A DNA stretch of 44,879 nucleotides from assembly GCA_016219175.1 (NCBI GenBank), contig JACRCD010000001.1:1-44879 (forward strand). The letters are read 5' to 3'. Shown piece by piece: positions 1-44,879 of the stretch. The translations under genes were made by a program, and so were the position numbers. Position 1 is the first letter of the stretch. Each line of letters opens with the position of its first letter. The DNA comes from Deltaproteobacteria bacterium. Lineage in GTDB: Bacteria; Desulfobacterota; Desulfobulbia; Desulfobulbales; SURF-16. The notes under the pieces are model-generated. The model worked only from the letters and a program-made list of their open reading frames with translations, ran no database searches and was not told the DNA's origin.

Positions 1-140
1 GACAAAGCCCGGATGGCTAAGTAACAAAATTCGATATACAAGGCGTAGTGTATTTTTGAGAGTGAGGCTATACATGTGGTATGCCGAACGAACAAAAATG
101 CGCTACAACGCAGTAGATCGGATTTTTTACGACGCCATCA
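1..140 (+). repeat. R1 dispersed palindromic repeat, copy 1 (cut by window start)
   Basis: This stretch differs at one base from 35374-35512, and its first 115 bases differ at one base from the last 115 bases of the window. The full element (35349-35513) has imperfect inverted ends built around TTGATG...TCGTAAAAA. Its interior folds back: AAGGCGTAGTG..TTTTTG faces CAAAAATGCGCTACAACG, with GCTATAC/GTATGC nearer the centre. No transposase is present, so it resembles a MITE or a long extragenic palindrome. The left end lies outside the window. It abuts repeat R2 at position 141. Confidence 0.85.
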
Positions 141-233
141 TAAAATAACCATTACAGATTTGATATCACCTATACGGCCCCTTATGCCGTTGCCACGCAT
201 GGTGTGTTACAGTAATTTATTGACAACGGCTTA
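141..233 (+). repeat. R2 dispersed palindromic repeat, copy 1
   Basis: The reverse complement of this segment recurs at 27279-27372 with three mismatches over about 93 bases. The element carries inverted segments: GCCGTTG..CAACGGC and, in the longer copy, AAGGGGCCGTATA facing TATAACGGCCCCT. In this copy the outer GGGGCC arm is missing and R1 begins instead, so R2 is truncated here or was interrupted by R1. Its right end carries TTGACA (220-225), which could act as an outward -35 element, but no good -10 follows. Confidence 0.8.
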
Positions 234-429
234 GATTCTTATTCTGTAACCGCTCAGGTGGCTGAGACTGTTGGACTTTGGTCTGTTAGCCAAAAAAAAC
301 GATGGGGAAAAGTGTGCAAAGCGTGCTTGATCCGGATTTTTTTTGTGCTGCTAGTTCATGTACCCGCAGTCTATGCACCCGAGTAGTTTGAAACCACGTA
401 CTTGCAAATTCCCCTGGTCTGGAGAGCGT
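234..429. other. Intergenic leader of the chemotaxis receptor gene
   Basis: About 200 bases with no gene. I looked for a riboswitch of the c-di-GMP type and for a clear promoter and found neither. The TTGACA at 220-225, inside R2, is followed at 17 bases only by TCTGTA, which is a poor -10. Confidence 0.4.
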
Positions 430-1986
430 ATGCGAAAGCGAAAAGGTATTGCCGCAAAATTCATGGTGATTGTCTCTGCCATCAGCACCGTTTTGTTTGT
501 GGTTCTGACTCTGGTGATCATTCAGACTTCATCAAAATCCCAGACGCACCAGGCCGAGGGGTTTAAAGGCGTGATCGGCGAGCTGCTCACCCAGGAAAAG
601 CAGTCGTTAAGCGCGGAGCTCGAAAAAAAGGGGCAGTCCATTGCCGACCTGCTGGCCCTGAGCTCGGTTCCTTTAATTCTCGGCTATGATTTTGACGCCC
701 TGCAGCGGCTGGCTGATAATGCCATGAAGGACAAAAGCATTGTCTATGTGACTTTTTACGGCGAGGCAGGAAGCGCTATCACTAAGGTTGCGGAAAAGAC
801 GGAAAAGGATCTGAAAACAATCCAGGAACAGATTTCCTTTGAAGGAAAGGTCATCGGCCGGGTTGATCTGGGCCTCAGCCTGGCCCTGATCAGGCAGAAG
901 GATGAGGAGGCAGCCTCCCGCAACGAGCAGCTTGCCGCCCAGACCGATGCGGCGCTTCTCAAGGCCAACAGAAGCCTGATGGCTGTTGTTCTTGTCAGCG
1001 CCCTCCTCGGGGTTCTTGTTCTCTGCCTGGCCATATATGCCAGCTTGCGCCGCTATGTGGTGCGACCCGTCGGGCTGGTGGCCGCGGGGCTGATTCAGGG
1101 GGCGGAAGAGGTGACAAACGCTTCCTGGCAGCTTGAGTCTGCCAGTCAGCAGCTGGCCTCCGGGGCGTCGGAACAGGCTGCCTCCCTGGAGGAGACCTCC
1201 GCCTCGCTTGAGGAGCTGTTGGCCATGAACAGAAAGAACTCGGAGAATTCCCGGTGTGGCGACACCCTGATGCGGGAGGCTCAGCTGGTTGTTGAATTGT
1301 CAAATAAATCCATGGCCCGGCAGACTGAATCCATGTCGGCTATTTCCCGGGCCAGTGAAGAAACCTCAAAGATTATTAAAACCATAGATGAAATAGCCTT
1401 TCAAACCAACCTGCTGGCCTTGAATGCGGCGGTGGAGGCGGCCCGGGCCGGAGAGTCCGGGGCCGGCTTCGCCGTGGTGGCGGGAGAGGTGCGTAATCTG
1501 GCCATGCGAGCTGCCGCTGCCGCCAAGGACACGGAAAAGCTCATTGCGGCCATTGCCGGTCATGTCCATGCCGGTTCTGAACACGTGCAGCAGGCGAATG
1601 AACAGTTTGCCCACATGTCGGAGAAAATCACCAAGGTGGGAAGTCTGGTCACGGAAATAGCCGGCGCAACCAGCGAGCAGGACGTTAGTTTTGATCAGGT
1701 GAACAAGGCCATGCTTGAAATCGACCGGGTCGTGCAGCAGACTGCCTCCAGCGCGGAGGAGTCCGCCAGTGCGGCCACCGAGATGCATGCCCAGGCGGAA
1801 AATCTCAAGGGGTTTGTCGGGGAACTGCTTGATCTGATCGGTGCGGGAAACTCAGGCCAGCAGCTTGACACGCCAGCCGCGACATTCACCGGGCAGAGGC
1901 GGGACGATGGAAATGCGCTTTTCCGGCAGGCATCCCGGAAGAAGCAGGAAAGGCTTGCCGCCCCGGACAGCGAAGGGGAATATTGA
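430..1986 (+). CDS. Methyl-accepting chemotaxis protein
   Basis: Membrane chemoreceptor of 518 aa that should pass a periplasmic signal to CheA/CheW. Visible parts in order: a basic N-terminus and first transmembrane helix (about 10-31); a periplasmic region of about 150 residues with no family I can name; a second helix (about 184-206); a short HAMP-like linker containing RPV; and a long coiled-coil signalling domain. The signalling tip is very clear: it reads [20 protein letters not shown], then AGEVRNLA. The HAMP region is unusually short and the end lacks an NWETF-type methyltransferase-docking pentapeptide. The frame is open upstream to 358, but the ATG at 430 is preferred: GGAGAG sits just before it and it begins MRKRK ahead of the first helix. 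No other che gene is nearby, so the ligand is unknown. Confidence 0.92.
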
Positions 1987-2004
1987 TTGATGCCCTTTGG
2001 GTGC

Positions 2005-2022
2005 TTTTTACGACGTCATCAA
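2005..2022 (+). repeat. Solo right end of repeat R1
   Basis: TTTTTACGACGTCATCAA matches the right end of R1 (compare 123-140 and 35495-35513) with one change. It lies between the receptor gene and the end of ribF, overlapping the ribF stop region. It is probably a remnant of an R1 copy whose body was lost. Short length limits confidence. Confidence 0.45.
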
Positions 2023-2993
2023 CTGTTATACTTTTCCTCGCAGGAAAGAATGATTTCTTTTTGGGCGGCCGCCAGCACCTCCTTGGCCTGTTTGATGTCT
2101 TCCCCTATCTGGCGGGACAGCTCCCCTGGCCCGGAAAATCTCATCTCGGCCCGTAAAAATCTGAGCAGGTTGATCTTGATCGGTTTGCCGTAAATATCCT
2201 GGTTAAAATCAAAGATGTGCGTTTCGGCGGAAAGGAGCTCTTCGCCGAATGTCGGGTTATAGCCGATATTAAGGACCCCGCCATAGCATTTCCCCTCGTA
2301 AATGACCTGGGTTACATAGACGCCGTGCCTGGGGCAGAGATCTTCTTCGGAAATATGCAGATTTGCCGTGGGAAAGCCGAGTTCCGCCCCGCCCCGCTGT
2401 TTCCCCCTGATGACCTCTCCCCTGATCTGGTAGAAACGGCCCAGGAGTTTTTTTACCTCCCGCATCCTGCCGGCGCTGACCAGCTCCCGGACTTTGGTGC
2501 TGCTGGCAATAACACCATCGACATAAAACGGTTCGACAACCGTCACCGGAAAATTTTTCAGCTCCCCCTGCCTCTTCAGGAAGCTGATGTCGCCCTCTCT
2601 GCCCTTGCCAAAGGCATAGTCGTAACCGACCACAAGTTCTTTTAAACCGATGATGCCGATAAGCACCTGGTCAACAAAATTGACAGCGGAAGTGGCGGCA
2701 AAATCCTTGGTGAAGGGGATGATGATCAGGACATCAAGTCCGGCAAGTTCAATAAGCTCTCGTTTCTGTTCGCAGTTTGAAATAAGCTTGATGCCGATAT
2801 CCGGCCGCACCACCTTGAGGGGATGGGGGTTAAAGGTAACGGCAACGCTGGTCCCGTTATTGTTGTAGGCCCTGCTCATCACTTCGCTGAAAAGCATCTG
2901 ATGCCCCAGATGCACACCGTCAAAATTGCCGATGGTGACGAATGGCCTGTCGATTGGCTCTGTGATGCGGGAGAGATCCGTGTATATTTTCAT
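2019..2993 (-). CDS. ribF: Bifunctional riboflavin kinase / FMN adenylyltransferase
   Basis: Cytoplasmic enzyme making FMN from riboflavin and then FAD from FMN. The protein is 324 aa, normal for RibF. The N-terminal nucleotidyltransferase half has GNFDGVHLGHQ near residue 23 and a later SSTKVREL motif, matching the family's ISSTRIR site. The C-terminal kinase half has GEVIRGKQRGGAELGFPTAN, the flavokinase nucleotide and Mg-binding signature. The gene converges on the chemoreceptor gene with about 30 bases between them, and its end overlaps an R1 remnant. The start is the ATG at 2991-2993, preceded by a weak GGG. No FMN riboswitch is visible upstream. The next gene upstream is a tRNA on the other strand. 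Confidence 0.95.
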   Translation of the reverse strand: MKIYTDLSRITEPIDRPFVTIGNFDGVHLGHQMLFSEVMSRAYNNNGTSVAVTFNPHPLKVVRPDIGIKLISNCEQKRELIELAGLDVLIIIPFTKDFAATSAVNFVDQVLIGIIGLKELVVGYDYAFGKGREGDISFLKRQGELKNFPVTVVEPFYVDGVIASSTKVRELVSAGRMREVKKLLGRFYQIRGEVIRGKQRGGAELGFPTANLHISEEDLCPRHGVYVTQVIYEGKCYGGVLNIGYNPTFGEELLSAETHIFDFNQDIYGKPIKINLLRFLRAEMRFSGPGELSRQIGEDIKQAKEVLAAAQKEIILSCEEKYNS

Positions 2994-3066
2994 GACCCTA
3001 ATGATAATCTCATCCGGGAAATGTCACAAGATTGAAAATTGTATTTTTGCCCGCTCACGAAAAAAC

Positions 3067-3096
3067 TTGACAAACCACGGACAAAGTCTGTAAATA
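3067..3096 (+). promoter_or_regulatory. Sigma70-type promoter of tRNA-Leu
   Basis: TTGACA (3067-3072), an 18-base spacer and TAAATA (3091-3096), ending 15 bases before the first base of the mature tRNA. This is a consensus -35 and a good -10 in the right place. Confidence 0.7.
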
Positions 3097-3111
3097 ACTT
3101 TTTCACGATGT

Positions 3112-3198
3112 GCCGAAGTGGCGGAATTGGTAGACGCGCTAGGTTCAGGGTCTAGTGTCCGTATGGATGTGCGAGTTCGAGTCTCGCCTTCGGCACCA
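3112..3198 (+). tRNA. tRNA-Leu (anticodon CAG)
   Basis: An 87-base tRNA with a long variable arm, as expected for leucine. The acceptor stem pairs GCCGAAG (3112-3118) with CTTCGGC (3188-3194), followed by discriminator A and an encoded CCA (3196-3198). The anticodon stem is CTAGG/TCTAG around the loop TTCAGGG, giving anticodon CAG. The D-arm region GGCGGAATTGGTAGACGC and T-loop GTTCGAGTC are typical of bacterial tRNA-Leu. It stands alone, with its own promoter and terminator. Confidence 0.96.
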
Positions 3199-3234
3199 TA
3201 ACAAATTTTTTATAGTCTTTATTTTACCATATTG

Positions 3235-3276
3235 AACCTGGACGCCGCTGTTTAGTGTTGTCCAGGTTTTCTTTTT
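3235..3276 (+). terminator. Rho-independent terminator after tRNA-Leu
   Basis: Perfect 9-bp inverted repeat AACCTGGAC/GTCCAGGTT (3235-3243 and 3260-3268) with a 16-base loop, followed directly by TTCTTTTT. It lies 37 bases after the tRNA. Confidence 0.75.
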
Positions 3277-3388
3277 CCCCCCTACGCATTCCTCAACTTT
3301 TTCGATTCCGCTCCCGCTCGCCCGTCCTTTACTTTCGCCTTCAACCGTCAGACAACCATCTGGTCAGTTGCAAAAGGATAATGATTAC

Positions 3389-3418
3389 TTGATTTGGTTT
3401 GTGGAGTTTGCGTATGAT
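3389..3418 (+). promoter_or_regulatory. Possible sigma70 promoter of the hemerythrin gene
   Basis: TTGATT (3389-3394), an 18-base spacer and TATGAT (3413-3418), about 80 bases before the start codon. The rest of the 3277-3498 interval shows no gene. Confidence 0.45.
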
Positions 3419-3498
3419 ATTTAATGTCCGAGCCGTTCCGCGGGCAATAAGGGAGAAGGAGCGGAAAAATAAATTTTTCAACATAAGGAGTTTTCGGT

Positions 3499-3906
3499 AT
3501 GGCCATGCTTAATTGGGATGACAGTTATAAGGTAAACGTGACTGAGATTGACCAGCAGCACCAGAAGCTGGTGGCGATGATCAATGACCTCAATGATGCC
3601 ATGTGCCAGGGCAAGGCAAAGGATGTGCTGGAGAAAATTCTGTCCGGCTTGATAAATTACACGGCCACGCATTTTAAAACCGAAGAGAAATATTTTGATA
3701 AATTCGCCTATCCCGAGACCGCCATCCACAAAAAAGAGCATGTCGATTTTGTTCAGAAGGTCTCCGAATTCAAGGATGGGTTTGACAAAGGCAAAGTCGG
3801 GCTATCCATTTCAGTCATGAAATTCCTGAGCGACTGGTTGAAAAATCATATCAAGGGCACTGATAAAAAGTATGGCCCTTTTTTGCACGAGAAAGGCTTA
3901 AGATAA
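3499..3906 (+). CDS. Bacteriohemerythrin
   Basis: Small cytoplasmic non-haem di-iron protein of 135 aa that binds O2, with proposed roles in oxygen sensing, delivery or scavenging in microaerophiles and anaerobes. The complete ligand set of the family is visible: His21 (DQQHQKL), His58 and Glu62 (HFKTEE), His77 and His81 (HKKEH), His117 and Asp122 (HIKGTD). The characteristic start W-D-D-S-Y is present. An AAGGAG Shine-Dalgarno lies 8 bases before the ATG. It is a single-gene unit with a plausible promoter at 3389 and a dyad structure downstream. It is not fused to a chemotaxis or kinase domain, so it is likely a stand-alone O2 carrier or scavenger. Confidence 0.96.
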   Translation: MAMLNWDDSYKVNVTEIDQQHQKLVAMINDLNDAMCQGKAKDVLEKILSGLINYTATHFKTEEKYFDKFAYPETAIHKKEHVDFVQKVSEFKDGFDKGKVGLSISVMKFLSDWLKNHIKGTDKKYGPFLHEKGLR

Positions 3907-3910
3907 ACTA

Positions 3911-3967
3911 TTTTATGGCTGACCAGCATGGTTGGACCAGGCTGGCCAGCCACAACGAACCATAAAA
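3911..3967. other. Dyad structure downstream of the hemerythrin gene
   Basis: Outer arms TTTTATGG (3911-3918) and CCATAAAA (3960-3967) enclose a second pairing TGGCTG/CAGCCA and a perfect 12-base palindrome GGCTGGCCAGCC (3940-3951). It starts 5 bases after the hemerythrin stop and could act as a 3' stabiliser or transcription end, but no T-run follows. Confidence 0.4.
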
Positions 3968-4194
3968 GTCCGGCGCTCCGGCATGGTCAGTTTCGAGCAC
4001 CGTCGACTTTCATATAAAGTACCTCTTTCTTGTTGCCTTTATTGCTGTAATTAGACTATCTTATAATGGGAGCTATAAGGTAAGGGCTGGTCCGCGCATT
4101 AAAATTTTTTGTTTCATCTGAAATGCGCCGGCCTTTGTTGTAGATTTATCCGGTTGATATCATTAAATAATAGTATTTGCCGATGGGGATGAGG
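3968..4194. other. Intergenic region before the exported protein gene
   Basis: No gene seen. A TATAAT occurs at 4062-4067 but the bases 16-18 upstream do not form a convincing -35, so a promoter is only suggested. Confidence 0.3.
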
Positions 4195-4872
4195 ATGAAA
4201 AAAACAGCATTTTTTTTCTTGGTTTTCCTGGTGGTGGTCTCGGGTTCGGGGGCGTCAGCCTGGGGCTCACTCGTCTCACAGGATTTTCTAGCCCCCGGTG
4301 ATGGACTGATCACCTTCGATTCAGAGACCGGGCTGGAGTGGCTTGATCTTTCCGCGACCAGCGCCCATTCCTATCTGGAACTGAAGGGAGGATATGGAGA
4401 ATTCCTTACAACCCATGGCTTTCACTATGCGGATGGCAACGATCTGTATACATTGTATCAGCATGCCGGGGTTGTTATTTTTGGAGTGCCAGGCAATTAT
4501 TCTGCAAATGCCGCAACGTATTATGCCCTCAATGGGGCAGGGGTGAAAAATCTGCTGAACTTGATGTCGGCAACCTTTTCTATCCCCCCATCAACATTTC
4601 AGGAAGCTGTCGGCATGTATGTGCTTTACGACCCCGCAGGGAATTCTTCAGCGCTGAAGGCTGGCAGTGTTCATTTAAACGAAGGCGCTTTGGAGTCCTG
4701 GGTGACCATTTCGGATACTCCCTATGCGCCCGGTCAGGATACAAAAAGTTTTCTTTATGGCAGTTATCTGGTGCGCGACGCGCTGCCCGTGCCCCTTCCC
4801 TCCGCCTTTGTTTTTCTGGGCGCGGGGTTAGCCGCCCTGCTGGGGCTGAAGCGCGGATTGCAGAAAACTTGA
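4195..4872 (+). CDS. Exported PEP-CTERM-like protein
   Basis: Protein of about 225 aa, secreted and probably surface-sorted. The start chosen is the ATG at 4195 (MKKTAFFFL), with GGGGA 5 bases upstream; the same frame has earlier starts at 4177, 4183 and 4189. It has a signal peptide ending near ASA-W. Next comes the segment DGLITFDSETGLEWLDLSAT, which I recognise from many PEP-CTERM proteins. The C-terminus has the sorting pattern: a P-L-P-S motif, a hydrophobic helix (AFVFLGAGLAALLGL) and a basic tail KRGLQK. Such tails are processed by an exosortase, which is not in this window. The function is unknown. A strong terminator follows. Confidence 0.75.
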   Translation: MKKTAFFFLVFLVVVSGSGASAWGSLVSQDFLAPGDGLITFDSETGLEWLDLSATSAHSYLELKGGYGEFLTTHGFHYADGNDLYTLYQHAGVVIFGVPGNYSANAATYYALNGAGVKNLLNLMSATFSIPPSTFQEAVGMYVLYDPAGNSSALKAGSVHLNEGALESWVTISDTPYAPGQDTKSFLYGSYLVRDALPVPLPSAFVFLGAGLAALLGLKRGLQKT

Positions 4873-4895
4873 TTATCCCTTCATCATGGTAAGAT

Positions 4896-4934
4896 AAAAA
4901 GGCGGGGTCTGTTGAGGGCCCTGCCTTTTTGTGT
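4896..4934 (+). terminator. Rho-independent terminator after the PEP-CTERM-like gene
   Basis: AAAAAGGCGGGG (4896-4907) pairs with CCCTGCCTTTTT (4919-4930) across an 11-base loop, with one G-T wobble. The descending arm supplies the T-run. Confidence 0.8.
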
Positions 4935-4968
4935 TTTAATGGCAAGAATTTTTTTGAAAAATTCCGTT

Positions 4969-6897
4969 ATGAAGTGTGAACAATGCGGCAGCAATAATGC
5001 GGCGGGAGCAAATTTCTGCCAGCAATGCGGCGCCGGGCTCGGCTTGCGGCAAAAAAGGCCCCGTAGGAATGTTGCGTGGCTTTGGGCTCTGCTCTGTCTG
5101 CTGTTGCTGGCTGGCGTGTTTTATTTTTTCAGGGTGATTATCCCGCCATTCCAGACTGCCGAGCGCAAGCCTGATGTTCAGCAAGCACCGGCAGATAGAT
5201 TGCCGGAAAACATCCTGCAAAACGGGCAGGGGCAGTGGTCTGAACAAAGAGAGAAACCCGCCATCCCGCCAGCCGGGGAGGCCAAACAGGCCCAAACAGG
5301 GACAACCCTGATCGCGCCTGCGCATACTGCCGAACCAGGGAAGAAACTGCTGCCGGTGGGCGTGGTTTCCGTCTACGACCCATGGGGTAACGAGATCGCC
5401 GCCATCTCCACGGTTGTGTTTGATAACAGCTGGCTTGCCCTGCCGGTAAGGGGTTGTCTGGGCGGCAAGAAATGGATATTCCGTTTTACCCCCCTGGGAT
5501 TTGCCGCGGAAATCGACGGAGGGCAGTGGCGCGCGGGCGATGATGTCGCCCTCTGGCATCTGGAGAGACCCCTGGAGATAGAATCTCCCCTGCTCGGCCC
5601 CTGGCGGCCCATGGAAAAGGTGAGCTGGCGTTCTCTGCTCTCCCTGCGGGAAAGAGAGGATATTTCGTTGTCTCCGGACGGGCAGCAGGGTTTTTTTCTG
5701 CACACCCCGCAGTCTGCCGTTGGGGATGAACCCGGGGTCTTTCTGCAGGAGGGCAGGGTGACCGGCTGGACTTTCGGGGCATGGCTTACCGGGGGATACC
5801 TGTGGACCCGTGAGCCGGGAGGCATTGGCGGGGTAACCGTAACAGTTGCCGATTTCTATGATATGACTTTTGCCGGGGGACGGGAAGAACAATTTGTGCG
5901 GGCCCTGGCCATGGATAAAAACATGCCCGCGGCCGATCGTTTACACTCTTTTCTGCAGGGTTTTCTGCTTGAGCCCAAACTGGACCCGCGTGATATTCCG
6001 GAAAGCCTGTATCCTGAAAATCTGCTTGGCCAGGTGCGAGATCTGGCGGCTGATCTGTATCAGCAGGGCAGGACGGATAAAATTGTCGAGCTGGTCAATG
6101 GTGAGGTGATCAGGAGAACCGGAGATTCCGGTCTGCTGAAAATAGTTGTTGATGCCCGCATTATTGAAAACGGCTATGGGAATGCAGTGGATTTCGTCGA
6201 ACAGTTCGGGGGTGATGTCTGGGGGAATGGCGGGTCTGCCGAGGTGGTGTCGCTGAACCTCATGCTCTATCAACTGTGGCTGGAAGATGAGATTGCCGGC
6301 GGGAGTCTGGCCGGGGCGGATGCCGTGCTGGCGCGGGCCAGGAGCTCCTTTCCGGATGATCCGCGGCTTCATCTTGACGCGGTTGCCCTGCTGCTCGCCC
6401 GGGGAGACTGGGCCGGGGCCGAGGGCTTACTCTGGGCGCGCGGCTATCCCGAGGCCATGGCGGAACGAGTCAACTTGCTGGCCCACCGGATTTCCCAGCT
6501 GAAAACGAGGGAGGGAGAAATCGTCATCCGTTTTGCTCCGGGTTCGCAGCAGATTCATGTGCAGGCGCTGGTCAATAACCGGGGGGAGTATCCGTTTCTG
6601 GTCGATACCGGGGCATCCCTGGTGACAATCCCGGCTTCTTTTCTGGCTGGATTGGGGATTGACGTCAAGAGGAATACCCCGCGGCGCAAGGTCATGACGG
6701 CAGGTGGGGTGAAAGATGCCTGGGAGGTAACGCTCTCCTCCCTGGAAATTGACGGCTGGGTTGTCTATGATCTGAAAGCCCTGGTTGTCGATACGCCCCA
6801 GCAGTCTGATTTCGGCCTGCTGGGCTTGAACTTCCTGAACAGGTTCCAGCTGCACCTTGATTCGGAGGAGGGAGTGCTTATATTAAAGCCTCAATAG
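4969..6897 (+). CDS. Zinc-ribbon, membrane-anchored protein with C-terminal retropepsin-like aspartyl protease
   Basis: Multidomain protein of 642 aa. In order: an N-terminal zinc ribbon with Cys3, Cys6, Cys17 and Cys20 (CxxC-x10-CxxC); a basic stretch and one transmembrane helix (about 35-56); a Pro/Gln-rich linker; a central region (about 140-300) that could be a degenerate trypsin-like fold, containing GDDVALWHL but no clear catalytic triad; a helical TPR-like region (about 320-520); and a C-terminal clan AA aspartyl protease domain with VDTGAS (Asp546-Thr-Gly) and the closing GLLGLNFLNRF motif. The protease domain should be a homodimer like retropepsin. The ribbon is on the cytoplasmic side and the rest is predicted to be outside. 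The start at 4969 is chosen because the ribbon begins there, although no good Shine-Dalgarno is seen. The following genes are a rhomboid protease and HflKC. Confidence 0.8.
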   Translation: MKCEQCGSNNAAGANFCQQCGAGLGLRQKRPRRNVAWLWALLCLLLLAGVFYFFRVIIPPFQTAERKPDVQQAPADRLPENILQNGQGQWSEQREKPAIPPAGEAKQAQTGTTLIAPAHTAEPGKKLLPVGVVSVYDPWGNEIAAISTVVFDNSWLALPVRGCLGGKKWIFRFTPLGFAAEIDGGQWRAGDDVALWHLERPLEIESPLLGPWRPMEKVSWRSLLSLREREDISLSPDGQQGFFLHTPQSAVGDEPGVFLQEGRVTGWTFGAWLTGGYLWTREPGGIGGVTVTVADFYDMTFAGGREEQFVRALAMDKNMPAADRLHSFLQGFLLEPKLDPRDIPESLYPENLLGQVRDLAADLYQQGRTDKIVELVNGEVIRRTGDSGLLKIVVDARIIENGYGNAVDFVEQFGGDVWGNGGSAEVVSLNLMLYQLWLEDEIAGGSLAGADAVLARARSSFPDDPRLHLDAVALLLARGDWAGAEGLLWARGYPEAMAERVNLLAHRISQLKTREGEIVIRFAPGSQQIHVQALVNNRGEYPFLVDTGASLVTIPASFLAGLGIDVKRNTPRRKVMTAGGVKDAWEVTLSSLEIDGWVVYDLKALVVDTPQQSDFGLLGLNFLNRFQLHLDSEEGVLILKPQ

Positions 6898-7041
6898 CTC
6901 CTCGGATAGACAGGCTGTGGTCTGCCAGGCTGGTGGGCTGTTGGTTCTGATTTCTGTTATGTGCCACGGCGCCGCCTATCCTTCAATTTGTCCATCTTGT
7001 TGCTGCGCGGTAAGAATAACCCTGATCGAAAGTAAAATCCT

Positions 7042-7932
7042 GTGACGGAAGATGAAAGCCGGGTACCCGTTGCCCGCATGAAAAATTATCAGCAGGCCTA
7101 TATCTGGTCGCTTGTGCTGCAGTCGGTCAGTGTTCCCCATGTGCTTGAAAAAGAGCAGGGCGGCTGGTTGATAACGGTCGCGGAACGGTTCAAGGCGGCC
7201 GCCGTGGGGCATATCGCCTCTTTTGAGCAGGAGAACAGAAACTGGCCCCCTCCCAAGGAGGAGCCCGTGGGACTGTTTTCCTTTCGCGACAGGCAGCCGC
7301 CTACTTTGCTGCTCATGGGGGTGCTGCTTATCTTCTACTGGGTGACAGGGTCCTGGCAAGAAGGCAGCCGCTGGTTTGCCTCAGGCGCCGTTGATCTTGA
7401 GCAGGTGGTTGGGCATGGCCAGTGGTGGCGGCTGGTCACCGGGCTTACCCTGCATGCCGATCCGGTGCATGTCTTGGGCAATGTCATAATCGGCGGCATC
7501 ATTATCCATTTCCTCTGTAAGATACTTGGCAGCGGCCTTGGCTGGTTTCTGGTGCTTATGTCCGGAATTGCCGGCAACGGCTTGAACATTTTTCTGCGGA
7601 GCGGGCAACATCTCTCTGTCGGCTTCTCCACCGCGGTGTTCGGGGCCATCGGTATTCTGACGGGTCTTGAGCTCAAAAGGCAATTGAAGATCAAGGGGGT
7701 TCTCCTGCCCCTGGGCGCCGGGTTGAGTCTGCTGGCCATGCTGGGCAGCGGCGGGGAGAGAACCGACCTGGGCGCTCATTTTCTGGGGCTTATCGCCGGG
7801 TGCGGGATCGGTGTCGCCGTGGCATCGTTTCCTCTTTTTTTGCAATGGTGCAATACATGGCAGAGACAGCTTCTCTTTTTCGCCGTTGCCTTTCTTATCG
7901 TTCTTGGCAGCTGGCGGCTTGCCTTTTCTTAA
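7042..7932 (+). CDS. Rhomboid family intramembrane serine protease
   Basis: Polytopic membrane protein of 296 aa with about six helices in the C-terminal two thirds. The catalytic dyad is visible: Ser196 in GFSTAVFG (the GxS motif) and His246 in GAHFLG. The segment HADPVHVLGNVI matches the conserved H-x-x-x-H-x-x-x-N region of rhomboids near the first core helix. The N-terminal 90 residues are soluble and resemble nothing I recognise. Start: a GTG at 7042; the ATG at 7078 (MKNYQQ) is an alternative, and neither has a strong Shine-Dalgarno. It follows the aspartyl protease gene by 144 bases. The substrate is unknown. Proximity to the membrane aspartyl protease and HflKC suggests a role in membrane protein turnover, which is inference. 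Confidence 0.9.
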   Translation: MTEDESRVPVARMKNYQQAYIWSLVLQSVSVPHVLEKEQGGWLITVAERFKAAAVGHIASFEQENRNWPPPKEEPVGLFSFRDRQPPTLLLMGVLLIFYWVTGSWQEGSRWFASGAVDLEQVVGHGQWWRLVTGLTLHADPVHVLGNVIIGGIIIHFLCKILGSGLGWFLVLMSGIAGNGLNIFLRSGQHLSVGFSTAVFGAIGILTGLELKRQLKIKGVLLPLGAGLSLLAMLGSGGERTDLGAHFLGLIAGCGIGVAVASFPLFLQWCNTWQRQLLFFAVAFLIVLGSWRLAFS

Positions 7933-8065
7933 GAAAATTGTTGTAATGGATAAATAAATCTGGGACATTGCGAAAGTCGGTCGGCTCATCTGGTGACGCA
8001 TGGCTGATGAGTGCTTCATCGCATAACGTTTGGACATGTGAACCTTTATACGGGAACGAGAAAAC

Positions 8066-9184
8066 ATGGCATTTGATGATCAGCAACCACCCTGGGGCCA
8101 AAAAAAACGCCCCTCTTCTCCGGAAGAAATGATTGCCGCTCTTTTGAAAAAAATCAAAGAGAGCTTTGAGGACAGCGGAGACAAAGGCGGGGGCCGGGGC
8201 CAGGGAGCAACAACCCCCGCCGGACCTCCTGATATCGGCGGCGGCATCATGAAGGTGCTGACGGTCGTCGCGGTTATTTTTCTTATTCAGATCATTTACT
8301 CATCGTTTTACACGATCCAGCCCGGTGAAAAAGGGGTTGTGCTGCGTCTGGGGAAATTTAGCAAGTTCGCCTCCTCCGGTCTCAACTTCAAGGTCCCGCT
8401 CATTGACGAGGTGGTGAAGGTCGATGTGGAAACCGTGCGCAAGCTGGAATTCGGCTTCCGCACCAAGGTGCCGGGCCAGCAGTCTATCTTTGTCAAGGAG
8501 GGGTATGATATGGAGTCCCTCATGCTGACCGGCGATAAGAATGTCATCGATGTGGAATGGATTGTTCAGTACAAGGTTCAGGATCCTTTCCAGTTTGTCT
8601 TCAAGGTGGGAGATGTCGACCAGGCCGTGCGCGATGTCTCGGAAATGGCCGTCCGCACCATTGTCGGCAATCAGGATTTCGATTATGTGCTCAGCAACCG
8701 GGAGGTTATCGAGGCAGCCACGGCCCGGGAGCTGCAGAGCAGCCTGAACAGGTATGAAAGCGGGGTCAAGGTGTTGACCGTGAAGCTGCAGGATGTCAAT
8801 CCTCCTGATTCGGTCAAGCCCGCCTTTAATGAGGTGAATGAGGCTGATCAGGATATGAAGCGTCTGGTCAACGAGGCTGAGCAGACCTATAACAAATTGA
8901 TCCCCAAGGCCCGTGGCGACGCAAAAAAAATGCTTGAGGAAGCGCATGGCTATGCTATTGAGCGCACCAACCTGGCCAAGGGTGAAAGCGCCCGTTTTCT
9001 GGCGGTGCTGGCGGAGTATAAAAAAGCGGAAGATGTAACCAGAAAGAGAATGTACCTGGAAACCATGCAGAAGGTGCTGCCCGCGGTCACGGATATCTAT
9101 GTTATCGAGAAGGGGCAGCAGTCGATTCTGCCTTTCCTGGATCTGTCCGGTAGCCGCAAGTCAGCGGTTCAAGAAGCGAAATAA
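8066..9184 (+). CDS. hflK: FtsH protease modulator HflK
   Basis: SPFH/prohibitin family membrane protein of 372 aa. In E. coli HflK and HflC form a large complex around the FtsH protease and modulate its access to membrane substrates. The protein has a Gly/Pro-rich hydrophilic start (QQPPWGQKKRP), a signal-anchor helix (about 57-75, VLTVVAVIFLIQIIYSSFY) and then the SPFH domain beginning IQPGEKGVVLRLGKF. The helical tail is rich in Ala/Glu and includes NEAEQTYNKLIPKARGDAKK. It starts at ATG 8066 after a modest GAACGAGA. hflC follows after 11 bases, so the two are one operon. ftsH itself is not in the window. Confidence 0.93.
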   Translation: MAFDDQQPPWGQKKRPSSPEEMIAALLKKIKESFEDSGDKGGGRGQGATTPAGPPDIGGGIMKVLTVVAVIFLIQIIYSSFYTIQPGEKGVVLRLGKFSKFASSGLNFKVPLIDEVVKVDVETVRKLEFGFRTKVPGQQSIFVKEGYDMESLMLTGDKNVIDVEWIVQYKVQDPFQFVFKVGDVDQAVRDVSEMAVRTIVGNQDFDYVLSNREVIEAATARELQSSLNRYESGVKVLTVKLQDVNPPDSVKPAFNEVNEADQDMKRLVNEAEQTYNKLIPKARGDAKKMLEEAHGYAIERTNLAKGESARFLAVLAEYKKAEDVTRKRMYLETMQKVLPAVTDIYVIEKGQQSILPFLDLSGSRKSAVQEAK

Positions 9185-9195
9185 GGGAGAACAGC

Positions 9196-10128
9196 GTGAA
9201 TATATTTGTACGGTATGCATTAATTGCCCTGGTCATTGGCGGCGGCGTCACGGTATGGGATGGTTTTTTTATCCTGCCGGAAGGTTCACAGGCTGTGGTC
9301 ACCCAATTCGGCGCGCCCGTCAACGAGTCTTTAACGGAGGCCGGTCTGCACTTCAAAACCCCTTTTATCCAGGATGTGCGGTTTTTTGAAAAACGCATCA
9401 TGATCTGGGATGGCGACCCAAATCAGATTCCCACCAACGATAAAACCTTTGTCTATATCGATGCCACCGCCCGCTGGAAAATCTCCGATGCCCTGCGTTT
9501 TCTGCAGGCGGTGGATAATGTGCCGCGCGCCCAGACCCTGCTGGATGACATTATTGACAGTACGATCCGCGATCTGGTCAATAAAAATAATCTGGTGGAG
9601 ATAATCAGAAGTTCCGATTGGGAGCCGGGGCATTTTACCCCCGGGGTGGCTGAAGAGGAAAAATCCGAACCCATCAAGCTGGGCCGGGACAAGATCTCGG
9701 AGATGATCTATGAGGCAGCCTCCAAGCTCACCGTTGATTACGGCATTGAGCTGGTTGATGTCATGCTGAAACGGGTCAACTACATCGATACCGTGCGGGA
9801 GAAGGTTTATGAACGCATGATTTCGGAAAGAAAGAGAATCGCGGCTGAGAAACGCTCTTTCGGTGAAGGCGAGAAGGCCGAGATTCTGGGCAAGGTTGAA
9901 CGGGAATTGAAACAGATAAACTCCCAGGCCACCCGGGAGACGGAAGAGATCAAAGGCAAGGCCGACGCCGAGGCCGCGGGCATTTATGCCGATGCCTATA
10001 ACAGGGATCCGGGGTTTTATGCCTTTTCCAAAAGTCTTGAGGCGTACCAGAATTCTTTTGGGGCAAATACCAGGATGATCCTTTCATCTGATTCGGAATT
10101 TTACAAATATCTGCATGCCGTGAAGTAG
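9196..10128 (+). CDS. hflC: FtsH protease modulator HflC
   Basis: SPFH/prohibitin family membrane protein of 310 aa, partner of HflK. It has an N-terminal anchor helix (about 4-22), followed by an SPFH domain starting PEGSQAVVTQFGAPV. The family region VDVMLKRVNYIDTVREKVYE is clear, followed by ERMISERKRIAAEKRSFGEG and an Ala/Glu-rich coil with ADAEAAGIYADAYNRDPGFY, all typical of HflC. The start is a GTG at 9196 with AAGGGAGA five bases upstream, only 11 bases after hflK. The end of the gene converges on the zinc-protein gene with 3 bases between them, leaving no room for a separate terminator. Confidence 0.94.
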   Translation: MNIFVRYALIALVIGGGVTVWDGFFILPEGSQAVVTQFGAPVNESLTEAGLHFKTPFIQDVRFFEKRIMIWDGDPNQIPTNDKTFVYIDATARWKISDALRFLQAVDNVPRAQTLLDDIIDSTIRDLVNKNNLVEIIRSSDWEPGHFTPGVAEEEKSEPIKLGRDKISEMIYEAASKLTVDYGIELVDVMLKRVNYIDTVREKVYERMISERKRIAAEKRSFGEGEKAEILGKVERELKQINSQATRETEEIKGKADAEAAGIYADAYNRDPGFYAFSKSLEAYQNSFGANTRMILSSDSEFYKYLHAVK

Positions 10129-10131
10129 ATA

Positions 10132-10788
10132 TCACTTTTCGTCGGCGGCGGGGTAGGCCGGGCGCTGGCTTGCCGCGTCAAAGGGGATGCGGCCCTTGGC
10201 GGCCAGCTGCTCGTGAAAAGATGCCAGGTCTTCCTCGCTGGTCAGTTTGTTTTTGCCGGTTATGGTAAAACGGCACGGGCAATTGGTGAGCTGGCCGCCA
10301 CACCAGGGGCAGACCTCCACCGGGCAGCCCAGGGTATGAAATTCGCCGTTTGCCGCGGAGCAGAGCGGACAGAGATTCATGTCCGCGTTTGCCGGGGTAT
10401 AGGCAGGGAAGCGGGAGATATCCTTTAATTTCTTGATGCTTTCCTCGCGGTCGGCATAGCCGAAAAAATTAAGCACTTCACTGTCCCAGATCCCCTGGGA
10501 AACGCTGCCGAGAAATTCCGCCTGTTCCTGGCTGACCACATAGAGGTAGTTGTCAATCTCCGTGGTGGCGCAGAGCAGGAAAATTCCCTGTTTCAGAGAA
10601 ACGACCCGCACCCCCTTGATGGCGTCATCAAGACCTTCCGGTAAAAAACTGTAAAAGGCGTGAAACAGGTTGAGTCCGATCCTGTCGTTGCTGAATTCCT
10701 CCAGCAGGGCAAGGGGTTGTTTCATCGCGTCAGCAGGGACAGCGTACTGCATGAGCAGTTTGATCTCTTCTATTTTTTTGCTGATCAT
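10132..10788 (-). CDS. Uncharacterised protein with C-terminal zinc-binding Cys/His cluster
   Basis: Protein of 218 aa with no family I can name confidently. The N-terminal about 130 residues look like a compact alpha/beta domain without signal or membrane segments. The C-terminal part has a dense cluster: CPLC, then a His, then GCPVEVCPWCGGQLTNCPC, which should bind one or two zinc ions. After it comes KGRIPFDA..QRPAYP, a tail I associate with similar hypothetical proteins. Its ATG overlaps the thiE stop (ATGA), so translation is likely coupled to thiE. That linkage does not by itself show a thiamine role. Confidence 0.7.
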   Translation of the reverse strand: MISKKIEEIKLLMQYAVPADAMKQPLALLEEFSNDRIGLNLFHAFYSFLPEGLDDAIKGVRVVSLKQGIFLLCATTEIDNYLYVVSQEQAEFLGSVSQGIWDSEVLNFFGYADREESIKKLKDISRFPAYTPANADMNLCPLCSAANGEFHTLGCPVEVCPWCGGQLTNCPCRFTITGKNKLTSEEDLASFHEQLAAKGRIPFDAASQRPAYPAADEK

Positions 10789-11474
10789 ATTCCGCTTCTC
10801 CCTGCCTCTTTTCCCCTGTTGATCGCCTCAATCCAGCGTTTTGTTTCCTCGGCAATGTCTTCGGCCCGGGTCAAGGCCGTGACCACGGCAATGCGGCTCG
10901 CCCCCAATGCGGTCAACCGCTGGACGTGCTCCAGTTTAATGCCGCCCATGACGGTAAAGGGCAGGTCTGATTCGCCAGAGTAGTCGCTGATGCCCTTTTC
11001 CCCGATAAATTCGAGCAGGCCGGATTTGGTTGCGGTCTTAAACAGCGGTCCGATGTTATAATAGCTTGCCCCCCGCTCCCTGGCCGAGGCCGCCTGATCC
11101 TTTGTGTTTGCCGATACCCCGATAAGAAGGTCAGGAGCCAGTTCGCGCACGGCCCGGGCCGGGAGATCGCTGTTGCCCAGATGAACGCCGTCCGCCTCCG
11201 CCAGCAGGGCGATGTCCACTCTGTTGTTGATGATAAAGAGGGCGCCTGCTTCAGCTGTTTTGCGCCGGAACAGCAGCGCCTTTTCATAAACCGTCCGGTC
11301 GTCTGAAAGCTTGTCCCGCAGCTGCACGATACGGGCTCCCCCTGCCAGAACAGCCTCAAGCCACTCCTCATCGCTCCTGCCGCAGGCAAGTTTTTCGCAG
11401 GAAACAGGATAAACGGTAACCTGTTCAATAAATTGCGTCAGCCTTTGCTGATAACGCGCGCTGGGTCTCTTCAT
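10785..11474 (-). CDS. thiE: Thiamine phosphate synthase
   Basis: Enzyme of 229 aa joining HMP-diphosphate and the thiazole phosphate to form thiamine phosphate. It is a TIM barrel with the family's recognisable motifs: VQLRDK (substrate phosphate site), FIINNRVDIA, ADGVHLG (metal and substrate binding), LIGVSANT, YYNIGPLFKTATK and MGGI near the C-terminus. The frame is open far upstream, but the start is the ATG at 11474 (MKRPSAR), preceded by GGAAG at 6 bases. The stop overlaps the next gene's start. No TPP riboswitch (THI element) is visible in the upstream 340 bases, and no other thi gene is in the window. It is divergent from gltA. Confidence 0.92.
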   Translation of the reverse strand: MKRPSARYQQRLTQFIEQVTVYPVSCEKLACGRSDEEWLEAVLAGGARIVQLRDKLSDDRTVYEKALLFRRKTAEAGALFIINNRVDIALLAEADGVHLGNSDLPARAVRELAPDLLIGVSANTKDQAASARERGASYYNIGPLFKTATKSGLLEFIGEKGISDYSGESDLPFTVMGGIKLEHVQRLTALGASRIAVVTALTRAEDIAEETKRWIEAINRGKEAGRSGI

Positions 11475-11819
11475 GTTTGCTTCCAGTGTGTTATCCCTCG
11501 TCCTGTTCCGCCTCGGACAAATCCCCGGGCCGAATGTTACTTGTTGAAAATTGGCTGAAATTTGCATATAATCGGTTCTTATATAATTATTATGGCGCCG
11601 TTCGTCAATCAACGATGAACCCGTAAACATGACCCGCGTCAAAACTTGGACCTTTTTTGCTTCCTGTTTCCTCCACACGCCGGCAAGTTTGGCAAAGAAT
11701 GATGCAGCTCTCTTGGTGAATTGCTGATCAGGCATGCAAGCCGGTTTCCCTTGCCAGACAAAGCTGAGCAGAACATGAAAGTGACAAGTGAGTGGCTGTA
11801 AAACCATAAGGATGAAACT
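11475..11819. other. Divergent intergenic region between thiE and gltA
   Basis: About 345 bases with no gene. It holds a very good gltA-directed promoter at 11544-11572. A stretch near 11614 (GATGAACCCGTAAA) faintly resembles the left end of repeat R1 but is too short to call. I see no riboswitch. Confidence 0.5.
11544..11572 (+). promoter_or_regulatory. Sigma70-type promoter of gltA
   Basis: TTGAAA (11544-11549), a 17-base spacer and a perfect TATAAT (11567-11572). This would give a leader of about 240 bases before gltA, unusually long; I see no obvious structured element in it. Confidence 0.65.
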
Positions 11820-13127
11820 ATGTTGGATAACTTTGTCTCTGATAAAAAAGCACAGCTTATACTGGATGGCAAAACCTACACCTTGCCGATTATAGAAGGG
11901 ACAGAGGGTGAAAAAGCCATAGATATCAGACGGTTGCGAGCTGAGACCGGCTATGTGACCATTGATTCCGGCTATATGAATACCGGTTCCTGCGCCAGCG
12001 CCATCACCTTTCTTGATGGCGAGAAAAGTATTTTGAATTACCGGGGGTACGCCATCGAGGATCTGGCGGAAAATTGTTCCTTTGTCGAGGTGGCGTATCT
12101 GCTGGTGCACGGCAGCCTTCCCACCCAGGTTCAGTTGTCGGAGTTCAGCCGGCTCTTGGGGGGCTTTGCCCTGCTCCACGAGGATATGATTCATTTCTTT
12201 GATCATTTTCCGCCTTACGCCCCCCCCATGTCCATTCTTTCCTCCATGGTCAATTCTCTCTGCAATTTTTATCCGGAGATGAATGACAATCCCGGTGAGA
12301 ATATTGACATGATGGCGGCCAGGCTCATCTCCAAAATCCGCACCATTGCCGCTTTCTCCTACAAAAAATCCATGGGCCAGCCGCTGGTCTATCCCCGGCA
12401 TGACTACTCCTACTGCGCCAATTTTCTCAACATGATGTTTGATTCCCCGGTCAAGCCTTATCAGGTGAGTGATGCCGTGGTTGCCGCCTTGAACAAACTG
12501 CTCATCCTTCATGCCGACCATGAGCAGAACTGTTCAACCTCCACCGTCAGGCTGGTCGGCAGCGCCAGGGTGAATCTCTATGCCTCCATTTCGGCGGGCA
12601 TCAGCGCCCTGTGGGGTCCCCTGCATGGCGGGGCAAACCAGGCTGTTATCGAAATGCTTGAAAAGATTTTCGAGAGCGGCGGCGATTACATGAAATATCT
12701 TGATAAGGCCAAGGACCCGAAGGATCCTTTCCGCCTCGTCGGGTTCGGACACCGGGTTTATAAGAGCCATGACCCGCGTTCCCGCATCATCAAGAATGCC
12801 TGTGATCAGGTGCTCGCCTCGATAGGCGTTACCTCGGATCCTCTGCTTGATATCGCCAGGGAAATTGAAGAGGTAGTTTTGAAAGACGAGTATTTCCTGG
12901 AGAGGAACCTCTATCCCAATGTGGATTTCTATAGCGGCATTATTTACCGGGCCATCGGCATCCCGAACAATATGTTTACCGTGATGTTCGCCCTTGGCCG
13001 TTTGCCGGGCTGGATAGCGCACTGGAAAGAGATGTGGGATGACCCGAACTGGCGTATCGGCCGGCCAAGGCAGATTTATACCGGGCCCAAGCGCCGGCCC
13101 TTTGTTCATATCAGCGAACGGATTTGA
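11820..13127 (+). CDS. gltA: Citrate synthase (type II)
   Basis: Cytoplasmic TCA-cycle enzyme condensing oxaloacetate and acetyl-CoA to citrate, 435 aa, the usual length of the hexameric NADH-regulated bacterial type. The catalytic triad is visible: His269 in LWGPLHGGAN, His311 in GFGHRVYK and Asp369 in NVDFYSG. The N-terminal beta-rich domain (about 10-60) found in type II enzymes is present. An AAGGA lies 7 bases before the ATG. It is monocistronic, with its own promoter at 11544 and a strong terminator at 13161. Its presence says the organism has a Si-type synthase rather than only the Re-type known in some sulfate reducers. Confidence 0.97.
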   Translation: MLDNFVSDKKAQLILDGKTYTLPIIEGTEGEKAIDIRRLRAETGYVTIDSGYMNTGSCASAITFLDGEKSILNYRGYAIEDLAENCSFVEVAYLLVHGSLPTQVQLSEFSRLLGGFALLHEDMIHFFDHFPPYAPPMSILSSMVNSLCNFYPEMNDNPGENIDMMAARLISKIRTIAAFSYKKSMGQPLVYPRHDYSYCANFLNMMFDSPVKPYQVSDAVVAALNKLLILHADHEQNCSTSTVRLVGSARVNLYASISAGISALWGPLHGGANQAVIEMLEKIFESGGDYMKYLDKAKDPKDPFRLVGFGHRVYKSHDPRSRIIKNACDQVLASIGVTSDPLLDIAREIEEVVLKDEYFLERNLYPNVDFYSGIIYRAIGIPNNMFTVMFALGRLPGWIAHWKEMWDDPNWRIGRPRQIYTGPKRRPFVHISERI

Positions 13128-13160
13128 CCGGCTGCGAAAATGTTCAATAAGCAGGTGAAA

Positions 13161-13196
13161 ATCCACGGCAGCAGACGCTGCCGTGGATTTTTTTTT
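13161..13196 (+). terminator. Rho-independent terminator of gltA
   Basis: Perfect 12-bp stem ATCCACGGCAGC/GCTGCCGTGGAT (13161-13172, 13177-13188) around an AGAC loop, followed by a run of nine T. Confidence 0.92.
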
Positions 13197-13222
13197 GAAA
13201 AATTCAAGGCAAGGGGTATAGT
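13195..13222 (+). promoter_or_regulatory. Promoter of the SprA-like gene
   Basis: TTGAAA (13195-13200), a 16-base spacer and TATAGT (13217-13222), just after the gltA terminator and about 47 bases before the next start codon. Confidence 0.5.
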
Positions 13223-13269
13223 CTGCCGATAAGAAGAGTGATAGGCTAAATTTTATATTTTTTACTCAC

Positions 13270-14217
13270 ATGACCGCACTTAACTCAATACTTGCCAAAA
13301 TATACTCCCCGCCTGGCCTGGTGGCTGGTAGGGATCTCTCAGTAGAGCCCCGCCCTGCCCCACGGGATCGGCAGGCGCCAGGGGAGGGTGATGTCTTCCG
13401 TGCCGGCCAGCATTGGCGGAACAGGGCCGCGGGTGACAACTCCGGGCTTGCCGCCTCCGGCTGCCGGTGCGGCGGCTGTTCCGCCTGTGCCGCCCAGGCT
13501 TACGCTGTTCAGGCAAAAAGCATGTCCGCGGACTCCGTGGTTGGGGAGAATAAAGGGGAGCAGGGTGCTGCCGGCAAGATCGGCTCGCCAAGGGAAGCGG
13601 AGGCGGAAGAGAAGGAGCAGGGAACAGATGAAGCCGGAGGCGAGCGTGATACGCCCCGGACCCGGGTTAAAGGCCGGGACGGAGAACCCCTCAGTTCCGA
13701 GGAGGTGGTGCAACTTCTTGAGTTGAAAAAGGCTGATGCCGCGGTGCGCGCCCATGAACAGGCCCATCTTGCCGCAGCCGGGGGCTTGGCCAAGGGCGGC
13801 GCCTCCTTTGCCTATCAAAGAGGCCCGGATGGCCGCAATTATGCAGTGGCCGGAGAGGTGCGGATCGATACCTCCAGGGGCGCCACCCCCGAGGAGACCG
13901 TGGCCAAGATGGCGCGGGTCAGGGCCGCGGCATTAGCGCCGGCCAATCCTTCGCCGCAGGACAGGAAAGTTGCCCAGTCGGCTTCCGTTGCCATGTCCGA
14001 GGCCCGGCTGGAGCTCAATCTCGATAAACGGGGCGCAAAAGAACAGGTCGAGGAAGAAGCCGGACAAGGTCTTGCCGAGGAAAAAGCAGAGGGAGAGGCC
14101 GTGAAAGATGAGGCGGGGCAAGGTCTCGGCAAGCAGCCGGCCCAGATGACAACCAGGGTGGCCTCGCTCTATCTGGCCAAGGCCGGGGGGCCGGGAGTTT
14201 TCCACCAGTCAGCCTGA
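13270..14217 (+). CDS. Putative metalloprotease, SprA-related (CJM1_0395-like) family
   Basis: Protein of 315 aa. The recognisable core runs from about residue 130 to 250: a sequence like DGEPLSSEEVVQLLELKKAD, then RAHEQAHLAAAGG with an HExxH zinc-protease-like motif (His162, Glu163, His166), then YAVAGEVRIDTS and a T-P-E-E-T-V-A-K-M segment. This matches the conserved domain of the SprA-related family, whose members are annotated as putative metalloproteases without, to my knowledge, a proven activity. The N-terminal 120 residues are low-complexity and contain a Cys cluster CRCGGCSAC (65-73). The C-terminus is a Glu/Ala/Gly-rich disordered tail. No signal peptide is seen. The start codon lacks a good Shine-Dalgarno. 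Confidence 0.75.
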   Translation: MTALNSILAKIYSPPGLVAGRDLSVEPRPAPRDRQAPGEGDVFRAGQHWRNRAAGDNSGLAASGCRCGGCSACAAQAYAVQAKSMSADSVVGENKGEQGAAGKIGSPREAEAEEKEQGTDEAGGERDTPRTRVKGRDGEPLSSEEVVQLLELKKADAAVRAHEQAHLAAAGGLAKGGASFAYQRGPDGRNYAVAGEVRIDTSRGATPEETVAKMARVRAAALAPANPSPQDRKVAQSASVAMSEARLELNLDKRGAKEQVEEEAGQGLAEEKAEGEAVKDEAGQGLGKQPAQMTTRVASLYLAKAGGPGVFHQSA

Positions 14218-14241
14218 TGCGGGGCCATCATTGGCGGTAAA

Positions 14242-14448
14242 TCAGAGGCTGCCGCACATCACCAGGTAATTCTCGCATTCCCGGCGGTTTATAAAGGGGC
14301 AGGGTTCTTTCTGAAACCATTGGGATTTCGGGCACCAGTAGCGGTTTTTAAAAGGTTCGTTGCAGCCGTTTTTTGAAAGTTGCCGGCGCTGTTTTCCGCC
14401 GCTGACTACCACGTTGCCGTTGAGTGCAAATCTCCAAATCGTTGCCAT
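14242..14448 (-). CDS. Small Cys-rich hypothetical protein
   Basis: Protein of 68 aa, MATIWRFALNG onward, with five Cys (29, 39, 50, 58, 65) and many aromatic and basic residues. The pattern suggests metal binding or disulphides, but I do not recognise the family. The gene is supported by an excellent AAGGAGGG Shine-Dalgarno 6 bases before its ATG; the open frame extends upstream to 14514, but that start has no such signal. It is divergent from the aminotransferase gene. It ends 24 bases from the convergent SprA-like gene. Confidence 0.6.
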   Translation of the reverse strand: MATIWRFALNGNVVVSGGKQRRQLSKNGCNEPFKNRYWCPKSQWFQKEPCPFINRRECENYLVMCGSL

Positions 14449-14518
14449 AATCTTCCCTCCTTGGAAAATCCTGCATACATATCTCATCGGCATCATGGCC
14501 GGATAGATTAACACCTGG

Positions 14519-14547
14519 TTGACTATCTTTTCCGGGTGTGGTAGAAA
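14519..14547 (+). promoter_or_regulatory. Possible promoter of the aminotransferase gene
   Basis: TTGACT (14519-14524), a 17-base spacer and TAGAAA (14542-14547). The -10 is weak. Just before the ribosome site is a small hairpin TTCCC-TTCG-GGGAA (14577-14590) with a stable UUCG loop. Confidence 0.35.
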
Positions 14548-14603
14548 AAAAAGTTCAATTTTTAATCTTTTTTATTTTCCCTTCGGGGAAGAGGAACGGA
14601 TAG

Positions 14604-15908
14604 ATGCGTACAGACATAGTGCATAGCGGTGCGGGTGAGCTGACATACGAGATTCGCAACATTGTCAATGTCGGCGAGAAATTACAGAAACTGGGCATTA
14701 AGACCTATTGGGAAAATATCGGTGATCCGGTGGCCAAGGGGGAGAAGATTCCTGTCTGGATGAAGGAAATCGTGGCGGAACTGGTCATGGAAGATGCCAG
14801 TTATGGCTATTCCCCGACCCGCGGCATGCTGGAGACCAGGCAGTTTATCGCCGAGCGGCGTAACAGCCGGGGCGGCGCTCAGATAGATGCCAATGATATC
14901 CTTTTTTTCAACGGCCTGGGCGATGCCATCACCAAGATCTTCGGTTTTCTGCGCGCCACCGCCCGGGTGGTGGTCCCCACCCCGAGCTACACCACCCATT
15001 CCTCCGCCGAAGCGGCCCATGCCGGCGACAGGCCGGTGACCTATATCCTTGATCCGGAAAACAACTGGTACCCTGATCTGGATGATCTGGAAAAAAGAAT
15101 CAAATATAACCCGGCGGTGGCCGGTATTCTGATCATCAATCCGGATAATCCCACCGGCGCGGTTTATCCCGAGTCAATCCTGCGCGGCATGGTTGAGCTG
15201 GCCCGCCGCTATGACCTTTTCGTCATCTGCGATGAGGTTTATCACAACATCGTTTATAACGGTAAAAAAACGGTGCCGATATCGGAAATCGTCGGGGAGG
15301 TGCCGGCCATTGCCATGCGGGGCGTGTCCAAGGAGATGCCCTGGCCCGGGTCCCGCTGCGGCTGGATTGAGGTCTATAACGGCCATCGCGATCCGATGTT
15401 TGAGAAATATGTGAATTCAATTCTCAATTCCAAGATGGTCGAGGTCTGCTCAACCACCCTGCCGCAAAAGGCATTCCCCAGGATCGTCAGCCATCCTGAG
15501 TACGCTAACTACCTGGCGGAGCGCGTGGCCCGGTATGAGAAGTGCTCCAACATTGCCTATGAGTGCCTGAAAGGTATTAATGGGCTCATCGTCAACCGCA
15601 CCAACGGCGCTTTTTACATGAGCGTGGCCTTCCAGGAAGGGGCGCTGACCCACAAGCAGACCCTGGAGATTGAAAGCGGCCAGGTGCGGGCCGAGATCGA
15701 GAGACTGGTCAGTCCGGCCAATGTCTCGCTTGATAAGCGCTTTGTCTATTATCTGCTTGGCGCCACCGGCATCTGCGTGGTGCCGCTCTCCTCATTTGCC
15801 ACGCCAATGCAGGGATTCAGGGTGACCCTGCTGGAAAGGGATGAGGCGACCTTCCGCATGATTTTTGAGACCATTGCCGAGAATATCAGAAAGTATCTTG
15901 CCTCGTAA
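14604..15908 (+). CDS. Class I/II PLP-dependent aminotransferase
   Basis: Cytoplasmic fold-type I aminotransferase of 434 aa. Family landmarks: GYSPTRGMLETR near residue 73, INPDNPTGAVY (the Asn that contacts PLP), CDEVYHNIVY (the Asp pairing with the pyridine nitrogen) and Lys243 in RGVSKEMPWPGSRCGW, the Schiff-base lysine. The C-terminal substrate-carboxylate Arg lies in GFRVTLL. These features fit alanine- or aspartate-type transaminases (AlaA/AspC-like), but the substrate cannot be fixed from sequence. A GAGGAACGG Shine-Dalgarno precedes the ATG. A bidirectional terminator separates it from the convergent carbonic-anhydrase-like gene. Confidence 0.9.
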   Translation: MRTDIVHSGAGELTYEIRNIVNVGEKLQKLGIKTYWENIGDPVAKGEKIPVWMKEIVAELVMEDASYGYSPTRGMLETRQFIAERRNSRGGAQIDANDILFFNGLGDAITKIFGFLRATARVVVPTPSYTTHSSAEAAHAGDRPVTYILDPENNWYPDLDDLEKRIKYNPAVAGILIINPDNPTGAVYPESILRGMVELARRYDLFVICDEVYHNIVYNGKKTVPISEIVGEVPAIAMRGVSKEMPWPGSRCGWIEVYNGHRDPMFEKYVNSILNSKMVEVCSTTLPQKAFPRIVSHPEYANYLAERVARYEKCSNIAYECLKGINGLIVNRTNGAFYMSVAFQEGALTHKQTLEIESGQVRAEIERLVSPANVSLDKRFVYYLLGATGICVVPLSSFATPMQGFRVTLLERDEATFRMIFETIAENIRKYLAS

Positions 15909-15947
15909 AACCGTCCGCAAAGGTAGCGGGTATTCATAACCGGCGCC

Positions 15948-15996
15948 AAGCCTACAGCCTATAGTCTAACAGTCTATAGGCTGAGCTTATTTTTGC
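15948..15996. terminator. Bidirectional terminator between two convergent genes
   Basis: Perfect 10-bp stem CAGCCTATAG/CTATAGGCTG (15955-15964, 15974-15983), extended outward by AAGC/GCTT. On the plus strand TTATTTTT follows. It sits between the aminotransferase and the end of the exported CA-like gene at 15987. Confidence 0.75.
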
Positions 15997-16769
15997 TCCA
16001 AGGCTGGTGGCCTGCCGATATTGTCCAGCAGCTTTGGATCAAGCATCCGTAATAGAGCCGATTTCTTTATTTTTTTTCCATCAGTCTCGCCGTTGATGTT
16101 GATGATGAAGAGCTGATTGGCCCCTCTTCCGTAGTGATTGGCAATGTCAAGCACGCTTCCCACCACCACCAGTCTGCTGTTGCTGATTCGTTCCCTATAC
16201 CTCTCCATGGCCTGCTCGACCTGGAAGTTCACGTTTTTTTCAACCTGACGGAGCTCTCTTGTCCGGTCATCCTCTTGTGTATTTTCAGCCCGGGCGCCCA
16301 GTGCCGGGTAGAGGTGGTCAAGCTCGCGGCCGATGGTGGGGGCAAGTCCACCATACCCAGCGCTGAATAAGCGCAGGGATTCGCTGTCCGTATTGCCGGT
16401 AATGAGCAGGATGGGGCTGTGCAGAGAGAGCACCCCGTAATCAACAGCGCCTATTGATGTGTTCAGCTGGTTGGCCAGATTACGGACTGAAAAAATCCTC
16501 CGGACGGGCTGGGCCAGGATGAATTCCGGCTGCACTCGGGCATCCGCATCGGCAACCCAGGTGATATACGGGGCGTCGGAGCTGCTCGGTTGCGGCGTGG
16601 CATTTTTGTCGAGCGACTGTTTGCCGGTGGTAAGGATCTCTTTTAGTATGTCCGGCGGCGGGACTCCTGCCCTGCTTTTCAGGATTGGCTGCATTTCCGC
16701 CTGGGACTGCAAGGCGAGGGAGGAGAAGGCGGTGAGAAAAAGGAGGAAGGAGATGATGTTTTTTTGCAT
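15987..16769 (-). CDS. Exported beta-carbonic anhydrase homologue lacking zinc ligands
   Basis: Protein of 260 aa with a signal peptide (about 1-24, ending QSQA). The mature part follows the beta-carbonic anhydrase pattern closely: ADARVQPE (family CSDSRVPPE), FSVRNLANQL (family VVRNAGN), VDYGVLSLHSPILLITGNTD (family LEYAVxxLGVxxIVVxGHSDC), KNVNFQVEQ (family ENVRxQVE) and VVVGSVLDI (family GxxYDI). At the three zinc positions, however, the residues are Asp74 (Cys), Asn126 (His) and Ser129 (Cys). The Asp-Arg dyad (Asp76, Arg78) remains. It is therefore very unlikely to be a zinc enzyme; a binding or structural role is possible. It reads as an intact gene, with no frameshift. Identification as a CA fold is by motif order. 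Confidence 0.78.
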   Translation of the reverse strand: MQKNIISFLLFLTAFSSLALQSQAEMQPILKSRAGVPPPDILKEILTTGKQSLDKNATPQPSSSDAPYITWVADADARVQPEFILAQPVRRIFSVRNLANQLNTSIGAVDYGVLSLHSPILLITGNTDSESLRLFSAGYGGLAPTIGRELDHLYPALGARAENTQEDDRTRELRQVEKNVNFQVEQAMERYRERISNSRLVVVGSVLDIANHYGRGANQLFIININGETDGKKIKKSALLRMLDPKLLDNIGRPPALEQK

Positions 16770-17095
16770 TGCGCAGCATCCTGCAGGTATCGATAAAAAA
16801 TAATCATGAACGGATGATCCCAGACTAGCAGATAGCTTGCCGGTAAATCAAGGGATACAGCGGCGGGCCGGGAAAAAATATTAAGAAGCTAACTATAGTT
16901 CCTGCTTACTTGACATTAAAAAAGAGCATACTTATTATTCCCCACAACGATGCGATGCCAGCCTGGGGAAAAGGACGCGAGGCGTCCCTCCGGTTGCGCG
17001 GGGCGGGGAAATTCTATTTTCATACTTATTTCATACCCGCGCTTTGGATTTCTCGGGGGCTATGGGAATCTGTAGAGATAACAAGGAGGAATTTG
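16770..17095. other. Intergenic region upstream of grpE
   Basis: About 325 bases with no supported gene. It contains a good promoter at 16910-16938 and a leader of about 150 bases with a small hairpin GGACGC-GAG-GCGTCC (16973-16987). No CIRCE inverted repeat (TTAGCACTC-N9-GAGTGCTAA) is present. The frame in front of GrpE is open from 16910, but nothing supports its translation. Confidence 0.5.
16910..16938 (+). promoter_or_regulatory. Sigma70-type promoter of the grpE-dnaK operon
   Basis: TTGACA (16910-16915), a 17-base spacer and TATTAT (16933-16938). A heat-shock sigma32 reading was tested and does not fit the spacing. Confidence 0.6.
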
Positions 17096-17647
17096 GTGGC
17101 AGAGAAAGAGGAAACCGTCAGTAAAGCTCTTGCGGCGGATGAGCCGGTGCTTGAGCCGGGGAGAAGCGAGACTGCCGAGACGGCAGAGGCGGATAAGGTG
17201 GATGAGCTTGAACAGGCTCGAGTGGAGGCGGCTGAAGCCAAGGATAAGCTGTTACGGCTGGCCGCTGAATTTGATAATTATAGAAAGCGGATGGAGCGTG
17301 ACCGGGCCATCGCTTTAAAATATGCCGAAGAGCAGGTTTTGAAAGAACTGCTGCCCTGCATAGATAATCTGGAACGGGCCATTGAACAGGGCCGGAAAAC
17401 CGAGAGAGCAGGGGATTTGCTGGCCGGAGTTGAGTTGACCTATAAAGGGCTGATGGCGGCAGTGAGTAAATTTGAACTTGTTCCCTTGGGGAGCGTGGGT
17501 ACGCCATTTGATCCGAATATCCATGAAGCGCTTGCCATGGAGGAAAGTGGAGAGGTGAGTCCCAACAGCGTTTTGCGTGAATTTGAAAAGGGATACATGT
17601 ATAAAGACAGGCTAATCCGCCCGGCAAAGGTTGTCGTGGCTAAATAG
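17096..17647 (+). CDS. grpE: Nucleotide exchange factor GrpE
   Basis: Cochaperone of 183 aa that releases ADP from DnaK. It has an acidic N-terminus, a long coiled coil (about 40-110, with LLRLAAEFDNYRKRMERD, the usual GrpE motif) and a C-terminal beta domain with VPLGSVGTPFDPNIHEAL and a final L-I-R-P-A-K-V-V-V. The start is a GTG at 17096 with GGAGG six bases upstream; a TTG one codon earlier is possible. dnaK follows after 55 bases in the same direction. hrcA and dnaJ, often neighbours of this pair, are absent from the window. Confidence 0.95.
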   Translation: MAEKEETVSKALAADEPVLEPGRSETAETAEADKVDELEQARVEAAEAKDKLLRLAAEFDNYRKRMERDRAIALKYAEEQVLKELLPCIDNLERAIEQGRKTERAGDLLAGVELTYKGLMAAVSKFELVPLGSVGTPFDPNIHEALAMEESGEVSPNSVLREFEKGYMYKDRLIRPAKVVVAK

Positions 17648-17702
17648 AACGAAAAGGCAGACGGTAGCCGGCGTTAAAAAATAGTTTTTTTGGAGATTTA
17701 TC

Positions 17703-19640
17703 ATGGGTAAAATTATAGGAATTGACTTGGGGACAACAAACTCATGCGTTGCGGTGATGGAAGGCGGAGAGCCCAAGGTGCTGACAAACGCGGAAGGAAA
17801 TCGAACGACTCCCTCGGTGGTGGCGTTTTCAGACAGCGGGGAGCGACTGGTGGGTCAGGTTGCCCGCAGGCAGGCGGTAACGAATCCGATCCGAACCATT
17901 TTTGCCATGAAACGGTTGATCGGCCGGAAATTCACGGATCCCGAGGTAAGGAAATCAATTGAGGTGAGTCCTTTCAAGATAGTGGAAGGCAAAGGGGATC
18001 CGGCCATTGAGGTAGACGGGAAACGCTACACGCCGGCGGAGCTTTCCGCCATGGTGCTGGGCAAAATGAAAAAGACGGCTGAAGAGTATCTGGGAGAAGA
18101 GGTAACGGATGCGGTCATTACCGTTCCCGCTTATTTCAACGACAGCCAGCGTCAGGCCACCAAGGATGCCGGCCGTATTGCCGGCCTCAACGTACAGCGC
18201 ATCATCAACGAGCCCACCGCGGCCTCTCTGGCCTATGGCCTTGATAAAAAGGGTGAAGAAACCATTGCTGTCTTCGACCTGGGCGGCGGCACCTTTGATA
18301 TCTCCATTCTGGAAATCGGCGATGGGGTTTTCGAGGTGAAATCCACCAACGGTGATACCTTCCTGGGCGGCGAGGATTTTGACATGCGTATTGTCAACTG
18401 GCTGGCCGATGAGTTTAAACGGGACCAGGGGATTGATCTGCGTAGTGACAAGATGGCTCTGCAGCGCTTGAAAGAGGAGGCGGAAAAGGCCAAGAAAGAG
18501 CTTTCCTCCACCATGGAAACCGAGATCAACCTGCCATTTATTACCGCGGACGCATCCGGCCCCAAGCATCTGAATGTCAAGCTCAGCCGCGCCAAACTGG
18601 AAGCCCTGGTGGGCGATCTGATCGACCGGACCATAGGACCATGCCAGACCGCCCTGAAAGATGCCGGCCTTGCCCTCTCCGATATTGATGAGGTCATCCT
18701 GGTTGGCGGCATGACCAGGATGCCCAAGGTACAGCAGAAGGTTAAGGAAATTTTTGGCGGTAAGGAACCCCATAAGGGGGTGAATCCCGACGAGGTGGTT
18801 GCCATTGGCGCTGCCATTCAGGGCGGGGTGCTTAAAGGTGATGTAAAGGATGTCTTGCTGCTTGACGTCACCCCCCTCTCTCTTGGTATCGAAACCCTGG
18901 GCGGCGTGACCACCAGGTTGATCGAGAAAAACACCACGGTGCCCACCAAGAAGAGCCAGATTTTTTCAACAGCGGCGGATAATCAGCCCGCCGTGTCCAT
19001 TCATGTTCTGCAGGGAGAGAGAGAGATGGCGCAGGATAATAAGTCCATCGGCCGATTTGAGCTGACGGATATTCCGCCCGCACCTCGGGGTGTGCCGCAG
19101 ATTGAGGTTGCCTTTGACCTTGACGCCAACGGCATTCTGCATGTTTCCGCCAAGGATTTGGGAACAAGCAAGCAGCAGTCGATAAGGATTACGGCATCCA
19201 GCGGTCTCTCCGAACAGGAGATCGAAAAGATGATGCGTGATGCCGAGTCCCATGCCGAGGAGGATAAGAAGCGCAAGGCCCTGGTTGAGGCCAAGAATAA
19301 TGGTGACTCGATGGTCTATGCCACGGAGAAGAGTCTGAAAGAGGTGGGTGACAAGGTCGATGCCGAGACAAAGGCCAAGGTCGAGCAGGCCATTGAAAAG
19401 GTGAAGAAGGCCCTGGAAGGCAATGATGCCGATTCGATCAAGTCAGCTACTGAAGAATTGACCCAGGCATCCCATAAGCTTGCGGAAATAATGTACTCGC
19501 AGGCATCCAAGGCTCATCCCGGCGGAGGAGACGCCGGAGGAGGGGCCGCGGGTGGCGGAGCTGGCGCGGGAGCCCATGCCGGCGCCGGCAAGAAGGACGA
19601 CGATGATGTTGTTGATGCTGATTTTGAAGAGGTTAAATAA
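17703..19640 (+). CDS. dnaK: Molecular chaperone DnaK (Hsp70)
   Basis: ATP-dependent Hsp70 chaperone of 645 aa, full length. The ATPase domain has [18 protein letters not shown] at the start, [40 protein letters not shown] and [14 protein letters not shown]; the linker is [15 protein letters not shown]. The substrate domain and helical lid follow. The Gly/Ala-rich C-terminal stretch ends in the typical acidic tail [13 protein letters not shown] lies 8 bases before the ATG. The gene is second in the grpE-dnaK operon and is closed by a clear terminator at 19672. Confidence 0.98.
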
Positions 19641-19671
19641 TCTCTGAGCAATAGTCCATAGGGTGGCGATG

Positions 19672-19699
19672 AAAAAGGGAGCTTATTGCTCCCTTTTTT
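19672..19699 (+). terminator. Rho-independent terminator of grpE-dnaK
   Basis: AAAAAGGGAGC (19672-19682), loop TTATT, then GCTCCCTTTTTT (19688-19699). Perfect stem with T-run. Confidence 0.92.
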
Positions 19700-19779
19700 A
19701 TTGTCCTTCTTCGGCATGATGGGTATAAACAGTTCTCTGTCCGCCGTATTCGTTTAATCTTAATGATAATGTAAGTGTG

Positions 19780-20745
19780 ATGAAAATTCTCTCGGGTATC
19801 CAGCCATCTGGAAAACTGCACATAGGTAATTATTTCGGCATGATGCGCCCCATGATCAACAATATGGACCGGGGTGAACTCTATGCCTTTATCGTCAATC
19901 TGCATGCCCTGACCTCGGTCAGCGACAGCAGGGCCCTGGCCCGGGATACCTTGGAAGCCGCCGCCGATTTTCTGGCCCTTGGCCTGGATCCGGAAAAATG
20001 TATTTTCTGGGTGCAGGCGGATGTGCCGGAGGTAACGGAGCTGACCTGGATCCTGTCAACCTTGACGCCGCTGGGTCTGTTGGAGCGTTGCCATTCTTAT
20101 AAGGATAAGGTGGCCAAGGGCATTGCCGCGAGCCACGGCCTTTTTTCCTATCCCGTGCTCATGGCGGCCGACATTCTGCTTTATCAGGCGGATCTGGTGC
20201 CGGTTGGGAAAGATCAGAAACAGCATCTCGAAGTCGCCCGGGACATAGCCATCAAATTCAACAACTCGTATGGCGAGACCTTTGTCGTGCCGGAACCGGC
20301 GATAGAAGAGAATGTAGCGACGGTTCCCGGGCTTGATGGTCAGAAGATGTCTAAATCCTACGGCAATACCATCGGTATTTTCCTGGAGCAGAAAGCCCTG
20401 AAAAAAAGCGTTATGGCCATTGTCACGGATGCGGCCCCGGTTGAATCCCCTAAGGATCCGGACAAGTGTAATCTCTATAATATTTTTAAACTGTTCGCCC
20501 CCGCGGACCGGCTGAAAGAGGTGCGTGACCTGTATATCAATGGCGGCGCAGCCTATGGCTATCTGAAGCTTGAGCTCGTTGATCTTCTCTGGGAGTATTT
20601 CCGCCCCGCCCGCGAGAAAAGAGAGAAGCTGGCCGCTGACCCCGCCTATCTGAAAGAGGTCCTGGCGAAAGGAGCGGACAAGGCCAGGGCAAAGGCTGCG
20701 GTAACCATTAACAGGGTGCGGGAAAAAGTAGGCCTGAGGTATTGA
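19780..20745 (+). CDS. trpS: Tryptophanyl-tRNA synthetase
   Basis: Class I aminoacyl-tRNA synthetase of about 321 aa, normal for bacterial TrpS. The signature HIGN is at residues 14-17 (SGKLHIGNYFG) and KMSKS at 189-193 (GQKMSKSYGN). Other family landmarks include TWILSTLTPLGLLERCHSYKDK and YPVLMAADILLYQADLVPVGKDQKQHLE. A GTG three bases before the ATG is in frame and may be the true start; there is no strong Shine-Dalgarno for either. It is followed within 20 bases by an R1-related repeat and about 700 bases without a gene. Confidence 0.96.
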   Translation: MKILSGIQPSGKLHIGNYFGMMRPMINNMDRGELYAFIVNLHALTSVSDSRALARDTLEAAADFLALGLDPEKCIFWVQADVPEVTELTWILSTLTPLGLLERCHSYKDKVAKGIAASHGLFSYPVLMAADILLYQADLVPVGKDQKQHLEVARDIAIKFNNSYGETFVVPEPAIEENVATVPGLDGQKMSKSYGNTIGIFLEQKALKKSVMAIVTDAAPVESPKDPDKCNLYNIFKLFAPADRLKEVRDLYINGGAAYGYLKLELVDLLWEYFRPAREKREKLAADPAYLKEVLAKGADKARAKAAVTINRVREKVGLRY

Positions 20746-20764
20746 TACCCTAATTCCGGCCCCA

Positions 20765-20926
20765 GCGCTTCCGCAAAAGTCCGATCTGTCGCGTTGTAGG
20801 TTTTTGACAGGGACTCGACATACCGTATGTATAGTCGAACCCCGGTCAAAAACACTACGCCTTGTATATCAAACTTTTTACTTAGCCATCCGGGAGCTGC
20901 GAGGTGACTTTTTACGAGATCATCAA
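20765..20926 (-). repeat. R1 dispersed repeat, divergent inverted copy
   Basis: Read on the minus strand this segment follows the R1 consensus end to end. Shared blocks are CCGATCT, GCGTTGTAG, CATACC.GTATGTATAG, ACTACGCCTTGTATATC, TTACTTAGCCATCCGGG and GACTTTTTACGAG.TCATCAA. There are many substitutions elsewhere, so it is an older copy than those at 1, 35349 and 44741. The central and terminal palindromic pairings are still formed. Confidence 0.75.
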
Positions 20927-21380
20927 AGGTCAGGATTTACCCGCTGTCGGATTTGTGTCGTTGTCGTGAGACGCTCTGCGGACAGGCGGCGCCATGAGTG
21001 AAGAAGCAAATCAAGAAATTTTAATGATAATAGCGCGTTGGCTGGTGCGTGGCTGGTAAAATTCCAGTCCCGTTTCCGTCGCTGTTCTCCGACACGAGAT
21101 ACGGGACGGGCAAGTTTTTTCTCTTTTTTTCGATCATTCCTCTTCTCCCTCCCCTTTTTTCACGAATATCTCAAGTGTCGGCCGGAAAATGCCGATAAAA
21201 CTGTTAGAAAATTGACGCTTACCGGGTTTTTTTTTCCTGTTGCGAGGCGGGTAGACTGGCGCGGTAGGCAAAATTTTCCGGGCAACAGCGGCCGAGAATG
21301 GGGCTATTTTAAAAAAAATATATTTAATATCAGCTTGTTATGTAGTTGTGAGACTCCGGATGTGTTGAGTTGGTTTTTTG
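20927..21380. other. Gene-poor region with possible structured RNA
   Basis: About 450 bases without a supported gene. One dyad stands out: GTCCCGT (21068-21074) pairs with ACGGGAC, nesting GTCG/CGAC, and is followed shortly by GTTTTTTCTCTTTTTTT. That could be a terminator. There is no known gene directly before it except trpS about 300 bases away, so an unknown small RNA ending here is possible. The rest is AT-rich near 21310 with no recognisable element. Confidence 0.35.
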
Positions 21381-21396
21381 TGGCATAGAAATGGCA
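21381..21396 (+). promoter_or_regulatory. Candidate sigma54 (-24/-12) promoter of the diguanylate cyclase gene
   Basis: TGGCATAGAAATGGCA keeps the invariant GG and GC of the TGGCAC-N5-TTGCA consensus at the exact spacing, with two mismatches. It lies about 50 bases before the start codon. No enhancer-binding protein gene is in the window. Confidence 0.4.
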
Positions 21397-21444
21397 TATG
21401 AGAGTGAGTAAAGAATTGCTTGCATTGACAAAGGGGTGGATGAA

Positions 21445-22461
21445 ATGAGTGAATCAGTCTCTCTCTCTCGAACTGGAATTTCCGGTAGTGATGCCTATCA
21501 GCTTGACATGACGAGCCTTATGGTCGAGCTTGATCAGTTTAAAAAGAAAACGGCGAGGCTCGCGCTTCTTAATGAATTGCATGGCCGTCTTGCCGGCGCC
21601 GTTGATCTGCCCGGCATGATCGAGGCATTTTCCATCTGGCTCATGCCTCTGGTGGAACATGATCTGGTGGCCTATCACAACCCGGACCGGAAGCGCAGCT
21701 ACATGTACAGCTCCTGCCATGGGCCGGAGCGGCAGCGGATATTCATGCTGGCCGAGAAGCTTTTCCATGCCTGTCCGGAAAGCTCTGGGCGGGCTTGGGA
21801 TGAAGAAGATTTTTATGTGCAGAACTGGTACCTCGGCTCACTCGACTCAAGCGGCCTGATGCTTGTGCTGCGGCAAGATACGGTGATAGATGCTGAAGAG
21901 GGTACCCTGATTAAGCAGGCGCTGGAGATCTTGCGAGACCCTCTGCAGCGAGCCCTTGATTACGAAGATCTGTTTGCCATTGCCCGCCGGGACACCCTGA
22001 CCGGACTTGCCAACCGAAGGGTCTTTGAAGAACGCATCAACTCGATTATTGAAAACAGCAGACGCCACAACCATTCGCTGACCATTGCCAGCATGGATCT
22101 TGATCACTTCAAGCAGGTAAATGATAATTTGGGGCATGCGGAAGGGGACCGCGTTTTAAAAAGGGTTGCCGCTACCTTCCAAAGTATGGTGCGTAGCAGT
22201 GATCTGTTAGTCAGGATGGGTGGGGATGAATTTCTGCTTGTTTTGCCGGAAACCGGTCTGGACGCGGCCAGGGTGTTGGCCGAGAGGCTGTGCAAGGCAA
22301 TTGATGAGCTGGAAATTTACTCCGCCCCGACGCAAAAACTGGGAGTAAGCATAGGGTTGAGTCTGTGGCAGCCGGGCATAACACTTGAAGATTGGCTTGA
22401 AGAAACCGATGGGCTGCTTTATCAGGCCAAGGATAATGGCCGTAGTCAGGTGTGCGGATGA
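21445..22461 (+). CDS. Diguanylate cyclase (GGDEF)
   Basis: Protein of 338 aa making cyclic di-GMP from GTP. The N-terminal about 165 residues resemble a GAF-like sensory domain, with no membrane helices, so it is cytoplasmic. The GGDEF domain begins at DTLTGLANRR and contains DLDHFKQVND (metal and GTP), GGDEF at 259-263 and a complete RxxD inhibitory site (Arg250-Asp253) five residues upstream, so it should be active and product-inhibited. Start: the ATG at 21445, with AAGGGG 8 bases upstream; a GTG at 21436 is in frame. A candidate sigma54 promoter precedes it and a terminator-like hairpin follows. Confidence 0.92.
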   Translation: MSESVSLSRTGISGSDAYQLDMTSLMVELDQFKKKTARLALLNELHGRLAGAVDLPGMIEAFSIWLMPLVEHDLVAYHNPDRKRSYMYSSCHGPERQRIFMLAEKLFHACPESSGRAWDEEDFYVQNWYLGSLDSSGLMLVLRQDTVIDAEEGTLIKQALEILRDPLQRALDYEDLFAIARRDTLTGLANRRVFEERINSIIENSRRHNHSLTIASMDLDHFKQVNDNLGHAEGDRVLKRVAATFQSMVRSSDLLVRMGGDEFLLVLPETGLDAARVLAERLCKAIDELEIYSAPTQKLGVSIGLSLWQPGITLEDWLEETDGLLYQAKDNGRSQVCG

Positions 22462-22507
22462 CGCCGTAGCTGGCTTTATTTATACTCCTCGGTTTCTTAA
22501 TATCCAT

Positions 22508-22557
22508 AAGGGGAAATGTTTTTCGTTGAAATTCGAGAACATTTCCCCTTATTGTTT
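22508..22557 (+). terminator. Terminator-like hairpin after the diguanylate cyclase
   Basis: Perfect 13-bp arms AAGGGGAAATGTT (22508-22520) and AACATTTCCCCTT (22538-22550) with a 17-base loop, then ATTGTTTTAT. The T-run is interrupted, but the stem is strong. Confidence 0.65.
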
Positions 22558-22617
22558 TATAGGCCCTTGTCAGGTGGAAGCTGCTGAATAATATAATGGG
22601 GCTGCGGTGAGGGGAAA

Positions 22618-23799
22618 ATGGAAAAATATCGCATCAAGCTTGTCAACAAAATTTGCCGGGAAGGCCTTGTCCTTTTGGGAGACCTCTATCAGATTTCAGC
22701 GGAAGAAAAAGATCCCCAGGGCATTATCGTCCGCAGCGCGCAAATTGATACGGCTGGTTATCCTTCCCTGCTGGCCGTTGCCCGGGCCGGAGCAGGGGTC
22801 AACAACATTACCGTGGGCAAGGCGACCGCAAGCGGCATCTGCGTTTTCAATACCCCGGGCGCCAACGCCAATGCCGTGGCGGAACTGGTTTTTGTCATGG
22901 CTGGTATCGGCGCCCGCAATATTCATCTGGGCATCGAATTTTGCCGGGGACTCGCCTCGCTCAGTGATGAGGAGATGACAAAGGAGGTTGAGGCAAGGAA
23001 ATCCGCTTTCCGCGGCTTTGAGCTGGCCGGTAAAACACTCGGTGTGCTGGGGCTGGGACAAATCGGCGTGCGGGTGGCCAACGGCGGGGCGCAGCGGCGC
23101 ATGCGCACTATTGGCTTTGACCCCAGCCCTACCCTGGAAAATATTCATAGGCTCTCTCCCCAGGTTACGCTTTCCCGTACCTTAAACGATGTGGTGGCAA
23201 GCGCCAATATTTTGTCACTGCACATGCCTTACAATGAAAAGACCAAGGGGTTTGTTGACCGGACGCTTTTGAACAGGATGCCCGATGGCGCCATGCTGAT
23301 CAATTATGCGCGCGGGGGGATCGTCAAGGACGAGGATGTGGCGGCGGCCCTCGATGCAGGCAAGCTTGGCTGTTATATTACGGATTTCCCGTCTCGCATT
23401 CTCCTCGGCCATCCCAAAGTCATCACCTCGCCCCATCTCGGCGCCAGCACGGAGGAATCCGAGGAACATTGCGCCACCATGGCGGTAAGCGAACTGAAGG
23501 GCTATCTTGAACACGGCTCTGTCAGCCATAGTGTCAATTTCCCCAATGTTGAATCAATTCCCGGCGACACGGTTCATACCCGGCTCATCATGATTAACAG
23601 AGACAAGCCCGGCATGATCGGCTTTGCCTCCCAGACCATTGGTTCACACGGTATCAATATCGCAAGCTACCTCAATGAGAGCAACGGGGTGATCGGCTAT
23701 AATATCATTGACCTGGAAGCAGGGATATCCGACGAAACGGTCCGCCTTATCGAGGCGCATCCCGATGTCATCCGCACCCGCGGGATCTGTTACCGCTGA
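22618..23799 (+). CDS. serA: D-3-phosphoglycerate dehydrogenase-like protein with ACT domain
   Basis: NAD-dependent D-2-hydroxyacid dehydrogenase of 393 aa, matching the short SerA form (catalytic and NAD domains plus a C-terminal ACT domain). It probably performs the first step of serine synthesis. Seen: VARAGAGVNNI in the substrate domain, GVLGLGQIGVRVAN (NAD fold), NYARGGIV (catalytic Arg) and SPHLGAST (catalytic His). The ACT region begins LIMINRDKPGMIG. The third catalytic residue, normally a Glu in D-V-F-x-x-E-P, has no obvious equivalent: here the segment reads TDFPSRILLGHPKV. Other short SerA-like proteins have a similar TDFP segment. GAGGGG lies 3 bases before the ATG. No serC or serB is nearby. 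Confidence 0.85.
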   Translation: MEKYRIKLVNKICREGLVLLGDLYQISAEEKDPQGIIVRSAQIDTAGYPSLLAVARAGAGVNNITVGKATASGICVFNTPGANANAVAELVFVMAGIGARNIHLGIEFCRGLASLSDEEMTKEVEARKSAFRGFELAGKTLGVLGLGQIGVRVANGGAQRRMRTIGFDPSPTLENIHRLSPQVTLSRTLNDVVASANILSLHMPYNEKTKGFVDRTLLNRMPDGAMLINYARGGIVKDEDVAAALDAGKLGCYITDFPSRILLGHPKVITSPHLGASTEESEEHCATMAVSELKGYLEHGSVSHSVNFPNVESIPGDTVHTRLIMINRDKPGMIGFASQTIGSHGINIASYLNESNGVIGYNIIDLEAGISDETVRLIEAHPDVIRTRGICYR

Positions 23800-24016
23800 T
23801 TGTGGGGTTGAGTGGGATTTTCCAGACAAGGACGTCACTTTCACCTACTGCGGGCGCCCTTTCGTCCTGCCGCGGAAGAAGCATCCGCCGGCACAAAAAA
23901 ATACGGCAAAATCAGCCGGTCGGCTTGACAGTCAAACAACCTGTACTTAATTATATTTCCTAAGCCCTGCAAGTTTTTCTCCTCCTCTTTTTCTGCTCAT
24001 GTACATGGCGGTCCAG
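23800..24016. other. Intergenic region upstream of clpB
   Basis: No gene seen. Apart from the promoter candidate at 23925 there is a small hairpin AGCCG-GT-CGGCT (23913-23924) touching the -35. Confidence 0.4.
23925..23953 (+). promoter_or_regulatory. Candidate sigma70 promoter of clpB
   Basis: TTGACA (23925-23930), a 17-base spacer and TAATTA (23948-23953). The -35 lies in the palindrome TTGACAGTCAA, which could bind a regulator. It would give a leader of about 205 bases. Confidence 0.5.
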
Positions 24017-24081
24017 CAGCAAAACAGCCGGCCCGCGGCCCGGGTTCTAGTCCTTCCGGGCCGCCGGCCGACTGTTTGCTG
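24017..24081 (+). promoter_or_regulatory. Long GC-rich hairpin in the clpB leader
   Basis: Arms at 24017-24043 and 24056-24081 pair along about 26 positions, with one bulged A and two mismatches, around a 12-base loop. The outer part is CAGCAAAACAG/CTGTTTGCTG and the inner part is GCGGCCCGG/CCGGGCCGC. No T-run follows, so it is not an ordinary terminator. Confidence 0.6.
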
Positions 24082-24166
24082 ACCCGCGGAACTCCAGCGC
24101 ACCTCAATTGAATATTTTTTGGCAAAATTATTGTGAACCGGGTGATCGGTTTCAGGAGATATGGAT

Positions 24167-26758
24167 ATGCAATTTGATAAATTCACGGTGAAATCCCAGG
24201 AGTCCCTGCAGGCGGCCCAGACCCTTGCCGGGCAGAAGGGGCAGCAGGAGATGCTGCCGGAGCATCTGCTGGCGGTTCTGCTGCGGCAGACTGACGGCGT
24301 TATCATCCCCGTACTGCAGAAGATCGGGGCAAATCCGGCCAGGCTTGCCGCCGAGGTTGACGATCTGTTGGAAAAATTGCCCAAGGTGAGCGGTTCCGGC
24401 TTCGGCCAGGTCTACGCCTCCCAGCGGATGCGGCTGCTGCTTGATCAGGCCTTTAAAGAGGCTGGCGCCATGAAGGATGACTATGTCAGTCAGGAGCATC
24501 TCTTTTTGTGTATCCTTGACGAAAGGGGCGGCAAGGGGGCGGAACTGCTCAAATCCCATGGTCTGAGCAAGGAGAGCTTTCTCAAGGCCCTGGCCGGCAT
24601 CAGGGGCAATCAGCGGGTCACCGACCCGAACCCGGAGGAAAAATATCAGGCCCTGGAGAAATACGCGAAGAATCTCACTGACCTTGCCAAGCGCGGCAAG
24701 CTTGATCCGGTTATCGGCCGGGATGACGAGGTGCGCCGGGTGGTCCAGGTCCTGAGCCGCCGCACTAAAAATAATCCGGTGCTGATCGGCGAGCCCGGCG
24801 TGGGAAAAACAGCCATTGTCGAAGGACTGGCCCAGCGCATCGTCTCGGGCGACATCCCGGAAACCCTGCGCAACAAACAGGTCATGGCCCTGGATATGGG
24901 GGCGCTGATCGCCGGGGCCAAGTACCGGGGCGAGTTTGAGGACAGGCTGAAGGCGGTTTTGAAAGAGGTGGAAAAACGGCAGGGCGAGATCATTCTCTTT
25001 ATTGACGAGATTCATACCCTGGTTGGCGCCGGGGCGGCGGAAGGGGCCATGGATGCCTCCAATATGCTCAAACCGGCCCTGGCCAGGGGCGAACTGCATT
25101 GCGTCGGCGCCACCACCTTGAACGAGTATCGCAAGATCGAAAAGGACCCGGCCCTGGAGCGCCGTTTTCAGCAGGTCCTGGTGCAGGAGCCGTCCATTGA
25201 GGATTCCATCGCCATCCTGCGGGGCATCAAGGAAAAATATGAGGTGCACCACGGGGTGCGCATCAAGGACGCGGCCACCGTCGCCGCGGTGACTTTGTCC
25301 AAGCGTTATATCTCGGACCGCTTCCTGCCGGATAAGGCCATTGATCTCATTGACGAGGCCGCCTCCCGGCTGCGCATTGAAATCGACAGCATGCCCACGG
25401 TGATTGATGAGGTGGAGCGACATCGTATTAAGCTTGAGATTGAGCGTGAGGCCCTCAAGAAAGAAAAGGACGTTGCCTCCCGGGAGCGGCTCGCCAAGCT
25501 TGAGGCGAAACTGGCTGATATCGCTGAACAGCTGAAAGGCATGAAGGGCCATTGGATGCTTGAGAAAGAGATCATCCAGAAAATACGCGGGATCAAGGCC
25601 GGTATTGACCAGGCCCGGGTGGAGGAGCAGCAGGCCGAACGGAGGGGAGATCTGAGCACGGTGGCGGAGATCCGCTACGGCAGAATCACGGAGTTTGAAA
25701 AGCAGCTGGCCTATGAAAACGAGCATCTGGCCGAGATCCAGAAGGATCAACAGATGCTGAAGGAGGAGGTGTCGGAAACGGATATTGCCGCAGTGGTCGC
25801 CAAGTGGACCGGCATCCCGGTTGATAAACTGCTGGAAGGGGAAAAGGAAAAACTGGTCCATGCCGATCAGAAACTGGCCGAGCGCGTGGTCGGGCAACAG
25901 GAGGCCATTCTCGCCGTGGCCAATGCCATCCGGCGCGCCAGGGCCGGGCTGCAGGATCCGAATCGCCCCCTGGGCTCCTTTATTTTTCTTGGTCCCACCG
26001 GTGTCGGTAAAACAGAGCTGGCCCGCAGCCTGGCTCAGTTTCTCTTTGACAGCGAGCAGGCGATGATCCGTCTTGATATGTCCGAGTTCATGGAAAAACA
26101 TTCCGTCTCCCGGCTGATCGGGGCTCCTCCCGGTTATGTGGGCTACGAGGAAGGCGGCCATCTGACCGAAGCGGTACGGCGCAGGCCCTATTCGGTCATT
26201 CTCTTTGACGAGATCGAAAAGGCCCATCCCGATGTCTTTAATGTCCTGCTGCAGATATTAGACGACGGGCGCATGACCGACGGGCAGGGCAGAACCGTGG
26301 ATTTCAAAAACACCATTCTCATCATGACCTCAAACCTCGGCAGCCAGCTGATCATGGAGCTGGGCGAAGAAAGGCGGGAGGAGATGAAGCTGCAGATTGA
26401 TGACATTCTGCACCGCCAGTTCAAACCGGAATTTTTAAACCGTATTGACGAGATCATCATCTTCCATGGGCTGTCCAAAGGTGATCTGGCCCGGATTGTT
26501 GATATCCAGTTAGCCTTGCTGCGCAAACGGCTGGCGGATCAGAAATTCATTATCGAGCTGACGGAAGCGGCCCGCGATTTTCTCATCAATGCGGGCTATA
26601 ATCCAGCTTATGGCGCCCGGCCGTTGAAAAGGGCCATGCAGCGTTTTATTCAGGATGGTCTGGCCTTGGAGATCCTGGAGGGCAGGTTCAAGGAGGGGGA
26701 TACGATTCTTGTTGATGTCGCCCCAAGCCAGGAGCGGCTGGCCTTTGCCGGAAAATAA
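24167..26758 (+). CDS. clpB: ATP-dependent disaggregase ClpB
   Basis: Hexameric AAA+ chaperone of 863 aa that works with DnaK to dissolve protein aggregates. In order: an N-terminal Clp domain; the first AAA+ module with Walker A GEPGVGKT (208-215) and [15 protein letters not shown]; a long coiled-coil middle domain (about 405-525), which separates ClpB from ClpA/ClpC; and the second module with GPTGVGKTE (609-617) and [20 protein letters not shown]. The C-terminal D2 small domain has GARPLKRA. Start: the ATG at 24167 is preferred because AGGAG is 8 bases upstream; an in-frame ATG at 24161 has the site only 2 bases away. The next gene begins 6 bases after the stop. Confidence 0.97.
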
Positions 26759-26764
26759 CAGGAG

Positions 26765-27295
26765 ATGCGGAGGGTGGCGGCTTTGAACGAAAAAAAGCAG
26801 GAGGCGGAAGAGTTGGTGCAGCTTGCCGTGGAACGGGCCGCAAACTTTTATGAGGCCCACAGGCTGTGCTGCTCGGAAGCCGTTATGGTCATGATGAATC
26901 AGGGCTTTGACGGCGGTCTCTCCGCAGAGGCCGCATTGCAGCTGGGAGCGGGTTTCTGTCACGGCATGGGGGGAGCAGGGTGTTCCTGCGGGGCGCTCTC
27001 CGGGGCAGTGGCGGCCCTGGGGCTTTTTCTGGGACCCCATGGCGGGGATGGTTTCAGAAAGAAGAGATTTCAGCAGATCATCAGGGAAATGCATGACCGG
27101 TTTCGGGCGCGATTCCGTTCCACCTGCTGCCGGGTTTTGACCAGGAAGGCGCGGCATGATGATAAGGCCCAGAGGGCGAATTGTCTGGAGCTGACCAGGG
27201 GCGGGGCGGAAATTGCCGTCCGTCTGCTGCTGGAGGCGCGGCCTGATCTTGTCGGCGCGGCGGACCGGAATTTTCTGGTAAGCCGTTGTCAATAA
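26765..27295 (+). CDS. C_GCAxxG_C_C family protein
   Basis: Protein of 176 aa with the family's Cys pattern: CCSEAV near residue 35, GAGFCHGMGGAGCSCGALSG near 61-80, and further Cys (CC near 120, C near 139). Such proteins are common in anaerobes and are thought to bind a metal or redox cofactor; the exact role is not established as far as I know. It starts 6 bases after clpB, with the AGGAG directly touching the ATG, so a TTG start at 26783, with GGAGG 9 bases upstream, is a serious alternative. The last codons (V-S-R-C-Q and stop) lie within repeat R2, so the natural C-terminus may have been replaced. Confidence 0.8.
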   Translation: MRRVAALNEKKQEAEELVQLAVERAANFYEAHRLCCSEAVMVMMNQGFDGGLSAEAALQLGAGFCHGMGGAGCSCGALSGAVAALGLFLGPHGGDGFRKKRFQQIIREMHDRFRARFRSTCCRVLTRKARHDDKAQRANCLELTRGGAEIAVRLLLEARPDLVGAADRNFLVSRCQ

Positions 27296-27385
27296 ATTAC
27301 TGTAACACACCAGGCGTGGCAACGGCATAAGGGGCCGTATAGATGATAGCAAATCTGTAATGGTTATTTTATAACGGCCCCTAAG
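27279..27385 (-). repeat. R2 dispersed palindromic repeat, copy 2
   Basis: Inverted relative to copy 1 at 141-233, with three mismatches. This copy has the full outer arms: AAGGGGCCGTATA (near 27328) facing TATAACGGCCCCTAAG (27370-27385), and GCCGTTG (27282-27288) facing CAACGGC (27320-27326). It overlaps the last five codons of the C_GCAxxG_C_C gene. Confidence 0.8.
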
Positions 27386-27428
27386 CCGCGAGGCGGCCGG
27401 ATAGGTGTTCCCCCTGAAGGCCGGGCCG

Positions 27429-28658
27429 CTATTTTTTTATGAACAGGGAAAGAAAGCCGGCGCTCTTTGCTTTGCCGGGAGTAAATCGGACCTGCTTGAT
27501 GGTATCATTCAAGACATTTTTCATGTCGCTGATGATTTTATTTTTTTCCACTGAACTGCGCGGATATTTAGTAACATATTCAAGAACCTTGTCGATTTCC
27601 CGGATCATGTCATACACGTGGTTACTGTCAGTGAGCAGTATGGTTCTTGCCAGCAGGTGATGGCAGAGACCGTTAAAGCCGTCAATAAGCAGGAGGCATT
27701 GTCGGCTCTTGTCCCCGCCGGATTTCCGGCAGGCCGTGACTACGGCCTTGCGGTTGACCCCGGCTTGGCTGCTCAGGTTGAAATCCTGGAGCACTTTTGC
27801 CTGGGCGGGCGGTAGATTCTCCTTCCCCTGGCGGATCAGGAAGTTGGTTCTTTCCCCTGATCGGGCAGCAAGAGTTCTGCTGATTATTTTTAGAATATCG
27901 GTATAGATTGATAGAATAAAATTGAAATCGAGCCCGGCGTCTGTTTCGCTCTTTTTCCCGGATTTTTCAATTAGTCCGGCGGAAACCAGGGTGTAAAGGG
28001 TTTTATAGACGGTAAACTCATCATAACGGCTTGTCTCGATGATGTCCCGCACCGTTTTTACTTCATCCACCAGGTTAAGAATGCGTTGCTCCGTGGTGCT
28101 GAAGGCGAATTCCTCCAGTTTGCTTTTTTTGTCGACATTCCTGAAAACAATGTCATCGCTGGCAATCGTCTGGGTCAGGACCGACATTTCATCGATCCGG
28201 CGCGAGGCCTCGAGGATAACCTTCATCGGATTCAACTGGGTAATGACCATACCCTCGAATCTCATGGGGGCGTCTTTGTATTCAAATTTGCCTTTTTTCC
28301 AGAAAAGAATGGAGTAAAGTATCTCTTCCACCTGCTTTTGATTGTACTCCTTGAGAATCTTCAGGGAAATGTAGCCTTTTTCCAGCAGGATTTTGCCGAT
28401 GGCGTCCTTGCCTGTGCCGGTTAGGCTCAAGGCGTCGTTTAACTGCTCTTCGGTTATGACGCCATCCCTGCTTAATAATGCTCCCAAACGATGGTTTTTC
28501 TGGGAGCATTGCGCGTAAATGATTGTCCCTCCGTTGAAGATGACTTTACACTCTTTCCCGCCGCACCTTACCTGCAGGATGCCCGTGTTTTGCTCGTCGC
28601 ATAAAAGCTGAAGAATGCTGGTGAGAAATGACCCTTCAAAATCGCCTTGTAAATTCAT
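27429..28658 (-). CDS. DUF4388 (PATAN) domain protein
   Basis: Cytoplasmic protein of 409 aa. The N-terminal about 100 residues, MNLQGDFEGSFLTSILQLLC then NTGILQVRCGGKECKVIFNGGTIIYAQ, are the DUF4388/PATAN module, found in response regulators and motility or biofilm regulators. Next is a segment resembling the linked winged-helix or GSPII_E_N-like region (LGALLSRDGVITEEQLNDAL; GKILLEKGYIS). Around 190-240 is a second winged-helix-like part (LVDEVKTVRDII, VYKTLYTLVSAGLIEK). The C-terminal 150 residues are helical and unassigned. GGAG lies 5 bases before the ATG. It is a single gene, convergent with the clpB group. It probably acts as a protein-interaction hub in signalling; this is inference from the family. 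Confidence 0.78.
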   Translation of the reverse strand: MNLQGDFEGSFLTSILQLLCDEQNTGILQVRCGGKECKVIFNGGTIIYAQCSQKNHRLGALLSRDGVITEEQLNDALSLTGTGKDAIGKILLEKGYISLKILKEYNQKQVEEILYSILFWKKGKFEYKDAPMRFEGMVITQLNPMKVILEASRRIDEMSVLTQTIASDDIVFRNVDKKSKLEEFAFSTTEQRILNLVDEVKTVRDIIETSRYDEFTVYKTLYTLVSAGLIEKSGKKSETDAGLDFNFILSIYTDILKIISRTLAARSGERTNFLIRQGKENLPPAQAKVLQDFNLSSQAGVNRKAVVTACRKSGGDKSRQCLLLIDGFNGLCHHLLARTILLTDSNHVYDMIREIDKVLEYVTKYPRSSVEKNKIISDMKNVLNDTIKQVRFTPGKAKSAGFLSLFIKK

Positions 28659-28790
28659 TGCGTCTCCGTTTCAGCAGGGATATCTTCTGTCATCATTTAA
28701 TTAGAATAATGGAACTCATGCAAACTCACAACTTCAATCCACCCTGAAACGACACGGCAAGATTATGATATGTGTCAGGTGGGAGTTGCC

Positions 28791-28856
28791 ATGATGAAGA
28801 GGGATGCTCAGGGGATGGACATTCCTCTGATGTTCGGATATGGTAACATACTCTGA
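28791..28856 (+). CDS. Possible 21-residue leader peptide upstream of ccsA
   Basis: A short frame, MMKRDAQGMDIPL onward, preceded by GGGAG five bases before its ATG and ending 30 bases before ccsA. It has no recognisable homologue. The good ribosome site and position make a leader or upstream peptide possible, but chance cannot be excluded. Confidence 0.2.
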   Translation: MMKRDAQGMDIPLMFGYGNIL

Positions 28857-28886
28857 GACATTAAGATTAATCGCCCCGGGAATCAT

Positions 28887-29921
28887 ATGGAAAACCTGCT
28901 CCCCGTAGCCTTCTATAGCCAGACTGGCCATGTTCTGCTGTTTGTTCTGCTTGTTCTTGCCGGTTTAATAACCATTTCCGGTGTGGCGAATGTTATCCGT
29001 CCCAAACCGAACTTCGGCCGTGTAACCACCTTTCTGCTCTCAGCCGTTGTCTGCATTTTTCTCGGCGGCTTTTTCCTGATCTGCTGGTTTCATTATCAGA
29101 TATATCAACAGGTAGCACTGGAGCTGCCCTCCCGATTTGCCGACATGCTCAATCAACAGCTTGCCGTTATGAACAAGGGGGCTGAGTATGGACTTCCTCT
29201 CTATGATGCGGCTGCCCCGCCGCGTTATGTGCTCCCCCTCTGGCTTGAAAACGAGAAGTACTATTTCTGGTTCATGTGCTATGCAATTATGGCTTTGGTT
29301 GGGCATTCGCGGCTTACGCACCACCGGTTCCGCGCCGCCCTCCATCTGCTGCTGGCCGTCCAGGTCGGTATTTTGTTTTTTCAAACGGATCCCTTTCTTG
29401 ATCCGCTGCCCAAGTTTTTCGGCGAGGTGGGCCCCTGGTTTACGGGAGGCGGGGCAGATGGACAGCGCTTCGGGCTTTTCATGCGTCTTTACCCGAAAAT
29501 GATTTTTTATTATAACGCCCACTACATGTGGTTCCATCCGCCGCTGCTCTTCCTTTCGTATGCCTGCATCACCATGACATTCGTGGCCTCGGTTTTCATG
29601 CTGGCGCGGCGGGATCTGGATATGGAGCGGCTGGCCTATGATTTTGCCAAACTGGGCTATTTTCTTCTCACCCTGGGAATGCTGCTGGGTTACCCTTGGG
29701 CGCTCAAGGCCTGGGGGCCGAACTGGTGGTGGGACCCGAAGATCTGCAGTTCGATCATGATGTGGGCCATCTACAGCACTTACCTGCATACGCGCCTTTA
29801 CGCCAATAAACCGGCCATGTGGTATTTTTCGGCAATTCTCGGCATCATTTGCTTCCTGGCCATGATCTTTACCTTTCTGAGCTCGTTCTTCTTTCCGGGC
29901 GAGCACTCCTTTGTCTCCTGA
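28887..29921 (+). CDS. ccsA: CcsA/ResC-type cytochrome c assembly protein
   Basis: Polytopic inner-membrane protein of 344 aa with about eight helices. It carries the tryptophan-rich haem-handling WWD motif WGPNWWWDPK (276-285), followed by an S-x-M-M-W segment, typical of the CcmC/CcmF/CcsA superfamily, which presents haem to apocytochromes c on the outer face. Candidate haem-ligand His residues lie near the motif, for example HYMWFHPP. Size and single WWD motif fit CcsA (system II) best, but no Ccs1/ResB partner is adjacent. The stop TGA overlaps the ATG of the next gene (TGATG). GGGAA precedes the start by 5 bases. Confidence 0.82.
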   Translation: MENLLPVAFYSQTGHVLLFVLLVLAGLITISGVANVIRPKPNFGRVTTFLLSAVVCIFLGGFFLICWFHYQIYQQVALELPSRFADMLNQQLAVMNKGAEYGLPLYDAAAPPRYVLPLWLENEKYYFWFMCYAIMALVGHSRLTHHRFRAALHLLLAVQVGILFFQTDPFLDPLPKFFGEVGPWFTGGGADGQRFGLFMRLYPKMIFYYNAHYMWFHPPLLFLSYACITMTFVASVFMLARRDLDMERLAYDFAKLGYFLLTLGMLLGYPWALKAWGPNWWWDPKICSSIMMWAIYSTYLHTRLYANKPAMWYFSAILGIICFLAMIFTFLSSFFFPGEHSFVS

Positions 29922-30541
29922 TGATGAAACCGGCAATAAAGAAAAAAGGCTCCCTGGATTTTTACCTTATTGTGGTAACCGTTGCGGTCCTTTTTGTGAT
30001 TTCGGCCATCTGCGTTTACGGCATGTTTTACTTCAAACTCGCCCAGATCCAGCAACTTGCCCCCGCGGAAAAACTTGCTTACATGGACCGGATGAACAGG
30101 GTGGTCGCCCCATTTATCATCAGTCTGATCGTGCTGTTGGGAATATGCGTGCCCAAAAGGCTTCTGCCCACGGTCTGGCTGACTCGTTTTGCCCTTGTGC
30201 TGGCAGTTGCCTCTGGCGGGATATCGTTGTGGCTGGGGGTGAAAACAGGACTTGTCGCGGTGCTTGCCGCCTCACTTCTGCTGCAGCTGGTGGTGCTTTT
30301 CCTGGCCTTGGCGGGTAGCGATGTTCTGTATTTTGAGAAAAGCGGCTACTGGGTGCGTCTTGGTTCTTCCCTCATCCATCTCGGCATCATCCTTTTTGTT
30401 TTTGATCTCTTTTTCCATCGCCACCAATCCCTTCATCTCATTCTTTTCTGGATCACCACGGGGGCAACGGTACTGGGCATGGTTTTTTGTTTTTATTCCC
30501 AGGGCGTGGTGCGGTTGATCCGCGGAATCAGGGGCGGCTAG
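29921..30541 (+). CDS. Six-helix membrane protein of the ccsA operon, unknown
   Basis: Integral membrane protein of 206 aa with about six predicted helices: DFYLIVVTVAVLFVISAIC, PFIISLIVLLGICVP, FALVLAVASGGISL, LAASLLLQLVVLFLALAG, SLIHLGIILFVFDLFF and ILFWITTGATVLGMVFCF. No WWD motif, no CxxC and few polar motifs are seen, although SLIHLGII and FFHRHQSLH contain His residues. The start overlaps the ccsA stop, so translation is coupled and it should act with CcsA. I do not recognise a family; it is far too short for ResB/Ccs1. Confidence 0.7.
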   Translation: MMKPAIKKKGSLDFYLIVVTVAVLFVISAICVYGMFYFKLAQIQQLAPAEKLAYMDRMNRVVAPFIISLIVLLGICVPKRLLPTVWLTRFALVLAVASGGISLWLGVKTGLVAVLAASLLLQLVVLFLALAGSDVLYFEKSGYWVRLGSSLIHLGIILFVFDLFFHRHQSLHLILFWITTGATVLGMVFCFYSQGVVRLIRGIRGG

Positions 30542-30648
30542 GGAAAACCCTCAATCTTTCCGCGGTTATCTCAAAACCAAAAAGCCAATGGGGCTGCCGC
30601 ACGTTTGAGGCTGAGCTTGTCGTCCTTGCCGGGTTTCAACAAAAAACA

Positions 30649-30677
30649 TTGACAGGACGATGCCTATTCATTATTTT
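30649..30677 (+). promoter_or_regulatory. Promoter of the feo operon
   Basis: TTGACA (30649-30654), a 17-base spacer and TATTTT (30672-30677), about 70 bases before the first gene. Confidence 0.55.
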
Positions 30678-30690
30678 TTAGACATGAGTG

Positions 30691-30708
30691 AATTAGGTGT
30701 TCCTAATT
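30691..30708 (+). promoter_or_regulatory. Palindromic operator candidate for metal regulation of feo
   Basis: AATTAGG-TGTT-CCTAATT is a perfect 7-bp inverted repeat placed just after the predicted transcription start, where a repressor would block initiation. The TTAGG..CCTAA core resembles half-sites of DtxR/IdeR-type iron repressors, but with shorter spacing, and it is not a good Fur box. The regulator is not in the window. Confidence 0.5.
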
Positions 30709-30745
30709 TTGTTGCTTACCCTCAATCGGTATGGCGGGGTGAAAT

Positions 30746-30982
30746 ATGCCTTATTTTGATACGATACTGACAATTTTGATTGTGGCGGCCGCCGCCTTTT
30801 TCCTGATAAAAAAGTTTTTTGGCGGCGCTAAATGTTCCGGGTGTTCCTGTCACTGTCAGGGCGACGGCGGCAGAGAAGAGAAGGGGAGAATTGCGCCTTT
30901 CCCAGCCAAGGGTGAAGATGCCGCGCTTCCCGGGAATCATTGCGGCCAGGCGGGAAAAACTAACCGGGCAGAACTGAAATAA
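30746..30982 (+). CDS. FeoB-associated Cys-rich membrane protein
   Basis: Small protein of 78 aa: one N-terminal transmembrane helix (about 5-25, ILTILIVAAAAFFLIKKFF) followed directly by CSGCSCHC and a hydrophilic tail with one more Cys. This layout, encoded next to feoB, matches the FeoB-associated Cys-rich membrane protein family; it may bind or pass on Fe2+ at the FeoB pore. GGGGTG lies just before the ATG. It is the first gene after the feo promoter and operator. Confidence 0.85.
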   Translation: MPYFDTILTILIVAAAAFFLIKKFFGGAKCSGCSCHCQGDGGREEKGRIAPFPAKGEDAALPGNHCGQAGKTNRAELK

Positions 30983-31105
30983 GATTTTTTGAAAAGATAT
31001 TTTAATCATAATTTCAATGTGATGTGATTTATGAGAGCTGATTTGGCAGAGCAAAAGAGTGAGAATCTGATTGTTCCGGATGGATATGCGCAGGAGAGTG
31101 AGAAA

Positions 31106-31348
31106 ATGTCTCGCATGATGTTGCGGCAGATGAAAAAAAACCAGAGAGGCACCATTGTCGCGGTGAAACAAGGAGGGGAGTTGGGCAGGCGTATCCGGGA
31201 TATGGGGCTGGTGCCTGGTACGGAAATCACCATACGGGGCAGGGCCCCGCTCTATGACCCGGTGGCGTTGCGGGTAATGGGCAGTGTGCTTACCCTGCGC
31301 AATAATGAAGCGGATTTTATCGAAGTGGAAGTGCAGCCGGAGACCTAA
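31106..31348 (+). CDS. feoA: Ferrous iron transport protein A
   Basis: Cytoplasmic SH3-like accessory protein of FeoB. The core is typical: LRQMKKNQRGTIVAV, ELGRRIRDMGLVPGTEI, RAPLYDPVALRVMGS and LTLRNNEADFIEVE. With the ATG at 31106 (AGGAG nine bases upstream) the protein is 80 aa, the usual length. The frame is open with an earlier ATG at 31031 that would add 25 residues but has no Shine-Dalgarno. feoB starts 9 bases after the stop. Confidence 0.92.
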   Translation: MSRMMLRQMKKNQRGTIVAVKQGGELGRRIRDMGLVPGTEITIRGRAPLYDPVALRVMGSVLTLRNNEADFIEVEVQPET

Positions 31349-31357
31349 GTTCAATAC

Positions 31358-33559
31358 ATGAGCGCAGAATTAAAAATAGCCCTGGCAGGCAATCCCAACT
31401 CCGGTAAAACCACCCTTTTTAATGCCCTGACGGGTTCCCGGCAGCATGTCGGGAATTATCCGGGGGTCACGGTGGAAAAGAAAGAGGGGGTGTATCGTCT
31501 TGAGGACAAGAAGATCAATATCGTCGACCTGCCCGGCACTTATTCTCTTACCGCCTATTCGGAAGAGGAGGTGGTGGCCCGGGATTTTCTGATCTTCGAG
31601 AAACCGCAAATAATCGTTAATATTATCGATGCGGCCAACCTGCAAAGAAATCTTTATCTGACCACCCAATTTTTTGAACTGGGCATTCCGGTGATCATTG
31701 CCCTCAATATGATCGATGCGGCCCGTGACCGGGGCATTGAGATCAAGGCCGACCGGCTTGCGGAATTTCTGGGGGTGCCGGTTGTGCCCATCATTGCCCG
31801 CACCGGGTTCGGTACGCAGAAACTGATGGAGGAAGCCGCCCGTCAGGCGGCCAGGAAGAAGGAGTGGCATCCCAAGCCGATTTCCTATGGCGAGGATCTG
31901 GATTCAACCTTGCTTGATCTTGAGGAAAAGATTAGTGCGGGTAATTTTCTGACCATGTACCCGAGCCGCTGGGCGGCGATCAAATATCTGGAAAACGATC
32001 AGCAGATCATTAGCCGGGGCAGGGCGGAAAACGGGGCGCTGTCCGCCGAACTGGAAAAGAAGGTTGCCGCTGTCTCCCAGCATCTGCTGGAGACCATGGA
32101 GACCTATCCCGAGGCCATGGTGGCTGATCACCGTTACGGCTACATCAAGGGAATTTTGCAGAAAGGGGTCATTTCCCATAAGTATGACCAGGACAGGCTC
32201 TATACCTCGGACCGTATCGACAAGGTGCTGACCAATCGTTTCCTGGGTCCTCTCTTCATGGCGGTCGTCCTGTTCGGCCTGTATACCTTTACCTTTACCT
32301 ACAGCGAATTACCGGTTTCCTGGCTGGAAACCCTTTTCGGGCAGATTTCCCTTGTTGTGGAGCAAGTATTGCCGGATGGGCCGTTAAAATCCCTGATCAT
32401 CTCGGGCATTATTGACGGGGTGGGCGGGGTGCTGGGTTTTGTGCCGCTTATCATGTTCATGTTTTTTGGTATCGCCATCCTGGAGGATTCCGGCTATCTG
32501 GCCAGGGTCGCCTTTATGCTTGACCGGATTTTCAGGGTCTTTGGCTTAAACGGCAGTTCGGTCATGGCCTATATCCTGTCCGGCGGCATTGCCGGGGGCT
32601 GCGCCGTGCCCGGGGTCATGGCCACCAGGACCCTGCGTTCCCCCAAGGAGAGGATGGCGACCCTGCTTACCGCGCCCTTTATGAACTGCGGGGCCAAGCT
32701 GCCTGTGCTGGCCCTGTTCATCGGCGCCTTTTTTTCCGAGAACAAGGCGCACTACATGTTCTTCTTCACCATCCTTTCCTGGCTGGTGGCCCTGGTGCTG
32801 GCCAAGCTGCTGCGGGTCACCGTGTTGCGAGGCGAGAGCACCCCCTTTGTTCTGGAACTACCTCCTTACCGTTTTCCCACCCTGAAAGGACTCCTTATTC
32901 ATACCTGGGAGAAAACATGGCAGTACATCAAAAAGGCCGGTACGGTGATTTTAGGCATTTCCATCATTATCTGGGCCATGATGACCTACCCCGGTCTGTC
33001 TGAAAGTGAGAAAGGGAAATTTGCCCTGCAGCGGCAGGAGGTGGAGGCGGCTTATCCGGCCATGGTCGTGGCCGGCGGCAACATGGCGCTCTCCGAGGCC
33101 GAGGCAACGGAGCGGAGCCGTCTGCTCGACTCCATAGACCGGGCAGAGGCCAACGCCACCTTGCGCTATTCGGTGGCCGGACGGGTCGGCATCGCCTTGG
33201 AAAGGGTCAGTTTCCTGGCCGGTTTCGACTGGCGCACCAATATCGCCCTTATCGGCGGGGTGGCGGCGAAAGAGGTGATCCTTTCCACCCTCGGCACCGC
33301 CTATTCCCTGGGAGGCGACGATCAGGAGAAGAACGGATCGCTGGCGGAGATTCTGGCTTCGGATCCTGGTTGGAACCCGGTCAAGGCCCTGAGTGTTCTG
33401 CTTTTTATTTCCTACTATGCCCCCTGTTTTGTCACGGTCGTCTGCATTACCCGGGAAGCGGGTTCCTGGAAGTGGGGCGCCTTTTCCATGGTCTTCAACA
33501 CCCTTTTCGCCTTTGTATTGGCGGTGCTGGTCTACCAGATAGGGTCTCTGCTTTTTTGA
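31358..33559 (+). CDS. feoB: Ferrous iron transporter B
   Basis: Inner-membrane Fe2+ transporter of 733 aa with an N-terminal GTPase domain. G-motifs are seen: GNPNSGKT (11-18), DLPGTYSL (G3) and NMID (G4). A GDI-like helical region (about 170-270) follows. The membrane part has two Gate repeats, including GGIAGGCAVPGVMATRTLRSP, with its conserved Cys in the translocation path, and GVAAKEVILSTLGTAY. The final helices end at the stop. It is the last gene of the feo operon and converges on ettA. Confidence 0.97.
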   Translation: MSAELKIALAGNPNSGKTTLFNALTGSRQHVGNYPGVTVEKKEGVYRLEDKKINIVDLPGTYSLTAYSEEEVVARDFLIFEKPQIIVNIIDAANLQRNLYLTTQFFELGIPVIIALNMIDAARDRGIEIKADRLAEFLGVPVVPIIARTGFGTQKLMEEAARQAARKKEWHPKPISYGEDLDSTLLDLEEKISAGNFLTMYPSRWAAIKYLENDQQIISRGRAENGALSAELEKKVAAVSQHLLETMETYPEAMVADHRYGYIKGILQKGVISHKYDQDRLYTSDRIDKVLTNRFLGPLFMAVVLFGLYTFTFTYSELPVSWLETLFGQISLVVEQVLPDGPLKSLIISGIIDGVGGVLGFVPLIMFMFFGIAILEDSGYLARVAFMLDRIFRVFGLNGSSVMAYILSGGIAGGCAVPGVMATRTLRSPKERMATLLTAPFMNCGAKLPVLALFIGAFFSENKAHYMFFFTILSWLVALVLAKLLRVTVLRGESTPFVLELPPYRFPTLKGLLIHTWEKTWQYIKKAGTVILGISIIIWAMMTYPGLSESEKGKFALQRQEVEAAYPAMVVAGGNMALSEAEATERSRLLDSIDRAEANATLRYSVAGRVGIALERVSFLAGFDWRTNIALIGGVAAKEVILSTLGTAYSLGGDDQEKNGSLAEILASDPGWNPVKALSVLLFISYYAPCFVTVVCITREAGSWKWGAFSMVFNTLFAFVLAVLVYQIGSLLF

Positions 33560-33563
33560 TTTC

Positions 33564-33612
33564 CCCGGTTCCCGCGCCACCTTGACTGTGTTGGATTGCG
33601 CCGGGAACCGTC
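33564..33612. other. Hairpin between convergent feoB and ettA
   Basis: CGGTTCCC (33566-33573) pairs with GGGAACCG (33603-33610), extended by CGC/GCG after a bulge. It lies in the 67-base gap between two convergent genes. No T-run is seen on either side, so termination is only possible. Confidence 0.4.
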
Positions 33613-33626
33613 AGGGGGAATTTGTT

Positions 33627-35312
33627 CTAGACCCTGGTCAGCTGTCTGTACTTGATGCGGTGCGGCTGTTCAGCCGCGGCGCCGAGACGGCTTTTGCGGT
33701 CCGCTTCGTATTCCGAATAGTTGCCGTCAAAAAAGGTGACCTTGCTGTCACCCTCAAAGGCGAGAATGTGGGTGGCGATGCGGTCGAGAAACCAGCGGTC
33801 ATGGCTGATCACCACCGCGCAGCCGCCAAAGTTTTCCAGCGCCTCCTCCAGGGCCCGCAAGGTGTTGACGTCAAGATCATTGGTCGGCTCGTCGAGCAGG
33901 ATGACGTTTGCCCCCTCTTTGAGCATCCTGGCCAGATGCACCCGGTTTCTCTGTCCGCCTGAAAGTTGCCCTACCTTCTTCTGCTGGTCCGAGCCGGAAA
34001 AGTTAAAGCGGGCCACGTAGGCCCGGGAGTTCATCTCGCGGTTGCCCAGGGTAATGACATCCTGGCCATCCGAGATGACCTGCCAGATGGTCTTGTCCGG
34101 GGCAAGGTCCTCCCGGCTCTGATCGACATAGGCAAGTTTGACGGTGTCGCCCAGGCGGATGGCTCCGGAATCGGGTTTTTCCTGGCCGGTGATCATCCGG
34201 AAGAGGGTGGTTTTGCCCGCGCCGTTGGGGCCGATGACGCCGACAATGCCGCCGGGAGGCAGGGAGAAGCTCATTTCGTCAACCAGAAGCTTGCCGTCAT
34301 AGGCCTTGCACACCTTGTCCGCCTCGATAACCACATTGCCCAGGCGGGGTCCCGGCGGGATATAGATCTCCAGCTCTCTTCCCCGTTTTTCGCTTTCCTG
34401 GCTCAGCAGCGCCTCATAGGAACTGATTCTGGCCTTTGATTTGGCCCTCCTTCCCTTGGGGCTCATTTTGATCCACTCCAGTTCGCGCTGCAGGGTTTTC
34501 TGCCGGTCGCTTTCCTGCTTCTCCTCCTGCTGCAACCGTTTAGACTTCTGATCCAGCCAGGAGGAATAGTTGCCTTTCCAGGGAATGCCCTGACCGCGGT
34601 CAAGCTCAAGAATCCAGCCCGCCACATTGTCGAGAAAATAACGGTCATGGGTGACGGCAATGATCGTTCCTTCGTAGCGCTGGAGATGGTGCTCAAGCCA
34701 GGCCACGGATTCAGCATCCAGATGGTTGGTCGGCTCGTCCAAGAGCAGGATATCAGGTTTCTGCAGCAGCAGGCGGCAGAGGGCGACCCGCCTTTTTTCG
34801 CCGCCGGAAAGAACACTGATCCTGGCGTCGCCGGGTGGGCAACGCAGGGCGTCCATGGCCATGTCAAGTTTTGAATCAAGCTCCCACGCCTCAAGTGTAT
34901 CAAGTTTTTCCTGCACCTCCCCCTGTCTGGCGATGAGATCGTTCATCTCGTCATCGCTCATGGGCTCGGCGAATTTTTCATTTATGCGGTTGAATTCCGC
35001 CAGCAGATCGACGGTGGATTGGACAGCCTCTTCCACCACCTCTTTGACCGTTTTATTCTGATCAAGAACAGGCTCCTGTTCGAGCAGCCCGACAGTCAGC
35101 CCGGGGGAAATGGTGGTGCGGCCTTCAAAATCCCGGTCAATACCGGCAAGGATGCGCAGCAGCGAACTCTTGCCCGAGCCGTTCAGACCGAGCACCCCTA
35201 TTTTGGCGCCATAAAAGTAGGAGAGATTGATATTTTTTAAAATCGGTTTTTTATCGTAGTATTTGCTTACCCCGATCATGGAGTAGATAATTTTATCCGG
35301 TTCGTTGCTCAT
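33627..35312 (-). CDS. ettA: Energy-dependent translational throttle protein EttA (ABC-F)
   Basis: Soluble ABC-F ATPase of 561 aa that binds the ribosomal E site and gates early elongation according to energy state. It has two ATP-binding cassettes: Walker A GLNGSGKS and GPNGAGKT; signature motifs LSGGEKRR and LSGGQRNR; Walker B ILLLDEPTNHLD and ILLDEPTNDLD. The linker between them holds the charged P-site-tRNA motif region (LEWIKMSPKGRRAKSKAR), typical of EttA. Length matches E. coli EttA. The ATG at 35312 has AGGAG 5 bases upstream. The frame stays open for 45 more codons upstream, into repeat R1, but that extension is not needed and is not part of the family. Confidence 0.95.
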   Translation of the reverse strand: MSNEPDKIIYSMIGVSKYYDKKPILKNINLSYFYGAKIGVLGLNGSGKSSLLRILAGIDRDFEGRTTISPGLTVGLLEQEPVLDQNKTVKEVVEEAVQSTVDLLAEFNRINEKFAEPMSDDEMNDLIARQGEVQEKLDTLEAWELDSKLDMAMDALRCPPGDARISVLSGGEKRRVALCRLLLQKPDILLLDEPTNHLDAESVAWLEHHLQRYEGTIIAVTHDRYFLDNVAGWILELDRGQGIPWKGNYSSWLDQKSKRLQQEEKQESDRQKTLQRELEWIKMSPKGRRAKSKARISSYEALLSQESEKRGRELEIYIPPGPRLGNVVIEADKVCKAYDGKLLVDEMSFSLPPGGIVGVIGPNGAGKTTLFRMITGQEKPDSGAIRLGDTVKLAYVDQSREDLAPDKTIWQVISDGQDVITLGNREMNSRAYVARFNFSGSDQQKKVGQLSGGQRNRVHLARMLKEGANVILLDEPTNDLDVNTLRALEEALENFGGCAVVISHDRWFLDRIATHILAFEGDSKVTFFDGNYSEYEADRKSRLGAAAEQPHRIKYRQLTRV

Positions 35313-35348
35313 GGATGCTCCTTGCTGTGCATTGCATATTTGCCAATC

Positions 35349-35513
35349 TTGATGAACTCGTAAAAAGTCGGCGACAAAGCCCAGATGGCTAAGTAACAAA
35401 ATTCGATATACAAGGCGTAGTGTATTTTTGAGAGTGAGGCTATACATGTGGTATGCCGAACGAACAAAAATGCGCTACAACGCAGTAGATCGGATTTTTT
35501 ACGACGCCATCAA
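35349..35513 (+). repeat. R1 dispersed palindromic repeat, complete copy
   Basis: This is the only complete copy and defines the element: 165 bases beginning TTGATGAACTCGTAAAAAG and ending TTTTTTACGACGCCATCAA. The ends are inverted repeats with about 17 of 21 positions matching. The interior pairs AAGGCGTAGTGTATTTTTG with CAAAAATGCGCTACAACG. It lies between two minus-strand genes, 36 bases upstream of ettA. The sequence CAATCTTGATGA occurs immediately at both sides (35345 and 35511), giving a direct repeat of the left end. Confidence 0.88.
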
Positions 35514-35515
35514 TC

Positions 35516-35540
35516 TTGATGAATCCGTAAAAAGCCGGCG
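35516..35540 (+). repeat. Extra left end of R1 directly after the complete copy
   Basis: TTGATGAATCCGTAAAAAG plus CCGGCG repeats the R1 left end at 35349-35373 with four changes, so half of a second element lies in tandem. It may be the remains of an older copy into which the present one inserted. Confidence 0.6.
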
Positions 35541-35619
35541 CGCCGTTACGCCATGCGCCGGGGAAACTGGATAAAATAGCATAGCGTGACGATTAACTCC
35601 AGAGAGAAATGAGACTGTC

Positions 35620-37272
35620 CTATTCCGTCCGCCGCATTTCGTGCCAGCAGACCGTCATGTTGCGTCCCTTTTCCTTGGCCCGATACAGAGCCTGATCGGC
35701 CTTATTGACGAGATCGACCTTGCTTTCCCCGTCCTGCGGGAACGCGGCCAGGCCAAAGGACATGGAAATTTTGATCTTGTTGCCTTCATGGTCAAATTCC
35801 AGGCCATTAATGGCCTTGCGCACCCGTTCCGCCTGTTTGCGGGCCCCGGCAATATCAGAATCCTCAAGCAGCAGGGCAAATTCCTCGCCTCCGTAGCGGG
35901 CGGCAAGGTCCACCTTGCGACTGGCGCCGGCCATCACCTTGGCGACTTCCTGCAGAACCGCATCGCCAAAGGGATGGCCATAGGTGTCATTGATTTTTTT
36001 GAAGTAATCCAGGTCGCCGAGCACGACAGTGAGCGGAGTCGATTGACGCAAGGCCCGGTGCAGCATGTTGTCAAAGGCATGTTGAAAGGTGCGGTGATTG
36101 CTCAGTCCGGTAAGTCCGTCCGTGGCGGCCAGCTGGAAAATTTTTTCGTGGGCCCGGCCCAGTTCAATTTTGGTGGCAACCTGAAAGGCGATGACCTCGA
36201 GTATCTCCCGCCGTTCCCTGGGGAACATGTCGGGCCTCCGTCCCGCCACGGTCAGGGCGCCGATGGCTTCCCCCTCGTCTTTCAGCAGCGGCAGAATGAG
36301 CAGGGATTCCAATCCGGCAATGCGCATGGTATTGGTGAAAACCGGGAATTCTCCCTGGTAGTTGGCTGTAGTCGGCATCCAGCGCCGCATTTTGATGGCC
36401 TGGCCTACCAGTCCATCATCAGCTGGAAAGGAAAGGTTGTCAAAGTGGCCGGATTTGTGACCGCTTGCCTTGACAATGCGGTGCTCACCGTTTTCCAGCA
36501 GGCTGATGGCAATGAAATCAGCAGCGGTCAGCTGTTTTACGGTTTTTATCGTTGCCTCGAAAACCGCCTGCAGACCGAGGACCTGGTTTAACTCCTGCAT
36601 GCCCAGGCAGATTTGGTGGATGGCCTCCTTGTTGCGGCTCGTTTCCTCCATCCTGCGGCCCAGCAGTAAATCCTGGGAGAGTTTGCGGCAGGTGAGATTG
36701 ATCAGTTCCCGTTCATTTTCCGTCCAGGGCGCTTGGTTTTCCCGGTCAACCGCAAGTATCGCCGAGGCGGCGGGAAAATTTTTGTCATTGCTTATAACCG
36801 CGGCCGTGACGGGAATAGAGAGGGCCAGAAAGCCGCCCGTTTTTCTGGTGGTCGAATAGTAAGGGATGGCAAGATGGTGCGGAACCGGACAGACGGCGAT
36901 TTCCGGGCGTTCAGGGCGAATGCCGCCGATGATGCCGCTGCCTTTTGGAAATGGTTCAGCGTTGATATCATCGCGCAGGCTGGCCACACTCAGTATCTGC
37001 ATCTGCTGATCGTCCGGCTTTGCCCATAATAGGACGGCCGTGGTGAGGCCGAGGGCCTGGCGCAGGATCTCCAGCTGCAGATGGAAATTGTCGCTTGAAG
37101 GCAGAGACTGGGGGCGGGCGGAGAACTGGTAGTCTGCCTGACCGGTAGCGGGGGCGGGTACCGCCTCGGCCGCACCGCCCTTGGCCTGCTTTTTTTCGCT
37201 GTTTCTTATTGTCAACAGCAGGAGCGCCAAGGCCAGTAACGCTATGCTAAGCCACAGAATGAGATTTTCCAT
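35620..37272 (-). CDS. Membrane-anchored GAF-GGDEF diguanylate cyclase
   Basis: Protein of 550 aa making cyclic di-GMP. In order: one N-terminal transmembrane helix (about 3-22), a Pro/Ala linker, a first GAF-like domain (about 55-215), a second GAF domain (about 235-385; LNQVLGLQAVFEATIKTV, FIAISLLENGEHR), a GGDEF domain (about 395-545) with DGLTGLSNHRTF, GDLDYFKKINDTYGH and GGEEF at 461-465. The RxxD inhibitory site (Arg452-Asp455) is intact. It lies 16 bases after recQ, in the same direction, so they share a transcript. The start is the ATG at 37272; the open frame upstream overlaps recQ and is not used. Confidence 0.9.
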   Translation of the reverse strand: MENLILWLSIALLALALLLLTIRNSEKKQAKGGAAEAVPAPATGQADYQFSARPQSLPSSDNFHLQLEILRQALGLTTAVLLWAKPDDQQMQILSVASLRDDINAEPFPKGSGIIGGIRPERPEIAVCPVPHHLAIPYYSTTRKTGGFLALSIPVTAAVISNDKNFPAASAILAVDRENQAPWTENERELINLTCRKLSQDLLLGRRMEETSRNKEAIHQICLGMQELNQVLGLQAVFEATIKTVKQLTAADFIAISLLENGEHRIVKASGHKSGHFDNLSFPADDGLVGQAIKMRRWMPTTANYQGEFPVFTNTMRIAGLESLLILPLLKDEGEAIGALTVAGRRPDMFPRERREILEVIAFQVATKIELGRAHEKIFQLAATDGLTGLSNHRTFQHAFDNMLHRALRQSTPLTVVLGDLDYFKKINDTYGHPFGDAVLQEVAKVMAGASRKVDLAARYGGEEFALLLEDSDIAGARKQAERVRKAINGLEFDHEGNKIKISMSFGLAAFPQDGESKVDLVNKADQALYRAKEKGRNMTVCWHEMRRTE

Positions 37273-37288
37273 TTGTTTATAATCGCCA

Positions 37289-38719
37289 TTAGGGGCAATG
37301 ATCGCATGCCCCGCAACGGTCAGGGTGGTCCATGCCGAAATATTGATGGATGAGGGCCTTGCGGCACCCAGCTGTTTTACTATAACAGACCATGAAATGC
37401 AGTTTTTTTTGTTCAGCCACCATTTTTTTTGCGATTTTCCTTGGGGAGAACTCCTGGGGCAGGGCGGCAACAATCGTCAGATCGCGGGCTTCAAGGCTTC
37501 CCTCGGTTACCCCATGGCGGTCAAGCATGGCCAGGGCCGTCTCAACGCGGAAATCATGCCTGCTTTTAAAGAGCAATTTAGCCTTCAGCCAGTCGAGGCC
37601 TTGGCTGTTTGCCTCATCCCCGTCATCAGCCAGCAGTTGCCAGAGGCGGCTGTAAAATTCTGCTTCAGGGTTGTTCCATTTGATGAAATCCATCTGGATG
37701 AGCAGATCCTGCTCGTCATAAAGGAGAGTGCAGTCAGCTCGCGAGCCGTCCCGGCCGGCCCGGCCGATTTCCTGGTAATAGGCCTCCATGGCGCCAGGGA
37801 CTTCGGCATGAATAACGTGGCGGATGTCAGCCTTGTCGATGCCCATGCCAAAGGCGTTGGTGGCCAGGATCAGATTGCCGTGGCCGGACATGAATTGATT
37901 CTGGACCCGCTGCCGCTCCGGCTTATTGAGGCCCCCATGATAACAGCAGTGGGGGATTTTTTTGCGGGCCAGCAGGGAGCTGAATCTTTCCAGGGTTTTA
38001 ATCAAAGAAAAATAGACAATGGTGTTGCCGGGGTCCGTGCGGACTTTATTTGTGATGACGCCAAGCTTCTCTTCGTCCCCGTACAGGTTAACAACGGCCA
38101 GCCGCAGATTGTCGCGGTTGATCCCCTCATGAAAGATCGTGATGTCAACCGGGTCAAGGCCCAGCTGCTTGATGATGTCCTGCTGCACGTCCGGGGTGGC
38201 GGTGGCTGTCAGCGCCATGGTGACAGGGTTGCCCAGTTGGCTGCGGAACTCCTTAATCCTTGTATAGTCAGGGCGGAAATCATGACCCCACTGGCTGATG
38301 CAGTGCGCTTCGTCAGTGGCCAGCAAAGAGATTGCGCGTTTTTTGATAAGTTCGGCGAATTCCGGTTGGCGGAAACGCTCAGGGGTGACGTAAAGGATTT
38401 TGTAAGCCCCCGCAGCCAGCGCCCGCAGCCTTGCGGTTCGTTCCGCTTTGCTCAGTGATGAGTTGATAAAGGCGGCATCAATGTTTTTTTGGCGCAGGTT
38501 GTCAATCTGGTCTTTCATCAGGGCGATGAGAGGCGAGATAACCAGGGTCAAGCCTGGCAGGATGAGGGCCGGTATCTGGTAACAGACGGATTTGCCCATG
38601 CCGGTGGGCATGAGCACAAGGGCGTGGCGTCCGGCCAGGACATGGTCAATAATTTCCCGCTGGCGACCCCGGAAGGAGGAATGGCCGAAATAGTGCTGGA
38701 GAAGCTGTGAAGGAAGCAT
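37289..38719 (-). CDS. recQ: ATP-dependent DNA helicase RecQ, short form
   Basis: Superfamily 2 3'-5' DNA helicase of 476 aa used in recombination and repair. Helicase motifs are clear: FRGRQREII (motif 0), TGMGKS (Walker A, about 39-44), TDEAHCISQWGHDFRPDY (motif II and aromatic loop), ALTATAT (III), and QEIGRAGRDG (VI). At the end is the RQC zinc-binding segment CRKALIHQYFG..CGACDHC, and the protein stops right there. It lacks the winged-helix and HRDC domains of E. coli RecQ, as other short RecQs do. Start: ATG at 38719; a GTG two codons earlier is possible. It is first in a two-gene unit with a GGDEF protein. Confidence 0.93.
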   Translation of the reverse strand: MLPSQLLQHYFGHSSFRGRQREIIDHVLAGRHALVLMPTGMGKSVCYQIPALILPGLTLVISPLIALMKDQIDNLRQKNIDAAFINSSLSKAERTARLRALAAGAYKILYVTPERFRQPEFAELIKKRAISLLATDEAHCISQWGHDFRPDYTRIKEFRSQLGNPVTMALTATATPDVQQDIIKQLGLDPVDITIFHEGINRDNLRLAVVNLYGDEEKLGVITNKVRTDPGNTIVYFSLIKTLERFSSLLARKKIPHCCYHGGLNKPERQRVQNQFMSGHGNLILATNAFGMGIDKADIRHVIHAEVPGAMEAYYQEIGRAGRDGSRADCTLLYDEQDLLIQMDFIKWNNPEAEFYSRLWQLLADDGDEANSQGLDWLKAKLLFKSRHDFRVETALAMLDRHGVTEGSLEARDLTIVAALPQEFSPRKIAKKMVAEQKKLHFMVCYSKTAGCRKALIHQYFGMDHPDRCGACDHCP

Positions 38720-38781
38720 TGGCACTAATCTACCATTTTTCTTGACGGCAAACGAAAGAAAAAGGTTTTTTTATATATGGC

Positions 38782-38810
38782 TTGACAAGAAAATAGAGAA
38801 TTCCGATAAT
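38782..38810 (+). promoter_or_regulatory. Strong sigma70-type promoter of sbtA
   Basis: TTGACA (38782-38787), a 17-base spacer and GATAAT (38805-38810). It differs from full consensus by one base. It gives a leader of about 80 bases. Confidence 0.75.
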
Positions 38811-38834
38811 TGTTCATGTGTGGATATTGAGTAG

Positions 38835-38872
38835 AGAAAGGGTTGCCTGAGGAACGGATGGTTACCCTTTCT
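38835..38872 (+). promoter_or_regulatory. Hairpin in the sbtA leader
   Basis: Perfect 9-bp arms AGAAAGGGT (38835-38843) and ACCCTTTCT (38864-38872) with a 20-base loop, ending 16 bases before the Shine-Dalgarno. It may control stability or translation of the precursor mRNA. Confidence 0.5.
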
Positions 38873-38899
38873 GAAATTCTCAAGCAAAAGGAGGAACAA

Positions 38900-39199
38900 A
38901 TGGAAAAAAAAGAAATGAAGAAGATTCTGGCGGGGATGGGCATTGCCGGCCTGCTGGGCGGCATGTCACTTGGCGTCGGCGTTGCCTTTGGCGCCAGCGG
39001 CTGAGGCGGAAAGGACCACAGTGCAGTTGGCACTGAAAAACAAGGGACAGCAGGCAGTGGCTGAAGCGGAACTAAAGAGGGTGCGGTCAGCACTCAGGAA
39101 AAAACAGACAAACCGGCAGCCGGGGTTGATGACAATGCCACCAAGGAAGGGGAAATGAAAAAACCTTCCGGCGGCAGCGGCTGCAGCGGGCAGAAATAG
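38900..39199 (+). CDS. sbtA: Selenocysteine-containing selenobiotic precursor peptide (SbtA-like)
   Basis: A 99-residue precursor peptide, read only if the in-frame TGA codons at 39002-39004 (residue 35) and 39062-39064 (residue 55) are decoded as selenocysteine; it ends at TAG (39197-39199). AGGAGG lies 5 bases before the ATG. The leader (1-31) is lysine-rich, then Gly/Leu/Val-rich and hydrophobic (KKILAGMGIAGLLGGMSLGV). Three core motifs follow: S-G-U-G-G (33-37), S-G-U-S-G (53-57) and S-G-C-S-G (93-97), the last using Cys. Between them is a Lys/Glu/Thr/Gly-rich hydrophilic stretch. Both TGA codons are followed by matching SECIS-like hairpins. Next is a radical SAM maturase gene. This is the layout of the selenobiotic family (SbtA/SbtM), predicted ribosomal peptides modified at U or C. 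Decoding is inferred, not shown. Confidence 0.88.
39019..39035 (+). promoter_or_regulatory. SECIS-like hairpin for the first UGA of sbtA
   Basis: CAGTGC-AGTTG-GCACTG: a 6-bp perfect stem and 5-base loop, beginning 17 bases after the first base of the TGA at 39002. The loop contains a G-U at positions 25-26 counted from the U of UGA, close to the G23-U24 recognised by SelB in E. coli fdhF. Confidence 0.7.
39079..39095 (+). promoter_or_regulatory. SECIS-like hairpin for the second UGA of sbtA
   Basis: GGGTGC-GGTCA-GCACTC: a 6-bp stem (one G-T pair) and 5-base loop, also beginning 17 bases after the first base of its TGA (39062). The apical GTGC-GGTCA-GCAC is strikingly like the TGC-AGGTCT-GCA top of the E. 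coli fdhF SECIS, and its loop G-U is again at positions 25-26. Confidence 0.75.
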
Positions 39200-39247
39200 C
39201 GGCGCGGTCTGCCGCGGAAATTTTATCGGCCTGAAAAAACACATTGC

Positions 39248-39287
39248 AGGGACAGGGGCTTTCTGCCCTGTCCCTTTCTTTTTTTTA
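39248..39287 (+). terminator. Terminator between sbtA and sbtM
   Basis: Perfect 10-bp stem AGGGACAGGG/CCCTGTCCCT (39248-39257, 39266-39275) followed by TTCTTTTTTTT. It would let the peptide be made in excess of the maturase if read-through is partial. Confidence 0.85.
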
Positions 39288-39303
39288 TAACCGCGAATTT
39301 ATC

Positions 39304-40902
39304 ATGAAACCAGAACGCATTTTCCCGGCAACCTGTGCCTGTATCGGCGAAACCCTGCTGACGCAACTCCTTGGGGCAGAGGCGGAATCCTTTGAGCCTG
39401 TCCGCTTTCCGGCTGCCGTGGCAAGATGGCGGGAAAGTTTGCCGCTTCCCCCCTATCTTCCTGATTTGGCGCAACTTGAGCTGGCCTATTATTCCGTAAG
39501 AGAGAAAGGCTCTTCGGGAATAGCTGATCAGGTCGAAGCCTTCAGCCTCAATCCGACGTTAGAGTTGCTCAAGTTCGGCTGGAAAGATCTCCCTGCCTTG
39601 CTTGATAAAAGTGATAGTCCGCCGGCTTTTTCACCTGGGCCCGGGGAAGAATTTGTCCTGGTCTATCGCGTACCCGGCACGGAAAAAGCGGTGGCCAGGG
39701 TGGCCCATCAGGGGGACCTGCTGGTTCTGAAAATGATGGTGGAGCAGATCAGCCCGGAGGCAGCCGCGGCGGAAGGAAAGGTGGCGGTGGGGGTGATTGA
39801 CGCGGCGCTTGGCCGGGCTGTGGCACAGGGGATACTGCTTTCTCCCCCCTCTCGCATCAGACGGAATCCGCAAACTTTCCCCAAGGGGGAAAATATCCCT
39901 GAGCGCTTTTTTTCTTCTCCTGTTTTTACCTTGCAATGGCATATCACCCAAGTCTGCGATCTGCATTGCCGGCATTGTTATGACAGAAGCGACCGCGTCG
40001 CTCTGTCGCTTGACAAGGGCATACGGATACTCGATGATCTGCGCGGCTTCTGCCGCGAGCACCATGTGCAGGGCCAGGTTTCCTTTTCCGGCGGAAATCC
40101 TCTTCTCTACCCGTATTTTTCTGAATTGTACCGGGCTGCCGTGGAGCGGAATCTGATGGTGGCCATCCTGGGCAATCCGGCCTCCCGCGTAACCATGGCG
40201 GGCATTATCAGCATCGCGCGGCCGGAATTTTACCAGGTAAGTCTGGAGGGTTTGCAGCCGCATAACGACTACATCCGGGGAACGGGGCACTTTGACCGGG
40301 TGATGCGTTTCCTGGAGTTGCTCAAGGAGTTGGGCGTCTACTCCATGGTGATGCTGACCTTGACCCGGGACAATCTGGACCAGGTGCTGCCTTTGGCGGA
40401 ACTGTTGCGTGACCGGGTTGATCTGTTTACCTTCAACCGCCTGGCCATGGTAGGGGAAGGCGCCAGTCTGCAGTCGGTAAACCCGGCTGACTATGCCGGG
40501 TTTTTAAAGAAATATCTGGCCGCGGCCCGTGAAAATCCGATTATCAGTCTCAAGGATAACCTCATCAATATTATCCGCGGGCAGGAACAAGAACCCCTCT
40601 TCGGCGGCTGCGCCGGCTACGGCTGCGGGGCGGCCTTTAATTTCTTTTCCGTGCTGCCGGACGGGGAAGCCCACGCCTGCCGGAAATTCCCATCTTACAT
40701 CGGCAACGTCTTTGCCCAAGGCCTCAGCGCCATATACCATGGAGAACCAGCCCGCAGGTACCGGACGGGAGCGGCCGCCTGCGCCTCATGTTCGATCAGG
40801 CCTGTCTGTGGCGGTTGTCTGGCCGTGGCCCATGGCTTTGGCCAGGATGTTTTTACAGACAAGGACCCCTACTGTTTTCTCCAGCAGGAAACGCAATCCT
40901 GA
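39304..40902 (+). CDS. sbtM: Selenobiotic-family radical SAM/SPASM peptide maturase (SbtM-like)
   Basis: Cytoplasmic radical SAM enzyme of 532 aa. The N-terminal about 200 residues are family-specific (begins MKPERIFPATCACIGETLL). The radical SAM core has C-D-L-H-C-R-H-C, with Cys218, Cys222 and Cys225 binding the SAM-cleaving 4Fe-4S cluster, followed by SFSGGNPLLYP (SAM-binding GGNP). The C-terminal SPASM-type region has many Cys: GGCAGYGCG, HACRKFP and CASCSIRPVCGGCLA, with a final PYC; these should hold auxiliary clusters. Enzymes of this kind modify ribosomal peptides, and the neighbour upstream is the selenocysteine-containing precursor. I recall the family name as thio(seleno)oxazole maturase; the chemistry is not visible in the sequence. 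The ATG at 39304 lacks a good Shine-Dalgarno. It converges on the kinase gene with 3 bases between. Confidence 0.88.
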   Translation: MKPERIFPATCACIGETLLTQLLGAEAESFEPVRFPAAVARWRESLPLPPYLPDLAQLELAYYSVREKGSSGIADQVEAFSLNPTLELLKFGWKDLPALLDKSDSPPAFSPGPGEEFVLVYRVPGTEKAVARVAHQGDLLVLKMMVEQISPEAAAAEGKVAVGVIDAALGRAVAQGILLSPPSRIRRNPQTFPKGENIPERFFSSPVFTLQWHITQVCDLHCRHCYDRSDRVALSLDKGIRILDDLRGFCREHHVQGQVSFSGGNPLLYPYFSELYRAAVERNLMVAILGNPASRVTMAGIISIARPEFYQVSLEGLQPHNDYIRGTGHFDRVMRFLELLKELGVYSMVMLTLTRDNLDQVLPLAELLRDRVDLFTFNRLAMVGEGASLQSVNPADYAGFLKKYLAAARENPIISLKDNLINIIRGQEQEPLFGGCAGYGCGAAFNFFSVLPDGEAHACRKFPSYIGNVFAQGLSAIYHGEPARRYRTGAAACASCSIRPVCGGCLAVAHGFGQDVFTDKDPYCFLQQETQS

Positions 40903-40905
40903 TTG

Positions 40906-43626
40906 TCAGGACAGGGTCTGTTGCAGGGCGCGCATGATGTCTTCGATACGGAATGGTTTGCACAGGGCGGCGCGGAAACCGTGGTCACGGTAATTGGCCA
41001 GTACCGCATCGTTTGAATAGCCGCTGGACACGATGGCTTTGACATGGCCGTTGATCTGCTGAATTCTCCGGAAGGCTTCCAATCCGCCCATGGCCCCCGG
41101 AACCGTCAGATCCACGATCATGGCGTCAATCGGCTGCGCTGAGCCGTAAGCCGCTGTGTAAATTTCGATGGCCTCTTCCCCGTTTTCCGCCAGCATTACG
41201 TCATACCCCAGGTGTTGCAGCATGCCGGTCACCACGGTGCGGACAATCTCTTCATCATCCATGACCAGAATTCTCGCCTTTCTGGCCGGCAATGCCAGCT
41301 CCTCCTGGGGCTGCTCGGGTTTGACGGGCTGTTTCGTGGCGGGAAGCATGATTGTGAAGCTCGTGCCTTCTCCCGTCTTTGACCTGACCTGGATATGGCC
41401 GTCATGGTTGTGGATAACGGAATGGCAGATGGCAAGCCCCAGTCCGCTGCCCTCTTGTTTTGAGGAAAAATAGGGATCAAAGATCTTATCGACATATTTC
41501 TCGGGAATACCGATGCCGGTGTCGTGGATGGAGATCTCGATAAAATCAGCAAAGCCATCGGCCTGATCAACGCTGGCCATGGTCCGGTTACGGCACGTGA
41601 TAGTGACCGTGCCGCCCCGCGGCATGGCCTGCTGGGCATTGATGACGATGTTCTGGATGACCTGGCTTATCTGGCCCTGATCGATGTTCACCAGCCACAG
41701 ATCCTCGGGGATGTCAAACCGGCAGCTGACATTGCTGCCCCGCAGCACAAAAGAGGCGGATTCCCGGATTATACTGGTGATGGAGCTGACCTGTCTGACC
41801 GGCGAACCTCCCTTGGCGAAGGTGAGCAGCTGCTGGGTCAGATTCCTGGCGCGCAGGCAGGCTTTCTCCGCATCATTCAGCAGTGCGGTGGCGTCCTTGC
41901 CTTGGGAGGCATGCAGACCGGCCAGATTGATGTTGCCCAGGATTGCCGTAAGAATATTGTTGAAATCATGGGCAATACCACCGGCAAGCACCCCAACGGA
42001 TTCCAATTTTATTACCTTCAGCATCTCCTGCTCATAGCGTAATTTTTCCGTCACATCCCTGAAGACGAGAACCGTCCCTATAATGCGGCTTTCCGGATCG
42101 CGGATAGGCGCGCCGCTGTCGGCAATGTGGTGTTGCGCGCCGTTTCTGGCAATGAGGACCGTGTGGTTGGCCAGGGCGATGATGTTGCCTGACGATAAAA
42201 CCTTGTCCGCCGGATTTTCACATTTTTCGCCGGTTTTGGCGTTTATGATATGGAAGACCTCCGGCAGCGGCAGGCCGGCAGCCTCTTCCTGGCGCCAGCC
42301 CGTCAGTTCTTCGGCGACCTTATTAAGCAACAGCACCCTGCCGGAGGTGTCCGTGGTAATAACGCCATCGCCAATGCTGCGCAAGGTAACGGCCAGTCTT
42401 TCTTTCTCGGCGGCCAAGGCCTGTTCGGCGGTTTTTCTCTCCGTAATATCCCGGACCACGGCTATAACGTAGTGGCTGCCGCCGAACCGGGTATGTTTCA
42501 GGGCTACCTCTCCCCAGAACAGCGCGCCATTTTTTCTGCGGCAATGCCAGGCAAAGAGCTGCGGACCCTGCGTAATTGCCATTTTTACTTTTTCAACGGC
42601 CTCTTGCTGGCTGTAAGGGGGGGAGCCTTCGCTCAAGTCGCCGATGTTGAGTCGCAGTACTTCATCCAGGGGAAAACCAAACATCTCCAGCATGGACTGG
42701 TTGACGTCAAGCATTGCCCCGGTGGCGGCATCGTGGATGAAAATGGCTTCGCTGGGCGCGTTATAGATGGCCCGGTAGCGTTGTTCGCTTTCCTGGAGCT
42801 GGGTCAGGGCCTTGTCCCGTTCCCGTTCCCGCTCCCGGATGATCGCCAGCTGGTCTGATTTTTCCTGCATCTGTTGCCGCAGGGTATCCACCATTTTGGT
42901 GATATCCTCTTTCAGGGTGGCGAGTTCCAGGACGAAACGCCCCTGGTCCGCGGGCTGGAAGTCCCCCTGGATAACCTTCCCGGCAAAACGTGTCAGCGTC
43001 AGGACCGGGGCAATAATCATATGCTGCATGCCAAGCATGAAGAGAAAGGCGATGAATACGGCCACGGCCAGCACGCAGATACTGACCTGTAAAAATTTGT
43101 CCTGCGCGGCAAAAAGCTCATCACGGCTGATGGTGAGCCCGATATAGCTCTGCCAGGGCTGATAGAAGCGAAATGCCGCGAGTCTGCGTCCGCCGTTGGC
43201 CTGGTAATCGACGATCCCTTCCCCGGCCTTGGTCAGATCGGCAAAAAATGGGGAAAAACCCGATTCTCCGGCCTGGGTAAACTCCCGTGACAGGAGTATT
43301 GCCCGCTCATGGCTGATGACGAAAACCGAGCCGGTTTGTTTATAGCGGAACGCTGACAGCGTATCAAGCGCGGTTTTTTTAATTTCATCCAGGTGGGTTG
43401 CGCTGTCCTCAAGGCCCACCCGGCGCAGGGTTTCATAGCGGCGGTCTATCGGTTGCACCAGGGCTCCGAGTTTTTCGGTAAGCAGTTCCGTGCCCAGCTG
43501 AGAAATGATGGTATGGAGAAGGCTGCGGCCGGAAAGGAACTGCGGCAGGGAAAGAATGATGATCAGCAGCGACATGGCAAGCAGAAAGAGGGTCCGCAGC
43601 GATGCCTTTTTTTTTTCTGTCATCAT
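40906..43626 (-). CDS. Membrane hybrid sensor histidine kinase with PAS domains and receiver
   Basis: Two-component sensor of 906 aa. In order: a transmembrane helix (about 12-30); a periplasmic Cache-like sensor domain (about 35-180) containing TGSVFVISHERAILLS and FYQPWQSYIGLTISRDELF; a second helix (about 182-205); a HAMP linker; a coiled coil; two PAS domains (about 285-400 and 410-530); a HisKA domain with the phosphorylated His553 in GGIAHDFNN; an HATPase domain with DTGIGIPEKY, FDPYFSSK and GSGLGLAI; and a C-terminal receiver with DDEE, phosphoacceptor Asp839 (VDLTVPG) and Lys in LCKPF. The output partner is not evident. The gene lies 30 bases after the periplasmic binding protein gene and the two likely form one sensing unit. 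Confidence 0.93.
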   Translation of the reverse strand: MMTEKKKASLRTLFLLAMSLLIIILSLPQFLSGRSLLHTIISQLGTELLTEKLGALVQPIDRRYETLRRVGLEDSATHLDEIKKTALDTLSAFRYKQTGSVFVISHERAILLSREFTQAGESGFSPFFADLTKAGEGIVDYQANGGRRLAAFRFYQPWQSYIGLTISRDELFAAQDKFLQVSICVLAVAVFIAFLFMLGMQHMIIAPVLTLTRFAGKVIQGDFQPADQGRFVLELATLKEDITKMVDTLRQQMQEKSDQLAIIRERERERDKALTQLQESEQRYRAIYNAPSEAIFIHDAATGAMLDVNQSMLEMFGFPLDEVLRLNIGDLSEGSPPYSQQEAVEKVKMAITQGPQLFAWHCRRKNGALFWGEVALKHTRFGGSHYVIAVVRDITERKTAEQALAAEKERLAVTLRSIGDGVITTDTSGRVLLLNKVAEELTGWRQEEAAGLPLPEVFHIINAKTGEKCENPADKVLSSGNIIALANHTVLIARNGAQHHIADSGAPIRDPESRIIGTVLVFRDVTEKLRYEQEMLKVIKLESVGVLAGGIAHDFNNILTAILGNINLAGLHASQGKDATALLNDAEKACLRARNLTQQLLTFAKGGSPVRQVSSITSIIRESASFVLRGSNVSCRFDIPEDLWLVNIDQGQISQVIQNIVINAQQAMPRGGTVTITCRNRTMASVDQADGFADFIEISIHDTGIGIPEKYVDKIFDPYFSSKQEGSGLGLAICHSVIHNHDGHIQVRSKTGEGTSFTIMLPATKQPVKPEQPQEELALPARKARILVMDDEEIVRTVVTGMLQHLGYDVMLAENGEEAIEIYTAAYGSAQPIDAMIVDLTVPGAMGGLEAFRRIQQINGHVKAIVSSGYSNDAVLANYRDHGFRAALCKPFRIEDIMRALQQTLS

Positions 43627-43656
43627 ATGCGGGCTTCCACTGTTTGAGATGATCCT

Positions 43657-44688
43657 TTATTTGATGATGATATCGACGGCTTCAAGGGCGTCAAAAGAGA
43701 TGGGCAGGTTGCGCTGCCTCGCTGCCTTCAGATTAATGAAGGCCACCTGTTTTGCCGGCCTGGGCACCGTGTTTTCAATGGTGTTTTTGCCGGTAAAGAT
43801 GTCCGCTGTCATGTCCGCGGCCTGGGCGCCGCAGTAACCAAAGGGATTGAACAGTCCGGCAATGGTATCGCTGCCCGCATAATCTTCAATGGAGGTCTGA
43901 TCGATATCCAGGGTGAAGGAGGTGATCAGAGGAACCCCGCTGGCTGACAGCGCCTCCCTGTTTTTAAACGAACCGACGATGCCGCCATAGGCATCAATCT
44001 TTTCCGCGGCCAGGGTGGCGACAACCTTGTCCGTGCCTGCCGCCAGGTCAAGGAAAGAGAGGCTGAAGTCATGCCGGTCCGGCGGGGTCAGGCCCTCGTA
44101 ACCTTTCTTGAAGACCAGGTCAGCCGGAATGCGGGAGTCATAGACATAGGCGTATTTTTTTGCCCCGGGCAGAATGAGCCTGGCCAGTCTGAGGATTTTT
44201 TCAGGCGGATACATGAGGTAGATGCCGGAGAGATTTGTGCCGGGAGGTTTGTTGACGGCGGGCAGCATTTCCAGGGCCACCGACTCGAGTACAGGGACAA
44301 AGAGCTGCGGGATATGGGTATCCTTAAGGAGCTCAAGGGCCGTCATGGAAATCCAGCCGCAGGTGATAAACATATCGGCGGATTGTTTATATTTCCGCAC
44401 CGCGGCGACAACATCCGGGATGGAATCCTGGTCCGCGCTTCTGGTCAGCACATCCACATACTCAATGTCCCGCCCCTCGACAAAGCCGCGTTGCGCCATG
44501 GTGGCCTTGAATTCCTGGACAACATTGGCAAAATGGGCAGGGGCGATTCTGTAGCGGATAAAGACCACCTGTTTGGTTTTACCCCAGGCTGTTGACTGGA
44601 GAGGAAAAAGCAAGGCCAGGCATAAAAGAGTGAAAATGAGTCGCAGTTTAATTCTGGTAATCCTCATTTGCTTTTTCCGTTTGTCCAT
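43657..44688 (-). CDS. ABC-type substrate-binding protein (DUF534/TrpX-like)
   Basis: Exported periplasmic protein of 343 aa with a signal peptide (basic start, hydrophobic core LIFTLLCLALLFPL, cleavage near TAWG). The mature part follows the ABC substrate-binding protein family of the TrpX/DUF534 type: an opening VVFIRYRIAPAHFANVVQEFKATMAQRGFVEGRDIEYV, then MFITCGWISMTALELLKDTHIPQLF, then KILRLARLILPGAKKYAYVYD and the final hinge PLITSF. The N-terminal start is uncertain: the ATG at 44688 or the ATG at 44667, where the basic region begins again. No permease or ATPase genes follow. Instead the next gene is a Cache-domain histidine kinase, so it may be a ligand-binding partner for sensing. Confidence 0.82.
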   Translation of the reverse strand: MDKRKKQMRITRIKLRLIFTLLCLALLFPLQSTAWGKTKQVVFIRYRIAPAHFANVVQEFKATMAQRGFVEGRDIEYVDVLTRSADQDSIPDVVAAVRKYKQSADMFITCGWISMTALELLKDTHIPQLFVPVLESVALEMLPAVNKPPGTNLSGIYLMYPPEKILRLARLILPGAKKYAYVYDSRIPADLVFKKGYEGLTPPDRHDFSLSFLDLAAGTDKVVATLAAEKIDAYGGIVGSFKNREALSASGVPLITSFTLDIDQTSIEDYAGSDTIAGLFNPFGYCGAQAADMTADIFTGKNTIENTVPRPAKQVAFINLKAARQRNLPISFDALEAVDIIIK

Positions 44689-44740
44689 ACCGTGAAAGTC
44701 CGCAAGGCAAGACGTTGTAAGGGAAGGTCATGGTCCAGGT

Positions 44741-44879
44741 TTGATGAACTCGTAAAAAGTCGGCGACAAAGCCCGGATGGCTAAGTAACAAAATTCGATA
44801 TACAAGGCGTAGTGTATTTTTGAGAGTGAGGCTATACATGTGGTATGCCGAACGAACAAAAATACGCTACAACGCAGTA
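44741..44879 (+). repeat. R1 dispersed palindromic repeat, copy at window end
   Basis: The left end TTGATGAACTCGTAAAAAG is complete; the right end is cut by the window. From 44765 to the end it matches bases 1-115 with a single change (ATGCGC to ATACGC). It lies about 50 bases upstream of the binding-protein gene, like the copy upstream of ettA. Confidence 0.88.

Follow-up and report, generated by a model that had tools for sequence, protein, structure and literature searches.

We identified a gene of the SbtA type, sbtA, at positions 38900-39199 of the window, the 44,879-nt stretch of DNA analysed here. It is likely that its two in-frame UGA codons are read as selenocysteine (Sec), that the adjacent radical SAM enzyme SbtM makes seleno- or thiooxazoles at its SG(Sec/Cys) motifs, and that the product leaves the cytoplasm, probably by general secretion. 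The family is already known as the SbtA (TIGR04081)/SbtM (TIGR04082) thio(seleno)oxazole RiPP system (Lewis et al., 2021, via PMC11002830), and TIGR04081 appears in a 2026 review under the name 'Selenobacteriocin', with the motif SGUG and two Sec (PMC13188914), so the novelty implied by the original prediction for this DNA was too strong. New here are the lipobox-type leaders (in 29 of the 75 precursors), a further SbtA, likewise of lipobox type, carried by another contig of the source genome, and a RiPP-recognition-element (RRE)-like domain predicted in SbtM. The analysis also adds a peptide apparently dictated by RNA hairpins, a likely switch from Sec to Cys with a relic hairpin, and the suggestion of a role in the cell envelope, which would give the orphan 'selenobacteriocin' an envelope hypothesis that can be tested.

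Identification of sbtA

The sbtA frame starts with an ATG at 38900 and ends with a TAG at 39197-39199 (Table 1). The original prediction had described a 100-codon frame behind a strong Shine-Dalgarno sequence; the AGGAGG element, the start and the frame stand, and the length is corrected to 99 codons plus the stop. The in-frame TGA codons 35 and 55 and both flanks were as described, with recQ upstream on the minus strand (Pfam DEAD, Helicase_C and RecQ_Zn_bind) and a radical SAM gene downstream. The full translation, MEKKEMKKILAGMGIAGLLGGMSLGVGVAFGASGUGGKDHSAVGTEKQGTAGSGUSGTKEGAVSTQEKTDKPAAGVDDNATKEGEMKKPSGGSGCSGQK, opens with KKILAGMGIAGLL, passes through ASGUGG and GSGUSG and closes with SGCSGQK. 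It holds three SG(U/C)[GS]G motifs, the third of which, missed at first, is written with TGC (Cys95). A profile search matched the leader to TIGR04081 at 40.7 bits, above the curated cut-off of 30.5, and a Pfam search of SbtA with E up to 1 returned no match. One promoter-like site was found against 0.4 expected in shuffles, as a consensus match only. Antisense open reading frames over sbtA were taken as shadows of the gene. The window also encodes a FeoB ferrous iron transporter (31358-33559, Pfam), about 5 kb from sbtA.

Table 1. Features of the sbtA-sbtM region and of the second precursor (window positions unless a contig is named).
Feature	Position	Strand	Description or basis
Promoter-like site TTGACA-17-GATAAT, 5' of sbtA	38782..38810	+	Consensus match only
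Shine-Dalgarno AGGAGG	38889..38894	+	Sequence
sbtA	38900..39199	+	99-residue precursor: predicted Sec35 and Sec55, Cys95, TAG stop; TIGR04081
Leader/predicted export signal, residues 1-31 (KKILAGMGIAGLL...; AFG end, then ASGU)	38900..38992	+	TIGR04081 match residues 1-26
In-frame UGA, codon 35	39002..39004	+	Sequence, translation
SECIS-like hairpin 1, CAGTGC-AGTTG-GCACTG	39019..39035	+	Minimum-energy fold; family covariation
In-frame UGA, codon 55	39062..39064	+	Sequence, translation
SECIS-like hairpin 2, GGGTGC-GGTCA-GCACTC	39079..39095	+	Minimum-energy fold; family covariation
TGC (Cys95), third SG(U/C)SG motif	39182..39184	+	UGA here in 6/8 close relatives
Likely relic of third SECIS	39200..39216	+	Just past stop; 4/6 pairs in relatives' register
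Intrinsic terminator-like stem and T-run, sbtA/sbtM gap	39248..39285	+	Fold z -4.04
sbtM, radical SAM/SPASM maturase	39304..40902	+	TIGR04082; Pfam Radical_SAM, SPASM
Predicted RRE-like domain, SbtM residues 77-187	39532..39864	+	Fold search, N-terminal domain
Radical SAM cluster Cys218, Cys222, Cys225 (CDLHCRHC)	39955..39978	+	Invariant in 35 SbtM
SbtA2, second lipobox-type SbtA	L004:1501-1782, source-genome contig C93	-	94 residues, leader match

Selenocysteine machinery and distribution of SbtA

The genes for which a search had been proposed, selA, selB, selC (tRNA-Sec) and selD, are all present in the source genome. Profile searches gave 619.1 bits for SelA and 364.9 bits for SelB; SelD scored 375.6 bits and a tRNA-Sec with anticodon UCA 68.9 bits. 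The frame of SelD crosses an in-frame TGA of its own (G000:C88:161448-162374), and SelD of this genome is probably itself a selenoprotein. Co-occurrence with SelB was set aside as uninformative evidence, as SelB is found in 27 of 28 SbtM genomes but also in 263 of 297 genomes of the phylum; the SbtM genome lacking SelB by E-value (G113) is 76% complete.

A scan of genome contigs gave 63 SbtM loci, 49 of which have an SbtA-type frame near SbtM (45 by regular expression and four by leader HMM, which also yielded a second copy in L046). The frame contains an in-frame UGA in 47 of these 49 and Cys only in L030 and L063. SbtA was absent from the fetched DNA of the other 14 (L029, L032, L033, L058, L062, L064, L065, L067, L068, L070, L076, L078, L079 and L083), among which L076 and L058 have little upstream DNA. 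Within the phylum, SbtM exceeded its cut-off in 28 of 297 genomes, the source genome included. Loci from the other 27 contained SbtA by HMM in 22 cases, four loci repeating earlier ones; the five HMM-negative loci (L094, L102, L104, L112 and L113) include weakly scoring SbtA-like frames in L102 and L112 and a partial one in L113. Removal of six duplicates from 81 precursors left a non-redundant set of 75 from 67 loci, which includes the 38900-39199 copy and leaves out SbtA2 and the L102, L112 and L113 frames. UGA is present in 70 of the 75. Cultivated organisms among the carriers of the system are Desulfosarcina alkanivorans PL12 (L051) and Desulfurivibrio sp. AMeS2 (L066). Comparison with SbtA-family peptides, for which the original prediction had suggested an alignment, agrees with membership of the SbtA family, the leader matching TIGR04081 and SbtA with UGA recurring in related genomes, and conservation extends past the first TGA, both UGA codons being kept across genomes.

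Several arrangements depart from that in the window. Cys-only SbtA-like peptides occur near SbtM in L030, L063, L102 and L098, where the Cys-only peptide is a second precursor in tandem with a UGA-rich one. In L028, L031 and L034 the precursor gene follows sbtM at a distance of about 0.9 kb, instead of lying upstream, and the SbtA tails of L035, L038, L044, L055 and L082 are long, rich in Ala, Lys and Asp, and end in AIEGC.

SECIS-like hairpins downstream of UGA

At both UGA35 and UGA55 a 6-bp stem with a 5-nt loop begins 14 nt on and is the minimum-energy fold, with fold z scores that are modest singly (-1.56 and -1.61 for hairpins 1 and 2). Across the 75 precursors a hairpin follows 144 of 178 UGA codons, a total that includes probable true stops, the corresponding figures being 10 of 60 for Cys codons and 199 of 2040 for control codons lying more than 12 codons from any UGA. 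The offsets cluster at 14 nt (72/144) and 11 nt (31/144), and the first two loop positions include a G in all 144 hairpins. Among the 34 UGA codons without a hairpin at threshold, some are real stops, several have weaker hairpins and others (L040, L060) look genuine. In L039, L043, L050 and L054 the last UGA stands one or two codons before the stop (SGUS, SGUN, SGUSU) and the hairpin lies past the stop; at the SGUSU ends, one of the two close UGA codons is presumably Sec and the other the stop.

The 6-bp/5-nt hairpin is present at 81 of 102 unique internal sites, far exceeding synonymous reshuffles (mean 6.7, maximum 15 in 500 runs), and the peptide therefore does not force the hairpin. Covariation was assessed on 44 of 62 same-spacing sites (loci before L088), picked by the Ala-Val/Gly pair and not by pairing. 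In this set 98.9% of cells were paired, 54 cells had changed on both sides against a shuffled mean of 14.5, and the covariation was 0.564 against 0.208 +/- 0.023 in shuffles and at most 0.138 in the slid control, figures to be read knowing that kinship inflates the contrast with shuffles and that the slid control favours a structure derived from the same sequences. Two of five covariation measures did not beat the shuffles, namely both-side-changed pairs (4, a value reached in 67 of 500 shuffles) and further pair types (9, reached in 280 of 500). The synonymous reshuffle and the Cys and codon-position controls are cleaner tests than covariation. We infer with some force that UGA35 and UGA55 are decoded by SelB and tRNA-Sec, the hairpins being SECIS elements.

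A repeat largely dictated by RNA

A coherent composition and a repeated motif across both TGA codons had been noted originally; the repeat is real, and what had been overlooked is its cause, largely the hairpin. Among 51 unique hairpin 17-mers, the Ser codon before Ala is AGT in seven and AGC in six, and three codons past this Ala stands Thr (ACT) in all seven cases with AGT and Ala (GCT) in all six with AGC. A silent change of Ser codon on one side of the hairpin goes together with an amino-acid substitution on the opposite side. Over all, the third-base pairs were T-A in 32, T-G in one, C-A in none and C-G in 11 (Fisher 1.6e-9, uncorrected for kinship). The AVST sequence and the coherent repeat of SbtA are thus largely the hairpin seen as protein, a clean case of RNA structure setting protein sequence in which the Ser codon and the Thr/Ala switch jointly keep the hairpin paired. 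No description of this Ser/Thr-Ala covariation in SbtA was found in the open-licence literature, among the matches listed.

A likely switch from Sec to Cys in the third motif

The last motif contains UGA in the close relatives L022, L023, L024, L026, L090 and L100, and TGC in the 38900-39199 copy and in L073; the residue is lost in L021. The last-motif hairpin of the UGA-bearing relatives begins where the stop codon ends, or one base earlier, and in their register four of six pairs are kept at 39200-39216 and five of six in L073. A shifted 6-bp pairing is possible at the Cys95 site but is not the minimum-energy fold, whereas the UGA sites do fold into the hairpin; the statement that the Cys95 hairpin had decayed was softened in view of this shifted stem. 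In an SbtM tree (one FastTree run, read without support values) L073 groups beside the UGA-bearing L023 and apart from the source-genome copy, which suggests that the switch may have happened twice, in the source genome and in L073. The SbtA peptides of four genomes of the same genus are identical, letter for letter, to those of L021, L023, L024 and L073, and one of six genomes of the genus (G375) gave no SbtA match. The likely switch and its relic hairpin, beside two intact sites, provide an internal control for UGA decoding.

The maturase SbtM

The product of the downstream gene scored 731.9 bits against TIGR04082 (cut-off 350) in a profile search. A fold search with the whole SbtM model was swamped by radical SAM cores, so the N-terminal domain was modelled and searched by itself; its modelled fold appears RRE-like. 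The radical SAM/SPASM RiPP maturases SkfB, ChlB, 5why/5wgg (presumably CteB) and SuiB make thioethers or C-C links; SbtM differs in matching TIGR04082, an equivalog for oxazole formation. In vitro, another SbtM accepted both Cys and Sec peptides as substrates, which lost four hydrogens, and a thiooxazole was shown by NMR for the Cys product (PMC11002830). The SbtM product has been placed with the thiooxazole peptides on the basis of an absorbance band at 302-305 nm (PMC12668002; PMC12538549).

Leader sequences and export

A lipobox-type Cys was found at residue 27, 28 or 29 in 29 of 75 precursors (25 at residue 29); shuffling residues 18-40 within each peptide gave 8.6 on average and never more than 15. 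Cys or UGA codons at residues 18-31 of the 75 precursors comprise these 29 lipobox Cys and one UGA (residue 30). Residues 23-38 of the 46 non-lipobox precursors contain [AVS]-x-A in 30 and A-x-G in 15, together a fraction of 0.98 against a shuffled mean of 0.71 and maximum of 0.90, so that this part of the case for export is weak. The leader of the 38900-39199 peptide has no lipobox by regular expression, only an A-F-G site; lipobox, A-x-A and A-x-G were all called in this way. Seven of the eight loci with two precursors, several of them related to each other, pair a lipobox with a non-lipobox copy (L037, L046, L060, L093, L107, L108 and L110, not L098). The lipobox copies of L108 and L110 contain neither UGA nor an SGU motif, which counts against export, and the leader gives the impression of being more conserved than usual signal peptides, which also fits a pure recognition leader. 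Judged from these sequence features, SbtA is likely exported, its leader probably doubling as a signal peptide. Copper is sequestered in the periplasm by bufferins, which carry secretory (Sec) signal peptides, and lipoproteins are predicted for about 16% of Buf2 (PMC12452194); RiPP-lipoprotein hybrids exist among MNIO products (PMC12636315, in whose main text 'SbtM' and 'seleno' are absent). No description of SbtA as exported, lipidated or metal-binding was found in the open-licence literature, among the matches listed.

The second precursor of the source genome, SbtA2 (L004), has the lipobox LLAGAGC and in-frame UGA codons 50 and 55. The hairpin CGGTGC-AGTTG-GCACCG starts 11 nt after UGA55; UGA50, five codons before, has no hairpin of its own. 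SbtA2 scores 20.6 bits against TIGR04081, below the 30.5 cut-off, showing that the curated model misses some precursors. The claim that such peptides are likely unannotated in related genomes was too strong, given that a curated leader model exists, and is borne out to the extent that SbtA2 falls below its cut-off. SbtA2 recurs at 68% identity, with both UGA codons kept, in G386 of the same genus; matches were obtained in 9 of 146 genomes of the order, source included, most of them weak and some probably other SbtA. No second SbtM over the cut-off is listed for the source genome, and SbtA2 may be modified in trans by SbtM. Its lipoprotein-like character hints at a cell-envelope job for the family. 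Two further weak source-genome matches to SbtA, L002 and L003, were rejected, having no leader match, unlike L004. An ABC-ATPase-like frame was seen by eye near SbtA2.

Proposed function and alternatives

In the mechanism proposed here, SelB and tRNA-Sec would decode UGA35 and UGA55, the hairpins acting as SECIS; the N-terminal domain of SbtM, going by its fold, would bind the SbtA leader; and the radical SAM core would remove four hydrogens per Sec or Cys, as for another SbtM (PMC11002830). The SbtA of 38900-39199 would be freed into the periplasm, and SbtA2 would be anchored as a lipoprotein. In analogy to the MNIO-made bufferins, the rings would serve as ligands for soft metal ions, Cu(I) for example, this being the weakest step. 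A tentative extension, possible rather than probable, is that SbtA could be the selenium counterpart of bufferins, a two-gene system with an RRE-fused radical SAM enzyme that would make seleno- or thiooxazole metal claws without MNIO, on a matched pair of soluble periplasmic and lipoprotein peptides whose repeat is largely dictated by SECIS.

SbtA is not a member of the bufferins or captophorins, the MNIO-made 5-thiooxazole copper-binding peptides: a radical SAM enzyme replaces MNIO, and selenium is involved. As to the Sec-dependent signal peptide of bufferins, the SbtA leader is hydrophobic and carries A-x-G here, or a lipobox in relatives (by regular expression). SbtA gave no Pfam match, with E up to 1, to bufferin families such as DUF2282 (Pfam-modelled families only), and PF05114 (MNIO) had no match in the source genome or in any of the 28 SbtM genomes. 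Mutual exclusion of MNIO and SbtM was considered and dropped (0 of 28 SbtM genomes vs 3 of 79 phylum genomes), MNIO being too rare for a meaningful comparison.

It is rather unlikely that the exported peptide acts in redox reactions, electron transfer or the storage of selenium instead of binding metal, although peptides contain several UGA codons, Cys-only versions exist (L030, L063, L102) and what we take to be an MsrA-like protein lies upstream in three loci (L040, L046, L060; by eye). A redox role is presumed for most uncharacterised selenoproteins (PMC13188914), but the 38900-39199 peptide has no UxxC or CxxU pair, SbtM would lock Sec or Cys in a ring, and the thiooxazole peptides known so far are copper binders (PMC12668002, section 10). 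Recognition of the leader across the family by one HMM, and the RRE-like domain of SbtM, would also suit a leader used for SbtM recognition only, with the core excised in the cytoplasm as a small product resembling a cofactor; this is improbable given that the lipobox Cys at residues 27-29 recurs above shuffles and that no family beyond SbtM is widely common to the neighbourhoods.

RiPP machinery often serves bacteriocins, and in three related loci (L044, L055, L082; by eye) a presumed efflux-adaptor-like protein is encoded about 2.9 kb upstream. A secreted antimicrobial released as a small modified peptide, in keeping with the name given to TIGR04081 in Table 1 of the review (PMC13188914), is nevertheless distinctly improbable: lipobox-type precursors would stay anchored, and, SbtM apart, the most widespread protein family reached 11 of 64 neighbourhoods (flanks up to 3 kb, families read by eye). 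For SbtA the evidence favours an envelope role over a small antibiotic. The term 'selenobiotic', under which the peptide was first classed, was not found in the open-licence literature searched. A chance or dead frame, with translation simply ending at UGA35 after 34 residues, is scarcely credible: ordinary gene calling does treat UGA as a stop and minus-strand ORFs overlap, but the hairpins, their covariation, the third-motif Cys and the conservation of both UGA codons across genomes speak against it and, with the leader score and the SbtA-type frames near SbtM in relatives, uphold the earlier claim that the frame is beyond chance.

Relation to the described SbtA/SbtM system

The 38900-39199 SbtA, best read as a likely exported thio(seleno)oxazole peptide, agrees with the described system in its leader, SG(U/C) motif, in-frame UGA and adjacent SbtM, both models being over cut-off. 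The leader model, the SbtM neighbour, an SGU[GS]G UGA with a downstream hairpin and the Sec machinery were all found, and on these the original assignment to SbtA-type precursors holds; the layout is silent on function. Differences from the SbtA described are the combination of two UGA codons and one Cys in one precursor, and an SbtA2 on another contig that falls below the cut-off. Conserved neighbours were tried as a clue to function and discarded: the widest family after SbtM, a GGDEF-type protein, reaches 11 of 64 neighbourhoods, and recQ is shared by few close relatives, neighbours being annotated by Pfam in the window and read by eye elsewhere.
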